From: Methylococcus sp.
Lineage (GTDB): Bacteria; Pseudomonadota; Gammaproteobacteria; Methylococcales; Methylococcaceae
Direction: 5' to 3'
DNA: 38,000 nt
Assembly (NCBI GenBank): GCA_007280285.1
Contig: QYQA01000037.1
Location: forward strand, 1 to 38,000
Shown piece by piece: positions 1 to 38,000 of this stretch. The notes below the pieces were generated by a model. The model worked only from the letters and a program-made list of their open reading frames with translations, was not told the origin of the DNA and made no database searches. The position numbers and the translations under genes are program-made. Each line of letters begins with the position of its first letter. Position 1 is the stretch's first letter.

Positions 1-19
1 AATGGACAGATAGGCCTCT

Positions 20-196
20 TCAGAGACGAGGTAAGATCCAGCGGCCTGCAATGCCCCCTGCGGTGCACAGTAAGCCGCCCGGCAGCATGACAAAAGGCGA
101 GTGGATCAAGCCAGCCCCTTGCCTGATGCCGATGATGAGATAGGCCGTGATGAGGATCAGTCCAAGTCCAAGTAAACAATGAGAGGCTGTTTTCAT
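20..196 (-). CDS. Small hypothetical membrane protein (58 aa)
   Basis: This ORF is too short for the supplied track. I translated the minus strand by hand: MKTASHCLLG at the N-terminus and GRWILPRL at the end, with a TGA stop at 20-22. An AGGAG lies 9 nt before the ATG, a good ribosome binding site. Two hydrophobic stretches, about residues 7-24 (LLGLGLILITAYLIIG) and 35-53, suggest a two-helix inner-membrane miniprotein with a short basic tail. Its ATG overlaps the stop of the small ORF upstream (TGATG), which suggests translational coupling. I do not recognise the family and assign no function. Chance is possible at this length, but the RBS, the hydrophobic pattern and the coupling all favour a real gene. 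Confidence 0.55.
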   Translation of the reverse strand: MKTASHCLLGLGLILITAYLIIGIRQGAGLIHSPFVMLPGGLLCTAGGIAGRWILPRL

Positions 197-369
197 CAGG
201 GCAATCTCCTAAATGCTTTAGTCATCCTCAAGGGGACGTCAGTGGTCAGGAAGCGGTGTGGTTCCGCCTTGGGTTCGGTGACAAAAAAAAGTATGTCACG
301 GGTTTTTTCAATGAAGGCGCCTCTCCTCTCTTCTTTGACAGAGGCGTTGGTTAGGAGATAATAGGCCAT
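196..369 (-). CDS. Small hypothetical protein (57 aa), coupled to the next small ORF
   Basis: This is another ORF below the track cutoff. It reads MAYYLLTNASVKEERR at the start and ends MTKAFRRLP, with TGA overlapping the ATG of the following membrane miniprotein. A GGAG lies 5 nt before the ATG at 369; a second ATG at 372 is less well placed. The product is charged and soluble, with no obvious signal peptide or membrane segment. No family is recognised. A caution: the strong tRNA promoter at 335-362 lies antisense within its first codons, so part of this sequence is constrained for another reason. The ORF could therefore be fortuitous. Confidence 0.42.
   Translation of the reverse strand: MAYYLLTNASVKEERRGAFIEKTRDILFFVTEPKAEPHRFLTTDVPLRMTKAFRRLP
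335..362 (+). promoter_or_regulatory. Sigma70-type promoter of tRNA-Gly
   Basis: A perfect -35 box TTGACA (335-340) and a -10 box GATAAT (357-362) are separated by 16 bp. Transcription would start near 369, leaving about 30 nt of leader before the tRNA. It is the best consensus promoter I found in the window. Confidence 0.7.
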
Positions 370-400
370 CATCACTCCAACTTAGGATGATGAAGTAACA

Positions 401-474
401 GCGGGTGTAGTTCAATGGTAGAACTTCTGCTTCCCAAGCAGATAGCGTGGGTTCGATTCCCATCACCCGCTCCA
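401..474 (+). tRNA. glyU: tRNA-Gly (anticodon CCC)
   Basis: A complete cloverleaf is visible. The 7-bp acceptor stem GCGGGTG pairs with CACCCGC and the T-arm contains GGTTCGATTCC. The anticodon stem TCTGC/GCAGA encloses the loop TTCCCAA, giving anticodon CCC, which reads GGG glycine codons. The discriminator base is T at 471 and the CCA end is encoded at 472-474. The ORF-track entries over this stretch (447 on plus, 308-505 on minus) partly translate the tRNA and should not be used for start sites. Confidence 0.97.
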
Positions 475-503
475 AATTTGCAGACCGCACTGGAAATGGC
501 GCC

Positions 504-938
504 ATGTTGATGACCTACGATTGGTTTGCCTGGGCCCTGCTCTCTGCGGTTTTTGCTGCGCTGACGGCGATTTTTGCAAAAGTAGGGCTCGATGGCATTG
601 ATTCTGACTATGCAACGCTGATCAGAACCTTGGTTATTCTGGCTTTTCTTGCAGCCATTGTTCTCGTTAAGGGTAAGTGGGTCAATCCACTGTCACTGCC
701 TAACAAAAGCCTTTGGTTTTTAATCCTTTCAGGTTTTGCCGCCGGGTTATCCTGGTTGTGTTATTTCAGGGCGCTGCAGATGGGGGAAGCTTCCAAAGTG
801 GCGCCTATCGACAAGTTAAGTGTCTTATTCGTCGCCGTTTTTGCAGTGATTTTTCTCGGCGAGCGTCCCTCATGGGAGCAATGGTCTGGGCTCCTTTTAG
901 TAGGGCTTGGGGTGGTTATTCTTGGCATAGTGCGTTAA
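504..938 (+). CDS. EamA-family small transporter
   Basis: This is an inner-membrane protein of about 144 aa with a single EamA repeat (drug/metabolite transporter superfamily), predicted to have about five helices. Visible features are a hydrophobic N-terminal helix after MLMTYDWFAWALL, a central GFAAGLSWLCYFRALQ segment and a C-terminal helix after GERPSWEQW, all in the usual positions for single-domain EamA proteins, which probably work as dimers. The track start at 447 lies inside the tRNA; ATG 504 (or 510) is the likely start. The substrate cannot be predicted. It lies 30 nt after tRNA-Gly and may share its transcript. It converges with glpK. Confidence 0.85.
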   Translation: MLMTYDWFAWALLSAVFAALTAIFAKVGLDGIDSDYATLIRTLVILAFLAAIVLVKGKWVNPLSLPNKSLWFLILSGFAAGLSWLCYFRALQMGEASKVAPIDKLSVLFVAVFAVIFLGERPSWEQWSGLLLVGLGVVILGIVR

Positions 939-957
939 GGAATGGACTTTTTTAAAC

Positions 958-972
958 GGGTTTATTGAACCC
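958..972. terminator. Short hairpin between convergent EamA gene and glpK
   Basis: GGGTT (958-962) and AACCC (968-972) form a 5-bp stem with a 5-nt loop, overlapping the glpK stop codon. A T-rich tract precedes it on the plus strand. The stem is short and has no clean U-run in either direction, so it is at best a weak terminator. Confidence 0.3.
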
Positions 973-2446
973 AGTCAAGGGTTCTCACCACCGCTTTTTG
1001 CCAAGTCCCATAAAGCCTTTGGGCCGCCAAAGGATCCATCTTCGGATGATAGATCCGATCCACTGCCCAAAGCCGCCGGAGCTCGTCAAGATCCTTCCAA
1101 AAACCAACCGCAAGGCCTGCTGAAAAAGCAGCGCCCAGCGCCGTGGTTTCACTCACTTTTGGTTTAATGACCGTCACGCCCAATACGTCGGCCTGAAACT
1201 GCATGAGCGTCTGGTTTATCACCATTCCGCCATCGACTTTGAGCTCCGATAAGGGATGTCCAATATCGATGGTCATGGCATCTAGGATCTCGCGTGTCTG
1301 AAAGGCGGTGGCTTCAAGGGCTGCGCGAGCGAAGTGCCCCTTGTTGGCATAGCGGGTAAGACCGACGATGGCGCCCCGCGCATCAGCACGCCAGTGGGGC
1401 GCGAAAAGCCCTGAGAAGGCCGGTACGATGTAAACCCCACCGTTATCCTTGACGCTCAAGGCGAGAGGTTCAATCTCCGCCACGGTCTCAATGAGGCCAA
1501 GATTATCTCTTAACCATTGAATGAGTGATCCGGTAACCGCGACCGAACCCTCTAGCGCATAAACCGGTGTCTGCGTACCGAGCTGGTAGGCGACGGTGGT
1601 TAAGAGTCCATGGCTGGATGATCGAATCTCAGGCCCCGTATTGAGTAGCATGAAGCAGCCGGTTCCATAAGTATTTTTGGCATCCCCAAGGTCAAAGCAG
1701 GTCTGACCAAAAAGAGCCGCTTGCTGATCCCCAAGGTCTCCAGCGACGGGTACCCCTGATAAGACGCCCTTGGCGTGACCATAGACTTCAGAGGATGAAC
1801 GGATGGTGGGCAGGATGCTCCTTGGAATCTGCATGATGCTGAGTAATTCGTCATCCCAATCGAGCGTTTCAAGATTCATGAGAAGCGTTCTTGACGCGTT
1901 GGTCGGATCGGTCACATGGACGCCGCCGGTGAGATTCCATATCAGCCAACTATCGATAGTTCCAAAGAGGAGCTCATTGCGCTCGGCGCGTGATCTTGCC
2001 TCCGGGAGATGATCAAGCATCCATTGAATTTTGGGCGCCGAAAAATAAGTCGCGATGGGAAGTCCGGTTTGACGCCGAAACCGGTTTTGGCCTTCCCCAG
2101 CGCTAAGTTCCTCACACCTTTTCGTGGTCCTCATGTCCTGCCAGACGATGGCATGATAAATCGGCTTCCCAGTGATTCGATCCCATATGACCGTGGTTTC
2201 CCGCTGATTTGTAATGCCGATGGCTGCAATCTCAGGGGCCGCTAGACCGCTGATTGCCAGGACCTCGCTGAGGAGTTGTTTTGTGGTCTCCCAGATTTCA
2301 ATGGCATCGTGTTCTACCCAGCCTGGTTTGGGGCAGATCTGTTGATGTTCCTTTTGTGCGGCGGCCATGATTTGGCCCTCGCGATCAAAAAGAATGCAGC
2401 GGGTACTGGTGGTTCCCTGATCAATGGCGAGGATGGCAGATGGCAT
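962..2446 (-). CDS. glpK: Glycerol kinase
   Basis: This enzyme phosphorylates glycerol with ATP to sn-glycerol 3-phosphate in the cytosol. At 494 aa it matches the family length (about 500). The FGGY-family N-terminal phosphate loop DQGTTSTR is at residues 9-16, the substrate-region sequence [11 protein letters not shown] and the [13 protein letters not shown] segment follow, and the C-terminal [19 protein letters not shown] is typical. No glpF, glpD or glpR is adjacent, so the gene stands alone. It diverges from parC across a gap of about 60 bp that must hold both promoters. Start [11 protein letters not shown] is the normal family start. Confidence 0.96.
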
Positions 2447-2508
2447 GAGTGACCTTTTGATGAAAAAAATGAGCCCAGCATCGTTCTGGTGATCGATTCG
2501 GGACGATC

Positions 2509-4797
2509 ATGGGTGAAATCGTTACAATGCTTGTCTCATTATCTCCCAGCCTCTTATCGTTTGCCGTGAATGCAATTACCCACGAACAGATTCCCCTGAA
2601 GGACTTTACTGAAAAGGCCTACCTTGATTATTCAATGTACGTCATTCTTGATCGAGCGCTGCCTCACCTGGCCGATGGCCTAAAGCCCGTCCAACGCCGA
2701 ATTATCTTCGCCATGTCTGAGCTGGGTTTAGGCCCGACGGCGAAATTCAAGAAATCAGCAAGAACTGTTGGTGATGTTCTGGGTATGTACCACCCTCATG
2801 GTGATCAAGCCTGCTATGAAGCGATGGTGTTGATGGCCCAACCTTTTTCCTACCGCTATCCCTTGGTGGATGGTCAAGGCAACTGGGGGTCACCGGATGA
2901 CCCTAAATCGTTTGCCGCCATGCGTTATACCGAGTCTCGGCTAACCGCCTATGCCCAGACCCTGCTCTCCGAGTTGGCCCACGGCACGGTGACCTGGGTG
3001 GCCAATTATGATGGCACTAAAGACGAACCGCGCCTGATGCCAGCGCGGCTGCCTAATGTGCTCTTAAATGGCTCTACAGGGATTGCGGTAGGGATGTCCA
3101 CCGATATCCCGCCGCATAATCTTCGTGAAGTCGTGGAGGCATGCATTCAGCTCCTCGATACGCCAGATCTCTCGCTGGAAACCCTTCTTGAGACCATTAG
3201 GGGGCCTGACTACACGACAGAAGCTGAAATCATTACCTCAAGAGATGATCTTTTCAAGATGTATTCTACGGGGCATGGATCGGTGCGTCTTAGGGCCCGT
3301 TGGGAGGTTGAGGAGGGAAATATTGTCATCACGGCACTGCCGCATCAAGTCTCAGGTGACACCGTCTTGCAAAACATAGCCGCGCAGATGGTGGCTAAAA
3401 AGCTCCCTCTGGTCGAAGACCTGAGAGATGAATCAGATCATGAGAATCCCTGTCGGCTGGTCATTATGCCGAAAGGCCGACGCTGTGATGCTGAGCTGCT
3501 GATGTCCCATCTTTTTGCGACGACGGATCTTGAGAAAAGCTACCGGGTCAACCTCAACATGATTGGCCTCTCAGGAAAGCCACAGGTTAAGAACCTCAAG
3601 GATATTCTGACCGAGTGGCTTTCGTTCCGCACGGACACCGTTCGGCGTCGGCTGAATTACCGGCTAGATAAGGTTCTGGCCCGATTACATATCCTAGATG
3701 GGCTGTTGATCGCTTTTTTGAATATTGACGAGGTGATTCGAATCATCCGTCATGAAGAAGATCCCAAGGCCGAGTTGATGGCACAGTTTGAACTCAGTGA
3801 TGTTCAGGCTGAAGCCATTCTTGATCTTAAATTGAGACATCTCGCCAAGCTTGAAGAAATCAAGATTCGGGGCGAGCAGCAGGCGCTCAACGAGGAGAGG
3901 GATCATCTTCAGAGCCTACTCGGCTCTCCTTTAAAGCTCCGCAACCTGATCAAAGATGAACTTCGAGAAGACGCCGAGCGTTTTGGTGATGCCCGTAAAT
4001 CTCCGCTGGTGTCGCGACAAGCGGCTCAAGTTCTCGATGTGACTGCGGTCATTGGCAGTGAGCCTGTGACCATCATCCTCTCTGAAAAAGGCTGGGTGCG
4101 GGCCGCGAAGGGTTATGAGATCGATCCTTTTAGCCTGACTTACCGCTCCGGGGACGGCTTTCTCGCCTCGGCCGCTGGTCGCAGTAATCAGCCGGCGTAT
4201 TTTCTAGATTCGACGGGGCGCTGCTATGCCTTACCCGCCCACGAACTGCCCTCAGCAAGAAGTCAGGGCGAGCCTTTAACCGGCCGCTTAAATCCACCGC
4301 CAGGATCAACCTTTACCACCGTGGTCGCAGGGCAGGAGGAAGAGGAGTTCCTGATAGCGAGTTCCGCTGGCTATGGGTTCGTGATTGCACTCCGGGAGCT
4401 TTATTCTAAAAACCGTAGCGGTAAAGCTTTATTGAGCCTGCCGTCGTCTTCACAGGTGCTGTCACCGGTTCGCATCGGTTCGGTTGATCAGGATCGTCTG
4501 GCGATGGTGACACAGCAGGGGCGATTGCTGGTCTTGAGGGCCGCTGAAATTCCTAAACTCAATAAAGGCAAGGGCAACAAGCTGATTCAGATCGTGACCA
4601 GTGACCTTAGCAATGGGACCGATCGTCTTTTGGCCATGGTTGCCTTAGCTCCGGGAGTAGGGCTCAGGCTGGTTGCGGGGAAGCGGACCATGACCCTGTC
4701 GCTTCAGGATCTCAAATCTTATGAGGGCGCTAGGGCGCGTCGTGGCACCCATCTGCCTCGTGGCTATCAAAAGGTTGATCGTCTCGAATCCCTTTGA
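2509..4797 (+). CDS. parC: DNA topoisomerase IV subunit A
   Basis: ParC carries out DNA breakage and rejoining in topoisomerase IV, which decatenates daughter chromosomes together with ParE (not in this window). The protein is 762 aa, close to E. coli ParC (752). The winged-helix/tower region starts at [14 protein letters not shown], and the catalytic tyrosine is in AAMRYTES (Tyr140 with the start used). The C-terminal beta-pinwheel begins around residue 510. The extra N-terminal 20 or so residues are poorly conserved, so a GTG inside (VNAITHEQ) may be the true start. In the quinolone-resistance region the family serine (E. coli Ser80) is replaced by glutamine in [10 protein letters not shown]. 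The stop overlaps the tusA start (TGATG). Confidence 0.96.
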
Positions 4798-5051
4798 TGA
4801 ATGACGCTGCGCTCCGACGGTCAGACTGTGAGATCGATACATCAGGGTTGATGTGTCCCTTGCCCTTGTTGCGTCTAAAAAAAGCCTTATCCGGTTTAGC
4901 GCCTGGCAGCGTCATCAAGGTTATGGCGACCGATCCCGCCTCACGCCTTGATTTTGGTGTTTTCTGCGAGCAGGCGGGCCACCAGTTGCTCGATGTCGTC
5001 GATCGCCCTGATATCTTAATTTATTGGATTCGGAAAGCCCCTGAGGTCTAG
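4797..5051 (+). CDS. tusA: TusA/SirA-family sulfur carrier
   Basis: This small cytosolic sulfur-transfer protein is 84 aa. The hallmark CPxP motif is present as GLMCPLPLL, with the sulfur-carrying cysteine at residue 20. In E. coli TusA passes persulfide sulfur to TusBCD for tRNA thiolation; in sulfur oxidisers TusA paralogues also feed the sulfur-oxidation route. The track used a TTG at 4794; the ATG at 4797 overlaps the parC stop by one base and is preferred. Which TusA role applies cannot be told from the sequence. Sox genes elsewhere in the window make an oxidation role possible, but no rhd-tusA-dsrE cluster is adjacent. Confidence 0.85.
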   Translation: MNDAALRRSDCEIDTSGLMCPLPLLRLKKALSGLAPGSVIKVMATDPASRLDFGVFCEQAGHQLLDVVDRPDILIYWIRKAPEV

Positions 5052-5068
5052 GCTATTTCGCTGTGCCA

Positions 5069-5776
5069 TCAAGATTTTAAGAAAAAAACCAAGAGATCGT
5101 TAGCGCTGACCATCCCGAGGAATTGTTTGTTGTCATCGATGACCGGGAGCTCATGGTGTTGGCCGCGGGAGAGTAGCTCAGCCGCTTCATGAAGTGGGGT
5201 ATTGGCGCTAAGGGTCACCGAGGTGCGTCCTTGGATCAGCCGAGAGACGGGGCTGTTCTGATCGATCGGCAGAGGCGCAGGCCGCGAGGGATCCCTTGAA
5301 CCCATGTGATGGGCTGAGCCTTGAGATTGCGGCGCAATGGCTCGATGGCTTCGGCCCATCACATCCTCGCGCGTACTTTCTGCGATATTGATCACCTCAA
5401 CAATCAGGGGCTCGGCAACGTCCAGTTCGTTCAGGGTCGAGCGAAGATGATCCAGCACGATATCAAAGTGCTTGTCCTTCATGCCCATATTGACCAGCTT
5501 TGCATGACTCCGGTTCATGTCCCGGCCGGTGTACTGGTGGGGGCCGCCGAACGCCATCGTCAAAAAGGCTTTCTGCTTTTCTGCCTGTTCGGTGATATTG
5601 ACGCCAAAAAAGAAGTAATTGATTCTGGCATCGCGCATACATTTCCGATAAAAGACGTCCACCGCGGCGTTGACGGTAGGAGCGCCCCCGAGCTTTTCAT
5701 AAAGACTCGCGTTATGGGTGTTCTCGGTGGGATTTTCTTTCTTTCTTGAAAAAACGTTGGCAAACGTCTCGCTCAT
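5069..5776 (-). CDS. Group I truncated haemoglobin fused to a CBS domain
   Basis: This is a 235-aa two-domain protein. Residues about 25-140 form a truncated globin: SLYEKLGG opening, VFYRKCMRDA with Tyr43 at the likely B10 position, and GRDMNRSHAKL carrying the probable proximal histidine His91, followed by KHFDIVLDHL. A Ser/Pro-rich linker (about 142-175) leads to one CBS motif at about 176-233, ending PVIDDNKQFLGMVSANDLL. Truncated globins bind O2 or NO; CBS domains usually bind adenine nucleotides and normally work in pairs, so this protein may dimerise. A strong RBS (AGGAGG, 5 nt spacing) supports the start. The gene is monocistronic. Function as a haem- or nucleotide-responsive sensor is inference. 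Confidence 0.85.
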   Translation of the reverse strand: MSETFANVFSRKKENPTENTHNASLYEKLGGAPTVNAAVDVFYRKCMRDARINYFFFGVNITEQAEKQKAFLTMAFGGPHQYTGRDMNRSHAKLVNMGMKDKHFDIVLDHLRSTLNELDVAEPLIVEVINIAESTREDVMGRSHRAIAPQSQGSAHHMGSRDPSRPAPLPIDQNSPVSRLIQGRTSVTLSANTPLHEAAELLSRGQHHELPVIDDNKQFLGMVSANDLLVFFLKS

Positions 5777-5921
5777 ACGGCCTCCTAGTAGGCATGGCTG
5801 GTGTTATCGGCACAACCATTCTAAATGTTAGTCAGGTGGCTAACGATGGCAGGGCGCATTTAAGTCATCATCATACTTTCATCGTACCATTTTGACCCCT
5901 ATCAGCGCGCCATTAAGAAGA
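5777..5921 (-). promoter_or_regulatory. Leader of the globin-CBS gene with an inverted repeat
   Basis: The 145-bp gap between the globin-CBS gene and the HAD gene (both minus strand) contains GTTAG-N8-CTAAC (about 5827-5844), a possible operator or short hairpin. A clear -35/-10 pair could not be identified. Confidence 0.25.
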
Positions 5922-6632
5922 TCAAATAGCAGGATCAAGATCAATGATCCTCTTTATCAGGCTGGCGGGCGCCTCCTTTTCACGGAGTGAGATCACCGGC
6001 CACTGGTTCCTCTCAGCATGAGTCTTTAGCGCTTGATCAGGGTCAACAGCCACCGGGTAGCAGACCAGGTCCAATAAGGGTCTGTCATTGTGTGAATCAC
6101 TATAAAACCAACTGTTCGCTAATGAGGCGTCATGAGCATGAAGCCATTCCTGAAGCCTCCTTACTTTACCTTGTTGAAAGCAGGGTTCCCCGACATATCG
6201 ACCCGTGTAACGCCCATCCTTGATTTCAGGTGTCGTCGCAATCAGGTGATCCATCTCATAGAGATCAGCGATCGGCGCGGTAATAAAGGCATTGGTGGCG
6301 GTGATGATCATCAGGGTATGACCTTGGGCCCGGTGGGCTTTGATCAATTGGCGGGCGGCGGGGAGTAGAATCGGGAGAATCGATGCGTCTAGGAATTCCT
6401 GTCGCAAGGTGATGAGATCCGCCATCGCATGCTGCGACAAGGGGGCCAGCGCAAAGTTAAGAAAGGCATCGATATCGAGCTTTCCCATCTTGTAATCCTC
6501 GTAGAATCGAGTGTTGGCAGCCTCGTATGCCAACGGGTCAACAAGGCCACGATCGACCAAAAATGAACCCCAGAGATAGTCACTGTCACCCGCTAAAAGC
6601 GTGTTGTCGAGGTCAAAGATTGCCAGAGTCAC
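5922..6632 (-). CDS. HAD-IB family phosphatase (SerB-like)
   Basis: This is a 236-aa cytosolic haloacid-dehalogenase-type phosphatase. Motif I is FDLDNTLLAGDSD with Asp7 (nucleophile) and Asp9; motif II is in LMIITATNAF; the catalytic lysine is probably in FQQGKVRRL; motif III is FYSDSHNDRPLL. It belongs to the HAD-IB group (phosphoserine phosphatase relatives). An HAD-IB gene adjacent to rppH also occurs in Pseudomonas, where, as I recall, it was linked to histidinol-phosphate phosphatase; I cannot verify that here. The true substrate is open. It diverges from rppH over about 154 bp. Confidence 0.85.
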   Translation of the reverse strand: MTLAIFDLDNTLLAGDSDYLWGSFLVDRGLVDPLAYEAANTRFYEDYKMGKLDIDAFLNFALAPLSQHAMADLITLRQEFLDASILPILLPAARQLIKAHRAQGHTLMIITATNAFITAPIADLYEMDHLIATTPEIKDGRYTGRYVGEPCFQQGKVRRLQEWLHAHDASLANSWFYSDSHNDRPLLDLVCYPVAVDPDQALKTHAERNQWPVISLREKEAPASLIKRIIDLDPAI

Positions 6633-6786
6633 GAGATTCCTTTACATTCTTTGGTTAAAAGAGATGGTGCGCTCTTCGCTGTGGTCCAGTTATCCCCTGT
6701 CGGTGATTTCAGAAAGAACACGGTCAGCGAGGGTTTGATACCGCAACATTATACCTCTGGACTTTTTAATAGGCCTGGTTCACCGC

Positions 6787-7311
6787 ATGATTGACCGCGA
6801 CGGATATCGGCTCAATGTTGGAATCGTTCTTTGCAACGATGAGCGTCGTGTGTTCTGGGCGCGTCGGGTGGGTATGCGCTCATGGCAATTCCCTCAAGGC
6901 GGTATCAAACGGCACGAAGAGCCTGAGCAGGCAATGTATCGCGAGCTTTATGAGGAGGTTGGCCTTCAAATCAATGATGTCGAGCTGATCGCGAGAACCA
7001 GTGGCTGGCTCCATTATGATTTGCCCGAGCGATACATTAGAAAACGATCATATCCCTTGTGTATTGGCCAAAAGCAGCTCTGGTTCATGCTTAAATTAGT
7101 ATCCCCCGAAAGCTCTATTCGTCTTGATTGCTCAGTCAAGCCTGAATTTGACAGCTGGACGTGGGTGGATTACTGGCATCCTGTTGAAGATGTGGTCTAT
7201 TTTAAGCGCGAAGTCTACGAGCGAGCGCTGACGGAGCTCAGTGATCATCTGGATCCACTGAGGCCTTTACCTCACCCCGAATCCCTCACTGTGACCGGTA
7301 GTAAGACCTAG
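6787..7311 (+). CDS. rppH: RNA pyrophosphohydrolase
   Basis: This Nudix hydrolase removes pyrophosphate from the 5' end of triphosphorylated RNAs and so starts RNase E-dependent mRNA decay. The complete Nudix box lies at about residues 38-60 ([23 protein letters not shown] pattern, GX5EX7REUXEEXGU). The N-terminus [15 protein letters not shown] is characteristic of RppH. At 174 aa it matches the family (about 160-176). It converges with apt. Confidence 0.95.
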
Positions 7312-7347
7312 CTTTTAGACGCAAAGCCCGCTTCTCGTGGAGATAGC

Positions 7348-7863
7348 TTAATAGCTGAGCAGCGCGTGCACGGGTCGGCCGCCCAGTTTCTGACGCCCCC
7401 CCAGTTCTTTAAGTTCAATCATGAAGGCACAGCTGACGATTTCTGCGCCAAGCTCTTCTAGGAGCTCACAACTGGCCAGCGCTGTTCCGCCCGTCGCTAA
7501 AAGGTCATCAATAATAAGAATTTTTTGGCCAGGTTCTACCGCATCGGTATGAACTTCAAGGGTGGCACTGCCGTATTCAAGGTCATAAGATTTTGACTTG
7601 ACGTCGTAGGGTAGCTTCCCTGGTTTTCTGAGTGGAATGAAGCCAACACCCAGCTGATAAGCCACTAACGATCCGAAGATGAAGCCCCGTGCTTCCATCC
7701 CCGCAACAGCGCTCAGCGTCACATTCTCAAAAGGGCGACAGAGCTCATCAATGGCAGTTTTGAGGGCCTCAGGATCTTTGATGACCGGTGTAATGTCCTT
7801 AAAAACGATGCCGGGAATAGGGAAGTCCATGATGTCCCGGATGTGGGCGCGTACGCGGTCCAT
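7348..7863 (-). CDS. apt: Adenine phosphoribosyltransferase
   Basis: This enzyme makes AMP from adenine and PRPP (purine salvage, cytosol). The PRPP-binding motif ILIIDDLLATGGTA is at about 115-127, and the MEARGFIFG and RKPGKLP segments are typical of Apt. The protein is 171 aa, normal for the family. It starts only 13 nt after the dxs stop on the same strand, so it probably shares the dxs transcript. Confidence 0.95.
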   Translation of the reverse strand: MDRVRAHIRDIMDFPIPGIVFKDITPVIKDPEALKTAIDELCRPFENVTLSAVAGMEARGFIFGSLVAYQLGVGFIPLRKPGKLPYDVKSKSYDLEYGSATLEVHTDAVEPGQKILIIDDLLATGGTALASCELLEELGAEIVSCAFMIELKELGGRQKLGGRPVHALLSY

Positions 7864-7876
7864 CTTCTGCTTCCTC

Positions 7877-9757
7877 TTAATGGTTCGATTTCAAACGAGC
7901 GGTGAAGGCTTCAATGGCCACGAGCAGCCCTTCGACATCGAGGCCTGCATCCTTGAGGACTTCTTCTCTCGAACCTTGTTCGATGAATCGATCCGGTAGA
8001 CCGATGGTCAATAAAGGGGTGCGCACAAAGGCGGCATTGAGGACCTCGTTCACGCCATTGCCGGCCCCGCCGGGAACAGCATTTTCTTCTATAGTCACTA
8101 AAAGATCATGGGTTCTAGCCATGTCAAGGATCATGGCTTCATCCAGCGGTTTCACAAATCGCATATTGACGACGGTGGCGTTCAACGTTTCACCCACTTC
8201 AAGGGCTGGGGTAACCATCGAACCAAAAGCCAGAAGGGCTATTGATTGACCTTTGCGGCGAATCTCAGCTTTACCGATGGGGAGCAGGCTCATGGTGTTT
8301 TCGACGGCCGTGCCAGGTCCTTTACCGCGGGGGTAACGAACGGCAGCGGGACCGTCGTGCATGAAGCCTGTGTAGAGCATTTGACGGCATTCGTTCTCAT
8401 CAGCCGGCGCCATAATTAATATATTAGGCAGACATCTTAAATATGAGAAATCGAAGCTCCCGGCATGGGTTGGGCCATCAGGACCGACGAGGCCTGCGCG
8501 GTCAATCGCAAAAAGGACCGGTAGCCCTTGCAAGACGACATCGTGGATCAGCTGATCATAGGCCCTTTGTAAAAAGGTCGAATAAATCGCAACGACAGGT
8601 TTGTAACCCTCACAGGCCTGACCTGCAGCAAGTGTGACCGCATGCTGTTCTGCAATACCGACATCGTAGTAGCGATCTGGAAAACGTTGTTCAAATTCAA
8701 CGAGACCAGATCCCTCGCGCATGGCAGGGGTTACACCTAATAGGCGTGAGTCTTTTTCCGCCATATCGCATAACCACGTGCCAAACACTTCCGTATAGGT
8801 CGGCGTCGTGACTTTTGCTTTTGGGAGATGGTCTTTGCTGGGGTCGAAGGTGCCAACGCCATGATAAGCCACAGGATCCATTTCGGCCGGAAGATAGCCC
8901 TTTCCTTTTCTGGTCACAACATGCAAAAAGCGGGGGCCGTGTGTGTTTTTTAGGTTTCTAAGGGTCGTGACGAGGGTGTCGAGATCATGGCCATCTATGG
9001 GGCCAATGTAGTTAAAGCCGAGCTCTTCAAAGAGGGTTCCTGGGGCCACCATGCCCTTGACGTGTTCTTCGGCCCGTCTTGCAAGCTCCCAAACGGTCGG
9101 CATACGATCTTTCAGTAACTCTTTACTGCCTTGTCGGATGGTTGAATAAAAACGACCGGATAACAATTTTGCGAGATAGTTGTTCATGGCCCCGACATTC
9201 GGGGAAATCGACATTTCGTTGTCATTGAGGATGACCAGAAGATTGGCATCTAGGGCGCCGGCGTGGTTCAGGGCCTCAAAGGCCATACCCCCGGTCAATC
9301 CACCATCACCAATGATGGCCACGGCGTGTATATCCTTTTTCTCAAGGCCCGCGGCGATCGCCATACCTAACGCCGCGCTGATGGAGGTGCTTGAATGGCC
9401 CACACCAAAGGTGTCATAAACACTTTCATCGCGGCTCGGGAAGGCCGATAGACCATCCTTTTTCCGAATGGTGGGCATCTGTTCACGACGCCCGGTTAAT
9501 ATTTTATGGGGGTAGGCTTGATGGCCAACATCCCAGACAATTTTGTCGTTTGGGGTATTGAACACGTAGTGAAGTGCAATCGTCAGTTCTACCGTTCCAA
9601 GACCAGCGGCAAGATGTCCACCTGATTGACTGACTGTATGCAGCAAGTAATCGCGGAGCTCCTCTGCCACCATGGGTAACTGTTCCTCGGATAAGGCACG
9701 TAAGTCATGGGGGTCAGTGATGCTGTTTAAAAGTGAGCGGGTATTGGACTGAGTCAT
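7877..9757 (-). CDS. dxs: 1-deoxy-D-xylulose-5-phosphate synthase
   Basis: This enzyme condenses pyruvate with glyceraldehyde 3-phosphate, using thiamine diphosphate, as the first step of the MEP isoprenoid pathway. The protein is 626 aa (family about 620). It has the N-terminal histidine-containing [13 protein letters not shown], the ThDP motif starting GDGGLTGG at about 150, the IDGHDLDTL segment, and the transketolase central region with [14 protein letters not shown]. It follows ispA by 173 bp and precedes apt, so IPP/DMAPP supply and prenyl condensation genes are linked. No clear Shine-Dalgarno is visible directly before the ATG. Confidence 0.97.
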
Positions 9758-9841
9758 GGGGCAATTAATCCAGGAGGAGCGAACTTAAAAAGTCGCTCAT
9801 GAGTGAGTTCTGGAATCGGCGACCTAGAGGCCGGCAAAGGA

Positions 9842-9879
9842 TGGGCTGGTGAAAGGGAACCGGAAGGTTCCAAAGCCCA
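9842..9879. promoter_or_regulatory. Two-tier hairpin in the ispA-dxs spacer
   Basis: TGGGCT (9842-9847) pairs with AGCCCA (9874-9879), and inside it GGAACC (9856-9861) pairs with GGTTCC (9866-9871) around a 4-nt loop. The structure lies about 85 nt upstream of the dxs start. There is no U-run, so it is more likely an mRNA leader structure or processing/attenuation element than an intrinsic terminator. It does not contain the conserved boxes of a thiamine-pyrophosphate riboswitch. Confidence 0.4.
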
Positions 9880-9930
9880 CCCAAGGTCCAGAGTTAAAGG
9901 GGTGATGAGACGCTGCACAATGGTTAGTTT

Positions 9931-10833
9931 TTAGTTTTTGCGATCGATAATGAACTGCGATAGTTGGCGCAGTAGATTAGCCTCAGGACCAAACGCCTTG
10001 AGACTATCGATCGCTGCTTCATGCATGTCTTGAGCTTTCTCCTTCGCACCCGTCATCCCGAGCAGCGACGGGTAGTTGGGTTTATTGTTATCGCGATCCT
10101 TGCCTTGGGTTTTTCCAAGCGTTTGGGTATCGCTCTCTTCATCCAAAATGTCATCCTTGATTTGAAACGAGAGGCCGATACATTGAGCGTAATGATCGAG
10201 TTGTTGCGCTAACGGGTCATGAGAAGGCTGCTTGGCGATGGCCGCCAGTCGGACGCTGGCCCGGATGAGGGCACCGGTCTTTCGGATATGCATGTTTTCT
10301 AGCGACGGCAGATCAAGTTGTTTACCGACGGCGTCGAGATCGATCGCTTGTCCACCCACCATGCCATAGGAACCGCTCGCGGTCGCTAGGCATTCGACCA
10401 TGGCGATTCGTTGATCAGCTGACACCTTCATGGTGGGGTCTGTGGCCAGAATATGGAACGCGAGGGTCTGGAGACCATCCCCCGCAAGAATCGCAGTGGC
10501 CTCGTCATAGGCGATGTGACAGGTAGGTTTGCCCCGCCGCAACGAATCGTCGTCCATCGCTGGCAGATCATCATGAATGAGAGAGTAGACATGGATCATC
10601 TCAATGGCCGCGGCGGGTCCGTCTAGGATCTCCAGCGGGAGACCCAGGGCCATCCCGGTGGCATAGGTCAATAAGGGACGAAGTCGTTTGCCACCCCCAA
10701 GCGCGGAATAACGCATCGCACGGTGCAAGCGCTCTGGCATTCGCGTCTCGCCAGGAAGGCGAGCATCCAGTGCTTCTTCAGCGCGCGCTTGGCTGACGGC
10801 CATAAATTCTTTTAATGCTTTGTCTGAGGTCAT
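9931..10833 (-). CDS. ispA: Farnesyl diphosphate synthase (short-chain prenyl transferase)
   Basis: This enzyme condenses IPP with DMAPP and geranyl diphosphate to farnesyl diphosphate. Both aspartate-rich motifs are present: DDLPAMDDD at about 88-96 and DDILDEESD in the C-terminal half; GGGKRLRP is also conserved. The track begins at a TTG (10875), but the ATG at 10833 gives 300 aa, the usual length, with AGGA about 11 nt upstream. In many gammaproteobacteria xseB lies directly upstream; here the roughly 210 bp upstream contain no such ORF. Confidence 0.94.
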   Translation of the reverse strand: MTSDKALKEFMAVSQARAEEALDARLPGETRMPERLHRAMRYSALGGGKRLRPLLTYATGMALGLPLEILDGPAAAIEMIHVYSLIHDDLPAMDDDSLRRGKPTCHIAYDEATAILAGDGLQTLAFHILATDPTMKVSADQRIAMVECLATASGSYGMVGGQAIDLDAVGKQLDLPSLENMHIRKTGALIRASVRLAAIAKQPSHDPLAQQLDHYAQCIGLSFQIKDDILDEESDTQTLGKTQGKDRDNNKPNYPSLLGMTGAKEKAQDMHEAAIDSLKAFGPEANLLRQLSQFIIDRKN

Positions 10834-11045
10834 CAGTGCCTGATTCCTTTGGTGTTCAACAAGGATCCCTTTCAACCGCGGTTTGAAGCCAGTGACCCTG
10901 GGCGAAAAGGGCCGTTGTGGCGAGCGTGATCTTTAAGCCTTGTTGAAAGCGCCGTTCCTTAACCCCTTCTCATGGTCTCGGTAGCGCCCTTTCGGGTAAA
11001 TAAACGAATATTATCGCAAAAGTTGGTCTCGATAAAATGCTTGGC
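10834..11045 (-). promoter_or_regulatory. Intergenic region upstream of ispA
   Basis: About 212 bp between sseA and ispA with no ORF of note. A -10-like GATAAT occurs on the minus strand (about 11010-11015) without a good -35. A short CCC-TTT-CGGG palindrome is also visible. It probably holds the ispA promoter. Confidence 0.3.
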
Positions 11046-11912
11046 TTATGAAGCCGCTTCGGTGATGATCGGCAGTGCGTCATCAAGGCCCCATTCGCTC
11101 CATGAACCATCATAGATTGCGACCTTGTCCTGCCCTAGTTGATAGAGCCCCAATGCGATCACTGCAGCGGTCACGCCGCTGCCACAGCTTGCGGTGACCG
11201 GCCGCTGAGGATCGATTCCGGCGCCTTCAAATACCCTCTCTAGCGTCTTGACCGGGAGCAAGGTGGGGGACTCTTGATCAAGGAGTGCCTTAAAGAAAAG
11301 TGAGCGACTCCCTGGAATATGACCCGAGCGAAGCCCGGGCCGTGGCTCTGGGGAAATACCTTTAAAGCGATCCGATGGCCTTGCATCGACCAATTGGTGT
11401 GAGGGAGACCCAATTTTGCTGATCAGTTGATCCTTCGTGACAACGAGATGATCCTGTCGTTCCGCCTTCAAAGTCCCTAGAGCGCGGGGCGATTTTGCCC
11501 CACTTTCAAGCGGGTAATCACCCTCTAGCCAGGCCCACATGCCACCATTAAGAACGCTAACCTTTTCGTGTCCGAACACTCTGAAGGTCCACCAAACGCG
11601 CGCTGACGCCATAAACTGATTGCTGTCGTAGATAACAACGTGGGTATCACTTGATATGCCAAGTTGCCTTGCGCAAAGTGAAAACATCTCCGTGGAGGGC
11701 AACATGTGGGGGAGTGAGGTGTTGTGATCGGCGATGGCGTCAATATCAAAGAATTGGGCCCCTGGCAGATGGCTTTGCTTAAAGTCCCTCTGGGAATCCC
11801 GCTGCTGCGCTGGGAGAGTCCACGTGGCGTCAAGGATCACCACATCTGAGCGTTGGTGATGATCGAACAGCCACTCGGAGGTGACCAGGGAACTGATTGA
11901 ATTCATGATCAT
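11046..11912 (-). CDS. sseA: 3-mercaptopyruvate/thiosulfate sulfurtransferase
   Basis: This is a tandem rhodanese protein of 288 aa. The inactive N-terminal domain spans about residues 10-150 and the catalytic domain about 160-285. The active loop is CGSGVTA with Cys243, the sequence typical of mercaptopyruvate sulfurtransferases; thiosulfate rhodaneses usually have CRKGVT. It moves sulfane sulfur from 3-mercaptopyruvate (or thiosulfate) to acceptors. Its ATG overlaps the dapE stop (ATGA), so it is last in a DUF2726-yffB-dapE-sseA operon. In a sulfur oxidiser it could also take part in sulfane-sulfur handling; that is inference. Confidence 0.92.
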   Translation of the reverse strand: MIMNSISSLVTSEWLFDHHQRSDVVILDATWTLPAQQRDSQRDFKQSHLPGAQFFDIDAIADHNTSLPHMLPSTEMFSLCARQLGISSDTHVVIYDSNQFMASARVWWTFRVFGHEKVSVLNGGMWAWLEGDYPLESGAKSPRALGTLKAERQDHLVVTKDQLISKIGSPSHQLVDARPSDRFKGISPEPRPGLRSGHIPGSRSLFFKALLDQESPTLLPVKTLERVFEGAGIDPQRPVTASCGSGVTAAVIALGLYQLGQDKVAIYDGSWSEWGLDDALPIITEAAS

Positions 11913-13057
11913 GGCGTTCCGGCAGGATGGCGGGCGAGTAGACGCTCCATAATCCCTTCATAGATCCTTGAGAGGGGCTCGAGATCGGCGATGGGAACAT
12001 GTTCATCGATCTTATGGATGCTGGCGTTCAAGGGCCCCAATTCAACAATTTCAGCCCCTGTTGGTGCAATGAAGCGCCCGTCCGAGGTGCCCCCGCCGGT
12101 ATCAGGTTTCGCCCATTGCCCCATCTCCTGGTGGATCGCGTCCTTTGTTGCCTCTATAAGGGTTGTCCCCCTGGTGAGGAAAGGTGCGCCTGAAAGACGC
12201 CAAGACAATTCATAACGAAGGCCATGATCTTGAAGAATCGCCGTAACGCGTTCTTGAATGACAGTGGGTGAAAGTTCAGTGGAGAATCTAAAGTTGAAGG
12301 CAAGTTCCAGCCGCCCTGGGATAACATTTTCAGCGCCGGTACCCGCATTGATATTCGAAATCTGAAAGCTGGTCGGTGGGAAAAAGGCATTGCCTTGGTC
12401 CCATACTTCCTGGGTTAAGGCTTTCAAGGCGGGTGCTAGACGATGGATCGGGTTATCCGCCTTCTCGGGATAGGCCAGGTGTCCTTGAGTTCCAAGTACC
12501 GTGAGAGCGCCGCACAGGGAGCCGCGACGACCCACCCTGATGACATCACCCAGTCGATCAAAGCTCGAGGGTTCACCGATGAGGCACCAATCGATTTTTT
12601 CGCCTCGTGCTTCAAAAACCTCCATGACTTTTGCGACCCCATGCGTGGCCGCGCCTTCTTCATCACTGGTTATCAGCAATGCGACGGATCCTTGGTGGTG
12701 CGGGTGACGGTGAGTGAAGCGTTCAAGTGCGGTGACCATCGCGGCAACCCCACTTTTCATGTCAGCAGCACCGCGACCGTAGAGATTGCCGTCAACGATA
12801 GTGGGTTCGAAGGGTGGGTAAGACCAGTCGGCTTCAGGGCCCGAGGGCACCACATCCGTGTGCCCCAGGAACATCAGGAGAGGTCTTTGGTTCCCGTGGC
12901 GAACGAACAGATTGCGGGTGTCGCCAAAATCAAGGTGTTCGACAATGAACCCACAAGGTTCTAAGCGTTCACCAATGATCTCCATGCAGCCGGCATCATC
13001 GGGTGTGACGGAGCGGCAGCGTATCAATTGACAGGTCAGGTCAAGCGTCTCGCTCAT
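11909..13057 (-). CDS. dapE: Succinyl-diaminopimelate desuccinylase
   Basis: This enzyme hydrolyses N-succinyl-LL-diaminopimelate in the lysine/peptidoglycan DAP pathway. It is a zinc M20 peptidase fold of 382 aa. Metal ligands and active residues are seen in FLGHTDVVPSG (His66), GRGAADMKSG (Asp99) and TSDEEGAA (catalytic Glu/ligand Glu about 134-135). The C-terminal NASIHKIDEHVPIADL carries the last ligand histidine. It overlaps both neighbours by 4 nt (ATGA), and its link to yffB is the same as in E. coli. Confidence 0.96.
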   Translation of the reverse strand: MSETLDLTCQLIRCRSVTPDDAGCMEIIGERLEPCGFIVEHLDFGDTRNLFVRHGNQRPLLMFLGHTDVVPSGPEADWSYPPFEPTIVDGNLYGRGAADMKSGVAAMVTALERFTHRHPHHQGSVALLITSDEEGAATHGVAKVMEVFEARGEKIDWCLIGEPSSFDRLGDVIRVGRRGSLCGALTVLGTQGHLAYPEKADNPIHRLAPALKALTQEVWDQGNAFFPPTSFQISNINAGTGAENVIPGRLELAFNFRFSTELSPTVIQERVTAILQDHGLRYELSWRLSGAPFLTRGTTLIEATKDAIHQEMGQWAKPDTGGGTSDGRFIAPTGAEIVELGPLNASIHKIDEHVPIADLEPLSRIYEGIMERLLARHPAGTP

Positions 13058-13422
13058 AGAATGCGTCCATAATCGATGGGATCAAAACCCTGCGTCAAGC
13101 CTCGATGGGTTTCGAGGATGGGCCGCTTTATCAGGGTGGGATACTGGAGTAATAACGAAATAATCGCACCCTGATCGATACTCTGATCGATACTCTGATC
13201 GATCGATGCCTTTTGCGTGGGATCTAAGTTTCGCCAGGTGGTGCTGCTGCGGTTGAGGATTTTGTCTGGGCCTGCATACTGCAGCCACGTATGAAGTCGT
13301 TCACTATCAAGGCCATCTTGACGCATGTCGTGAATCAAAAAGGGGTGACCCTGATCACGCATCCAGCGAATAGCAGCCCGGCATCGGTCACAGCTTGCGA
13401 TGACAAAAAGGGTGGGTACCAT
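13054..13422 (-). CDS. yffB: ArsC/Spx-family protein YffB
   Basis: This is a thioredoxin-fold reductase-like protein of about 122 aa. The N-terminal CxxC is in VIASCDRCRAAIRW, in the position of the ArsC/Spx catalytic cysteine, and the C-terminal RPILETHRGLTQGF matches the family RPxxxxxxx pattern. The E. coli gene also sits next to dapE; the physiological role is unclear. The track starts at 13437, but the ATG at 13422 has GGAG 6 nt upstream and is preferred. An oddity is a coding tandem repeat giving SIDQ three times in a row near the middle. Confidence 0.83.
   Translation of the reverse strand: MVPTLFVIASCDRCRAAIRWMRDQGHPFLIHDMRQDGLDSERLHTWLQYAGPDKILNRSSTTWRNLDPTQKASIDQSIDQSIDQGAIISLLLQYPTLIKRPILETHRGLTQGFDPIDYGRIL
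13172..13207. repeat. 12-bp tandem repeat inside yffB
   Basis: The unit TGATCGATACTC occurs twice exactly (13172-13183 and 13184-13195), followed by a partial third copy TGATCGATCGAT. It is in frame and encodes SIDQ-SIDQ-SIDQ. Copy number could vary by slippage without shifting the frame. Confidence 0.8.
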
Positions 13423-13433
13423 CGCTCTCTCCA

Positions 13434-14018
13434 TCATGGATCTAAGCGATCGAGGGTGGTGATTTTGGGCTCTTTTCGGCCATCTGTTTCGGTGATGAAC
13501 AGCGGTTCTCTCCGGACCGCTTCAGCGATGGCCTCTTGAATGTCGAGCCGATCATAAAAGGGTCCTGCCTCGAGCTGGATCAACGGAAGTCCAGCCGCTA
13601 CGCAGATGGATTTGAGTGCAGCTTCTAAGTTATGCCTCTGTTTCTTATTGCCTTTTGAAACGCCACGATGTTGGATGAGCTGGATCGCACAGGCGATCGA
13701 GAGATCTTCATTGCGGCAAAGGACAAAGGGGACATGATGGTTACCCTGATCGGAGAGAAGGTCCCACAGTGGGTCAGAACCAGAATGTCCCCGCGGGGTG
13801 ATCAGATCGTCGATCGGGATTCTCCCAAAAATGACGTAATCTTCTCCTATGGCGTCTTTCAGCGACCGGTAAAAGAGGCGATCTTCGGGGGGCATCAGGA
13901 AATCCTGTCGCGCATAACTCAAGCGCCCCCTCTCTCGCCGCTGTAGATGACGGACAAGTAACCCGATGAGGATGCCGCCGATGACAATGAGAAAAGGGGT
14001 CATCAAAGGGCTGGACAT
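13434..14018 (-). CDS. DUF2726 domain protein with N-terminal membrane anchor
   Basis: This is a 194-aa protein. Residues about 6-23 (LMTPFLIVIGGILIGLLV) form one membrane helix, followed by basic residues. The remainder, from about 45, matches the DUF2726 pattern: a PEDRLFYRSLKDAIGEDYVIFGRIPIDDL opening, a FVLCRNEDLSIACAIQL core and a late AAGLPLIQLEAG segment. That fold is distantly nuclease-like, but no activity is assigned. It heads the minus-strand operon with yffB, dapE and sseA (stop/start overlap with yffB) and diverges from yggS. Confidence 0.72.
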   Translation of the reverse strand: MSSPLMTPFLIVIGGILIGLLVRHLQRRERGRLSYARQDFLMPPEDRLFYRSLKDAIGEDYVIFGRIPIDDLITPRGHSGSDPLWDLLSDQGNHHVPFVLCRNEDLSIACAIQLIQHRGVSKGNKKQRHNLEAALKSICVAAGLPLIQLEAGPFYDRLDIQEAIAEAVRREPLFITETDGRKEPKITTLDRLDP

Positions 14019-14131
14019 GGTGCAATCAAGGTAGTGTAGGATCCATCAGTAGCCTTTTTGTGTCCTCATCCTGAGAGCATTCTGAGGAATGATGGGTCAT
14101 GCTTTTTTATTTTGGAGGTCATTATACCGCG

Positions 14132-14827
14132 ATGGGGCGTCATTCTATTCAACAAGGCATGGTGTCGGTTCATCGGATGATGAATGGAGCCCTTGATGCG
14201 TCAGGAAGACCCCCGGGATCGGTCTCACTGGTAGCGGTGACCAAAACGCAACCCGCTGAAGCGATTATGGAGGCCGTTCGCTATGGACAACTTCATTTCG
14301 GAGAGAGTTATCTGCAGGAAGCCCTTCCTAAGCAGGAGGCCCTGAAGGACCATGGGGATATTATTTGGCATTTCATTGGACCGATCCAAAGCAATAAGAC
14401 GCGTCAACTTGCTGAAACATTTCACTGGATTCATAGCCTTGATCGCTTGAAAATCGCTGAGCGGCTGAATGACCAACGGCCATCAGGCATGGAACGGCTC
14501 AATGTCTGTATTCAGGTCAATATCAGTGGGGAGACCAGCAAAAGCGGGGTCAAACCGTCGGACGTTGCTGCCTTAGCAGATCAGATTGAACAACTCCCAC
14601 AGCTCAGGCTTCGGGGGCTTATGGCGATTCCACAGGCCCCCGATGGGGTTCATGCGCCTCAAGCGGCCTTCAGGGCCTTGCGGCAGTTAAAAGAAGATTT
14701 ATTACCCATTCCCCTTGATACGCTGTCGATGGGCATGTCGCTTGATTTTGAGTCTGCGATCCTTGAAGGAGCGACCCTGATCCGCGTTGGATCATTAATC
14801 TTTGGCGCTCGACAGTCAGCGGTATAG
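14132..14827 (+). CDS. yggS: YggS-family pyridoxal-phosphate homeostasis protein
   Basis: This is a PLP-binding protein with an alanine-racemase-like barrel but no known enzymatic activity; it buffers PLP. The PLP lysine is in LVAVTKTQP (about Lys38 with this start). HFGESYLQE, IWHFIGPIQSNK and LSMGMSLDFESAI are the signature segments. The track starts at 14099, but the ATG at 14132 gives 231 aa, like E. coli YggS (234); GGAGG lies about 13 nt before it. It leads the yggS-proC-yggT-yggU operon. Confidence 0.93.
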   Translation: MGRHSIQQGMVSVHRMMNGALDASGRPPGSVSLVAVTKTQPAEAIMEAVRYGQLHFGESYLQEALPKQEALKDHGDIIWHFIGPIQSNKTRQLAETFHWIHSLDRLKIAERLNDQRPSGMERLNVCIQVNISGETSKSGVKPSDVAALADQIEQLPQLRLRGLMAIPQAPDGVHAPQAAFRALRQLKEDLLPIPLDTLSMGMSLDFESAILEGATLIRVGSLIFGARQSAV

Positions 14828-14863
14828 AATCCGTCACCGCCCCTTATAACCTCAGATCACTAC

Positions 14864-15694
14864 ATGCAACAAGAATATCCCCGCCTCGGATTCATTGGCG
14901 CTGGCAACATGGCGGGAAGCCTCATTGCCGGTCTGGTTGCTGACGGGGTTGATCCAACCCTCATTGAAGTGTCTGATGTCAATAAAGCGGCCTTGGACAA
15001 CCTCAAAGAGCGCCATCGTGTTTCTACCCATGAGGATAATCTTCAGGTTGCCGCGGTAGCCGATGTGCTGATCCTTGCCGTCAAGCCGCAACGGCTTAAA
15101 ACTGTCATCAGTGAGATGGCCCCCTCACTCAGAGCGCGGCGGCCACTGATTATCAGTATTGCAGCGGGCATGACCAGCGATACTCTCGCGCGATGGATCG
15201 GTGGCAACCCTGCCATTGTTCGAACGATGCCAAATACACCGGCCATGGTTCAATGTGGGGCGACGGGTCTTTTTGCAAGAGTAGGTGTCACGGATCAGCA
15301 GCGGAGTACCGCAGAATCCATTTTGAGGGCGGTTGGATTAACCGTTTGGGTGGATCAGGAAATGACCCTTGATGCCGTCACTGCCCTTTCAGGCAGCGGC
15401 CCTGCTTATTTTTTCTTGTTGATGGAAGCCATGGAGGATGCGGGGGTGGCTCTCGGCCTTGAGCGCCACACGGCGCGTCTATTGGCACAGCAAACCGCCC
15501 TGGGTGCCGGTCGGATGGCGATTGAATCGGAGGATCCTCCGAAGGAACTGAGACGGAAGGTGACATCACCCGGCGGAACCACCGAACAGGCCATCGCAAG
15601 ATTTGAAGCTGGCGGTTTCGCGCCGCTGGTTGATCAGGCCCTCAAGGCCGCTGCCGCCCGTGCCAAAGAATTATCGCAACAGCTAGGAGATTAG
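14864..15694 (+). CDS. proC: Pyrroline-5-carboxylate reductase
   Basis: This enzyme reduces pyrroline-5-carboxylate to proline with NAD(P)H. The Rossmann motif GFIGAGNMAGS is at the N-terminus, and the C-terminal dimerisation domain has TALSGSGPAYFFLLMEA and the signature RKVTSPGGTTEQAI. Length is 276 aa (E. coli 269). It is 36 bp downstream of yggS and 3 bp upstream of yggT. Confidence 0.97.
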   Translation: MQQEYPRLGFIGAGNMAGSLIAGLVADGVDPTLIEVSDVNKAALDNLKERHRVSTHEDNLQVAAVADVLILAVKPQRLKTVISEMAPSLRARRPLIISIAAGMTSDTLARWIGGNPAIVRTMPNTPAMVQCGATGLFARVGVTDQQRSTAESILRAVGLTVWVDQEMTLDAVTALSGSGPAYFFLLMEAMEDAGVALGLERHTARLLAQQTALGAGRMAIESEDPPKELRRKVTSPGGTTEQAIARFEAGGFAPLVDQALKAAAARAKELSQQLGD

Positions 15695-15697
15695 ACG

Positions 15698-16273
15698 TTG
15701 AGTACACAATATTGGTCAGCACCGTTGATCTTTCTGCTGGATACTTTGTTCAGCCTTTATATTTTTTGTCTTTTGTTGCGTTTTCTATTTCAATGGTGCG
15801 GTGCCGACTACCAGAATCCCTTGTCACAGTTTCTGATCCGTATGACGCACCCTCCTTTGAGCCTCCTCAGACGCTTCATCCCCGCCATGGGACGAGTTGA
15901 TTCTTCAGCGTTGGTCTTGATCCTTCTTTTGCAGATCCTAGAGGGGTTTTTGATCTTTTTGATACAAGGCGGCATGCCTTCATTTTCCGTCCTCTCGATT
16001 TGGTCGATCACTCAGTTGATTGAATTGACACTGAATATCTATTTTTACGCCATCATCATCAGGGCGCTTTTGAGTTGGGTGGGTCCGTCTGTCTATAATC
16101 CAGCCATTTCTCTGCTGTTCAGCCTGACAGAACCCGTGATGGCCACGAGTCGACGCTTGTTGCCGATCACCGGCGGGATTGATCTCTCCCCGATTGTGGT
16201 CATTATGGCCATCCAACTGATCCGGATGTTGATTTTGCCCCCCCTCCAGAATCTTGCACTAGTTCTCAACTAG
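15698..16273 (+). CDS. yggT: YggT-family membrane protein
   Basis: This is an inner-membrane protein of 191 aa with two YggT repeats: YIFCLLLRFLFQW...NPLSQFLIRMTHPPLSLLRRFIP in the first half and IIIRALLSWVGPSVYNPAISLLFSLTEPVMATSRRLLP in the second. About four to five helices are expected. It starts with TTG three bases after the proC stop, supported by AGGAG 8 nt upstream. The double-repeat form in this position is typical of gammaproteobacteria. The biochemical role is not established. Confidence 0.92.
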   Translation: MSTQYWSAPLIFLLDTLFSLYIFCLLLRFLFQWCGADYQNPLSQFLIRMTHPPLSLLRRFIPAMGRVDSSALVLILLLQILEGFLIFLIQGGMPSFSVLSIWSITQLIELTLNIYFYAIIIRALLSWVGPSVYNPAISLLFSLTEPVMATSRRLLPITGGIDLSPIVVIMAIQLIRMLILPPLQNLALVLN

Positions 16274-16284
16274 GAGTTGATCTT

Positions 16285-16590
16285 TTGATTCGGCCGCTTG
16301 ATGTCTTGGTGTTCAATATCCACGTACAGCCACGCGCGTCCCGAGACGAGGTGTCTGGTATCCACGGAGGACGTATCAAAATTCGCATTACGGCGCCTCC
16401 GGTGGATGGCAAAGCGAATGATCACCTGACCCAATTTCTGGCGAGTGAGTTTAAGGTCTCCAAACGGCAGGTGGTGTTGATCTCCGGGGAGACGGGACGG
16501 GATAAACGGTTCAGGATCCAAGATCCTCTAGTCATCCCAATGTGGTTGTCAGACGCTCTTCGTCAAGGCTTTATTGTCGCGTCCAAATAA
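16285..16590 (+). CDS. yggU: DUF167 (YggU) family protein
   Basis: This is a 101-aa cytosolic protein of the DUF167/UPF0235 family. The conserved core HVQPRASRDEVSG, RIKIRITAPPVDGKAN and LISGETGRDKRFRI is intact. It begins with TTG, 11 nt after the yggT stop, with AGGAG 8 nt upstream. Its 3' end overlaps that of the convergent trmB by 20 bp. Function is unknown. Confidence 0.9.
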   Translation: MIRPLDVLVFNIHVQPRASRDEVSGIHGGRIKIRITAPPVDGKANDHLTQFLASEFKVSKRQVVLISGETGRDKRFRIQDPLVIPMWLSDALRQGFIVASK

Positions 16591-17299
16591 GATCCCAAAC
16601 ACCATGCCCCAGTCGCTGGCCGCGATGTTCGAACTTGGTGATGGGTCTGTCATGAGGTCGTTCGCTAAATGGGGAACCATCAGGGGCGCTCGGGGTGAAG
16701 CCCGGAGCGGCCTTAAGCGTCTCGGCGATCTGAAGGGCATATGGTTTCCAGTCCGTTGCCACATGAAATTGCCCACCTGGCTTGATCTTCTGGTGTAGGA
16801 GTGACAGAAAATCCGCGTTAACGATCCGCCGCTTGTGGTGTCTTTTCTTATGCCATGGATCAGGAAAAAAAAGTTGTACCCGATCAAGACTCTGATCTTT
16901 GACCGCTTGCTGCAGCACATCGATGGCATCATCGGCATAAACCTTGAGATTCTGAAGGTTCAATTCACCTGCCCGATGGAGGAGGTGGCCAACCCCTGGG
17001 AGATGAACTTCAATCCCAATGTAATCGTACTCTGGATGTGCCTCAGCCATCGCGACGAGGGAATCCCCGTTACCAAATCCAATTTCAAGGACGAGAGGGA
17101 CGCCCCGAGGTATCAGGGCATTCTCCATCATCGGGTTTTGGAGGCTGAGTCCATAGCGCGGCCAGAATACCTCTAATGCTTTTTTCTGAGCCACGGTCAT
17201 GCGTCCTTGCCGCCGGATAAAACTGCGTATTCTAAACGTCTTATCGGTCCCTTCTAGGGGGAGGTCTTGGGCGGCGGCTAGGGTCATATCTGCTTTCAT
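16571..17299 (-). CDS. trmB: tRNA (guanine-N7)-methyltransferase
   Basis: This enzyme methylates G46 in the variable loop of tRNAs, using SAM. The protein is 242 aa. The SAM site is LEIGFGNGDSLVAMA, and the TrmB signature LFFPDPWHKKRHHKRRIV is fully conserved. The N-terminal RIRSFIRRQGRMTVAQ is typical. It lies 45 bp after soxZ on the same strand, so it may be co-transcribed. Confidence 0.96.
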   Translation of the reverse strand: MKADMTLAAAQDLPLEGTDKTFRIRSFIRRQGRMTVAQKKALEVFWPRYGLSLQNPMMENALIPRGVPLVLEIGFGNGDSLVAMAEAHPEYDYIGIEVHLPGVGHLLHRAGELNLQNLKVYADDAIDVLQQAVKDQSLDRVQLFFPDPWHKKRHHKRRIVNADFLSLLHQKIKPGGQFHVATDWKPYALQIAETLKAAPGFTPSAPDGSPFSERPHDRPITKFEHRGQRLGHGVWDLIWTRQ

Positions 17300-17344
17300 G
17301 CTGTTCGCTGGTTGATGGAGATGATGGGTGTCATCAGGGGGCCT

Positions 17345-17671
17345 TCAATCGGTCTTATGGGGTGGGATCCGGTAAGACATCGCTTCTTCCCTTCCCTCGT
17401 TATCCTTAATGCGAACTTCAAGCACCTCGCCGGGACGTGCCTCATGAAGTATTAAGTTGAGATAGGGGTTTTTAGCAACCCCGGTTGAAAAGCGACCTTC
17501 AACCACCACCTTGCCACGAAACAAGACGATGAAATCTTTGATAAAGTCGGCAGTGACCCTCAGGCCTGTCAGGGGATCTACCCGGCGCCCGGTTTCCATG
17601 GGGTGATCGATCAGAATGCGAACAAGGAGTCCCTGCTGTTCGACCTTGGTCCGAACCTTGATTGTCGACAT
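17345..17671 (-). CDS. soxZ: SoxZ, sulfur-compound chelating/binding subunit
   Basis: This is the 108-aa partner of SoxY in the periplasmic SoxYZ carrier, on which thiosulfate sulfur is held and oxidised. The protein shows the single SoxZ Ig-like domain: ILIDHPMETGRRVDPLTG at about 20-37, DFIKDFIVLFRGKVVVEGRFSTGVAKNPYLN in the middle and EVRIKDNEGREEAMSYRI near the end. It has no signal peptide, as expected, because SoxZ is co-exported with SoxY. It is transcribed away from soxY rather than behind it. Confidence 0.93.
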   Translation of the reverse strand: MSTIKVRTKVEQQGLLVRILIDHPMETGRRVDPLTGLRVTADFIKDFIVLFRGKVVVEGRFSTGVAKNPYLNLILHEARPGEVLEVRIKDNEGREEAMSYRIPPHKTD

Positions 17672-17732
17672 GAGTGGGGTTTTAATGAGGTGATAGGGGG
17701 GTTACCCTATTTTAGCCTGCTTCCTTATTCTT

Positions 17733-18215
17733 ATGAGGCCTCTTAGTCCCATGTCTTTCTTTCGTGATTTCAAGGCCGACAAACGTATTTTTCTAAAATT
17801 ATTGGCTGGCGGGTTAGCGTTTCAATCGACTCATGGCTTCGCTCGCCGTGCGGGGCTCGATCTTTATCCAGCGCCTTCGTTTTATGATGAAACTCTTCGT
17901 TATGAGCTTCAAGGACAGGTGGCGCACCCTAGTGACCAGGTTATCCTGGAGATTCCAGGGGTCGCTGAAGATGGCGCGGTTGTTCCAGTCACGCTCAAGA
18001 GTCACATTCCCATAACCCGTCGCCTTTTGTTATTTGCAGAAAGGAATCCAAGTCCACTCATCGCGGCCTTCACCTTTTCTCCCGAGATGAAATCGTTCGT
18101 TTCGATCAGAGTTAAATTAAACGCATCCGGACCGGTCCTTCTCATTGCAGAATCTGAAGGTCATTTTTTCAGCACCCTAAAAGAGGTCACCGTGCGGGTG
18201 GGTGGCTGTGGGTGA
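17733..18215 (+). CDS. soxY: SoxY, thiosulfate carrier subunit
   Basis: SoxY carries the sulfur substrate on a C-terminal cysteine in the periplasm. The protein is 160 aa with a SoxY domain after about residue 45. The C-terminus is VRVGGCG, that is the GGCGG swinging-arm motif lacking its last Gly; the reactive Cys is residue 159. The signal region DKRIFLKLLAGGLA resembles a Tat signal but has Lys-Arg rather than Arg-Arg. The start is ATG 17733 or 17751; neither has a good RBS. The spacer to the divergent soxZ is about 60 bp. No soxAXBCD genes are seen here. Confidence 0.88.
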   Translation: MRPLSPMSFFRDFKADKRIFLKLLAGGLAFQSTHGFARRAGLDLYPAPSFYDETLRYELQGQVAHPSDQVILEIPGVAEDGAVVPVTLKSHIPITRRLLLFAERNPSPLIAAFTFSPEMKSFVSIRVKLNASGPVLLIAESEGHFFSTLKEVTVRVGGCG

Positions 18216-18234
18216 GACAAAGGTTGCGGCGACC

Positions 18235-19287
18235 ATGCGCCACAAAACCCAATTTGCCAGTGATAACTGGTCGGGTCTTTGTCCTCAAGCATTAGCCGCG
18301 CTGATCGAGGCTAATGACGGCTTTTTGGCTCCTTATGGATCGGATGTATGGAGCCAGAAAGCCTCAGCCATGCTGAGTCAGTTTTTTGAAACCGAGGTAC
18401 AGGTCTATTTCGTCGCAACGGGGACGGCCGCCAATGCGTTGGCGCTCGCTCAGCTGTCAATGTCCACCGGCGCTGTCATCTGTCACCCCTTTGCCCATAT
18501 CCTCAACGACGAGTGCGGCGCTCCAGGCTTTTTGAATCCTGGGATGGGCCTTACACCCTGTGATGGTCCGGAGGGAAAAATAGACCTAGCGTCGCTTAGC
18601 GCTCTATTAGGGCGTTCAATTGATCTCCGTCATCAACACCCTAGCGTGTTGAGCCTGACTCAGACGACCGAGGTGGGTACCCTCTATTCAGAGGGAGAAC
18701 TTCACCTCCTGACCCAATACGCGGCGAGGAAGGGACTGAAGAGCCATCTGGATGGGGCCCGATTTATGAATGCGATCGTCGCTCTAGATCGATCACCCGC
18801 TGATCTGACATGGCGCTTAGGCGTTGATGTCCTTTCCCTCGGTGTCAGTAAAAATGGAGGTGGTTATGGCGATGCCATCATTTTTTTCAAATCCGATCTT
18901 GGCAAGGACTTTGGTTATCGAGTAAAACAAGGAGGCCACCTCAGCGCTAAAATGCGTCTGCTCGCAGCCCCCTTTTTAGGGCTTTTAGAGAACGATGTCT
19001 GGCGACAAAACGCCAGCCATGCCAACCAAATGGCCCGTCGATTGGCAACGCGCCTCGAAGAGGAGGGTGTCTCCTTGGCATTTCCCTGTGAAGCGAATAT
19101 GGTTTTTGTCACGCTCTCAAGCAGCGCCCAGTTGCAGCTTAAGGCCAAGGGTTGGGTCTTTAACCTCCCTAAAGAACATGGTGCAGCCCGGTTCGTCTGC
19201 GGCTGGAATGGTGATGCCGTTGCCGTCGATCTTTTAGCCCGCGATATCATTGAAGCGGTTCAAGGCGATGGGGAGGAGACGCCTTGA
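18235..19287 (+). CDS. ltaE: Low-specificity L-threonine aldolase
   Basis: This PLP enzyme cleaves L-threonine/allo-threonine to glycine and acetaldehyde. It is about 350 aa, and FASDNWSG at the N-terminus, FVATGTAANALAL, ECGAP, TQTTEVGTLY and HLDGARFMNA are as in Pseudomonas-type enzymes. The PLP lysine is in LGVSKNGGGYGDA. The track uses a GTG at 18202 inside soxY; ATG 18235, with AAAGG about 11 nt upstream, matches the family start. It follows soxY by 19 nt and overlaps the next gene (TTGA). Whether it serves the pigment genes or general metabolism is unknown. Confidence 0.9.
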   Translation: MRHKTQFASDNWSGLCPQALAALIEANDGFLAPYGSDVWSQKASAMLSQFFETEVQVYFVATGTAANALALAQLSMSTGAVICHPFAHILNDECGAPGFLNPGMGLTPCDGPEGKIDLASLSALLGRSIDLRHQHPSVLSLTQTTEVGTLYSEGELHLLTQYAARKGLKSHLDGARFMNAIVALDRSPADLTWRLGVDVLSLGVSKNGGGYGDAIIFFKSDLGKDFGYRVKQGGHLSAKMRLLAAPFLGLLENDVWRQNASHANQMARRLATRLEEEGVSLAFPCEANMVFVTLSSSAQLQLKAKGWVFNLPKEHGAARFVCGWNGDAVAVDLLARDIIEAVQGDGEETP

Positions 19288-20090
19288 CGACCTTTCAATC
19301 CCCTCATGCGATAGTCATCGTGGGGCTTGGTGAAATGGGCGAGCTTTTCGCTGCGGGCTTTCTTAAAGCGGGTTATCCTGTTATTCCGGTATTAAGGGAT
19401 ACCGATTACTCAAAGCTACAGTCGTTAACGCCAACACCCTCTTTGGTATTGATCGCGGTAGGGGAGGCCCAATTGGATGAGGTGCTCACCCGTCTACCCC
19501 ATGGGTGGCGCCGCGTCACCGCACTTGTGCAAAATGAACTGCTGCCTTGTCATTATCGCCACCATGCGCTGATTGATCCCACGATCGTTACGGTGTGGTT
19601 CGATAAAAAAAAGGGACGCCCTTCGGTCTCGGTATTACCGAGCGTCATCTCAGGCCCCAAGGCCTCCTTGATTCAGCAATCGCTTGATCAGGTGGGGGTG
19701 CCTTCTAGAATGGTTGCTGAAGAATTGCAGCTGTTTGAGATGATTCGGAAAAATCTCTACATCTTGACGATCAATATTGCAGGCATCGTGTCGGGTGGGT
19801 CGGTCAGCCACCTTTGGTCTTCGCACCGTGAACTCCTTGAAGGCGTTGCCTTTGATGTTTTGACGGTGCAGGAAGCGTTAGTCGGTGAAACCCTTCCTCG
19901 TGAAGCCCTTTTTAAGGGCATGATCGAAGGGTTTGAGGGTGATCCCGAACATCTGTGCCTGGGCCGTAGCGCCCCTGATCGCTTGCGGCGGGTGCTGATC
20001 CAAGCAAGAACACTGCGCCTTCAAACCCCGACGCTCGATCAAGTGGCTTTGACGCTCAAGGAGCCTTTTATAGAGGATGGCCCTGATTGA
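19284..20090 (+). CDS. Ketopantoate-reductase-like NAD(P)-binding protein
   Basis: This is a 268-aa protein. The N-terminal Rossmann motif is IVIVGLGEMGELFAAGF; the C-terminal helical domain contains MIRKNLYILTINIAGIVSGG, resembling the PanE/ApbA segment that contains the catalytic lysine. It is shorter and divergent from PanE (about 300 aa), so true 2-dehydropantoate reduction is not assured. It begins with TTG that overlaps the ltaE stop, with GGAGG well placed upstream, and ends in an identical TTGA overlap with the AMP ligase. It may be an oxidoreductase of unknown substrate. Confidence 0.6.
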   Translation: MTTFQSPHAIVIVGLGEMGELFAAGFLKAGYPVIPVLRDTDYSKLQSLTPTPSLVLIAVGEAQLDEVLTRLPHGWRRVTALVQNELLPCHYRHHALIDPTIVTVWFDKKKGRPSVSVLPSVISGPKASLIQQSLDQVGVPSRMVAEELQLFEMIRKNLYILTINIAGIVSGGSVSHLWSSHRELLEGVAFDVLTVQEALVGETLPREALFKGMIEGFEGDPEHLCLGRSAPDRLRRVLIQARTLRLQTPTLDQVALTLKEPFIEDGPD

Positions 20091-21436
20091 ATCCCTATCA
20101 CGACCCGGTCATTCCCTATGATCTGATCTTAGAGGGGAGTGAGGCTCCTTTTGCAATGCTTGAAGGGACGATCATTACACGCCGTCAATTCTTTGATGAG
20201 GCCCGCTATCAGGGTCTTCAAGAGACCTCTTGTCATCCTCTGATCAATGTTCATGAAGATCCTTACGCTTTTTCACTGAGCCTTTTGGGTGCATGGTTGA
20301 TGGGAGGCATGGTGCTGTTACCACCGGATCGTTCATACCAACGGACGGAGACAATGAAGCAACCCTTCCAAGGTGTCAGCGCAGGGCGCTTTGGGGAGCG
20401 GCAACATCCTTCTGGACGAGGGCTTCGTCATTGTTCTGATGAACGCCTTATCTGGCCTGTCTTGCATCAAGAGGTCCTGGTCGCGTACACGTCAGGATCG
20501 ACGGGTCAACCGATTCCTCATATCAAAACCTTTGGGATGTTGTTGGACGGTGCTCGGTTGATCGATGGTTTTTTAGGAGGTACTCAAGGCGTGACGTTGA
20601 TCTCGACCGTTCCGCAACAGCATATGTACGGTCTCGAATTGAGCGTCCTTCTCCCCCTTTTTTGTGGGGCACTACTCTCAGGTAACAAGCCTTTTTATCC
20701 CGCCGATATCATGGCGGCACTGGATCAAGCCGCACGTCCTCGTGCCCTGGTGACCACCCCACTCCATCTGAAAATTTTATTGGACAGTGGTCTTTCCATG
20801 CCGCCTATCGATTGGATGGTGTCGGCCACAGCGCCTCTCCATCAAGATCTAGCGACCGTCTTAGAGCGTTCCTTTGATGCCCCGCTTTTTGAAATCTATG
20901 GATGCACCGAGGCGGGCTCTTTGGCGGGGAGACGCCCTTCTGGGGGATCGTCTTGGCGTTGGTTTGAGGGGGTCCGTTCTTATCGCGAGGATGGCGAGGT
21001 CTTTGTGGAGGCGGATCATTTTCCCGAGAGGATAGCGTTACAAGATGAATTGACAGCGCTTGATTCTTGCCACTTCACGCTTGAGGGGCGATGTTCTGAT
21101 CTGATTAATATTGCAGGAAAAAGGAACTCCCTTAAGGGTCTTGAGGCTCACTTTAGGGCTATTGAAGGCCTTCGTGATGTGGCCTTGATGATCCCTGAGT
21201 GGGGTGGGGAAGGCGCTGTTGCGCGCTTGGTAGCCTTTGTCGTGGCGGATGAGACCTTGACCAACCAGGTCATTCTTGATGCACTTAGGCATTGTCTTGA
21301 CCCTGTCTTTGTGCCACGTAGACTTCATCGGGTGGACCGTCTGCCAAGAAATGCCTTAGGCAAAATGACCATGGCCGACCTCAAGGCACTTCTTGATGAT
21401 CTGCCAAAGGCTTTTGGATCACCCGATGGGGCTTAA
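20087..21436 (+). CDS. AMP-dependent acyl/aryl ligase, aryl polyene type (ApeH/XanA2-like)
   Basis: This 449-aa adenylating enzyme is expected to activate a hydroxybenzoate starter for loading onto the cluster ACP. It has the P-loop YTSGSTGQP at about 134-142, YGCTEAGS in the core, and the C-terminal lysine in RNALGKM. LLGAWLMGGMVLLPPDRS is like other aryl polyene ligases. A linker at about 85-128 is atypical, and an alternate frame there reads with good codons. It begins at TTG overlapping the previous gene. Its 3' end overlaps the convergent antiporter gene by 56 bp. It is on the other strand from the main pigment operon, so its assignment to the pathway rests on family and proximity. Confidence 0.78.
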   Translation: MNPYHDPVIPYDLILEGSEAPFAMLEGTIITRRQFFDEARYQGLQETSCHPLINVHEDPYAFSLSLLGAWLMGGMVLLPPDRSYQRTETMKQPFQGVSAGRFGERQHPSGRGLRHCSDERLIWPVLHQEVLVAYTSGSTGQPIPHIKTFGMLLDGARLIDGFLGGTQGVTLISTVPQQHMYGLELSVLLPLFCGALLSGNKPFYPADIMAALDQAARPRALVTTPLHLKILLDSGLSMPPIDWMVSATAPLHQDLATVLERSFDAPLFEIYGCTEAGSLAGRRPSGGSSWRWFEGVRSYREDGEVFVEADHFPERIALQDELTALDSCHFTLEGRCSDLINIAGKRNSLKGLEAHFRAIEGLRDVALMIPEWGGEGAVARLVAFVVADETLTNQVILDALRHCLDPVFVPRRLHRVDRLPRNALGKMTMADLKALLDDLPKAFGSPDGA

Positions 21437-22694
21437 GCTCCCCGGGCAGCCACCATCTCAGCCCAGGCGCCGTTAGGAGCGTGCTGGTCACGGCCATGAT
21501 GACCAGCATGGTGAAGACTGAAGGTGGAATAATCCCAAGATCATGGCCTAGATTGATGACGATGAGTTCCATCAGCGCCCGGGTATTCATCATAATGCCG
21601 ATTGAAAGAGATTCCTTTTGATTTAAACCCGCCCATCGGGCAGCCACGTAGCAGCCCCCTAGCTTGCCAGCGAATGCCAAACCCACCAGCAGCGTGCACC
21701 AGCCCCAAAGTTCAACACTCATGAGACTGCCGATATCGGTTCTTAATCCCGTAAAGGTAAAGAAAATAGGAAGAAAAAAGACACTCAGAAAGTCATTGAC
21801 CCTCGCATCCCAGGCAAGGACTAGATCCCGGCGCTGATGGAGCAGAAGGCCGGCGACAAAGCCACCAAAAATGGCGAAGATGCCCAATTGGCTGGTGATC
21901 ATGGCCGATCCAAAAATAACCACGAGAAGGATAGCCAGGAGATCAGCGGGCAAGCGAGCGTCCTGCAGAGGAAACTGATTGACCAGCCACAATAGGAGGG
22001 GTTTGATCAGCCAGAAGGCCGCGATCAGGTAACTAAAGAGCCAGCCGATTTGATGCAGCACCGCCTGGGTATCCAGCTGGTGGTTGGCGATGGCCGCAAC
22101 CACGGTCAGAAGGACCCAGCCAATGGCATCGTTCGCGGCTGCAGCGGTAATCGTAATGACCCCTAATTTGTGACGGGTCAATTCAAATTCCATCAATATA
22201 CGGCCGAGGATCGGTACCGCGGTAATCGAGAAGGCGATGGCAATGAACAGGGAATAGGCGAGGGGATCGATGCCTGATGCCAGCATCGGTTGAGACAGCA
22301 TCCCGAAAGTGAAACCGATACCAAACGGGAGGCTAATGCCGAAGGCGGTGATGAGGAGGGTGGCCTTTTGATGGGATTTTTCTTTGAGCGTTGAGAAGTC
22401 AAATTCAAGGCCCACCTGGAACATGAGGAGGATGAGACCAATCTGGCTCATAATCATCAGAGGGGTTGGATTTCCCGCCTTGAAGAGACCGTGGAAGAGA
22501 TCAGGGGCCAGGCTCCCAAAAAAAGAGGGCCCCAAAAGAAGGCCTGCAATGATTTCACCGACAGCCCGGGGCTGAGCCAGTCGTTGCGCTAATGAGCCCA
22601 TCAGTCGTGCGGCGACAATGATCACCATCAATTGCCCGAGGGTGAAAAAAAGAAGCGTTTCGAGTTGATGGAAGCCCGTGGTTTGCATGGACAT
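21381..22694 (-). CDS. CPA2-family cation/proton antiporter
   Basis: This is a 437-aa inner-membrane protein with about 12 helices. The N-terminal AVGEIIAGLLLGPSFFG and the LIGLILLMFQVGLEFD-type segment are typical of Kef/NhaS-type CPA2 exchangers. The TAAAANDAIGWVLL segment contains the paired Asn-Asp/Asp residues used in ion exchange. No RCK/TrkA-N domain follows, so it is a bare exchanger. It lies 7 nt after the SDR gene and is probably the last gene of the pigment operon. Transport of H+ against Na+ or K+ is the family role; a link to pigment export is inference. Confidence 0.87.
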   Translation of the reverse strand: MSMQTTGFHQLETLLFFTLGQLMVIIVAARLMGSLAQRLAQPRAVGEIIAGLLLGPSFFGSLAPDLFHGLFKAGNPTPLMIMSQIGLILLMFQVGLEFDFSTLKEKSHQKATLLITAFGISLPFGIGFTFGMLSQPMLASGIDPLAYSLFIAIAFSITAVPILGRILMEFELTRHKLGVITITAAAANDAIGWVLLTVVAAIANHQLDTQAVLHQIGWLFSYLIAAFWLIKPLLLWLVNQFPLQDARLPADLLAILLVVIFGSAMITSQLGIFAIFGGFVAGLLLHQRRDLVLAWDARVNDFLSVFFLPIFFTFTGLRTDIGSLMSVELWGWCTLLVGLAFAGKLGGCYVAARWAGLNQKESLSIGIMMNTRALMELIVINLGHDLGIIPPSVFTMLVIMAVTSTLLTAPGLRWWLPGELKPHRVIQKPLADHQEVP

Positions 22695-22701
22695 GTTCTC
22701 T

Positions 22702-23421
22702 TTAAATCATTCCACCATTCACTGAAATGACTTGCCCTGTGATGTAGGCGGCTTTATCAGAAGCCAAAAAGGCGACGAGATGGGCGACATCATCAGGACG
22801 TCCGGCCCGCTGCATGGGAACCAGTGCTTTGATGCGTTCAGCGTTAAAATGCCCCTCAGCCATGGCGCTATCAATGATGCCGGGGGCCACCACATTCACC
22901 AGAATGTCGCGGCTAGCCAGTTCAAGGGCGAGTGATTTTGAGGCACCAATCAAGCCGGCCTTGGCAGCGGCATAGTTGGCCTGACCTCGATTGCCGGTCA
23001 ATGCAGCCACTGAGGCGATGCTGATAATTCGCCCCCAGCGACTTCTGATCATCGGCATCAACAGAGGCTGGGTGGTATTGTAAAAGCCATGGAGGGAGAC
23101 ATCGATCACCCGACTCCATTGGTTGCGGTTCATCCCAACCAAGGGAGCATCATCATGGATCCCTGCATTGTGCACAATAATCTGGATGGGTTCGGCTTCC
23201 ACTAAAGGTTCAAGGACCCTTCTTGAACCGGCTTCATCGGTCAGATCAAACATCAAAAGGGTCGCCTTCCCACCTTTGGCATGGATGTCTTTGATGACTG
23301 ATTCTGCAGCACCAGGGTGTTGATGTGCGTGGACATAGACATGATGCCCTGCTGCGGCGAGGGCTCTGGCCATCGCCGCACCTAAGGTGCCGCTTCCCCC
23401 GGTGATGAGCGCACGTTTCAT
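22702..23421 (-). CDS. 3-oxoacyl-ACP reductase (FabG/ApeQ-like)
   Basis: This 239-aa short-chain dehydrogenase is the likely ketoreductase of polyene extension. It has the NAD(P) motif TGGSGTLGAAMA, NAG at about 85-87, and the catalytic triad Ser137, Tyr150 and Lys154 (ANYAAAKAGL). The C-terminal ITGQVISVNGGMI is classical FabG. Its start overlaps the dehydratase stop by ATGA. Function in aryl polyene synthesis is inferred from the operon. Confidence 0.9.
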   Translation of the reverse strand: MKRALITGGSGTLGAAMARALAAAGHHVYVHAHQHPGAAESVIKDIHAKGGKATLLMFDLTDEAGSRRVLEPLVEAEPIQIIVHNAGIHDDAPLVGMNRNQWSRVIDVSLHGFYNTTQPLLMPMIRSRWGRIISIASVAALTGNRGQANYAAAKAGLIGASKSLALELASRDILVNVVAPGIIDSAMAEGHFNAERIKALVPMQRAGRPDDVAHLVAFLASDKAAYITGQVISVNGGMI

Positions 23422-23864
23422 GACGACGCCTCAGTGCCTTTGAAAAAAACAGCCAGCTGACCCGATACTAAAAGATCATCGTCTGCCGACAGTTTAAATT
23501 GGTAGAGCGCTTGATGAGGATCATGATGAAGTCTTAAGAGGTCAATCTCGAGCGGTTTCTCAATGTCATCCAGCTTGGGCCGAGTCCAGCTTATGTTTTT
23601 GATTAAAGCGAGCACGCCACGACGAGGGCCGCTAAAAGCGGGTGAGGCACTCAGGGCGCCATGAATGGCACTGCATTGGGCCGCCATTTCGATGGCGCTG
23701 ATCGCAGGAAGATATCCCCTGATTCTTAATGGATGCGAGGGGTCCTGGTGATTGTGGATCATGCCTACCAGTGAATGTTCATCGGCCTTAATGATGTGAT
23801 CCACCAAGATCATGGGTCCTTGGTGGGGAAGGTAATCCGCGATTTCAGCACTTGTTAGTAACAT
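23418..23864 (-). CDS. Hotdog-fold 3-hydroxyacyl-ACP dehydratase-like protein (ApeP-like)
   Basis: This is a 148-aa hotdog protein. It opens YLPHQGPMILVDHII, similar to FabZ/ApeP, and has ISAIEMAAQCSAIHG, the helix that carries the acidic catalytic residue in dehydratases. The usual GHFP histidine of FabZ is not seen; the corresponding stretch is RIRGYLPA. In aryl polyene clusters ApeP pairs with ApeI as dehydratase subunits; here the second hotdog protein is the small gene at 29707-30003, which keeps its histidine. Overlaps both neighbours. Confidence 0.78.
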   Translation of the reverse strand: MLLTSAEIADYLPHQGPMILVDHIIKADEHSLVGMIHNHQDPSHPLRIRGYLPAISAIEMAAQCSAIHGALSASPAFSGPRRGVLALIKNISWTRPKLDDIEKPLEIDLLRLHHDPHQALYQFKLSADDDLLVSGQLAVFFKGTEASS

Positions 23865-24652
23865 GGTTGGATCTTAAGACATAAAGCGCCCTGCATGCCG
23901 ACCCCAAGGCGCAGCGTTTGGGTCTCTTTCCTGGCTATCGCGATCAGCAAAGGCAATGCACGGGCCGCTGGATTTGATGTCCTTAGGGTTTCAAGGCCCG
24001 GGTCGTTTAAAGGGGATACTGCTGGAGGCTCTGCTTCATAAGACCAGTCCAGTGAGGCCATGGGTGTGTCCTTGGGGTCTGATGATAAGAGAAAGCCCAC
24101 CGCAAAACCCGAGGGTATAGATCGATAGAGACTGATTGGATAAGGCGCTGGGAGATCATAGGCGACGACCAAAATGCGCTGATGTTGCTCTTGAAGCCGA
24201 AGCAAGCCCTCTAAAAGCCCCGATCCTAAGCTGTCGTCATAGGCGCAGAGGCTGTCAGTCGGCATTCTTGAACCACTAGCAATGCTCCAGTAACCCGCTG
24301 CTGCATTGTGTACTGAGTTGTGAAATTGGGTTGGAGAAAGACGCCGGTCAGGCCCTACGAGGGTTAAAAAGATCTCATGAACAATGTTGACCTCACCCCC
24401 TGAGGACGTGAAGAGGGCGGGTATATCTGATGGATCATGGCACCCCACGGCTTCTTCTGCCACATCAAGAGCAAGACGGGTTACTTCTGTTGCCCGCCGC
24501 CGCTCGGTGGGTGGCAACAGCGCAGCACGCCCTGACGGGGTGGGCATCAAGGGATCAAGGCCGCCATGGATGAGAATTTCTTTGGCTGTTGGCCAGTTCG
24601 AAAGCCCCGGCCCCCGAAGTCCAATCCCGATCAAATGAATCTCAGCGGCCAT
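23855..24652 (-). CDS. Chain-length-factor-like beta-ketoacyl synthase (ApeC-like)
   Basis: This is a 265-aa protein of the short ketosynthase-like family (Ketoacyl-synt_2 type). The active-site stretch reads SVHNAAAGYWSIA with no cysteine, so it is not expected to condense by itself; in aryl polyene systems such a subunit forms a heterodimer with an active ketosynthase and sets chain length. It lacks the C-terminal ketosynthase half. It overlaps the upstream ketosynthase by 11 bp, supporting a stoichiometric complex. Confidence 0.8.
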   Translation of the reverse strand: MAAEIHLIGIGLRGPGLSNWPTAKEILIHGGLDPLMPTPSGRAALLPPTERRRATEVTRLALDVAEEAVGCHDPSDIPALFTSSGGEVNIVHEIFLTLVGPDRRLSPTQFHNSVHNAAAGYWSIASGSRMPTDSLCAYDDSLGSGLLEGLLRLQEQHQRILVVAYDLPAPYPISLYRSIPSGFAVGFLLSSDPKDTPMASLDWSYEAEPPAVSPLNDPGLETLRTSNPAARALPLLIAIARKETQTLRLGVGMQGALCLKIQPCY

Positions 24653-25883
24653 GCTGATCGCGACCTAGTAAAAGACAGGCATTACTGCCACCAAATCCAA
24701 AGGCATTGCTGAGAATGATAGAGGTAGGAGCATGGATAGCGGGTTCCAGTGCAACGTGACTGCGAATCAATGGATCAACGGTTTGGGTATGCAGAGTGCC
24801 TGGTGTAAATTGGCCTTCAAGGGCAAGGCAAGCCGTGAGCGCGTTCATTATGCCGGCTGCACCCAAGGTATGACCGATATGCCCTTTGATGGAAGCAGCA
24901 TTCTTTGCTTCTCCCAGAACCTTAAGGATGCCGCGATCTTCTGCTATGTCATTCGTCCTTGTTGCAGTGCCATGCAACAGGATAAAGTCGACATCGTTGG
25001 AATCGATCTGTGCGGCATTCAAACAAGCCCGCATCGCGATGGCTGCGCCGAGGCCCTCTGGATGGGGTGAAGACATGTGGTGAGCATCACTGCTTTCGCC
25101 GGCACCTAAAACCGCCAACGATCCTTCCTCTCGGTGATGATGAGTGAGAATGGCAAATCCTGCCGCTTCCCCAATGGAGATCCCGTCACGATCGATGGCG
25201 CAGGGCTTTGAAGGGTTCTTTGACAGAAGTTCGAGAGAATGAAAACCAAAGAGTGTGGTGAGGCAAAGACTATCAACACCGCCGACAATCACTGCATCGC
25301 ATAGATCTGCTTCTAGCCAGCGGGCAGCGTTTGCAAAGATCTTGGCACTCGATGAGCAGGCCGTTGATACGGTCAAGGCAGGGCCTCTCAATTCAAGAAT
25401 CTCCCTGATGAAATGGGCCGTAGCAAAGGTGTTCTGAGTCTCTCGGTAACGAAAATCAGCGGGTAATGCCCCGCTCACTGGGTCTCGCCGGGTGTAGGCC
25501 TGTTCTGTTTCAAGTATGCCCGAGGTGCTCGTACCTAAAAGGACGCCCATCCGATGGGCGCCGAGCGATCGACGCAGTTCATCGACGCGAGGCATAAATC
25601 CGTCTTGCATCAGGGCGAGGTGGGCGAGACGATTATTACGGCCTTCATACGCCTTAAAGGCATCAGGAAGGGGGTGTTGTTCGATGCCATCCACCCGTCC
25701 GATGGCGGTGATGAAGTCGACACCATCAATATCGCATGGTCTAAGTCCTGAGCGATGGCTCAATAAGGCTTCCTTAAAGGCAGCGCGACCAAGCCCCAAG
25801 GCGTTACTCATCGTATAGTCCAACAGAGAGATCGGCCATCGGGGTCTTAAGGGCCTTGAGCGTTTTGATCCCAGAGTAATCAT
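24642..25883 (-). CDS. Beta-ketoacyl-ACP synthase II-like (ApeO/ApeR-like)
   Basis: This 413-aa ketosynthase performs decarboxylative condensation with malonyl-ACP. The catalytic triad is visible: Cys176 in STACSSSA, His304 in LHGTATRTND and His338 in KGHIGHTLGAAG. It starts with ATG overlapping the MMPL stop (ATGA). Only one active ketosynthase is present in the cluster; the E. coli aryl polyene cluster has more than one. The pairing with the adjacent cysteine-less subunit is the expected iterative extension module. Confidence 0.92.
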   Translation of the reverse strand: MITLGSKRSRPLRPRWPISLLDYTMSNALGLGRAAFKEALLSHRSGLRPCDIDGVDFITAIGRVDGIEQHPLPDAFKAYEGRNNRLAHLALMQDGFMPRVDELRRSLGAHRMGVLLGTSTSGILETEQAYTRRDPVSGALPADFRYRETQNTFATAHFIREILELRGPALTVSTACSSSAKIFANAARWLEADLCDAVIVGGVDSLCLTTLFGFHSLELLSKNPSKPCAIDRDGISIGEAAGFAILTHHHREEGSLAVLGAGESSDAHHMSSPHPEGLGAAIAMRACLNAAQIDSNDVDFILLHGTATRTNDIAEDRGILKVLGEAKNAASIKGHIGHTLGAAGIMNALTACLALEGQFTPGTLHTQTVDPLIRSHVALEPAIHAPTSIILSNAFGFGGSNACLLLGRDQHGR

Positions 25884-28216
25884 CTGACGGTTGGCACGGC
25901 TGAAGGACGCTCATTGGCCATCAAGGCCGCAAAGGAGACAGCGAGAAAGGCACCCAAAGCGACCGTTAACCCAATGCTATCGAGAATTGCGACATGGGCA
26001 CATGCCAGTGTTCCGAAGGCCAGGATGGAGCTGAGGCTACAAACCATCAATGAAAGACGGGTTCTTCGGTATTCGTCGGTGTCACGGGATGGTCGGTTAA
26101 AAAAAAGTGCCTGATCAAGACTAAGCCCCAAGACCAGAAGAAGCGAGACGAGATGATAGAGATTCAGTCCCCCGAATAACAAGGCCATCATTAACGCCGT
26201 TGAAATTCCAGCGGCCAATACTGGCATCAACACCTTCAAAGCCGTTGTCAAGCGACCGAGACCGCCCCAAAGTATAAGCGTGATCGCTAAAAGCCCAATC
26301 CCTAAAAGTCGGAGCGCCTCTTGGCGGTATTGGGTCATCCATTCGGTCGTTCTCAGCTTGAGATCGACGTACTGGACATGGTCGAGATGGCGCGCATCAA
26401 GGCCATTTTTGAGTGCCTGATCATCGGTGACCCCGTGGAGGGGGATGACTAATGCCCAGGAGTCTTCAAGATGAATGATCGCGGTGTCGATTGTTGTGGC
26501 CATGGGCGTTTCTGCCCAGATCTCAGGCCCGATCAAACCGCGCGCTTTTGCCGCTTCAGCATCCTGAAGGAACGGGTCAAATAAGCCTTGGCGAAATGGA
26601 AGCCCTTCTTGGGCCTTTTTCATGTGCGCGATGAGGTCTTTATGTGAAGGGAGCTCTGAGAGGCGCTGATGTTGTTTTTGATGGCTCGGTAGGATGTGAG
26701 TCACCAGGTCATATTGTTGAATAATGCCTGATGTCTTAAGTTCAGTTAGGGTGGGTTCAATAGCCTCAGCGTTTCTCAATAATGCTTCCTGATCAGCCCC
26801 AGTGACCACCAGCAACTTGCCTAATTCTGGACTCTTAAAATCCTCTTGGAGGCTGGCATCGATGTGAAGATTTTCGGTGGGTACTGGATTTAACGCAGCA
26901 ATGTCGTCGTTGAATAGCACACCATGTCGGTAAAAAAAGAGTCCAAGGAGGGTGATCACGATGAACCAGGGTAAGAATGAAAGGCCTTTAAGAGGATGTC
27001 CTTCAATACCAGATGACCTGTCATTGCTTTTACTAAGAAATGACATATGGGGCGGCGAATGAATCCATGGAGGAAGGATGAACCGTGTGGTGAGGGCCGC
27101 TGCGAGAAGACCTGAACCTGCAAATACGGCCAGTTGACTGAGCCCTGTAAACCCTGAAAAGAGCATCGCTCCGAAGCCTGCGATATTTGTTAGCACCCCA
27201 AGCCGTAGAGTTGGCCACAGGCGTTTCATGGTCTGCCTTGGAGATTCTTCGCGCTCGAGGTGGGTGAAAAGATGATTGGGATAATCCGCGGCAACACCTA
27301 GCAGTGTGCTGCCAAATCCCAAGGTGATGCCATGAAGCTGACCAAAACCAATGGCAGTCACCATGGCACCCGTCAGGAGGCCCGTGACCAGCGGGATAAG
27401 ACCAAGACCTAAGTAACGCCAGGATCGATAGACCAAGAGCAGTAATCCCATCACCAGCGCACTGTTGATCAAAGATAGACGTTTAGCCTCCTGTGTAATC
27501 CCTTGATGGGTTGCAACGCTGATCGCACCGGGTCCACCGAGAGTCAGGTGAAGGGATGTTGGCAGATGAAGTCCTTCGAAGACGTTAAGGATTCGTTCTT
27601 CGGCCCTTTGTTGTGCATCAATGTCAAATCCTGAAGCCTCGGTCTCAGCGAGAATCAGACTGCGTTGGTGATCTTTTGAAACCCAGAGCCCTCCCTCCCG
27701 AAGGGGGCCTTGATGTCCTATCATGGATTGGAGTAGTTGTGTCCATAAACCTTGAGGATCGCTCTCAAGCCAGCGCTGGGTTAGGGGAGCCAGCGGCGAA
27801 TAAAGGTCCTCCCAACGCGCCGTTAACGCCCCATGCAGGGCCTCCGAACTGTAGGGAGTTAAAGGTCCTTGATCCACCAGGTGAAATCGATAGGGGTACA
27901 CTTTTCCCTCAAGCAGTTTAAGAAGCTTAGAATCCTCTCCGTTACTGACACGAAGGAATAATGTGTCCTTCTCGAGGGCCTTGACGAGGCTTCCACTCGC
28001 CCGCGCCCGATCTTCTTTGGAAGCGCCAGACAGGGCGATCAGGATAAGACGGCTGACAGGCCCTTCTCGCATCTGCTGGAGCAATATCCGATCCACCAAC
28101 GTCGGTGTTTGCGGCAAAAAAAAAGTAAGGTCACTGTGAAGCGGGGTTCGGTTAATGACCCCTAGTGCGATAAGGCACCAAATGAACCAAATAAAGGTGA
28201 TGCGTCGCGGCTTCAC
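25880..28216 (-). CDS. MMPL/RND-family exporter (ApeM-like)
   Basis: This is a large 778-aa inner-membrane transporter with about 12 helices in two repeats, each with a large periplasmic loop. The first loop follows FFLPQTPTLVDRIL and the second follows NDDIAALNPVPTEN. Helix groups are LINSALVMGLLLLVY... and LLGIGLLAITLILWGG.... It resembles the COG4258 exporters of aryl polyene clusters, which are thought to move the pigment lipid across the periplasm together with a LolA-like carrier (the gene just upstream). Confidence 0.87.
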   Translation of the reverse strand: MKPRRITFIWFIWCLIALGVINRTPLHSDLTFFLPQTPTLVDRILLQQMREGPVSRLILIALSGASKEDRARASGSLVKALEKDTLFLRVSNGEDSKLLKLLEGKVYPYRFHLVDQGPLTPYSSEALHGALTARWEDLYSPLAPLTQRWLESDPQGLWTQLLQSMIGHQGPLREGGLWVSKDHQRSLILAETEASGFDIDAQQRAEERILNVFEGLHLPTSLHLTLGGPGAISVATHQGITQEAKRLSLINSALVMGLLLLVYRSWRYLGLGLIPLVTGLLTGAMVTAIGFGQLHGITLGFGSTLLGVAADYPNHLFTHLEREESPRQTMKRLWPTLRLGVLTNIAGFGAMLFSGFTGLSQLAVFAGSGLLAAALTTRFILPPWIHSPPHMSFLSKSNDRSSGIEGHPLKGLSFLPWFIVITLLGLFFYRHGVLFNDDIAALNPVPTENLHIDASLQEDFKSPELGKLLVVTGADQEALLRNAEAIEPTLTELKTSGIIQQYDLVTHILPSHQKQHQRLSELPSHKDLIAHMKKAQEGLPFRQGLFDPFLQDAEAAKARGLIGPEIWAETPMATTIDTAIIHLEDSWALVIPLHGVTDDQALKNGLDARHLDHVQYVDLKLRTTEWMTQYRQEALRLLGIGLLAITLILWGGLGRLTTALKVLMPVLAAGISTALMMALLFGGLNLYHLVSLLLVLGLSLDQALFFNRPSRDTDEYRRTRLSLMVCSLSSILAFGTLACAHVAILDSIGLTVALGAFLAVSFAALMANERPSAVPTVR

Positions 28217-28839
28217 TTAGGCGTAAACCTAAGATGGCTTGAATCGCCATCAGATTGGACGATCGAAATCGCGGTCACCGTTCCACGTTCTCCGTTGACG
28301 GTTACTTGAAGGACTAGGGCGTTAAGTTCAGGACCCTTCGGCTTTAATGTTAAGGACCAATGCAGGAGAGATCCTCCTAGATGAGGTTCCCAAAACTTTC
28401 TTAAGGTAACAAGATCTCCTGCGAGTGGCGCCCGGATCGCTTCGATGAAGGCTTGAAGAACACCGGCATCGGCGAGTGAAAACGCCATATCTTCGGTCGC
28501 TCTTGGGTCATGGATAAAGACCTGATCCCCTTCAACCCGATAGGTAATTGCTCTTGGGGTCGTGACTTCCTTTAAGAGCCCTGAAGGGGGTGTAAAGGTG
28601 AGGACTCCCTCACTTTCAAGGGGGCTTATGAGCGCTGCAATGTGCCGAGATTCATGAAACCGGACGCTTCGTTGCGAATGCACCATTAACGTTGCTACAA
28701 GAGATTCAATCGTCAGTGGGCCGGTCTTTTGGGAGGCTCCAAGGGATGGCTGTTGAACGAACGGCATGAAGCTTAAAGCCAGTGCGAAGAGCCTGCGCTT
28801 GGTGCGGCTTTTAAGGTGCCTGAAGGTCCCAAATGTCAT
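28213..28839 (-). CDS. LolA-like outer-membrane carrier (ApeL-like)
   Basis: This is a periplasmic protein of about 208 aa. A signal peptide is seen: RTKRRLFALALSFMPF with probable cleavage after SLGA. The mature part has VRFHESRHIAALISPLESEGVLTFTPPSGLLKEV, the usual LolA-like segment of these clusters. The track start at 28875 adds a residual N-terminus; ATG 28839 gives a normal signal. It overlaps the acyltransferase by about 29 bp and MMPL by 4 bp. It probably chaperones the pigment lipid to the outer membrane. Confidence 0.8.
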   Translation of the reverse strand: MTFGTFRHLKSRTKRRLFALALSFMPFVQQPSLGASQKTGPLTIESLVATLMVHSQRSVRFHESRHIAALISPLESEGVLTFTPPSGLLKEVTTPRAITYRVEGDQVFIHDPRATEDMAFSLADAGVLQAFIEAIRAPLAGDLVTLRKFWEPHLGGSLLHWSLTLKPKGPELNALVLQVTVNGERGTVTAISIVQSDGDSSHLRFTPK

Positions 28840-29710
28840 GGAAATTAAACCAGTTATGAGGGGCGCGACGGGCATAGTGTTCTAGTCTTTCAGCATAGCG
28901 ACCCATGATGTCCTGAGCGGCCTTATGCCGGTCATCACGGGAGATTAAAGAGGCATCACCGAGTTCTTCGAAGTGAATGCTATAGCGCCCCCAACCCGTC
29001 CTTAAGCAGACAAAGAAGATCATCGGTAGTTTCAAAATATGCGAGAGCATGACGGGGGTGGTGGGCAATTCAATAGGACCATCGAAAAAATCGCATTGAA
29101 TCCTCTTGTCATGGGGCATACAACGATCGGCCAAAAGAGCTAGCATCTGTCCTTCCCTCAGGTCTCCTTCAAGCCCGATTAAGGCCGCAGGACCATTGAC
29201 GGTGATGATATCTTGATGAAGCTCCGGATTGAGCGACCGATACAGATTGACTATGTCTGGTGTGGCTTCGCCATACATCAACGCCTTCACCTTGATACCT
29301 CTTCGAAGGCGCCCCAATGCTCTTAGGATCTCAAAACTACCATGATGCGATCCAACGAGGAGACACGCCTGCTTTTTGTCCGCATAGCGTTGAAGGATCT
29401 CGAAATGATGGGCTTCTATGTTGAGGAGGTGATCGCGCCCGGTTAGAACGGCCAGTCGATCAAGCAGAGTCCCTGCAAAATTATGGTACAGCGTAAACAG
29501 ATCGATAAAAGAAGGCTCTCGCTGAAGCGCTTTCCTAAGAAAGGTTCGTGTCGCTTTTAATCCCTTATTTTTCACCGACATGAAATAAAGTGTAATCGGG
29601 TAAAGGAGGATGCGCGCAACCCCTCTTCCAAGATGAAGAGTGATCCAGGTGATCACCCGGAGCCAGAAGAGACTGCTCCTCTCAGGGAGATTCTGCCATG
29701 TGAGGGTCAT
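28811..29710 (-). CDS. LpxL/HtrB-type acyltransferase (ApeD/J-like)
   Basis: This is a 299-aa membrane-associated lysophospholipid/lipid A-type acyltransferase. The catalytic HX4E motif is SHHGSFEILR (His122-Glu127). One N-terminal helix is seen. The start at 29773 in the track is inside the previous gene; ATG 29710 has AGGAG 8 nt upstream and overlaps the stop of the small dehydratase (ATGA). It probably acylates the pigment head group or attaches the polyene to a lipid. Confidence 0.85.
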   Translation of the reverse strand: MTLTWQNLPERSSLFWLRVITWITLHLGRGVARILLYPITLYFMSVKNKGLKATRTFLRKALQREPSFIDLFTLYHNFAGTLLDRLAVLTGRDHLLNIEAHHFEILQRYADKKQACLLVGSHHGSFEILRALGRLRRGIKVKALMYGEATPDIVNLYRSLNPELHQDIITVNGPAALIGLEGDLREGQMLALLADRCMPHDKRIQCDFFDGPIELPTTPVMLSHILKLPMIFFVCLRTGWGRYSIHFEELGDASLISRDDRHKAAQDIMGRYAERLEHYARRAPHNWFNFHDIWDLQAP

Positions 29711-30003
29711 AGCTTCGGCTCCTGTGCAATGTTGAAAATTCCTGTGGCTATCAGGGTGGCCCCATAGTGGCAAGTGAACTTCAGCCCCTGATCAGAATGA
29801 TCGATCATGACATGGACGATTTGATCGGGTTTCAGTTCATGGGTAAATTTTGCTCTTTTAATCCCGGTAATGTTGAGATTCGGCCATTCGTCTTGGGTTC
29901 TGGCCATAATTTCTTCTAGGAGTGTCACGCCGGGTACGAGGGGATATTGGGGGAAGTGCCCTTCCAGGGAGGGGTGCTGAGCATGGATTAAGAATTCAAT
30001 CAT
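29707..30003 (-). CDS. FabZ-like hotdog dehydratase (ApeI-like)
   Basis: This is a 98-aa single hotdog domain. It keeps the catalytic motif EGHFPQYPLVPGVTLLEE with His16, as in 3-hydroxyacyl-ACP dehydratases of aryl polyene clusters. It would dehydrate the extended hydroxyacyl-ACP and so build the polyene. Overlaps the COG4648 gene start by 8 bp and the acyltransferase by 4 bp. Confidence 0.82.
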   Translation of the reverse strand: MIEFLIHAQHPSLEGHFPQYPLVPGVTLLEEIMARTQDEWPNLNITGIKRAKFTHELKPDQIVHVMIDHSDQGLKFTCHYGATLIATGIFNIAQEPKL

Positions 30004-30622
30004 GTTTAGTCACGTTTAATCCATCACGACGCATCACTCGGAGAACCTCAATGGGTGAGGATGGCGTCAAATGCCGGAAGCGGATTCGTCGATAGAAGAG
30101 TTCGCACACAAAGAAAGACGCCATGATGAAAAAATTCAGGGTATTGGCGAACAGCATCGCTAACGTTACTTCACCGGATAGAGCCCAATAGAGGCCATTC
30201 AGCGCTAAAAGGATCAACAGCACCCCCCAACACTCGGTGAGGCGTTGGGTGTACGCCTGAAGTTCTAAGGGAAGCGGACGTTGATTGCGGACGCGCTGGG
30301 CCAAACGGGTAATCAGTGGGACTTCGGGTGGCTTCAGCGTTAAAAGGAAGGTCAATGACAGCGCAAGATTCATCAAGACAGGCATAACTAGGGCCGTCAT
30401 CCTTGGGTTCATGATAAATCCAAAACCCATCCCGAGGCTCAGTACAAACAGCATACTGAAGCGCGAACGTGGGCTCAAAGGAATCCCAAACGTCAAAATG
30501 ACCGCAAACACCGTATCGGGTAGCGTCATCCAGATGGGGTCAAAGAATTCAGAGCACAGTAGCCAGAGGGCCAATAGTGGGGCACCTACGGCAAGCATCG
30601 CGGCCGTCAACCACCTTATCAT
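29996..30622 (-). CDS. COG4648-type membrane protein (aryl polyene cluster)
   Basis: This is a 208-aa inner-membrane protein with about six helices. It opens MIRWLTAAMLAVGAPLLALWLL, has a FSMLFVLSLGMGFGFIMNP centre and a LILLALNGLYWALSGEVTLAMLFANTLNFF C-terminal part, followed by the soluble tail ELFYRRIRFRHL. Such proteins recur in aryl polyene clusters but their role is unproven. Starts at ATG overlapping the ACP stop (ATGA). Confidence 0.72.
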   Translation of the reverse strand: MIRWLTAAMLAVGAPLLALWLLCSEFFDPIWMTLPDTVFAVILTFGIPLSPRSRFSMLFVLSLGMGFGFIMNPRMTALVMPVLMNLALSLTFLLTLKPPEVPLITRLAQRVRNQRPLPLELQAYTQRLTECWGVLLILLALNGLYWALSGEVTLAMLFANTLNFFIMASFFVCELFYRRIRFRHLTPSSPIEVLRVMRRDGLNVTKHD

Positions 30623-30888
30623 CCGGTGGTTTTACGGGTGGTGACGGTGGTTCCTAGGTCTTTCAGTGATGAAAAAATGGTTTCGATGTCAGGATCATCT
30701 GATTTGATTTGAAAACCGTATTTCTTGGAGATGACAACCGAGAGTTCCAAGAGGTCAATAGAATCAAGACCAAGACCCTCAAGGTAGAGAGGGGCGTTAG
30801 GTTCGATGGTTTGAGGGTCAGCGTCGAGATTCAGCGCGCCAACAATCAATTCGGCAAGTTCTTTTTCAATAAGGGTTTGAGTGGCCAT
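30619..30888 (-). CDS. Acyl carrier protein of the pigment cluster
   Basis: This is an 89-aa ACP. The phosphopantetheine site is GLGLDSIDLLEL with Ser43. It should carry the starter and the growing chain. The track start (30942) lies inside the chorismatase gene; the ATG at 30888, 14 nt after the chorismatase stop, is preferred. Only a single ACP is found in this cluster; E. coli-type aryl polyene clusters have two. Confidence 0.9.
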   Translation of the reverse strand: MATQTLIEKELAELIVGALNLDADPQTIEPNAPLYLEGLGLDSIDLLELSVVISKKYGFQIKSDDPDIETIFSSLKDLGTTVTTRKTTG

Positions 30889-30901
30889 AGGGGGTAATCG
30901 G

Positions 30902-31927
30902 TCAGGTATACGTTGGATGCCATGAAGATCCCGAAAGATCAAGAGTCGCTTCTATTTCAAGGAGGAGATCGCGCCGACAAATATCGGCTTCAAGCCAAAT
31001 GACACGGCTTGAAGGATGTAGCCATGACTTGAGACATTCTTTCATCAGGGCTTGATCCTTGGCTTGCCGCAGATATATTTTGAACGCCGCGCGTTCACCC
31101 CATTGCCACAAGGGCTGAAGATGATGGGTTTTAAGGAGAGTCGACAGATTATCGATCGTGATCTCACATTGGCGGCGGATGTCATTCGGGGCATGGGTTT
31201 CATGGCCTAAAATACTTGCAGTCCCGGAGATAAAAACCACGTCATGCTGCGGGCTTTTGAAGCGAACGGCTCTTGAAAAAGAGGGACTTTTGGGTCCGTA
31301 TCTCTCAGGATAATTGTATGCGCTCACTTGATTTGGATTTTCAAGGGGTGTCATCGCACCATTGCCGGCGATAAAGATCAGCCAAAGATCCTCCCCGGAT
31401 GAACCTAAGGCGCTCGCTGCAGGGAGGTTGTGCCGCATATTGAAGCCAAAGGCTTCGAGGGCCTCGAAACGCGCAAGACAGAAGCTCCTATAACGTTCAA
31501 GGTCCTCTTCTTCACGGTGGATCTCTGGAAAAAATTGCCACACTCTTAAAAGGTGCTCATAGCCAAGACGCCGAGTTGCCCCCAGTAAGCCATGATAAGC
31601 CGTTGTGGTAGCCTCCCGAATAGCCTTAGAAGGCCATCGGCCGACGCCAATTAAGAGTTCATCTGTAGCCGCGTAATCTATGCCGTTGAGGGTGCCATAG
31701 GTCGGTTTATTAAGGCTCGTCCAACGCTCACTCTGCGGTGAATCTTTGAGAGGAATGATGGCGGGATACGCCCTTGGCTTGCTCTCCCTTTCATGGCGTA
31801 AACGGGTGCTGTGTCCATAGTGGATTTCGGCCAAGGTAAAAGGTCCTTCTGTCCGAGGCCGCACCCCCTTGGGTTGCCTCGGCTCAGGATATAAGGCCTC
31901 CTTGACGCTGACCTTAGGCGCCATCAT
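30902..31927 (-). CDS. Chorismatase of the FkbO/Hyg5/XanB2 family
   Basis: This 341-aa YjgF-like-fold enzyme is expected to convert chorismate to hydroxybenzoate (XanB2 makes 3- and 4-hydroxybenzoate in Xanthomonas; Hyg5 makes 3-hydroxybenzoate). Signature segments are LLRVWQFFPEIH, RYRSFCLARFEA, NPNQVSAYNYPERYGPKSPS, SFSRAVRF and ISGTASILGHET. The track starts inside the halogenase gene; ATG 31927 is 8 nt after its stop and gives the usual length. The exact product (3-HBA, 4-HBA or dihydroxy form) cannot be told. It supplies the aromatic starter of the pigment. Confidence 0.87.
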   Translation of the reverse strand: MMAPKVSVKEALYPEPRQPKGVRPRTEGPFTLAEIHYGHSTRLRHERESKPRAYPAIIPLKDSPQSERWTSLNKPTYGTLNGIDYAATDELLIGVGRWPSKAIREATTTAYHGLLGATRRLGYEHLLRVWQFFPEIHREEEDLERYRSFCLARFEALEAFGFNMRHNLPAASALGSSGEDLWLIFIAGNGAMTPLENPNQVSAYNYPERYGPKSPSFSRAVRFKSPQHDVVFISGTASILGHETHAPNDIRRQCEITIDNLSTLLKTHHLQPLWQWGERAAFKIYLRQAKDQALMKECLKSWLHPSSRVIWLEADICRRDLLLEIEATLDLSGSSWHPTYT

Positions 31928-31935
31928 CTGATGCT

Positions 31936-33204
31936 TCAGCGGCTGATGGTAGGAACGAAGCCGCGTCTCATCAGCCACGACTTGATGTAGTAGATGCTCC
32001 GGAACGCCCACAATGAGGGACCCAGGCGAGTCTTTCTGAAAAGATCGCCGGCCAGCACGGAGATCACCGCCCCTTTGACGTTAAAGATATTCCTTGGGTG
32101 CATAAAAAGATCCCGTATGGCGGGCGTGGTGATGCGGTAAATGAACCATGAGAAAACGCCAAGACCCCGATCGATATCTCGCTGAAAAGACTTCAGCAAA
32201 GAGGCAGTTCTAGTGGGGTCATTGAGGGCTCCGTCAATCACCTCAGCGGCCTTAAAGGCGCTGTTGAGCGCCAGATGCACGCCGCTTGAAAAGACCGGGT
32301 CAATGAATGCATAAGCATCTCCGATCAGCAGATAGTTGCTGCCCGTCATCTCTCTTGAACGGTATGAATAATTCCCGGTTGCAGTCACCTTCCCAACCCG
32401 CTGAGCCCCTTGAAGTCGTTCCGAGACGAGGGGGCTTCTGGCAATGGTCTGATCCATAAAATCATCCACAGGAATATCACGATTCTTGAGATACTCCGGC
32501 CGACAGACCGCACCGACGCTCATCGTGCCATCTTTGAGGGGGATCATCCAAAACCAGCCATCGTCAAACCAATAGACACATATATTGCCTTCAGCCTCCC
32601 CTTCAGCCCGCTGCGCTCCCTGATAGTGCGCATAGATGGCGGCGCTTTTATGTCTTTTATTGCGTTCTTTGAGATTGAGGGCGTCGGCCATGAAGGTGTC
32701 ACGTCCGGTTGCATCGATATAAAATCGCGCGGTAAATGTCTTCCTTGAACCCTTTTCGTTGCGCGCCGTGATGGATTGAAGGGTTCGTTCATGACACTCT
32801 AAGGTGTCAACACGCCAACCTTCATGGACGCAGGCACCTTTGGCTCTGGCATTTTCCAAAAGGAGATGGTCAAATTCTGAGCGTCTCACTTCATAGGCGT
32901 AAGGATAGTCGCCTTTGAGTGATTCACCAAAGTCGAATGTCGTTGATTTGCCGTGATAGATCGAATGAAATTCGGCAGCGTACTTCTTAAGCCCAATATG
33001 ATCGACCGCGTCGAGTACCCCGAGTTTTTCAAGATAAGGGAGACTTAACGGTAAGAGGCTTTCCCCGATATGAAACCGAGGATGATGATCTTTCTCAAGC
33101 ACAACGGTATCGAAGCCTTTCATGGCCAGGAGGGCCGCTGCGGCTGAACCTGCAGGGCCGCCGCCCATAATGAGGACATCGCAATGTTGGTGGGCGCGAT
33201 TCAT
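31936..33204 (-). CDS. FAD-dependent halogenase-like oxidoreductase
   Basis: This is a 422-aa flavoprotein. The FAD motif GGGPAGSAAA is at about 14-23, the geranylgeranyl-reductase/halogenase segment HIGESLLP follows, and the halogenase signature WxWxIP occurs as WFWMIPL at 217-223. The GDAYAFIDPVFSSGVHLA segment is also typical of the family. Xanthomonadins carry bromine, so ring halogenation is the natural hypothesis; not all WxWxIP proteins halogenate. First gene of the thirteen-gene run, with no clear RBS. Confidence 0.78.
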   Translation of the reverse strand: MNRAHQHCDVLIMGGGPAGSAAAALLAMKGFDTVVLEKDHHPRFHIGESLLPLSLPYLEKLGVLDAVDHIGLKKYAAEFHSIYHGKSTTFDFGESLKGDYPYAYEVRRSEFDHLLLENARAKGACVHEGWRVDTLECHERTLQSITARNEKGSRKTFTARFYIDATGRDTFMADALNLKERNKRHKSAAIYAHYQGAQRAEGEAEGNICVYWFDDGWFWMIPLKDGTMSVGAVCRPEYLKNRDIPVDDFMDQTIARSPLVSERLQGAQRVGKVTATGNYSYRSREMTGSNYLLIGDAYAFIDPVFSSGVHLALNSAFKAAEVIDGALNDPTRTASLLKSFQRDIDRGLGVFSWFIYRITTPAIRDLFMHPRNIFNVKGAVISVLAGDLFRKTRLGPSLWAFRSIYYIKSWLMRRGFVPTISR

Positions 33205-33232
33205 GGGGGACCGTCCATGTTAAAGATGATGA

Positions 33233-33254
33233 TGCTCTGAATTGTAGCAGAGCA
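33233..33254. promoter_or_regulatory. Inverted repeat in the halogenase/deacetylase divergent region
   Basis: TGCTCTG and CAGAGCA flank an 8-nt centre. On the minus strand the centre reads TACAAT, a good -10 sequence for the halogenase operon (no good -35 found). A palindrome over the -10 suggests a repressor or activator site controlling the pigment genes. Confidence 0.4.
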
Positions 33255-33299
33255 ACCTAAAGGCCATGGGATGAGTCTTTCCTTATTCATTGAGTCACG

Positions 33300-34175
33300 A
33301 TGGACACGATAACATCAGCAATAAGAAGGCCAAGGGACTTTCAACCGTCTCAGTTCATTCGGTTGTCGATAGGCCTCCATCTGGTCGCCGGTGGCTTCTT
33401 GGCCTTGAGGCCTGAGGAGTGGCCCCTCGCTCTTGAGACCCTGGCGCTCGATCATCTGATCCTGGCATCATTGGGGCTCTGGCCAAAGAGTAGGGGCTTA
33501 GGCCCAAATTGGCGGCGTCTCCCTTTTGATGATGCATTCAACAATCGGGTCGCGTTAACCTTCGATGATGGGCCTGATCCCATCGTGACGCCGAAGGTCC
33601 TCGACCTTTTAGATGCTACATCCTCTACAGCAACTTTTTTCTGTATTGGCGAGCGCGTTCTTCAGCACAAAGGCCTGGTCCAGGACATTGTCGCCCGCGG
33701 CCATACGATTGAAAATCATAGTCACTATCACCGCCTGGGTTTTGCGTGTTCTTCGGTTCGGGGGTTTGTCGAGGAAATAGGGCGCGCTCAGGAGGCGATT
33801 GCTGAGATGACTGGTCGGGCGCCTCGATTTTTCAGGGCGCCTTTTGGCTTTAGGAGTCCATTACTCGAACCAGCGCTTTGTGAACTTGGACTTGATCTTG
33901 TTAGTTGGACCCGGCGTGGCTACGACACGCGTGAGCGATCTCCTCAGAGAATTCAAAAGAGACTCCTTCAAGGCCTCAGCGATGGCGATATCTTGTTGCT
34001 CCATGATGGTCATTCAGCGAAGAGCTTGACCGATCAGCCGGTGGTCTTAGACGTTCTACCTGATCTTTTAGCGACACTTCGAGACGAAGGACTCCAAGGG
34101 GTCAGTCTTGATCAAGGGATCCCCGCCTTTATGAACGACAACGACGCACACACAAAAGGGGCAAGCGAATCATGA
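33300..34175 (+). CDS. Polysaccharide deacetylase (NodB-type) with N-terminal membrane segments
   Basis: This is a 291-aa protein. One or two hydrophobic helices (about 22-60) precede the NodB domain. Motif 1 is LTFDDGPDP (Asp89/Asp90), motif 2 is ENHSHYH (His140, His144), motif 3 is FFRAPFGFRSP. All metal and catalytic residues are in place, so it should be active on N-acetylated sugars or a similar group. It is on the plus strand inside a minus-strand cluster and diverges from the halogenase gene; its 3' end overlaps the convergent GT2 gene by 47 bp. A role in trimming a sugar head group is inference. Confidence 0.87.
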   Translation: MDTITSAIRRPRDFQPSQFIRLSIGLHLVAGGFLALRPEEWPLALETLALDHLILASLGLWPKSRGLGPNWRRLPFDDAFNNRVALTFDDGPDPIVTPKVLDLLDATSSTATFFCIGERVLQHKGLVQDIVARGHTIENHSHYHRLGFACSSVRGFVEEIGRAQEAIAEMTGRAPRFFRAPFGFRSPLLEPALCELGLDLVSWTRRGYDTRERSPQRIQKRLLQGLSDGDILLLHDGHSAKSLTDQPVVLDVLPDLLATLRDEGLQGVSLDQGIPAFMNDNDAHTKGASES

Positions 34176-34887
34176 ATTCGACGAAGAGACGGGCATGCAT
34201 GAAGGTGAGTAGCGCGTTGTCACGACCGTACTTGAAGTGGGTCACTCCGCCTTCTTCAGGCGTGAAATAGCGAACGGAGGCTGGCTGGTTGATCGCACAA
34301 ATACCGCGCCAACGGAGCCTTACAACCGCTTCTGGATCAAAATCAAAACGCCGCATAAAGGGCTGATGGTTCAAAATATCCAGAAGTGGCTCAATCGGAT
34401 AGACCCTAAATCCAAAGAGAGAGTCGCCGATGCCGCTCCACAGTGTTTCAAGATTGGCCCACCAATTAGAGATTCGGCGTCCTATGACCCTTAGAGAAGG
34501 AGCATCATGAGCGAAGATGGGCAGCCCTAGAATCATTCTTTCGGGCGACGCCTTTGAGAGCGTCATGAACAGCTGAATCGATCGGGCGGGGTGTTGTCCA
34601 TCTGAATCCATGGTCAACACATGAGTGAACCCCATTTGCTGTGCTGCACGAATTCCTTCATGGACGGCCGACCCTTTTCCCCGGTTACGATCAAGTCTTA
34701 AGATAAAAAGCCCCGTGTCCTCCTGCGCCATGGCCTCTAGCAGCACAGGGCTGCTATCGGTACTCCCATCCACCACCACCCAGACCGGGTTCCAGTAGGT
34801 TCTTGCTTCCCTCACCGTCTCAATGATCTTGAGACCAGGGTTATAGCTTGGGATGAGCACCAGGTGCGTTGGGTCAATATTGTCCAT
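34129..34887 (-). CDS. GT2 glycosyltransferase
   Basis: This 252-aa glycosyltransferase is a DPM1-like family 2 enzyme. It has LIPSYNPGLK, VDGSTDSS, NRGKGSAVHEG and the metal-binding DSDGQHP (about 94-100). No C-terminal membrane domain is obvious except a hydrophobic end. The track begins at TTG 34899; ATG 34887 is preferred. It probably adds a sugar to the polyene, as glycosyltransferases accompany many aryl polyene clusters. It is 31 nt after the PlsC-like gene. Confidence 0.85.
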   Translation of the reverse strand: MDNIDPTHLVLIPSYNPGLKIIETVREARTYWNPVWVVVDGSTDSSPVLLEAMAQEDTGLFILRLDRNRGKGSAVHEGIRAAQQMGFTHVLTMDSDGQHPARSIQLFMTLSKASPERMILGLPIFAHDAPSLRVIGRRISNWWANLETLWSGIGDSLFGFRVYPIEPLLDILNHQPFMRRFDFDPEAVVRLRWRGICAINQPASVRYFTPEEGGVTHFKYGRDNALLTFMHARLFVEFMIRLPLLCVRRCRS

Positions 34888-34918
34888 AATGAAGGTCAAT
34901 GCGATGTCTTAAAAGGGC

Positions 34919-35692
34919 CTATAGGTGGGTTGTCAATGCCTCCTGAAAGTAGCTTTCCATGGCCAGAGTCAGCTGACGAGCGGGTCCAATCGGTGGAAAC
35001 TTTTTTCCTAAGCGGAAAGTGATTCTAACCGGAATTTTTGGCGGTTTTGTGATGGGCCAACCTTTGCCAAGATACCCTGAAGGACAATCGATTAGGATGG
35101 TCTGTATAGGAACATCGGCCTTGAGTGCCAATAGAGCGCTCGTTTTGGTGAGGGGGTTAATCGGGGGAGAAAGCGTCCTCGTGCCTTCTGGAAATAGCAG
35201 GAGATGATGGCCTCTTGACAGATTGCGGCGACCCTCTCGTATCATGGCCAAGGTGAGGTGATTGGGAATGTAGCCTGCGAGTCTTGCACCGATACCGAAC
35301 AGAGGATGATCCAACAAAGAGGCTTTTAAGACCACGCCAAGGGCCGGTAAGGTCGTCAGTATGACAATAGCATCCAGAAGGCCTGGATGATTCGGCGTAA
35401 TGACCATGGGTGCAGAGGCCTTAAGAGGATCGAGTGCCCGGGTATCTGTGATCAGCCAACCCAGACTTCCGAGGACCGTCACATAAAGCCTAAAGCCGAT
35501 GCTGATCCCGAGACGGCTCAGCGATTGAACCTGTTGCTTTGAAAAAAAGGCATAGAGAAGCAGGGCAATGATGGACCAAGAAAGGCATAAGATGAGGAAG
35601 AAAAAACAAGAGATGATGAGCGCAAAGTAGCCATATAAGGCCGTGAGTGCCTCATGACATCTGGCGCCAAACACACTCAGGCCGCCCAACAT
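34919..35692 (-). CDS. PlsC-type 1-acylglycerol-3-phosphate acyltransferase
   Basis: This 257-aa membrane-bound acyltransferase has two N-terminal hydrophobic segments (about 22-50) and the PlsC motifs: NHPGLLD (His102-X4-Asp107), and FPEGTR at 167-172. It probably acylates the pigment intermediate or a lipid head group. It begins only 38 bp from the divergent gene at 35731, so they share a promoter region. With GT2 it forms the upstream unit of the pigment cluster, cut off from the main run by the deacetylase. Confidence 0.85.
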   Translation of the reverse strand: MLGGLSVFGARCHEALTALYGYFALIISCFFFLILCLSWSIIALLLYAFFSKQQVQSLSRLGISIGFRLYVTVLGSLGWLITDTRALDPLKASAPMVITPNHPGLLDAIVILTTLPALGVVLKASLLDHPLFGIGARLAGYIPNHLTLAMIREGRRNLSRGHHLLLFPEGTRTLSPPINPLTKTSALLALKADVPIQTILIDCPSGYLGKGWPITKPPKIPVRITFRLGKKFPPIGPARQLTLAMESYFQEALTTHL

Positions 35693-35730
35693 TGCTACAA
35701 TTCCATCCTAACGATCATGGAGACCCCATA

Positions 35731-36078
35731 ATGACGACACAAACGGCCATGCCTCTCTTTTATACATATACCGGTGGTGAGTTCCAAAAGGCGGATGTCA
35801 GCCGTTTCTTTGGTGGCTATGCCAAGACCAACGATCAGATAGTAGCGGCGATTCAGCATCAGGGTTATGAGAGTATGACCCGTCAGGAAGTGTATGCTGG
35901 TGAGTTGAAGTTTTCCCTTTGGGAAGGTCCGGATCATCAGTGTGTCGTGTGTATTACCACTGAGGGCGTGCCGCCGCATATCATCTATTTGAATGGGCTA
36001 CTGAACTGGCTGCAGTTTCAGGGTGCCATTCTAAGCCCCGCGTTTCAGCTCGCGAAACTCGTCCACGGCGACGCTTAA
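35731..36078 (+). CDS. Hypothetical protein (115 aa)
   Basis: I do not recognise this soluble protein. It begins MTTQTAMPLFYTYTGGEF and is predicted cytosolic: no signal peptide, two Cys in HQCVVCITT, Tyr- and Gln-rich, and hydrophobic near the end. GGAG upstream of the ATG supports the start. It diverges from the PlsC-like gene and converges with the next small gene. Whether it belongs to the pigment cluster is unclear. Confidence 0.7.
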   Translation: MTTQTAMPLFYTYTGGEFQKADVSRFFGGYAKTNDQIVAAIQHQGYESMTRQEVYAGELKFSLWEGPDHQCVVCITTEGVPPHIIYLNGLLNWLQFQGAILSPAFQLAKLVHGDA

Positions 36079-36082
36079 TTCC

Positions 36083-36160
36083 AGAGGCCATTGTTTTAGC
36101 TTTCTGTGCATCCTGTTGGGATGTCACTGAGGCCTCTTGAAACGGTCAGAGAGCTAAAAC
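36083..36160. repeat. Interleaved inverted repeats between convergent genes
   Basis: AGAGGCC (36083-36089) pairs with GGCCTCT (36131-36137), and GTTTTAGCTTTCTG (36093-36106) pairs with CAGAGAGCTAAAAC (36147-36160) with one mismatch. The two pairs alternate (A1 B1 A2 B2), so they cannot both form in a simple hairpin; the RNA would be a pseudoknot or two alternatives. The last arm covers the stop of the minus gene. Confidence 0.6.
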
Positions 36161-36370
36161 GGCCAGAACCAGAATCAAGAAGGACCATCGGGGTAGTTTG
36201 TTTTTATGGTTCTTTATTTTAAATTCATCCACCACGCTGAGCCAGTCGATCGCTTTCTGAGCGCTTGAAAATGGGCAGGATTTCTCTGCCAACACGAGAT
36301 CCTGTTCGGCCGTTTTCGTTGCCGTACTGCGGGTTCTTCTTGGGCGTGCATTGGAATAACGTTCAGTCAT
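36146..36370 (-). CDS. Small tail-anchored-type hypothetical protein (74 aa)
   Basis: This is a 74-aa protein with a basic N-terminus (RPRRTRSTATK), a short Ser/Ala helix (SSAQKAIDWLSVVDEF) and a C-terminal hydrophobic tail, LPRWSFLILVLAVLAL, ending right at the stop. GAGGA with 4-5 nt spacing makes a good RBS. It looks like a single-span protein anchored by its C-terminus. No family recognised. It diverges from the sulfur-globule-like gene. Confidence 0.65.
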   Translation of the reverse strand: MTERYSNARPRRTRSTATKTAEQDLVLAEKSCPFSSAQKAIDWLSVVDEFKIKNHKNKLPRWSFLILVLAVLAL

Positions 36371-36517
36371 GAGTTCCTCACGGGTTGATTTACCTTCACT
36401 TTAAGATTAAATGCTTCAATGGCAAGTAGGTCCAGCAGGTTTAAAGTATCGCATCTCATCCAAGGCTACGACTATGGCCCCCAAATGATCAATCCATCCA
36501 TTCTCATTCAGAATACT
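36371..36517 (+). promoter_or_regulatory. Divergent intergenic region upstream of the globule-protein gene
   Basis: About 147 bp between two divergent genes. It probably holds both promoters. I see TTGATT but no convincing -10 partner. Confidence 0.25.
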
Positions 36518-36859
36518 ATGAATACCATAAGAACGATTTCTTTACTTGCGGTGTTGTTGTCTGCCGCCCCCATGGTTGAGGCTGATTGGTGGGGCGACAA
36601 TGGCGATACGGCTGATGTGGAGGACATTGATTCTGGAGAGAAACCTGAAACCACCACCGATGATGATCTCATCAGAGATGCCCAAGGTCCTGGACAACCG
36701 CAGGACGACAATTCTAGCCAGCGGACACCGGTGATCTATGACTCCTGGGGCCGACCTTATGGCTACGGGATGCCCTATGGCTATGGGTATGGCTTTGGCT
36801 ATGGCAATGGATACATGGCAGGGCCTATGGTTGGCCGTGGCGGTGGCGGTCGTCGTTAG
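36518..36859 (+). CDS. Sulfur-globule-like secreted Tyr/Gly-rich protein
   Basis: The product is 113 aa from the ATG at 36518. Residues 1-22 form a signal peptide (MNTIRTISLLAVLLSAAPMVEA, cleavage before DWWG). The middle is acidic (DDNSS, TTDDD), and the C-terminal part is Tyr-Gly repeats, PYGYGMPYGYGYGFGYGNGY, ending in a Gly/Arg tail. It resembles the small secreted Gly/Tyr/Asn-rich proteins (SgpA/SgpB/SgpC) that coat periplasmic sulfur globules in purple sulfur bacteria; the Sox genes fit. Such low-complexity similarity is weak evidence, so other surface functions are possible. Upstream ATGs at 36419 and 36485 lack a signal peptide. Confidence 0.62.
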   Translation: MNTIRTISLLAVLLSAAPMVEADWWGDNGDTADVEDIDSGEKPETTTDDDLIRDAQGPGQPQDDNSSQRTPVIYDSWGRPYGYGMPYGYGYGFGYGNGYMAGPMVGRGGGGRR

Positions 36860-36881
36860 TCGTCGGTGAAATGAATAAAAA

Positions 36882-36898
36882 AAGGGCAGAGCGCCCTT
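36882..36898 (+). terminator. Hairpin after the globule-protein gene
   Basis: AAGGGC and GCCCTT form a 6-bp stem with the loop AGAGC, about 22 nt after the stop. An A-run precedes it and only a weak T-run follows, so termination would be better for the minus strand. It is the most terminator-like structure in this part. Confidence 0.45.
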
Positions 36899-37028
36899 GT
36901 CATAAGAAGGATTGAAGCCGCTGGCGGACTCACCCCTATCAAGACGTCAGGTGGAGAGAGCGCTTTATTTTAAAAACATGACGTGCTCTTATTCTATTTT
37001 CAAATTACGCCGCATCACCCTCACTGCC

Positions 37029-38000
37029 ATGCCTGACTGTCCAGTCACCCGTCCGATTTCAGCCTCTATCCTACGAGGTCTTTTTAGCCTTATTTTTGGG
37101 TTGGTCCTTTCCATTCAACCCCTCTTTGTGCGTGCTGCGGTCCGATCGGATTTAATTCTTGAGACCGTTGACACTTCAAGCCCAAGAGCTACATTGAAGG
37201 GATTTATGGCCGTGATGACTGAGCGCTATGAGATGACGTTAGGCCCTCAAAGTCTCTTCCAAACTTACCTTCGGTCTGACCGACTGTTTCCTGAAAAAGT
37301 CGATATCAAGGAAACCGTTGACATGTTGCAACGAGATCGTGCCATGTCTTTGAAGTTCCTCGATCTGACGGATATCCCGGTGGCTATTTCGGAACAGAGT
37401 GGTTGGCGCTTAACACTGCAGTTGATGGAAATATTTCACCATATTCCGATGCCTTCCCTAAGTGATGTGCCTGATGCGAACGCGATGCAGGAGCAGTCGC
37501 TTAAGAAATGGACGTTACCGGGCACGGAGATTCGGATTGGTTTGATTGAATCAGGTCCTCGGGCAGGGCAGTATCAATTCACCAAGGAGACCGTGGCAGA
37601 GATCCCTGTCTTCTTTGAACGCATAAGGAACATGGACTTTGCTGCGGGGTCACCGCCTTTCATGTACGACACCGTTTTTAATCTACCCACCGGGTTGGTC
37701 GCCTATCTGTCCTATGTTGTGCCGCCGCGCTGGTTTATGGACATTCCTTCTTCATTGACCTATACCCTTTTTGGTGAACCTATCTGGCGATGGGGTGCCT
37801 TATTGTTCCTGTTATTTTTGATGGGCTGGGTTTTATGGTTAAGCGTTCGTTTGTCCGGGCGTATATCCTTTCATCATGGCGCCATTGTGAGTCTCATAAG
37901 AATCATGCCGGCGGTCACTTTGGTTCTACTCGTCCCCTTTATATGCTTTGTTCTTGGAGATGTCTTAAGGGTTACTCCACATCTTTATGGCCGCATAACG
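37029..38000 (+). CDS. Partial MscS-family mechanosensitive channel-like protein (5' part)
   Basis: This ORF runs past the window end and is absent from the track. A signal peptide follows the Met: LRGLFSLIFGLVLSIQPLFVRA. The periplasmic part opens ETVDTSSPRATLKGFMAVM and contains KKWTLPGTEIRIGLIESGPRAGQYQF plus the ETVAEIPVFFERIRNM segment, similar to the N-terminal domain of some MscS-type proteins. Two transmembrane helices follow (WGALLFLLFLMGWVLWLSV and LIRIMPAVTLVLLVPFICF). The pore domain lies beyond the window. Alternative in-frame starts are ATG 36978 and GTG 36951; 37029 gives the best signal peptide. Confidence 0.6.
   Translation, partial: MPDCPVTRPISASILRGLFSLIFGLVLSIQPLFVRAAVRSDLILETVDTSSPRATLKGFMAVMTERYEMTLGPQSLFQTYLRSDRLFPEKVDIKETVDMLQRDRAMSLKFLDLTDIPVAISEQSGWRLTLQLMEIFHHIPMPSLSDVPDANAMQEQSLKKWTLPGTEIRIGLIESGPRAGQYQFTKETVAEIPVFFERIRNMDFAAGSPPFMYDTVFNLPTGLVAYLSYVVPPRWFMDIPSSLTYTLFGEPIWRWGALLFLLFLMGWVLWLSVRLSGRISFHHGAIVSLIRIMPAVTLVLLVPFICFVLGDVLRVTPHLYGRIT

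Follow-up and report, generated by a model that had tools for sequence, protein, structure and literature searches.

A truncated haemoglobin fused to a single CBS motif in a genus of Methylococcales

Results

A globin gene that continues into a CBS motif

We found that a gene on the minus strand of a 38,000-nucleotide stretch of Methylococcus DNA (the window, meaning the whole stretch that was analysed) codes for a protein in which a truncated globin, assigned to group I, is joined by a flexible linker to a single CBS motif. The combination of globin and CBS is real, is kept by selection, and is restricted to one lineage as far as we searched. The open reading frame lies at positions 5069–5776 and encodes 235 amino acids, with coding sequence running from 5776 down to 5072 and a stop codon at 5071–5069; full-length orthologues are known. 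A Shine-Dalgarno sequence, AGGAGGCC, precedes the gene at 5779–5786 (minus strand).

Pfam searches identified a Bac_globin domain (PF01152) at residues 24–138, with an E-value of 6.9e-17 and 62.2 bits against a cut-off of 21, and a CBS motif (PF00571) at residues 187–231, with an E-value of 3.7e-10 and 40.4 bits against a cut-off of 24. Pfam finds one CBS motif per chain, and not the two motifs that define a Bateman module. NCBIfam returned only partial CBS-type matches, to diphosphatases, IMP dehydrogenase and similar proteins, all far below cut-off. PADLOC, which detects anti-phage defence genes, returned zero matches, so a defence role was rejected.

The protein can be divided into four parts, all encoded on the minus strand. 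An N-terminal extension (residues 1–22, window 5711–5776) begins MSETxANxFSRKK... and is followed by the globin domain (residues 23–142, window 5351–5710), which ends with the Arg that is also the last residue of the aligned standalone homologues. A flexible linker of variable length and sequence, delimited by alignment, AlphaFold and dN/dS (residues 143–176, window 5249–5350), then leads to the CBS motif (residues 177–235, window 5072–5248), which is most like the second CBS motifs of two-CBS proteins. In an AlphaFold model built with 21 related sequences the globin region has a pLDDT of about 86, residues 1–20 are disordered, and the tether (residues 145–187) falls below 50; residues 174–235 modelled alone give a complete CBS fold with a pLDDT of 87. 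These results agree with the original prediction, which had described an intact group I globin with Tyr B10 and a proximal His (Tyr43 and His91, invariant in 22/22 aligned sequences), a 35-residue linker (about 34 residues here, from Arg142 to the first CBS helix) and one CBS motif (one PF00571 match, with a complete fold predicted). The frame itself exists as described there, and its strand, which had been left unstated, is minus.

The N-terminal 22 residues are conserved in all the fusion orthologues (as SETxxNxFxRKK) despite being mostly predicted as disordered, with only a short predicted helix at residues 5–10. Mycobacterial HbN has a pre-A region to which this extension may be compared.

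The fusion occurs in one genus among the genomes searched

The genus was sampled by six genomes (G000 to G005), of which G000 is the 2.2-Mb draft genome that holds the window. Five of them (G000, G001, G003, G004 and G005) contain the full-length fusion, the other four orthologues having 57–85% identity; it was not found in G002, whose genome is 83% complete. Across the order (311 genomes from 50 genera), 255 genomes have a strong match, and in the matches listed outside the five the globin is followed by a stop, so that no other listed genome has a full-length fusion. Nor was one found in 369 genomes of the class, 399 genomes of the phylum, 396 Bacteroidota genomes or 72,556 plasmids. These sets are samples, and because the search profile was fitted to this globin, it could have passed over CBS fusions of truncated globins less closely related to it. 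A full gene for the AMO/pMMO subunit (PF02461) is present in 2/6 genus genomes; the others are drafts that may simply lack the stretch carrying it. We take the order to be Methylococcales from this result, and the genus probably consists of methane-oxidising bacteria.

We found no earlier report of a globin-CBS fusion in the open-access collection that we searched, which omits most subscription papers. The original prediction had called the architecture uncommon and proposed an architecture search across genomes; our genome searches, which found globin plus CBS in a single genus, support its view. It had also held that its proposal would fail if the fusion were widespread and characterised or if the CBS residues for nucleotide binding were missing: the fusion is not widespread, and the nucleotide residues are present here (SAND) but not strictly conserved among orthologues.

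A separate observation concerns apparent tandem truncated globins: in several gammaproteobacteria a single long open frame contains two trHb1 domains, one directly after the other (G394:C56, G164:C108, G152:C3, G171:C6, G404:C98 and others).

Origin from a standalone truncated globin

The standalone trHb1 proteins of Methylococcales are 59–71% identical to the fusion globin. Those extracted align with its 120 residues without a gap and end where the fusion has Arg142, with neither linker nor CBS. The fusion frame runs on from Arg142 into the linker and CBS, so the tail was added exactly at the ancestral C-terminus. In a tree of globin domains the five fusions form one clade (support 100/99) with a long stem branch (0.55). 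This clade is nested among standalone copies, first those of G001 and G005 (99/88) and next that of G013 (95/90), which makes the standalone proteins the phylogenetic parent group. G001 and G005 carry both forms, and in G000 the fusion is the only match to the query. Judging from the tree and the alignments, the fusion goes back to a standalone trHb1 that was duplicated in the genus or in its immediate ancestor.

Both domains have evolved under constraint. Estimates of dN/dS for pairs of orthologues, which are approximate because synonymous sites are near saturation in some pairs, are 0.03–0.05 for the globin (strong purifying selection), 0.09–0.15 for the CBS motif (clear purifying selection) and 0.19–0.49 for the linker, which is weakly constrained and drifting. 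The low dN/dS of both domains, together with the occurrence of the protein in four further genus genomes at 57–85% identity and in two gene neighbourhoods, excludes a product of chance or assembly. We therefore rejected an assembly artefact or mis-joined frame, the same full-length protein being present in all five genomes. The CBS motif is nevertheless diverging much faster than the globin (32–45% versus 77–78% identity between subclades), and this fits poorly with a strictly kept ligand site.

Gene order in related genomes, and a relic in G013, prompted the idea that the CBS motif was derived from a neighbouring HPP-CBS gene. We did not adopt it, because the scores are higher against the second motif of soluble two-CBS proteins (51–54 bits) than against that of HPP-CBS (35–45 bits), and a CBS tree of 60 columns did not resolve the placement of the fused motif.

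The globin and its heme pocket

The pocket residues, identified by alignment, are Tyr43 at B10 (window 5648–5650), Gln64 at E7, Lys67 at E10 and Gln68 at E11 (together within 5573–5587), and His91, the proximal F8 haem ligand (5504–5506), all on the minus strand. All five are invariant in 22/22 aligned sequences (5 fusion and 17 standalone). Among solved structures, those nearest to the globin are cyanoglobins and Chlamydomonas THB1, all of group I, and a Foldseek search with the globin part placed THB1 first (6cii; TM-score 0.90 by target length, rmsd 1.4), in keeping with a 2-over-2 fold. On these comparisons the domain is a group I truncated haemoglobin (trHb1, 2/2HbN).

By the same comparisons its pocket is THB1-like. 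THB1 of Chlamydomonas reinhardtii (4xdi, 6cii) shares the 2-over-2 fold, has 44% identity in the Foldseek alignment, and has Tyr B10, Gln E7, Lys E10 (Lys53) and His F8 aligned with those of the fusion; it differs in being a eukaryotic, single-domain protein without CBS. Lys67 aligns with THB1 Lys53, as in hexacoordinate globins, and in THB1, THB2 and THB4 the sixth ligand is Lys E10 (PMC7082302, PMC4439042). THB10 and THB11 also have Lys E10, yet are pentacoordinate when ferrous (PMC7082302), so this residue is an insufficient sign of Lys–iron ligation. Mycobacterium tuberculosis HbN, which has NO dioxygenase activity (PMC3493545), is likewise a group I protein with Tyr B10 and Gln E11, but it is only about 30–32% identical by fold alignment and has no CBS. 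Six positions are fixed in the fusion and different in every aligned standalone protein (Tyr54, Asn60, Arg85, Ser90, Met99 and Met140), and Ser90 directly precedes the proximal His91.

Truncated globins joined to other domains have been described before (PMC3820574); the titles on such chimeras cited in PMC7082302 name other partner domains and no CBS motif. The fusion is also distinct from the globin-coupled sensors (PMC7082302) in that its globin is 2-over-2 and of the trHb type, and in that its CBS is not a catalytic output domain.

Standalone relatives lie in a nitric oxide gene cluster

In G001 and G005 the standalone trHb1 gene is beside a gene for a Fer2-FAD-NAD (2Fe-2S/FAD) reductase and a divergent GAF-sigma54 activator resembling NorR, and in G013 the set of trHb1, reductase and NorR-type genes is followed by norC- and norB-like genes. 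Clusters in other genera contain the reductase and, in some cases, a ScdA/hemerythrin protein resembling YtfE, a two-CBS HPP membrane protein and norCB, with an Rrf2 or NorR regulator nearby. The labels norB, norC, NorR, NsrR and YtfE are assigned here by Pfam family, gene order and resemblance. On Methylocystis plasmids, trHb1 is followed by a gene for a 2Fe-2S protein. The standalone proteins of Methylococcales and Methylocystis have the same pocket as the fusion, with other neighbours.

The recurrent form of this cluster was observed at six loci (L056–L061, in G012, G015, G036, G011, G037 and G034), where an Rrf2/NorR-type regulator, trHb1 and the 2Fe-2S/FAD reductase are followed by a ScdA/hemerythrin YtfE-like gene at some loci only, and then by genes for the two-CBS HPP membrane protein and a small protein, norC and norB. 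Near the NorR–trHb1–reductase cluster of G001 and G005 another globin-like protein is encoded, which is divergent and has an acidic extension at its N-terminus (L036 5070–5555 and L037 9429–9926).

In a cultivated Methyloprofundus the ten genes with the most transcripts include one for a group I truncated haemoglobin, which was read as a possible response to NO (PMC8788690). Taken together, the pocket residues and the operons of the standalone copies suggest that NO handling is the likeliest chemistry of the fusion globin, and it is the operon context of these paralogues that supports NO handling better than O2 sensing.

HPP is found in 0/6 genus genomes. Its clustering with trHb1, as a two-CBS HPP protein, in several relatives of this HPP-less genus gives circumstantial support to a sensing link between globin and CBS, and would also allow the fused CBS to be a docking module. 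HPP proteins include a nitrite transporter (PMC4137279). Between the reductase gene and norC in G013 (L052 2636–3016, G013:C484) lies a decayed HPP-CBS gene, of which a short piece of HPP and, in another frame, the last CBS motif alone are left.

The CBS motif and its possible ligand

CBS domains often bind adenine nucleotides, with an S/T-x-x-D motif contacting the ribose, and two CBS motifs have to come together before the usual fold unit can form. With one motif per chain, the fusion is expected to pair between chains or with another CBS protein. The putative ribose-contacting motif is S224-A-N-D227 (window 5096–5107, minus strand) in G000, TSAD in G005 and TSTD in G001, and SANE in G003 and G004; an LPV(I/V)D motif is kept in the fusion orthologues. 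With S/T-x-x-D in 3/5 orthologues and S-x-x-E in 2/5, nucleotide binding is plausible but not secure.

Foldseek searches with the CBS part gave CBSX2-AMP, MgtE-ATP and IMPDH-Ap4A among the top matches. The fusion shares the CBS fold with CBS-pair proteins that hold adenosyl ligands (CBSX2 with AMP, 4gqy; MJ0100 with SAM/MTA, 3kpb; IMPDH with Ap4A, 7oj1), but those proteins have two CBS motifs per chain and the fusion has one.

Neighbourhood and upstream region of the fusion gene

The fusion gene is located between a HAD phosphatase gene and tusA-parC in G000, G003 and G004, and beside folA and moaC or an OYE-type oxidoreductase gene (named by resemblance) in G005 and G001. It has thus been kept in two different settings. 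No reductase or NO gene adjoins it in any of its five genomes, which counts against an NO function.

About 100 bases before the start codon there is a 20-base element, TCAAAATGGTACGATGAAAG (window 5876–5895, minus strand), which is identical in three genus genomes and occurs once in each. It is probably a promoter or regulator site, and TGGTACGAT within it could be an extended -10 promoter. A regulon defined by this 20-mer was rejected on its single occurrence per genome. A sigma70 promoter scan near the start of the fusion gene gave nothing above chance, no sigma54-type site stands out upstream of it, and G000, G003 and G004 have no full-length match to the NorR-like gene of the standalone locus; control by NorR and sigma54 was rejected on the latter two results.

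Elsewhere in the window, positions 22702–35692 (minus strand) contain genes for a ketoacyl synthase, a 3-oxoacyl reductase, an MMPL exporter, acyltransferases, a glycosyltransferase, a chorismatase-like protein and a FAD enzyme resembling Trp-halogenases. By its gene content this looks like an aryl-polyene or xanthomonadin-type pigment cluster.

Discussion

The mechanism that we propose, to which we give somewhat less than an even chance, is that the fusion is an NO-type trHb1 whose NO/O2 chemistry is tuned, through a tether, by an adenosyl ligand on an inter-chain, Bateman-like CBS module. In this mechanism a duplicated standalone trHb1 has gained a flexible tether of about 34 residues and one CBS at its old C-terminus. 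The globin would be of the NO-detoxifying kind (an NO dioxygenase or NO scavenger), with the pocket of Tyr B10, Gln E7, Lys E10, Gln E11 and His F8 binding O2 and turning over NO; Lys E10 could take the sixth position as an internal ligand, the part it plays in Chlamydomonas THB1. Two chains would pair through their single CBS motifs into one Bateman-like module, making the protein a dimer or higher oligomer, and an adenosyl compound (AMP/ADP/ATP, SAM or similar) would sit in the CBS cleft. The bound ligand would move the tethered globins, make them more or less accessible, or alter how they dock with a reductase, so that NO/O2 chemistry would follow metabolic state. We infer the NO chemistry, the pairing of CBS motifs, the binding of a ligand and the coupling between domains. 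The original prediction, that such a protein could couple O2/NO with energy charge through CBS pairing in a dimer, is thus supported in part: the architecture is uncommon and both domains look intact and selected, and the coupling to energy charge is hypothetical. That adenylate or SAM would set the haem chemistry directly, the ligand on the inter-chain CBS shifting Lys E10 ligation or reductase access, seems to us unlikely. We found no description in the accessible literature of an NO/O2 truncated haemoglobin with built-in energy-state allostery.

We rank nucleotide-tuned NO chemistry as the leading mechanism and dimerisation alone as its main rival. The CBS motif might be only a dimerisation or oligomerisation tag, which joins two globins or stabilises the protein and senses no ligand; we hold this to be a minority prospect but a serious one. 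That a lone motif has to pair speaks for a tag, as does the variation among orthologues at the Asp of the nucleotide motif, and a long, variable and disordered linker suits tethering better than rigid allosteric coupling. On the other hand, a mere tag accounts less well for the retention of the S/T-x-x-D/E and LPV(I/V)D motifs and for the low dN/dS of the CBS.

A less probable alternative is that the fused CBS docks onto the CBS of another protein (a two-CBS protein or a membrane transporter) and so recruits the globin, standing in for the HPP-CBS protein that this genus does not have. The cluster shared by trHb1 and the HPP/two-CBS protein in relatives, the absence of HPP from the sampled genus genomes and the nitrite transporter among HPP proteins would all fit such a role. 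The scores fit it poorly, the second motif of HPP-CBS being a more distant match for the fused CBS than that of soluble two-CBS proteins; in addition, the CBS tree does not place the fused motif.

We are similarly doubtful that the globin is an O2/NO sensor or an O2 store (for methane oxidation, for example) and not an NO dioxygenase, with the CBS as its output or coupling part. The pocket residues are all unchanged from the NO-linked standalone copies, which argues against this change of function, although the absence of an adjoining reductase or NO gene, the six fusion-specific positions and the long stem branch of the globin clade speak for it. A further point in its favour is that in other methanotrophs truncated globins of groups II/III are considered to supply methane monooxygenase with O2 (PMC11102522).

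Finally, it is very improbable that the tail is a neutral, functionless read-through or fusion, or an artefact of assembly, because this reading, which could appeal to the faster evolution of the CBS half than of the globin half, is largely refuted by the dN/dS of the CBS across pairs and by conservation of the protein in five genomes and two neighbourhoods.

A comparison can be drawn with known ways of adding domains to globins. In globin-coupled sensors a sensor globin of the 3-over-3 type is linked with an output domain for signalling; the fusion described here is a truncated-haemoglobin chimera with CBS as the partner. The genus belongs to an order of apparent methane-oxidisers, where NO, O2 and energy supply meet. 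For the standalone trHb1 family, the recurrent NO cluster (reductase, NorR/Rrf2 regulator, YtfE-like protein, HPP-CBS and norCB) provides a concrete functional setting. Truncated haemoglobins are widespread and their regulation is mostly unknown, and the fusion may serve as a simple test protein for a possible tie between gas chemistry and metabolic state.
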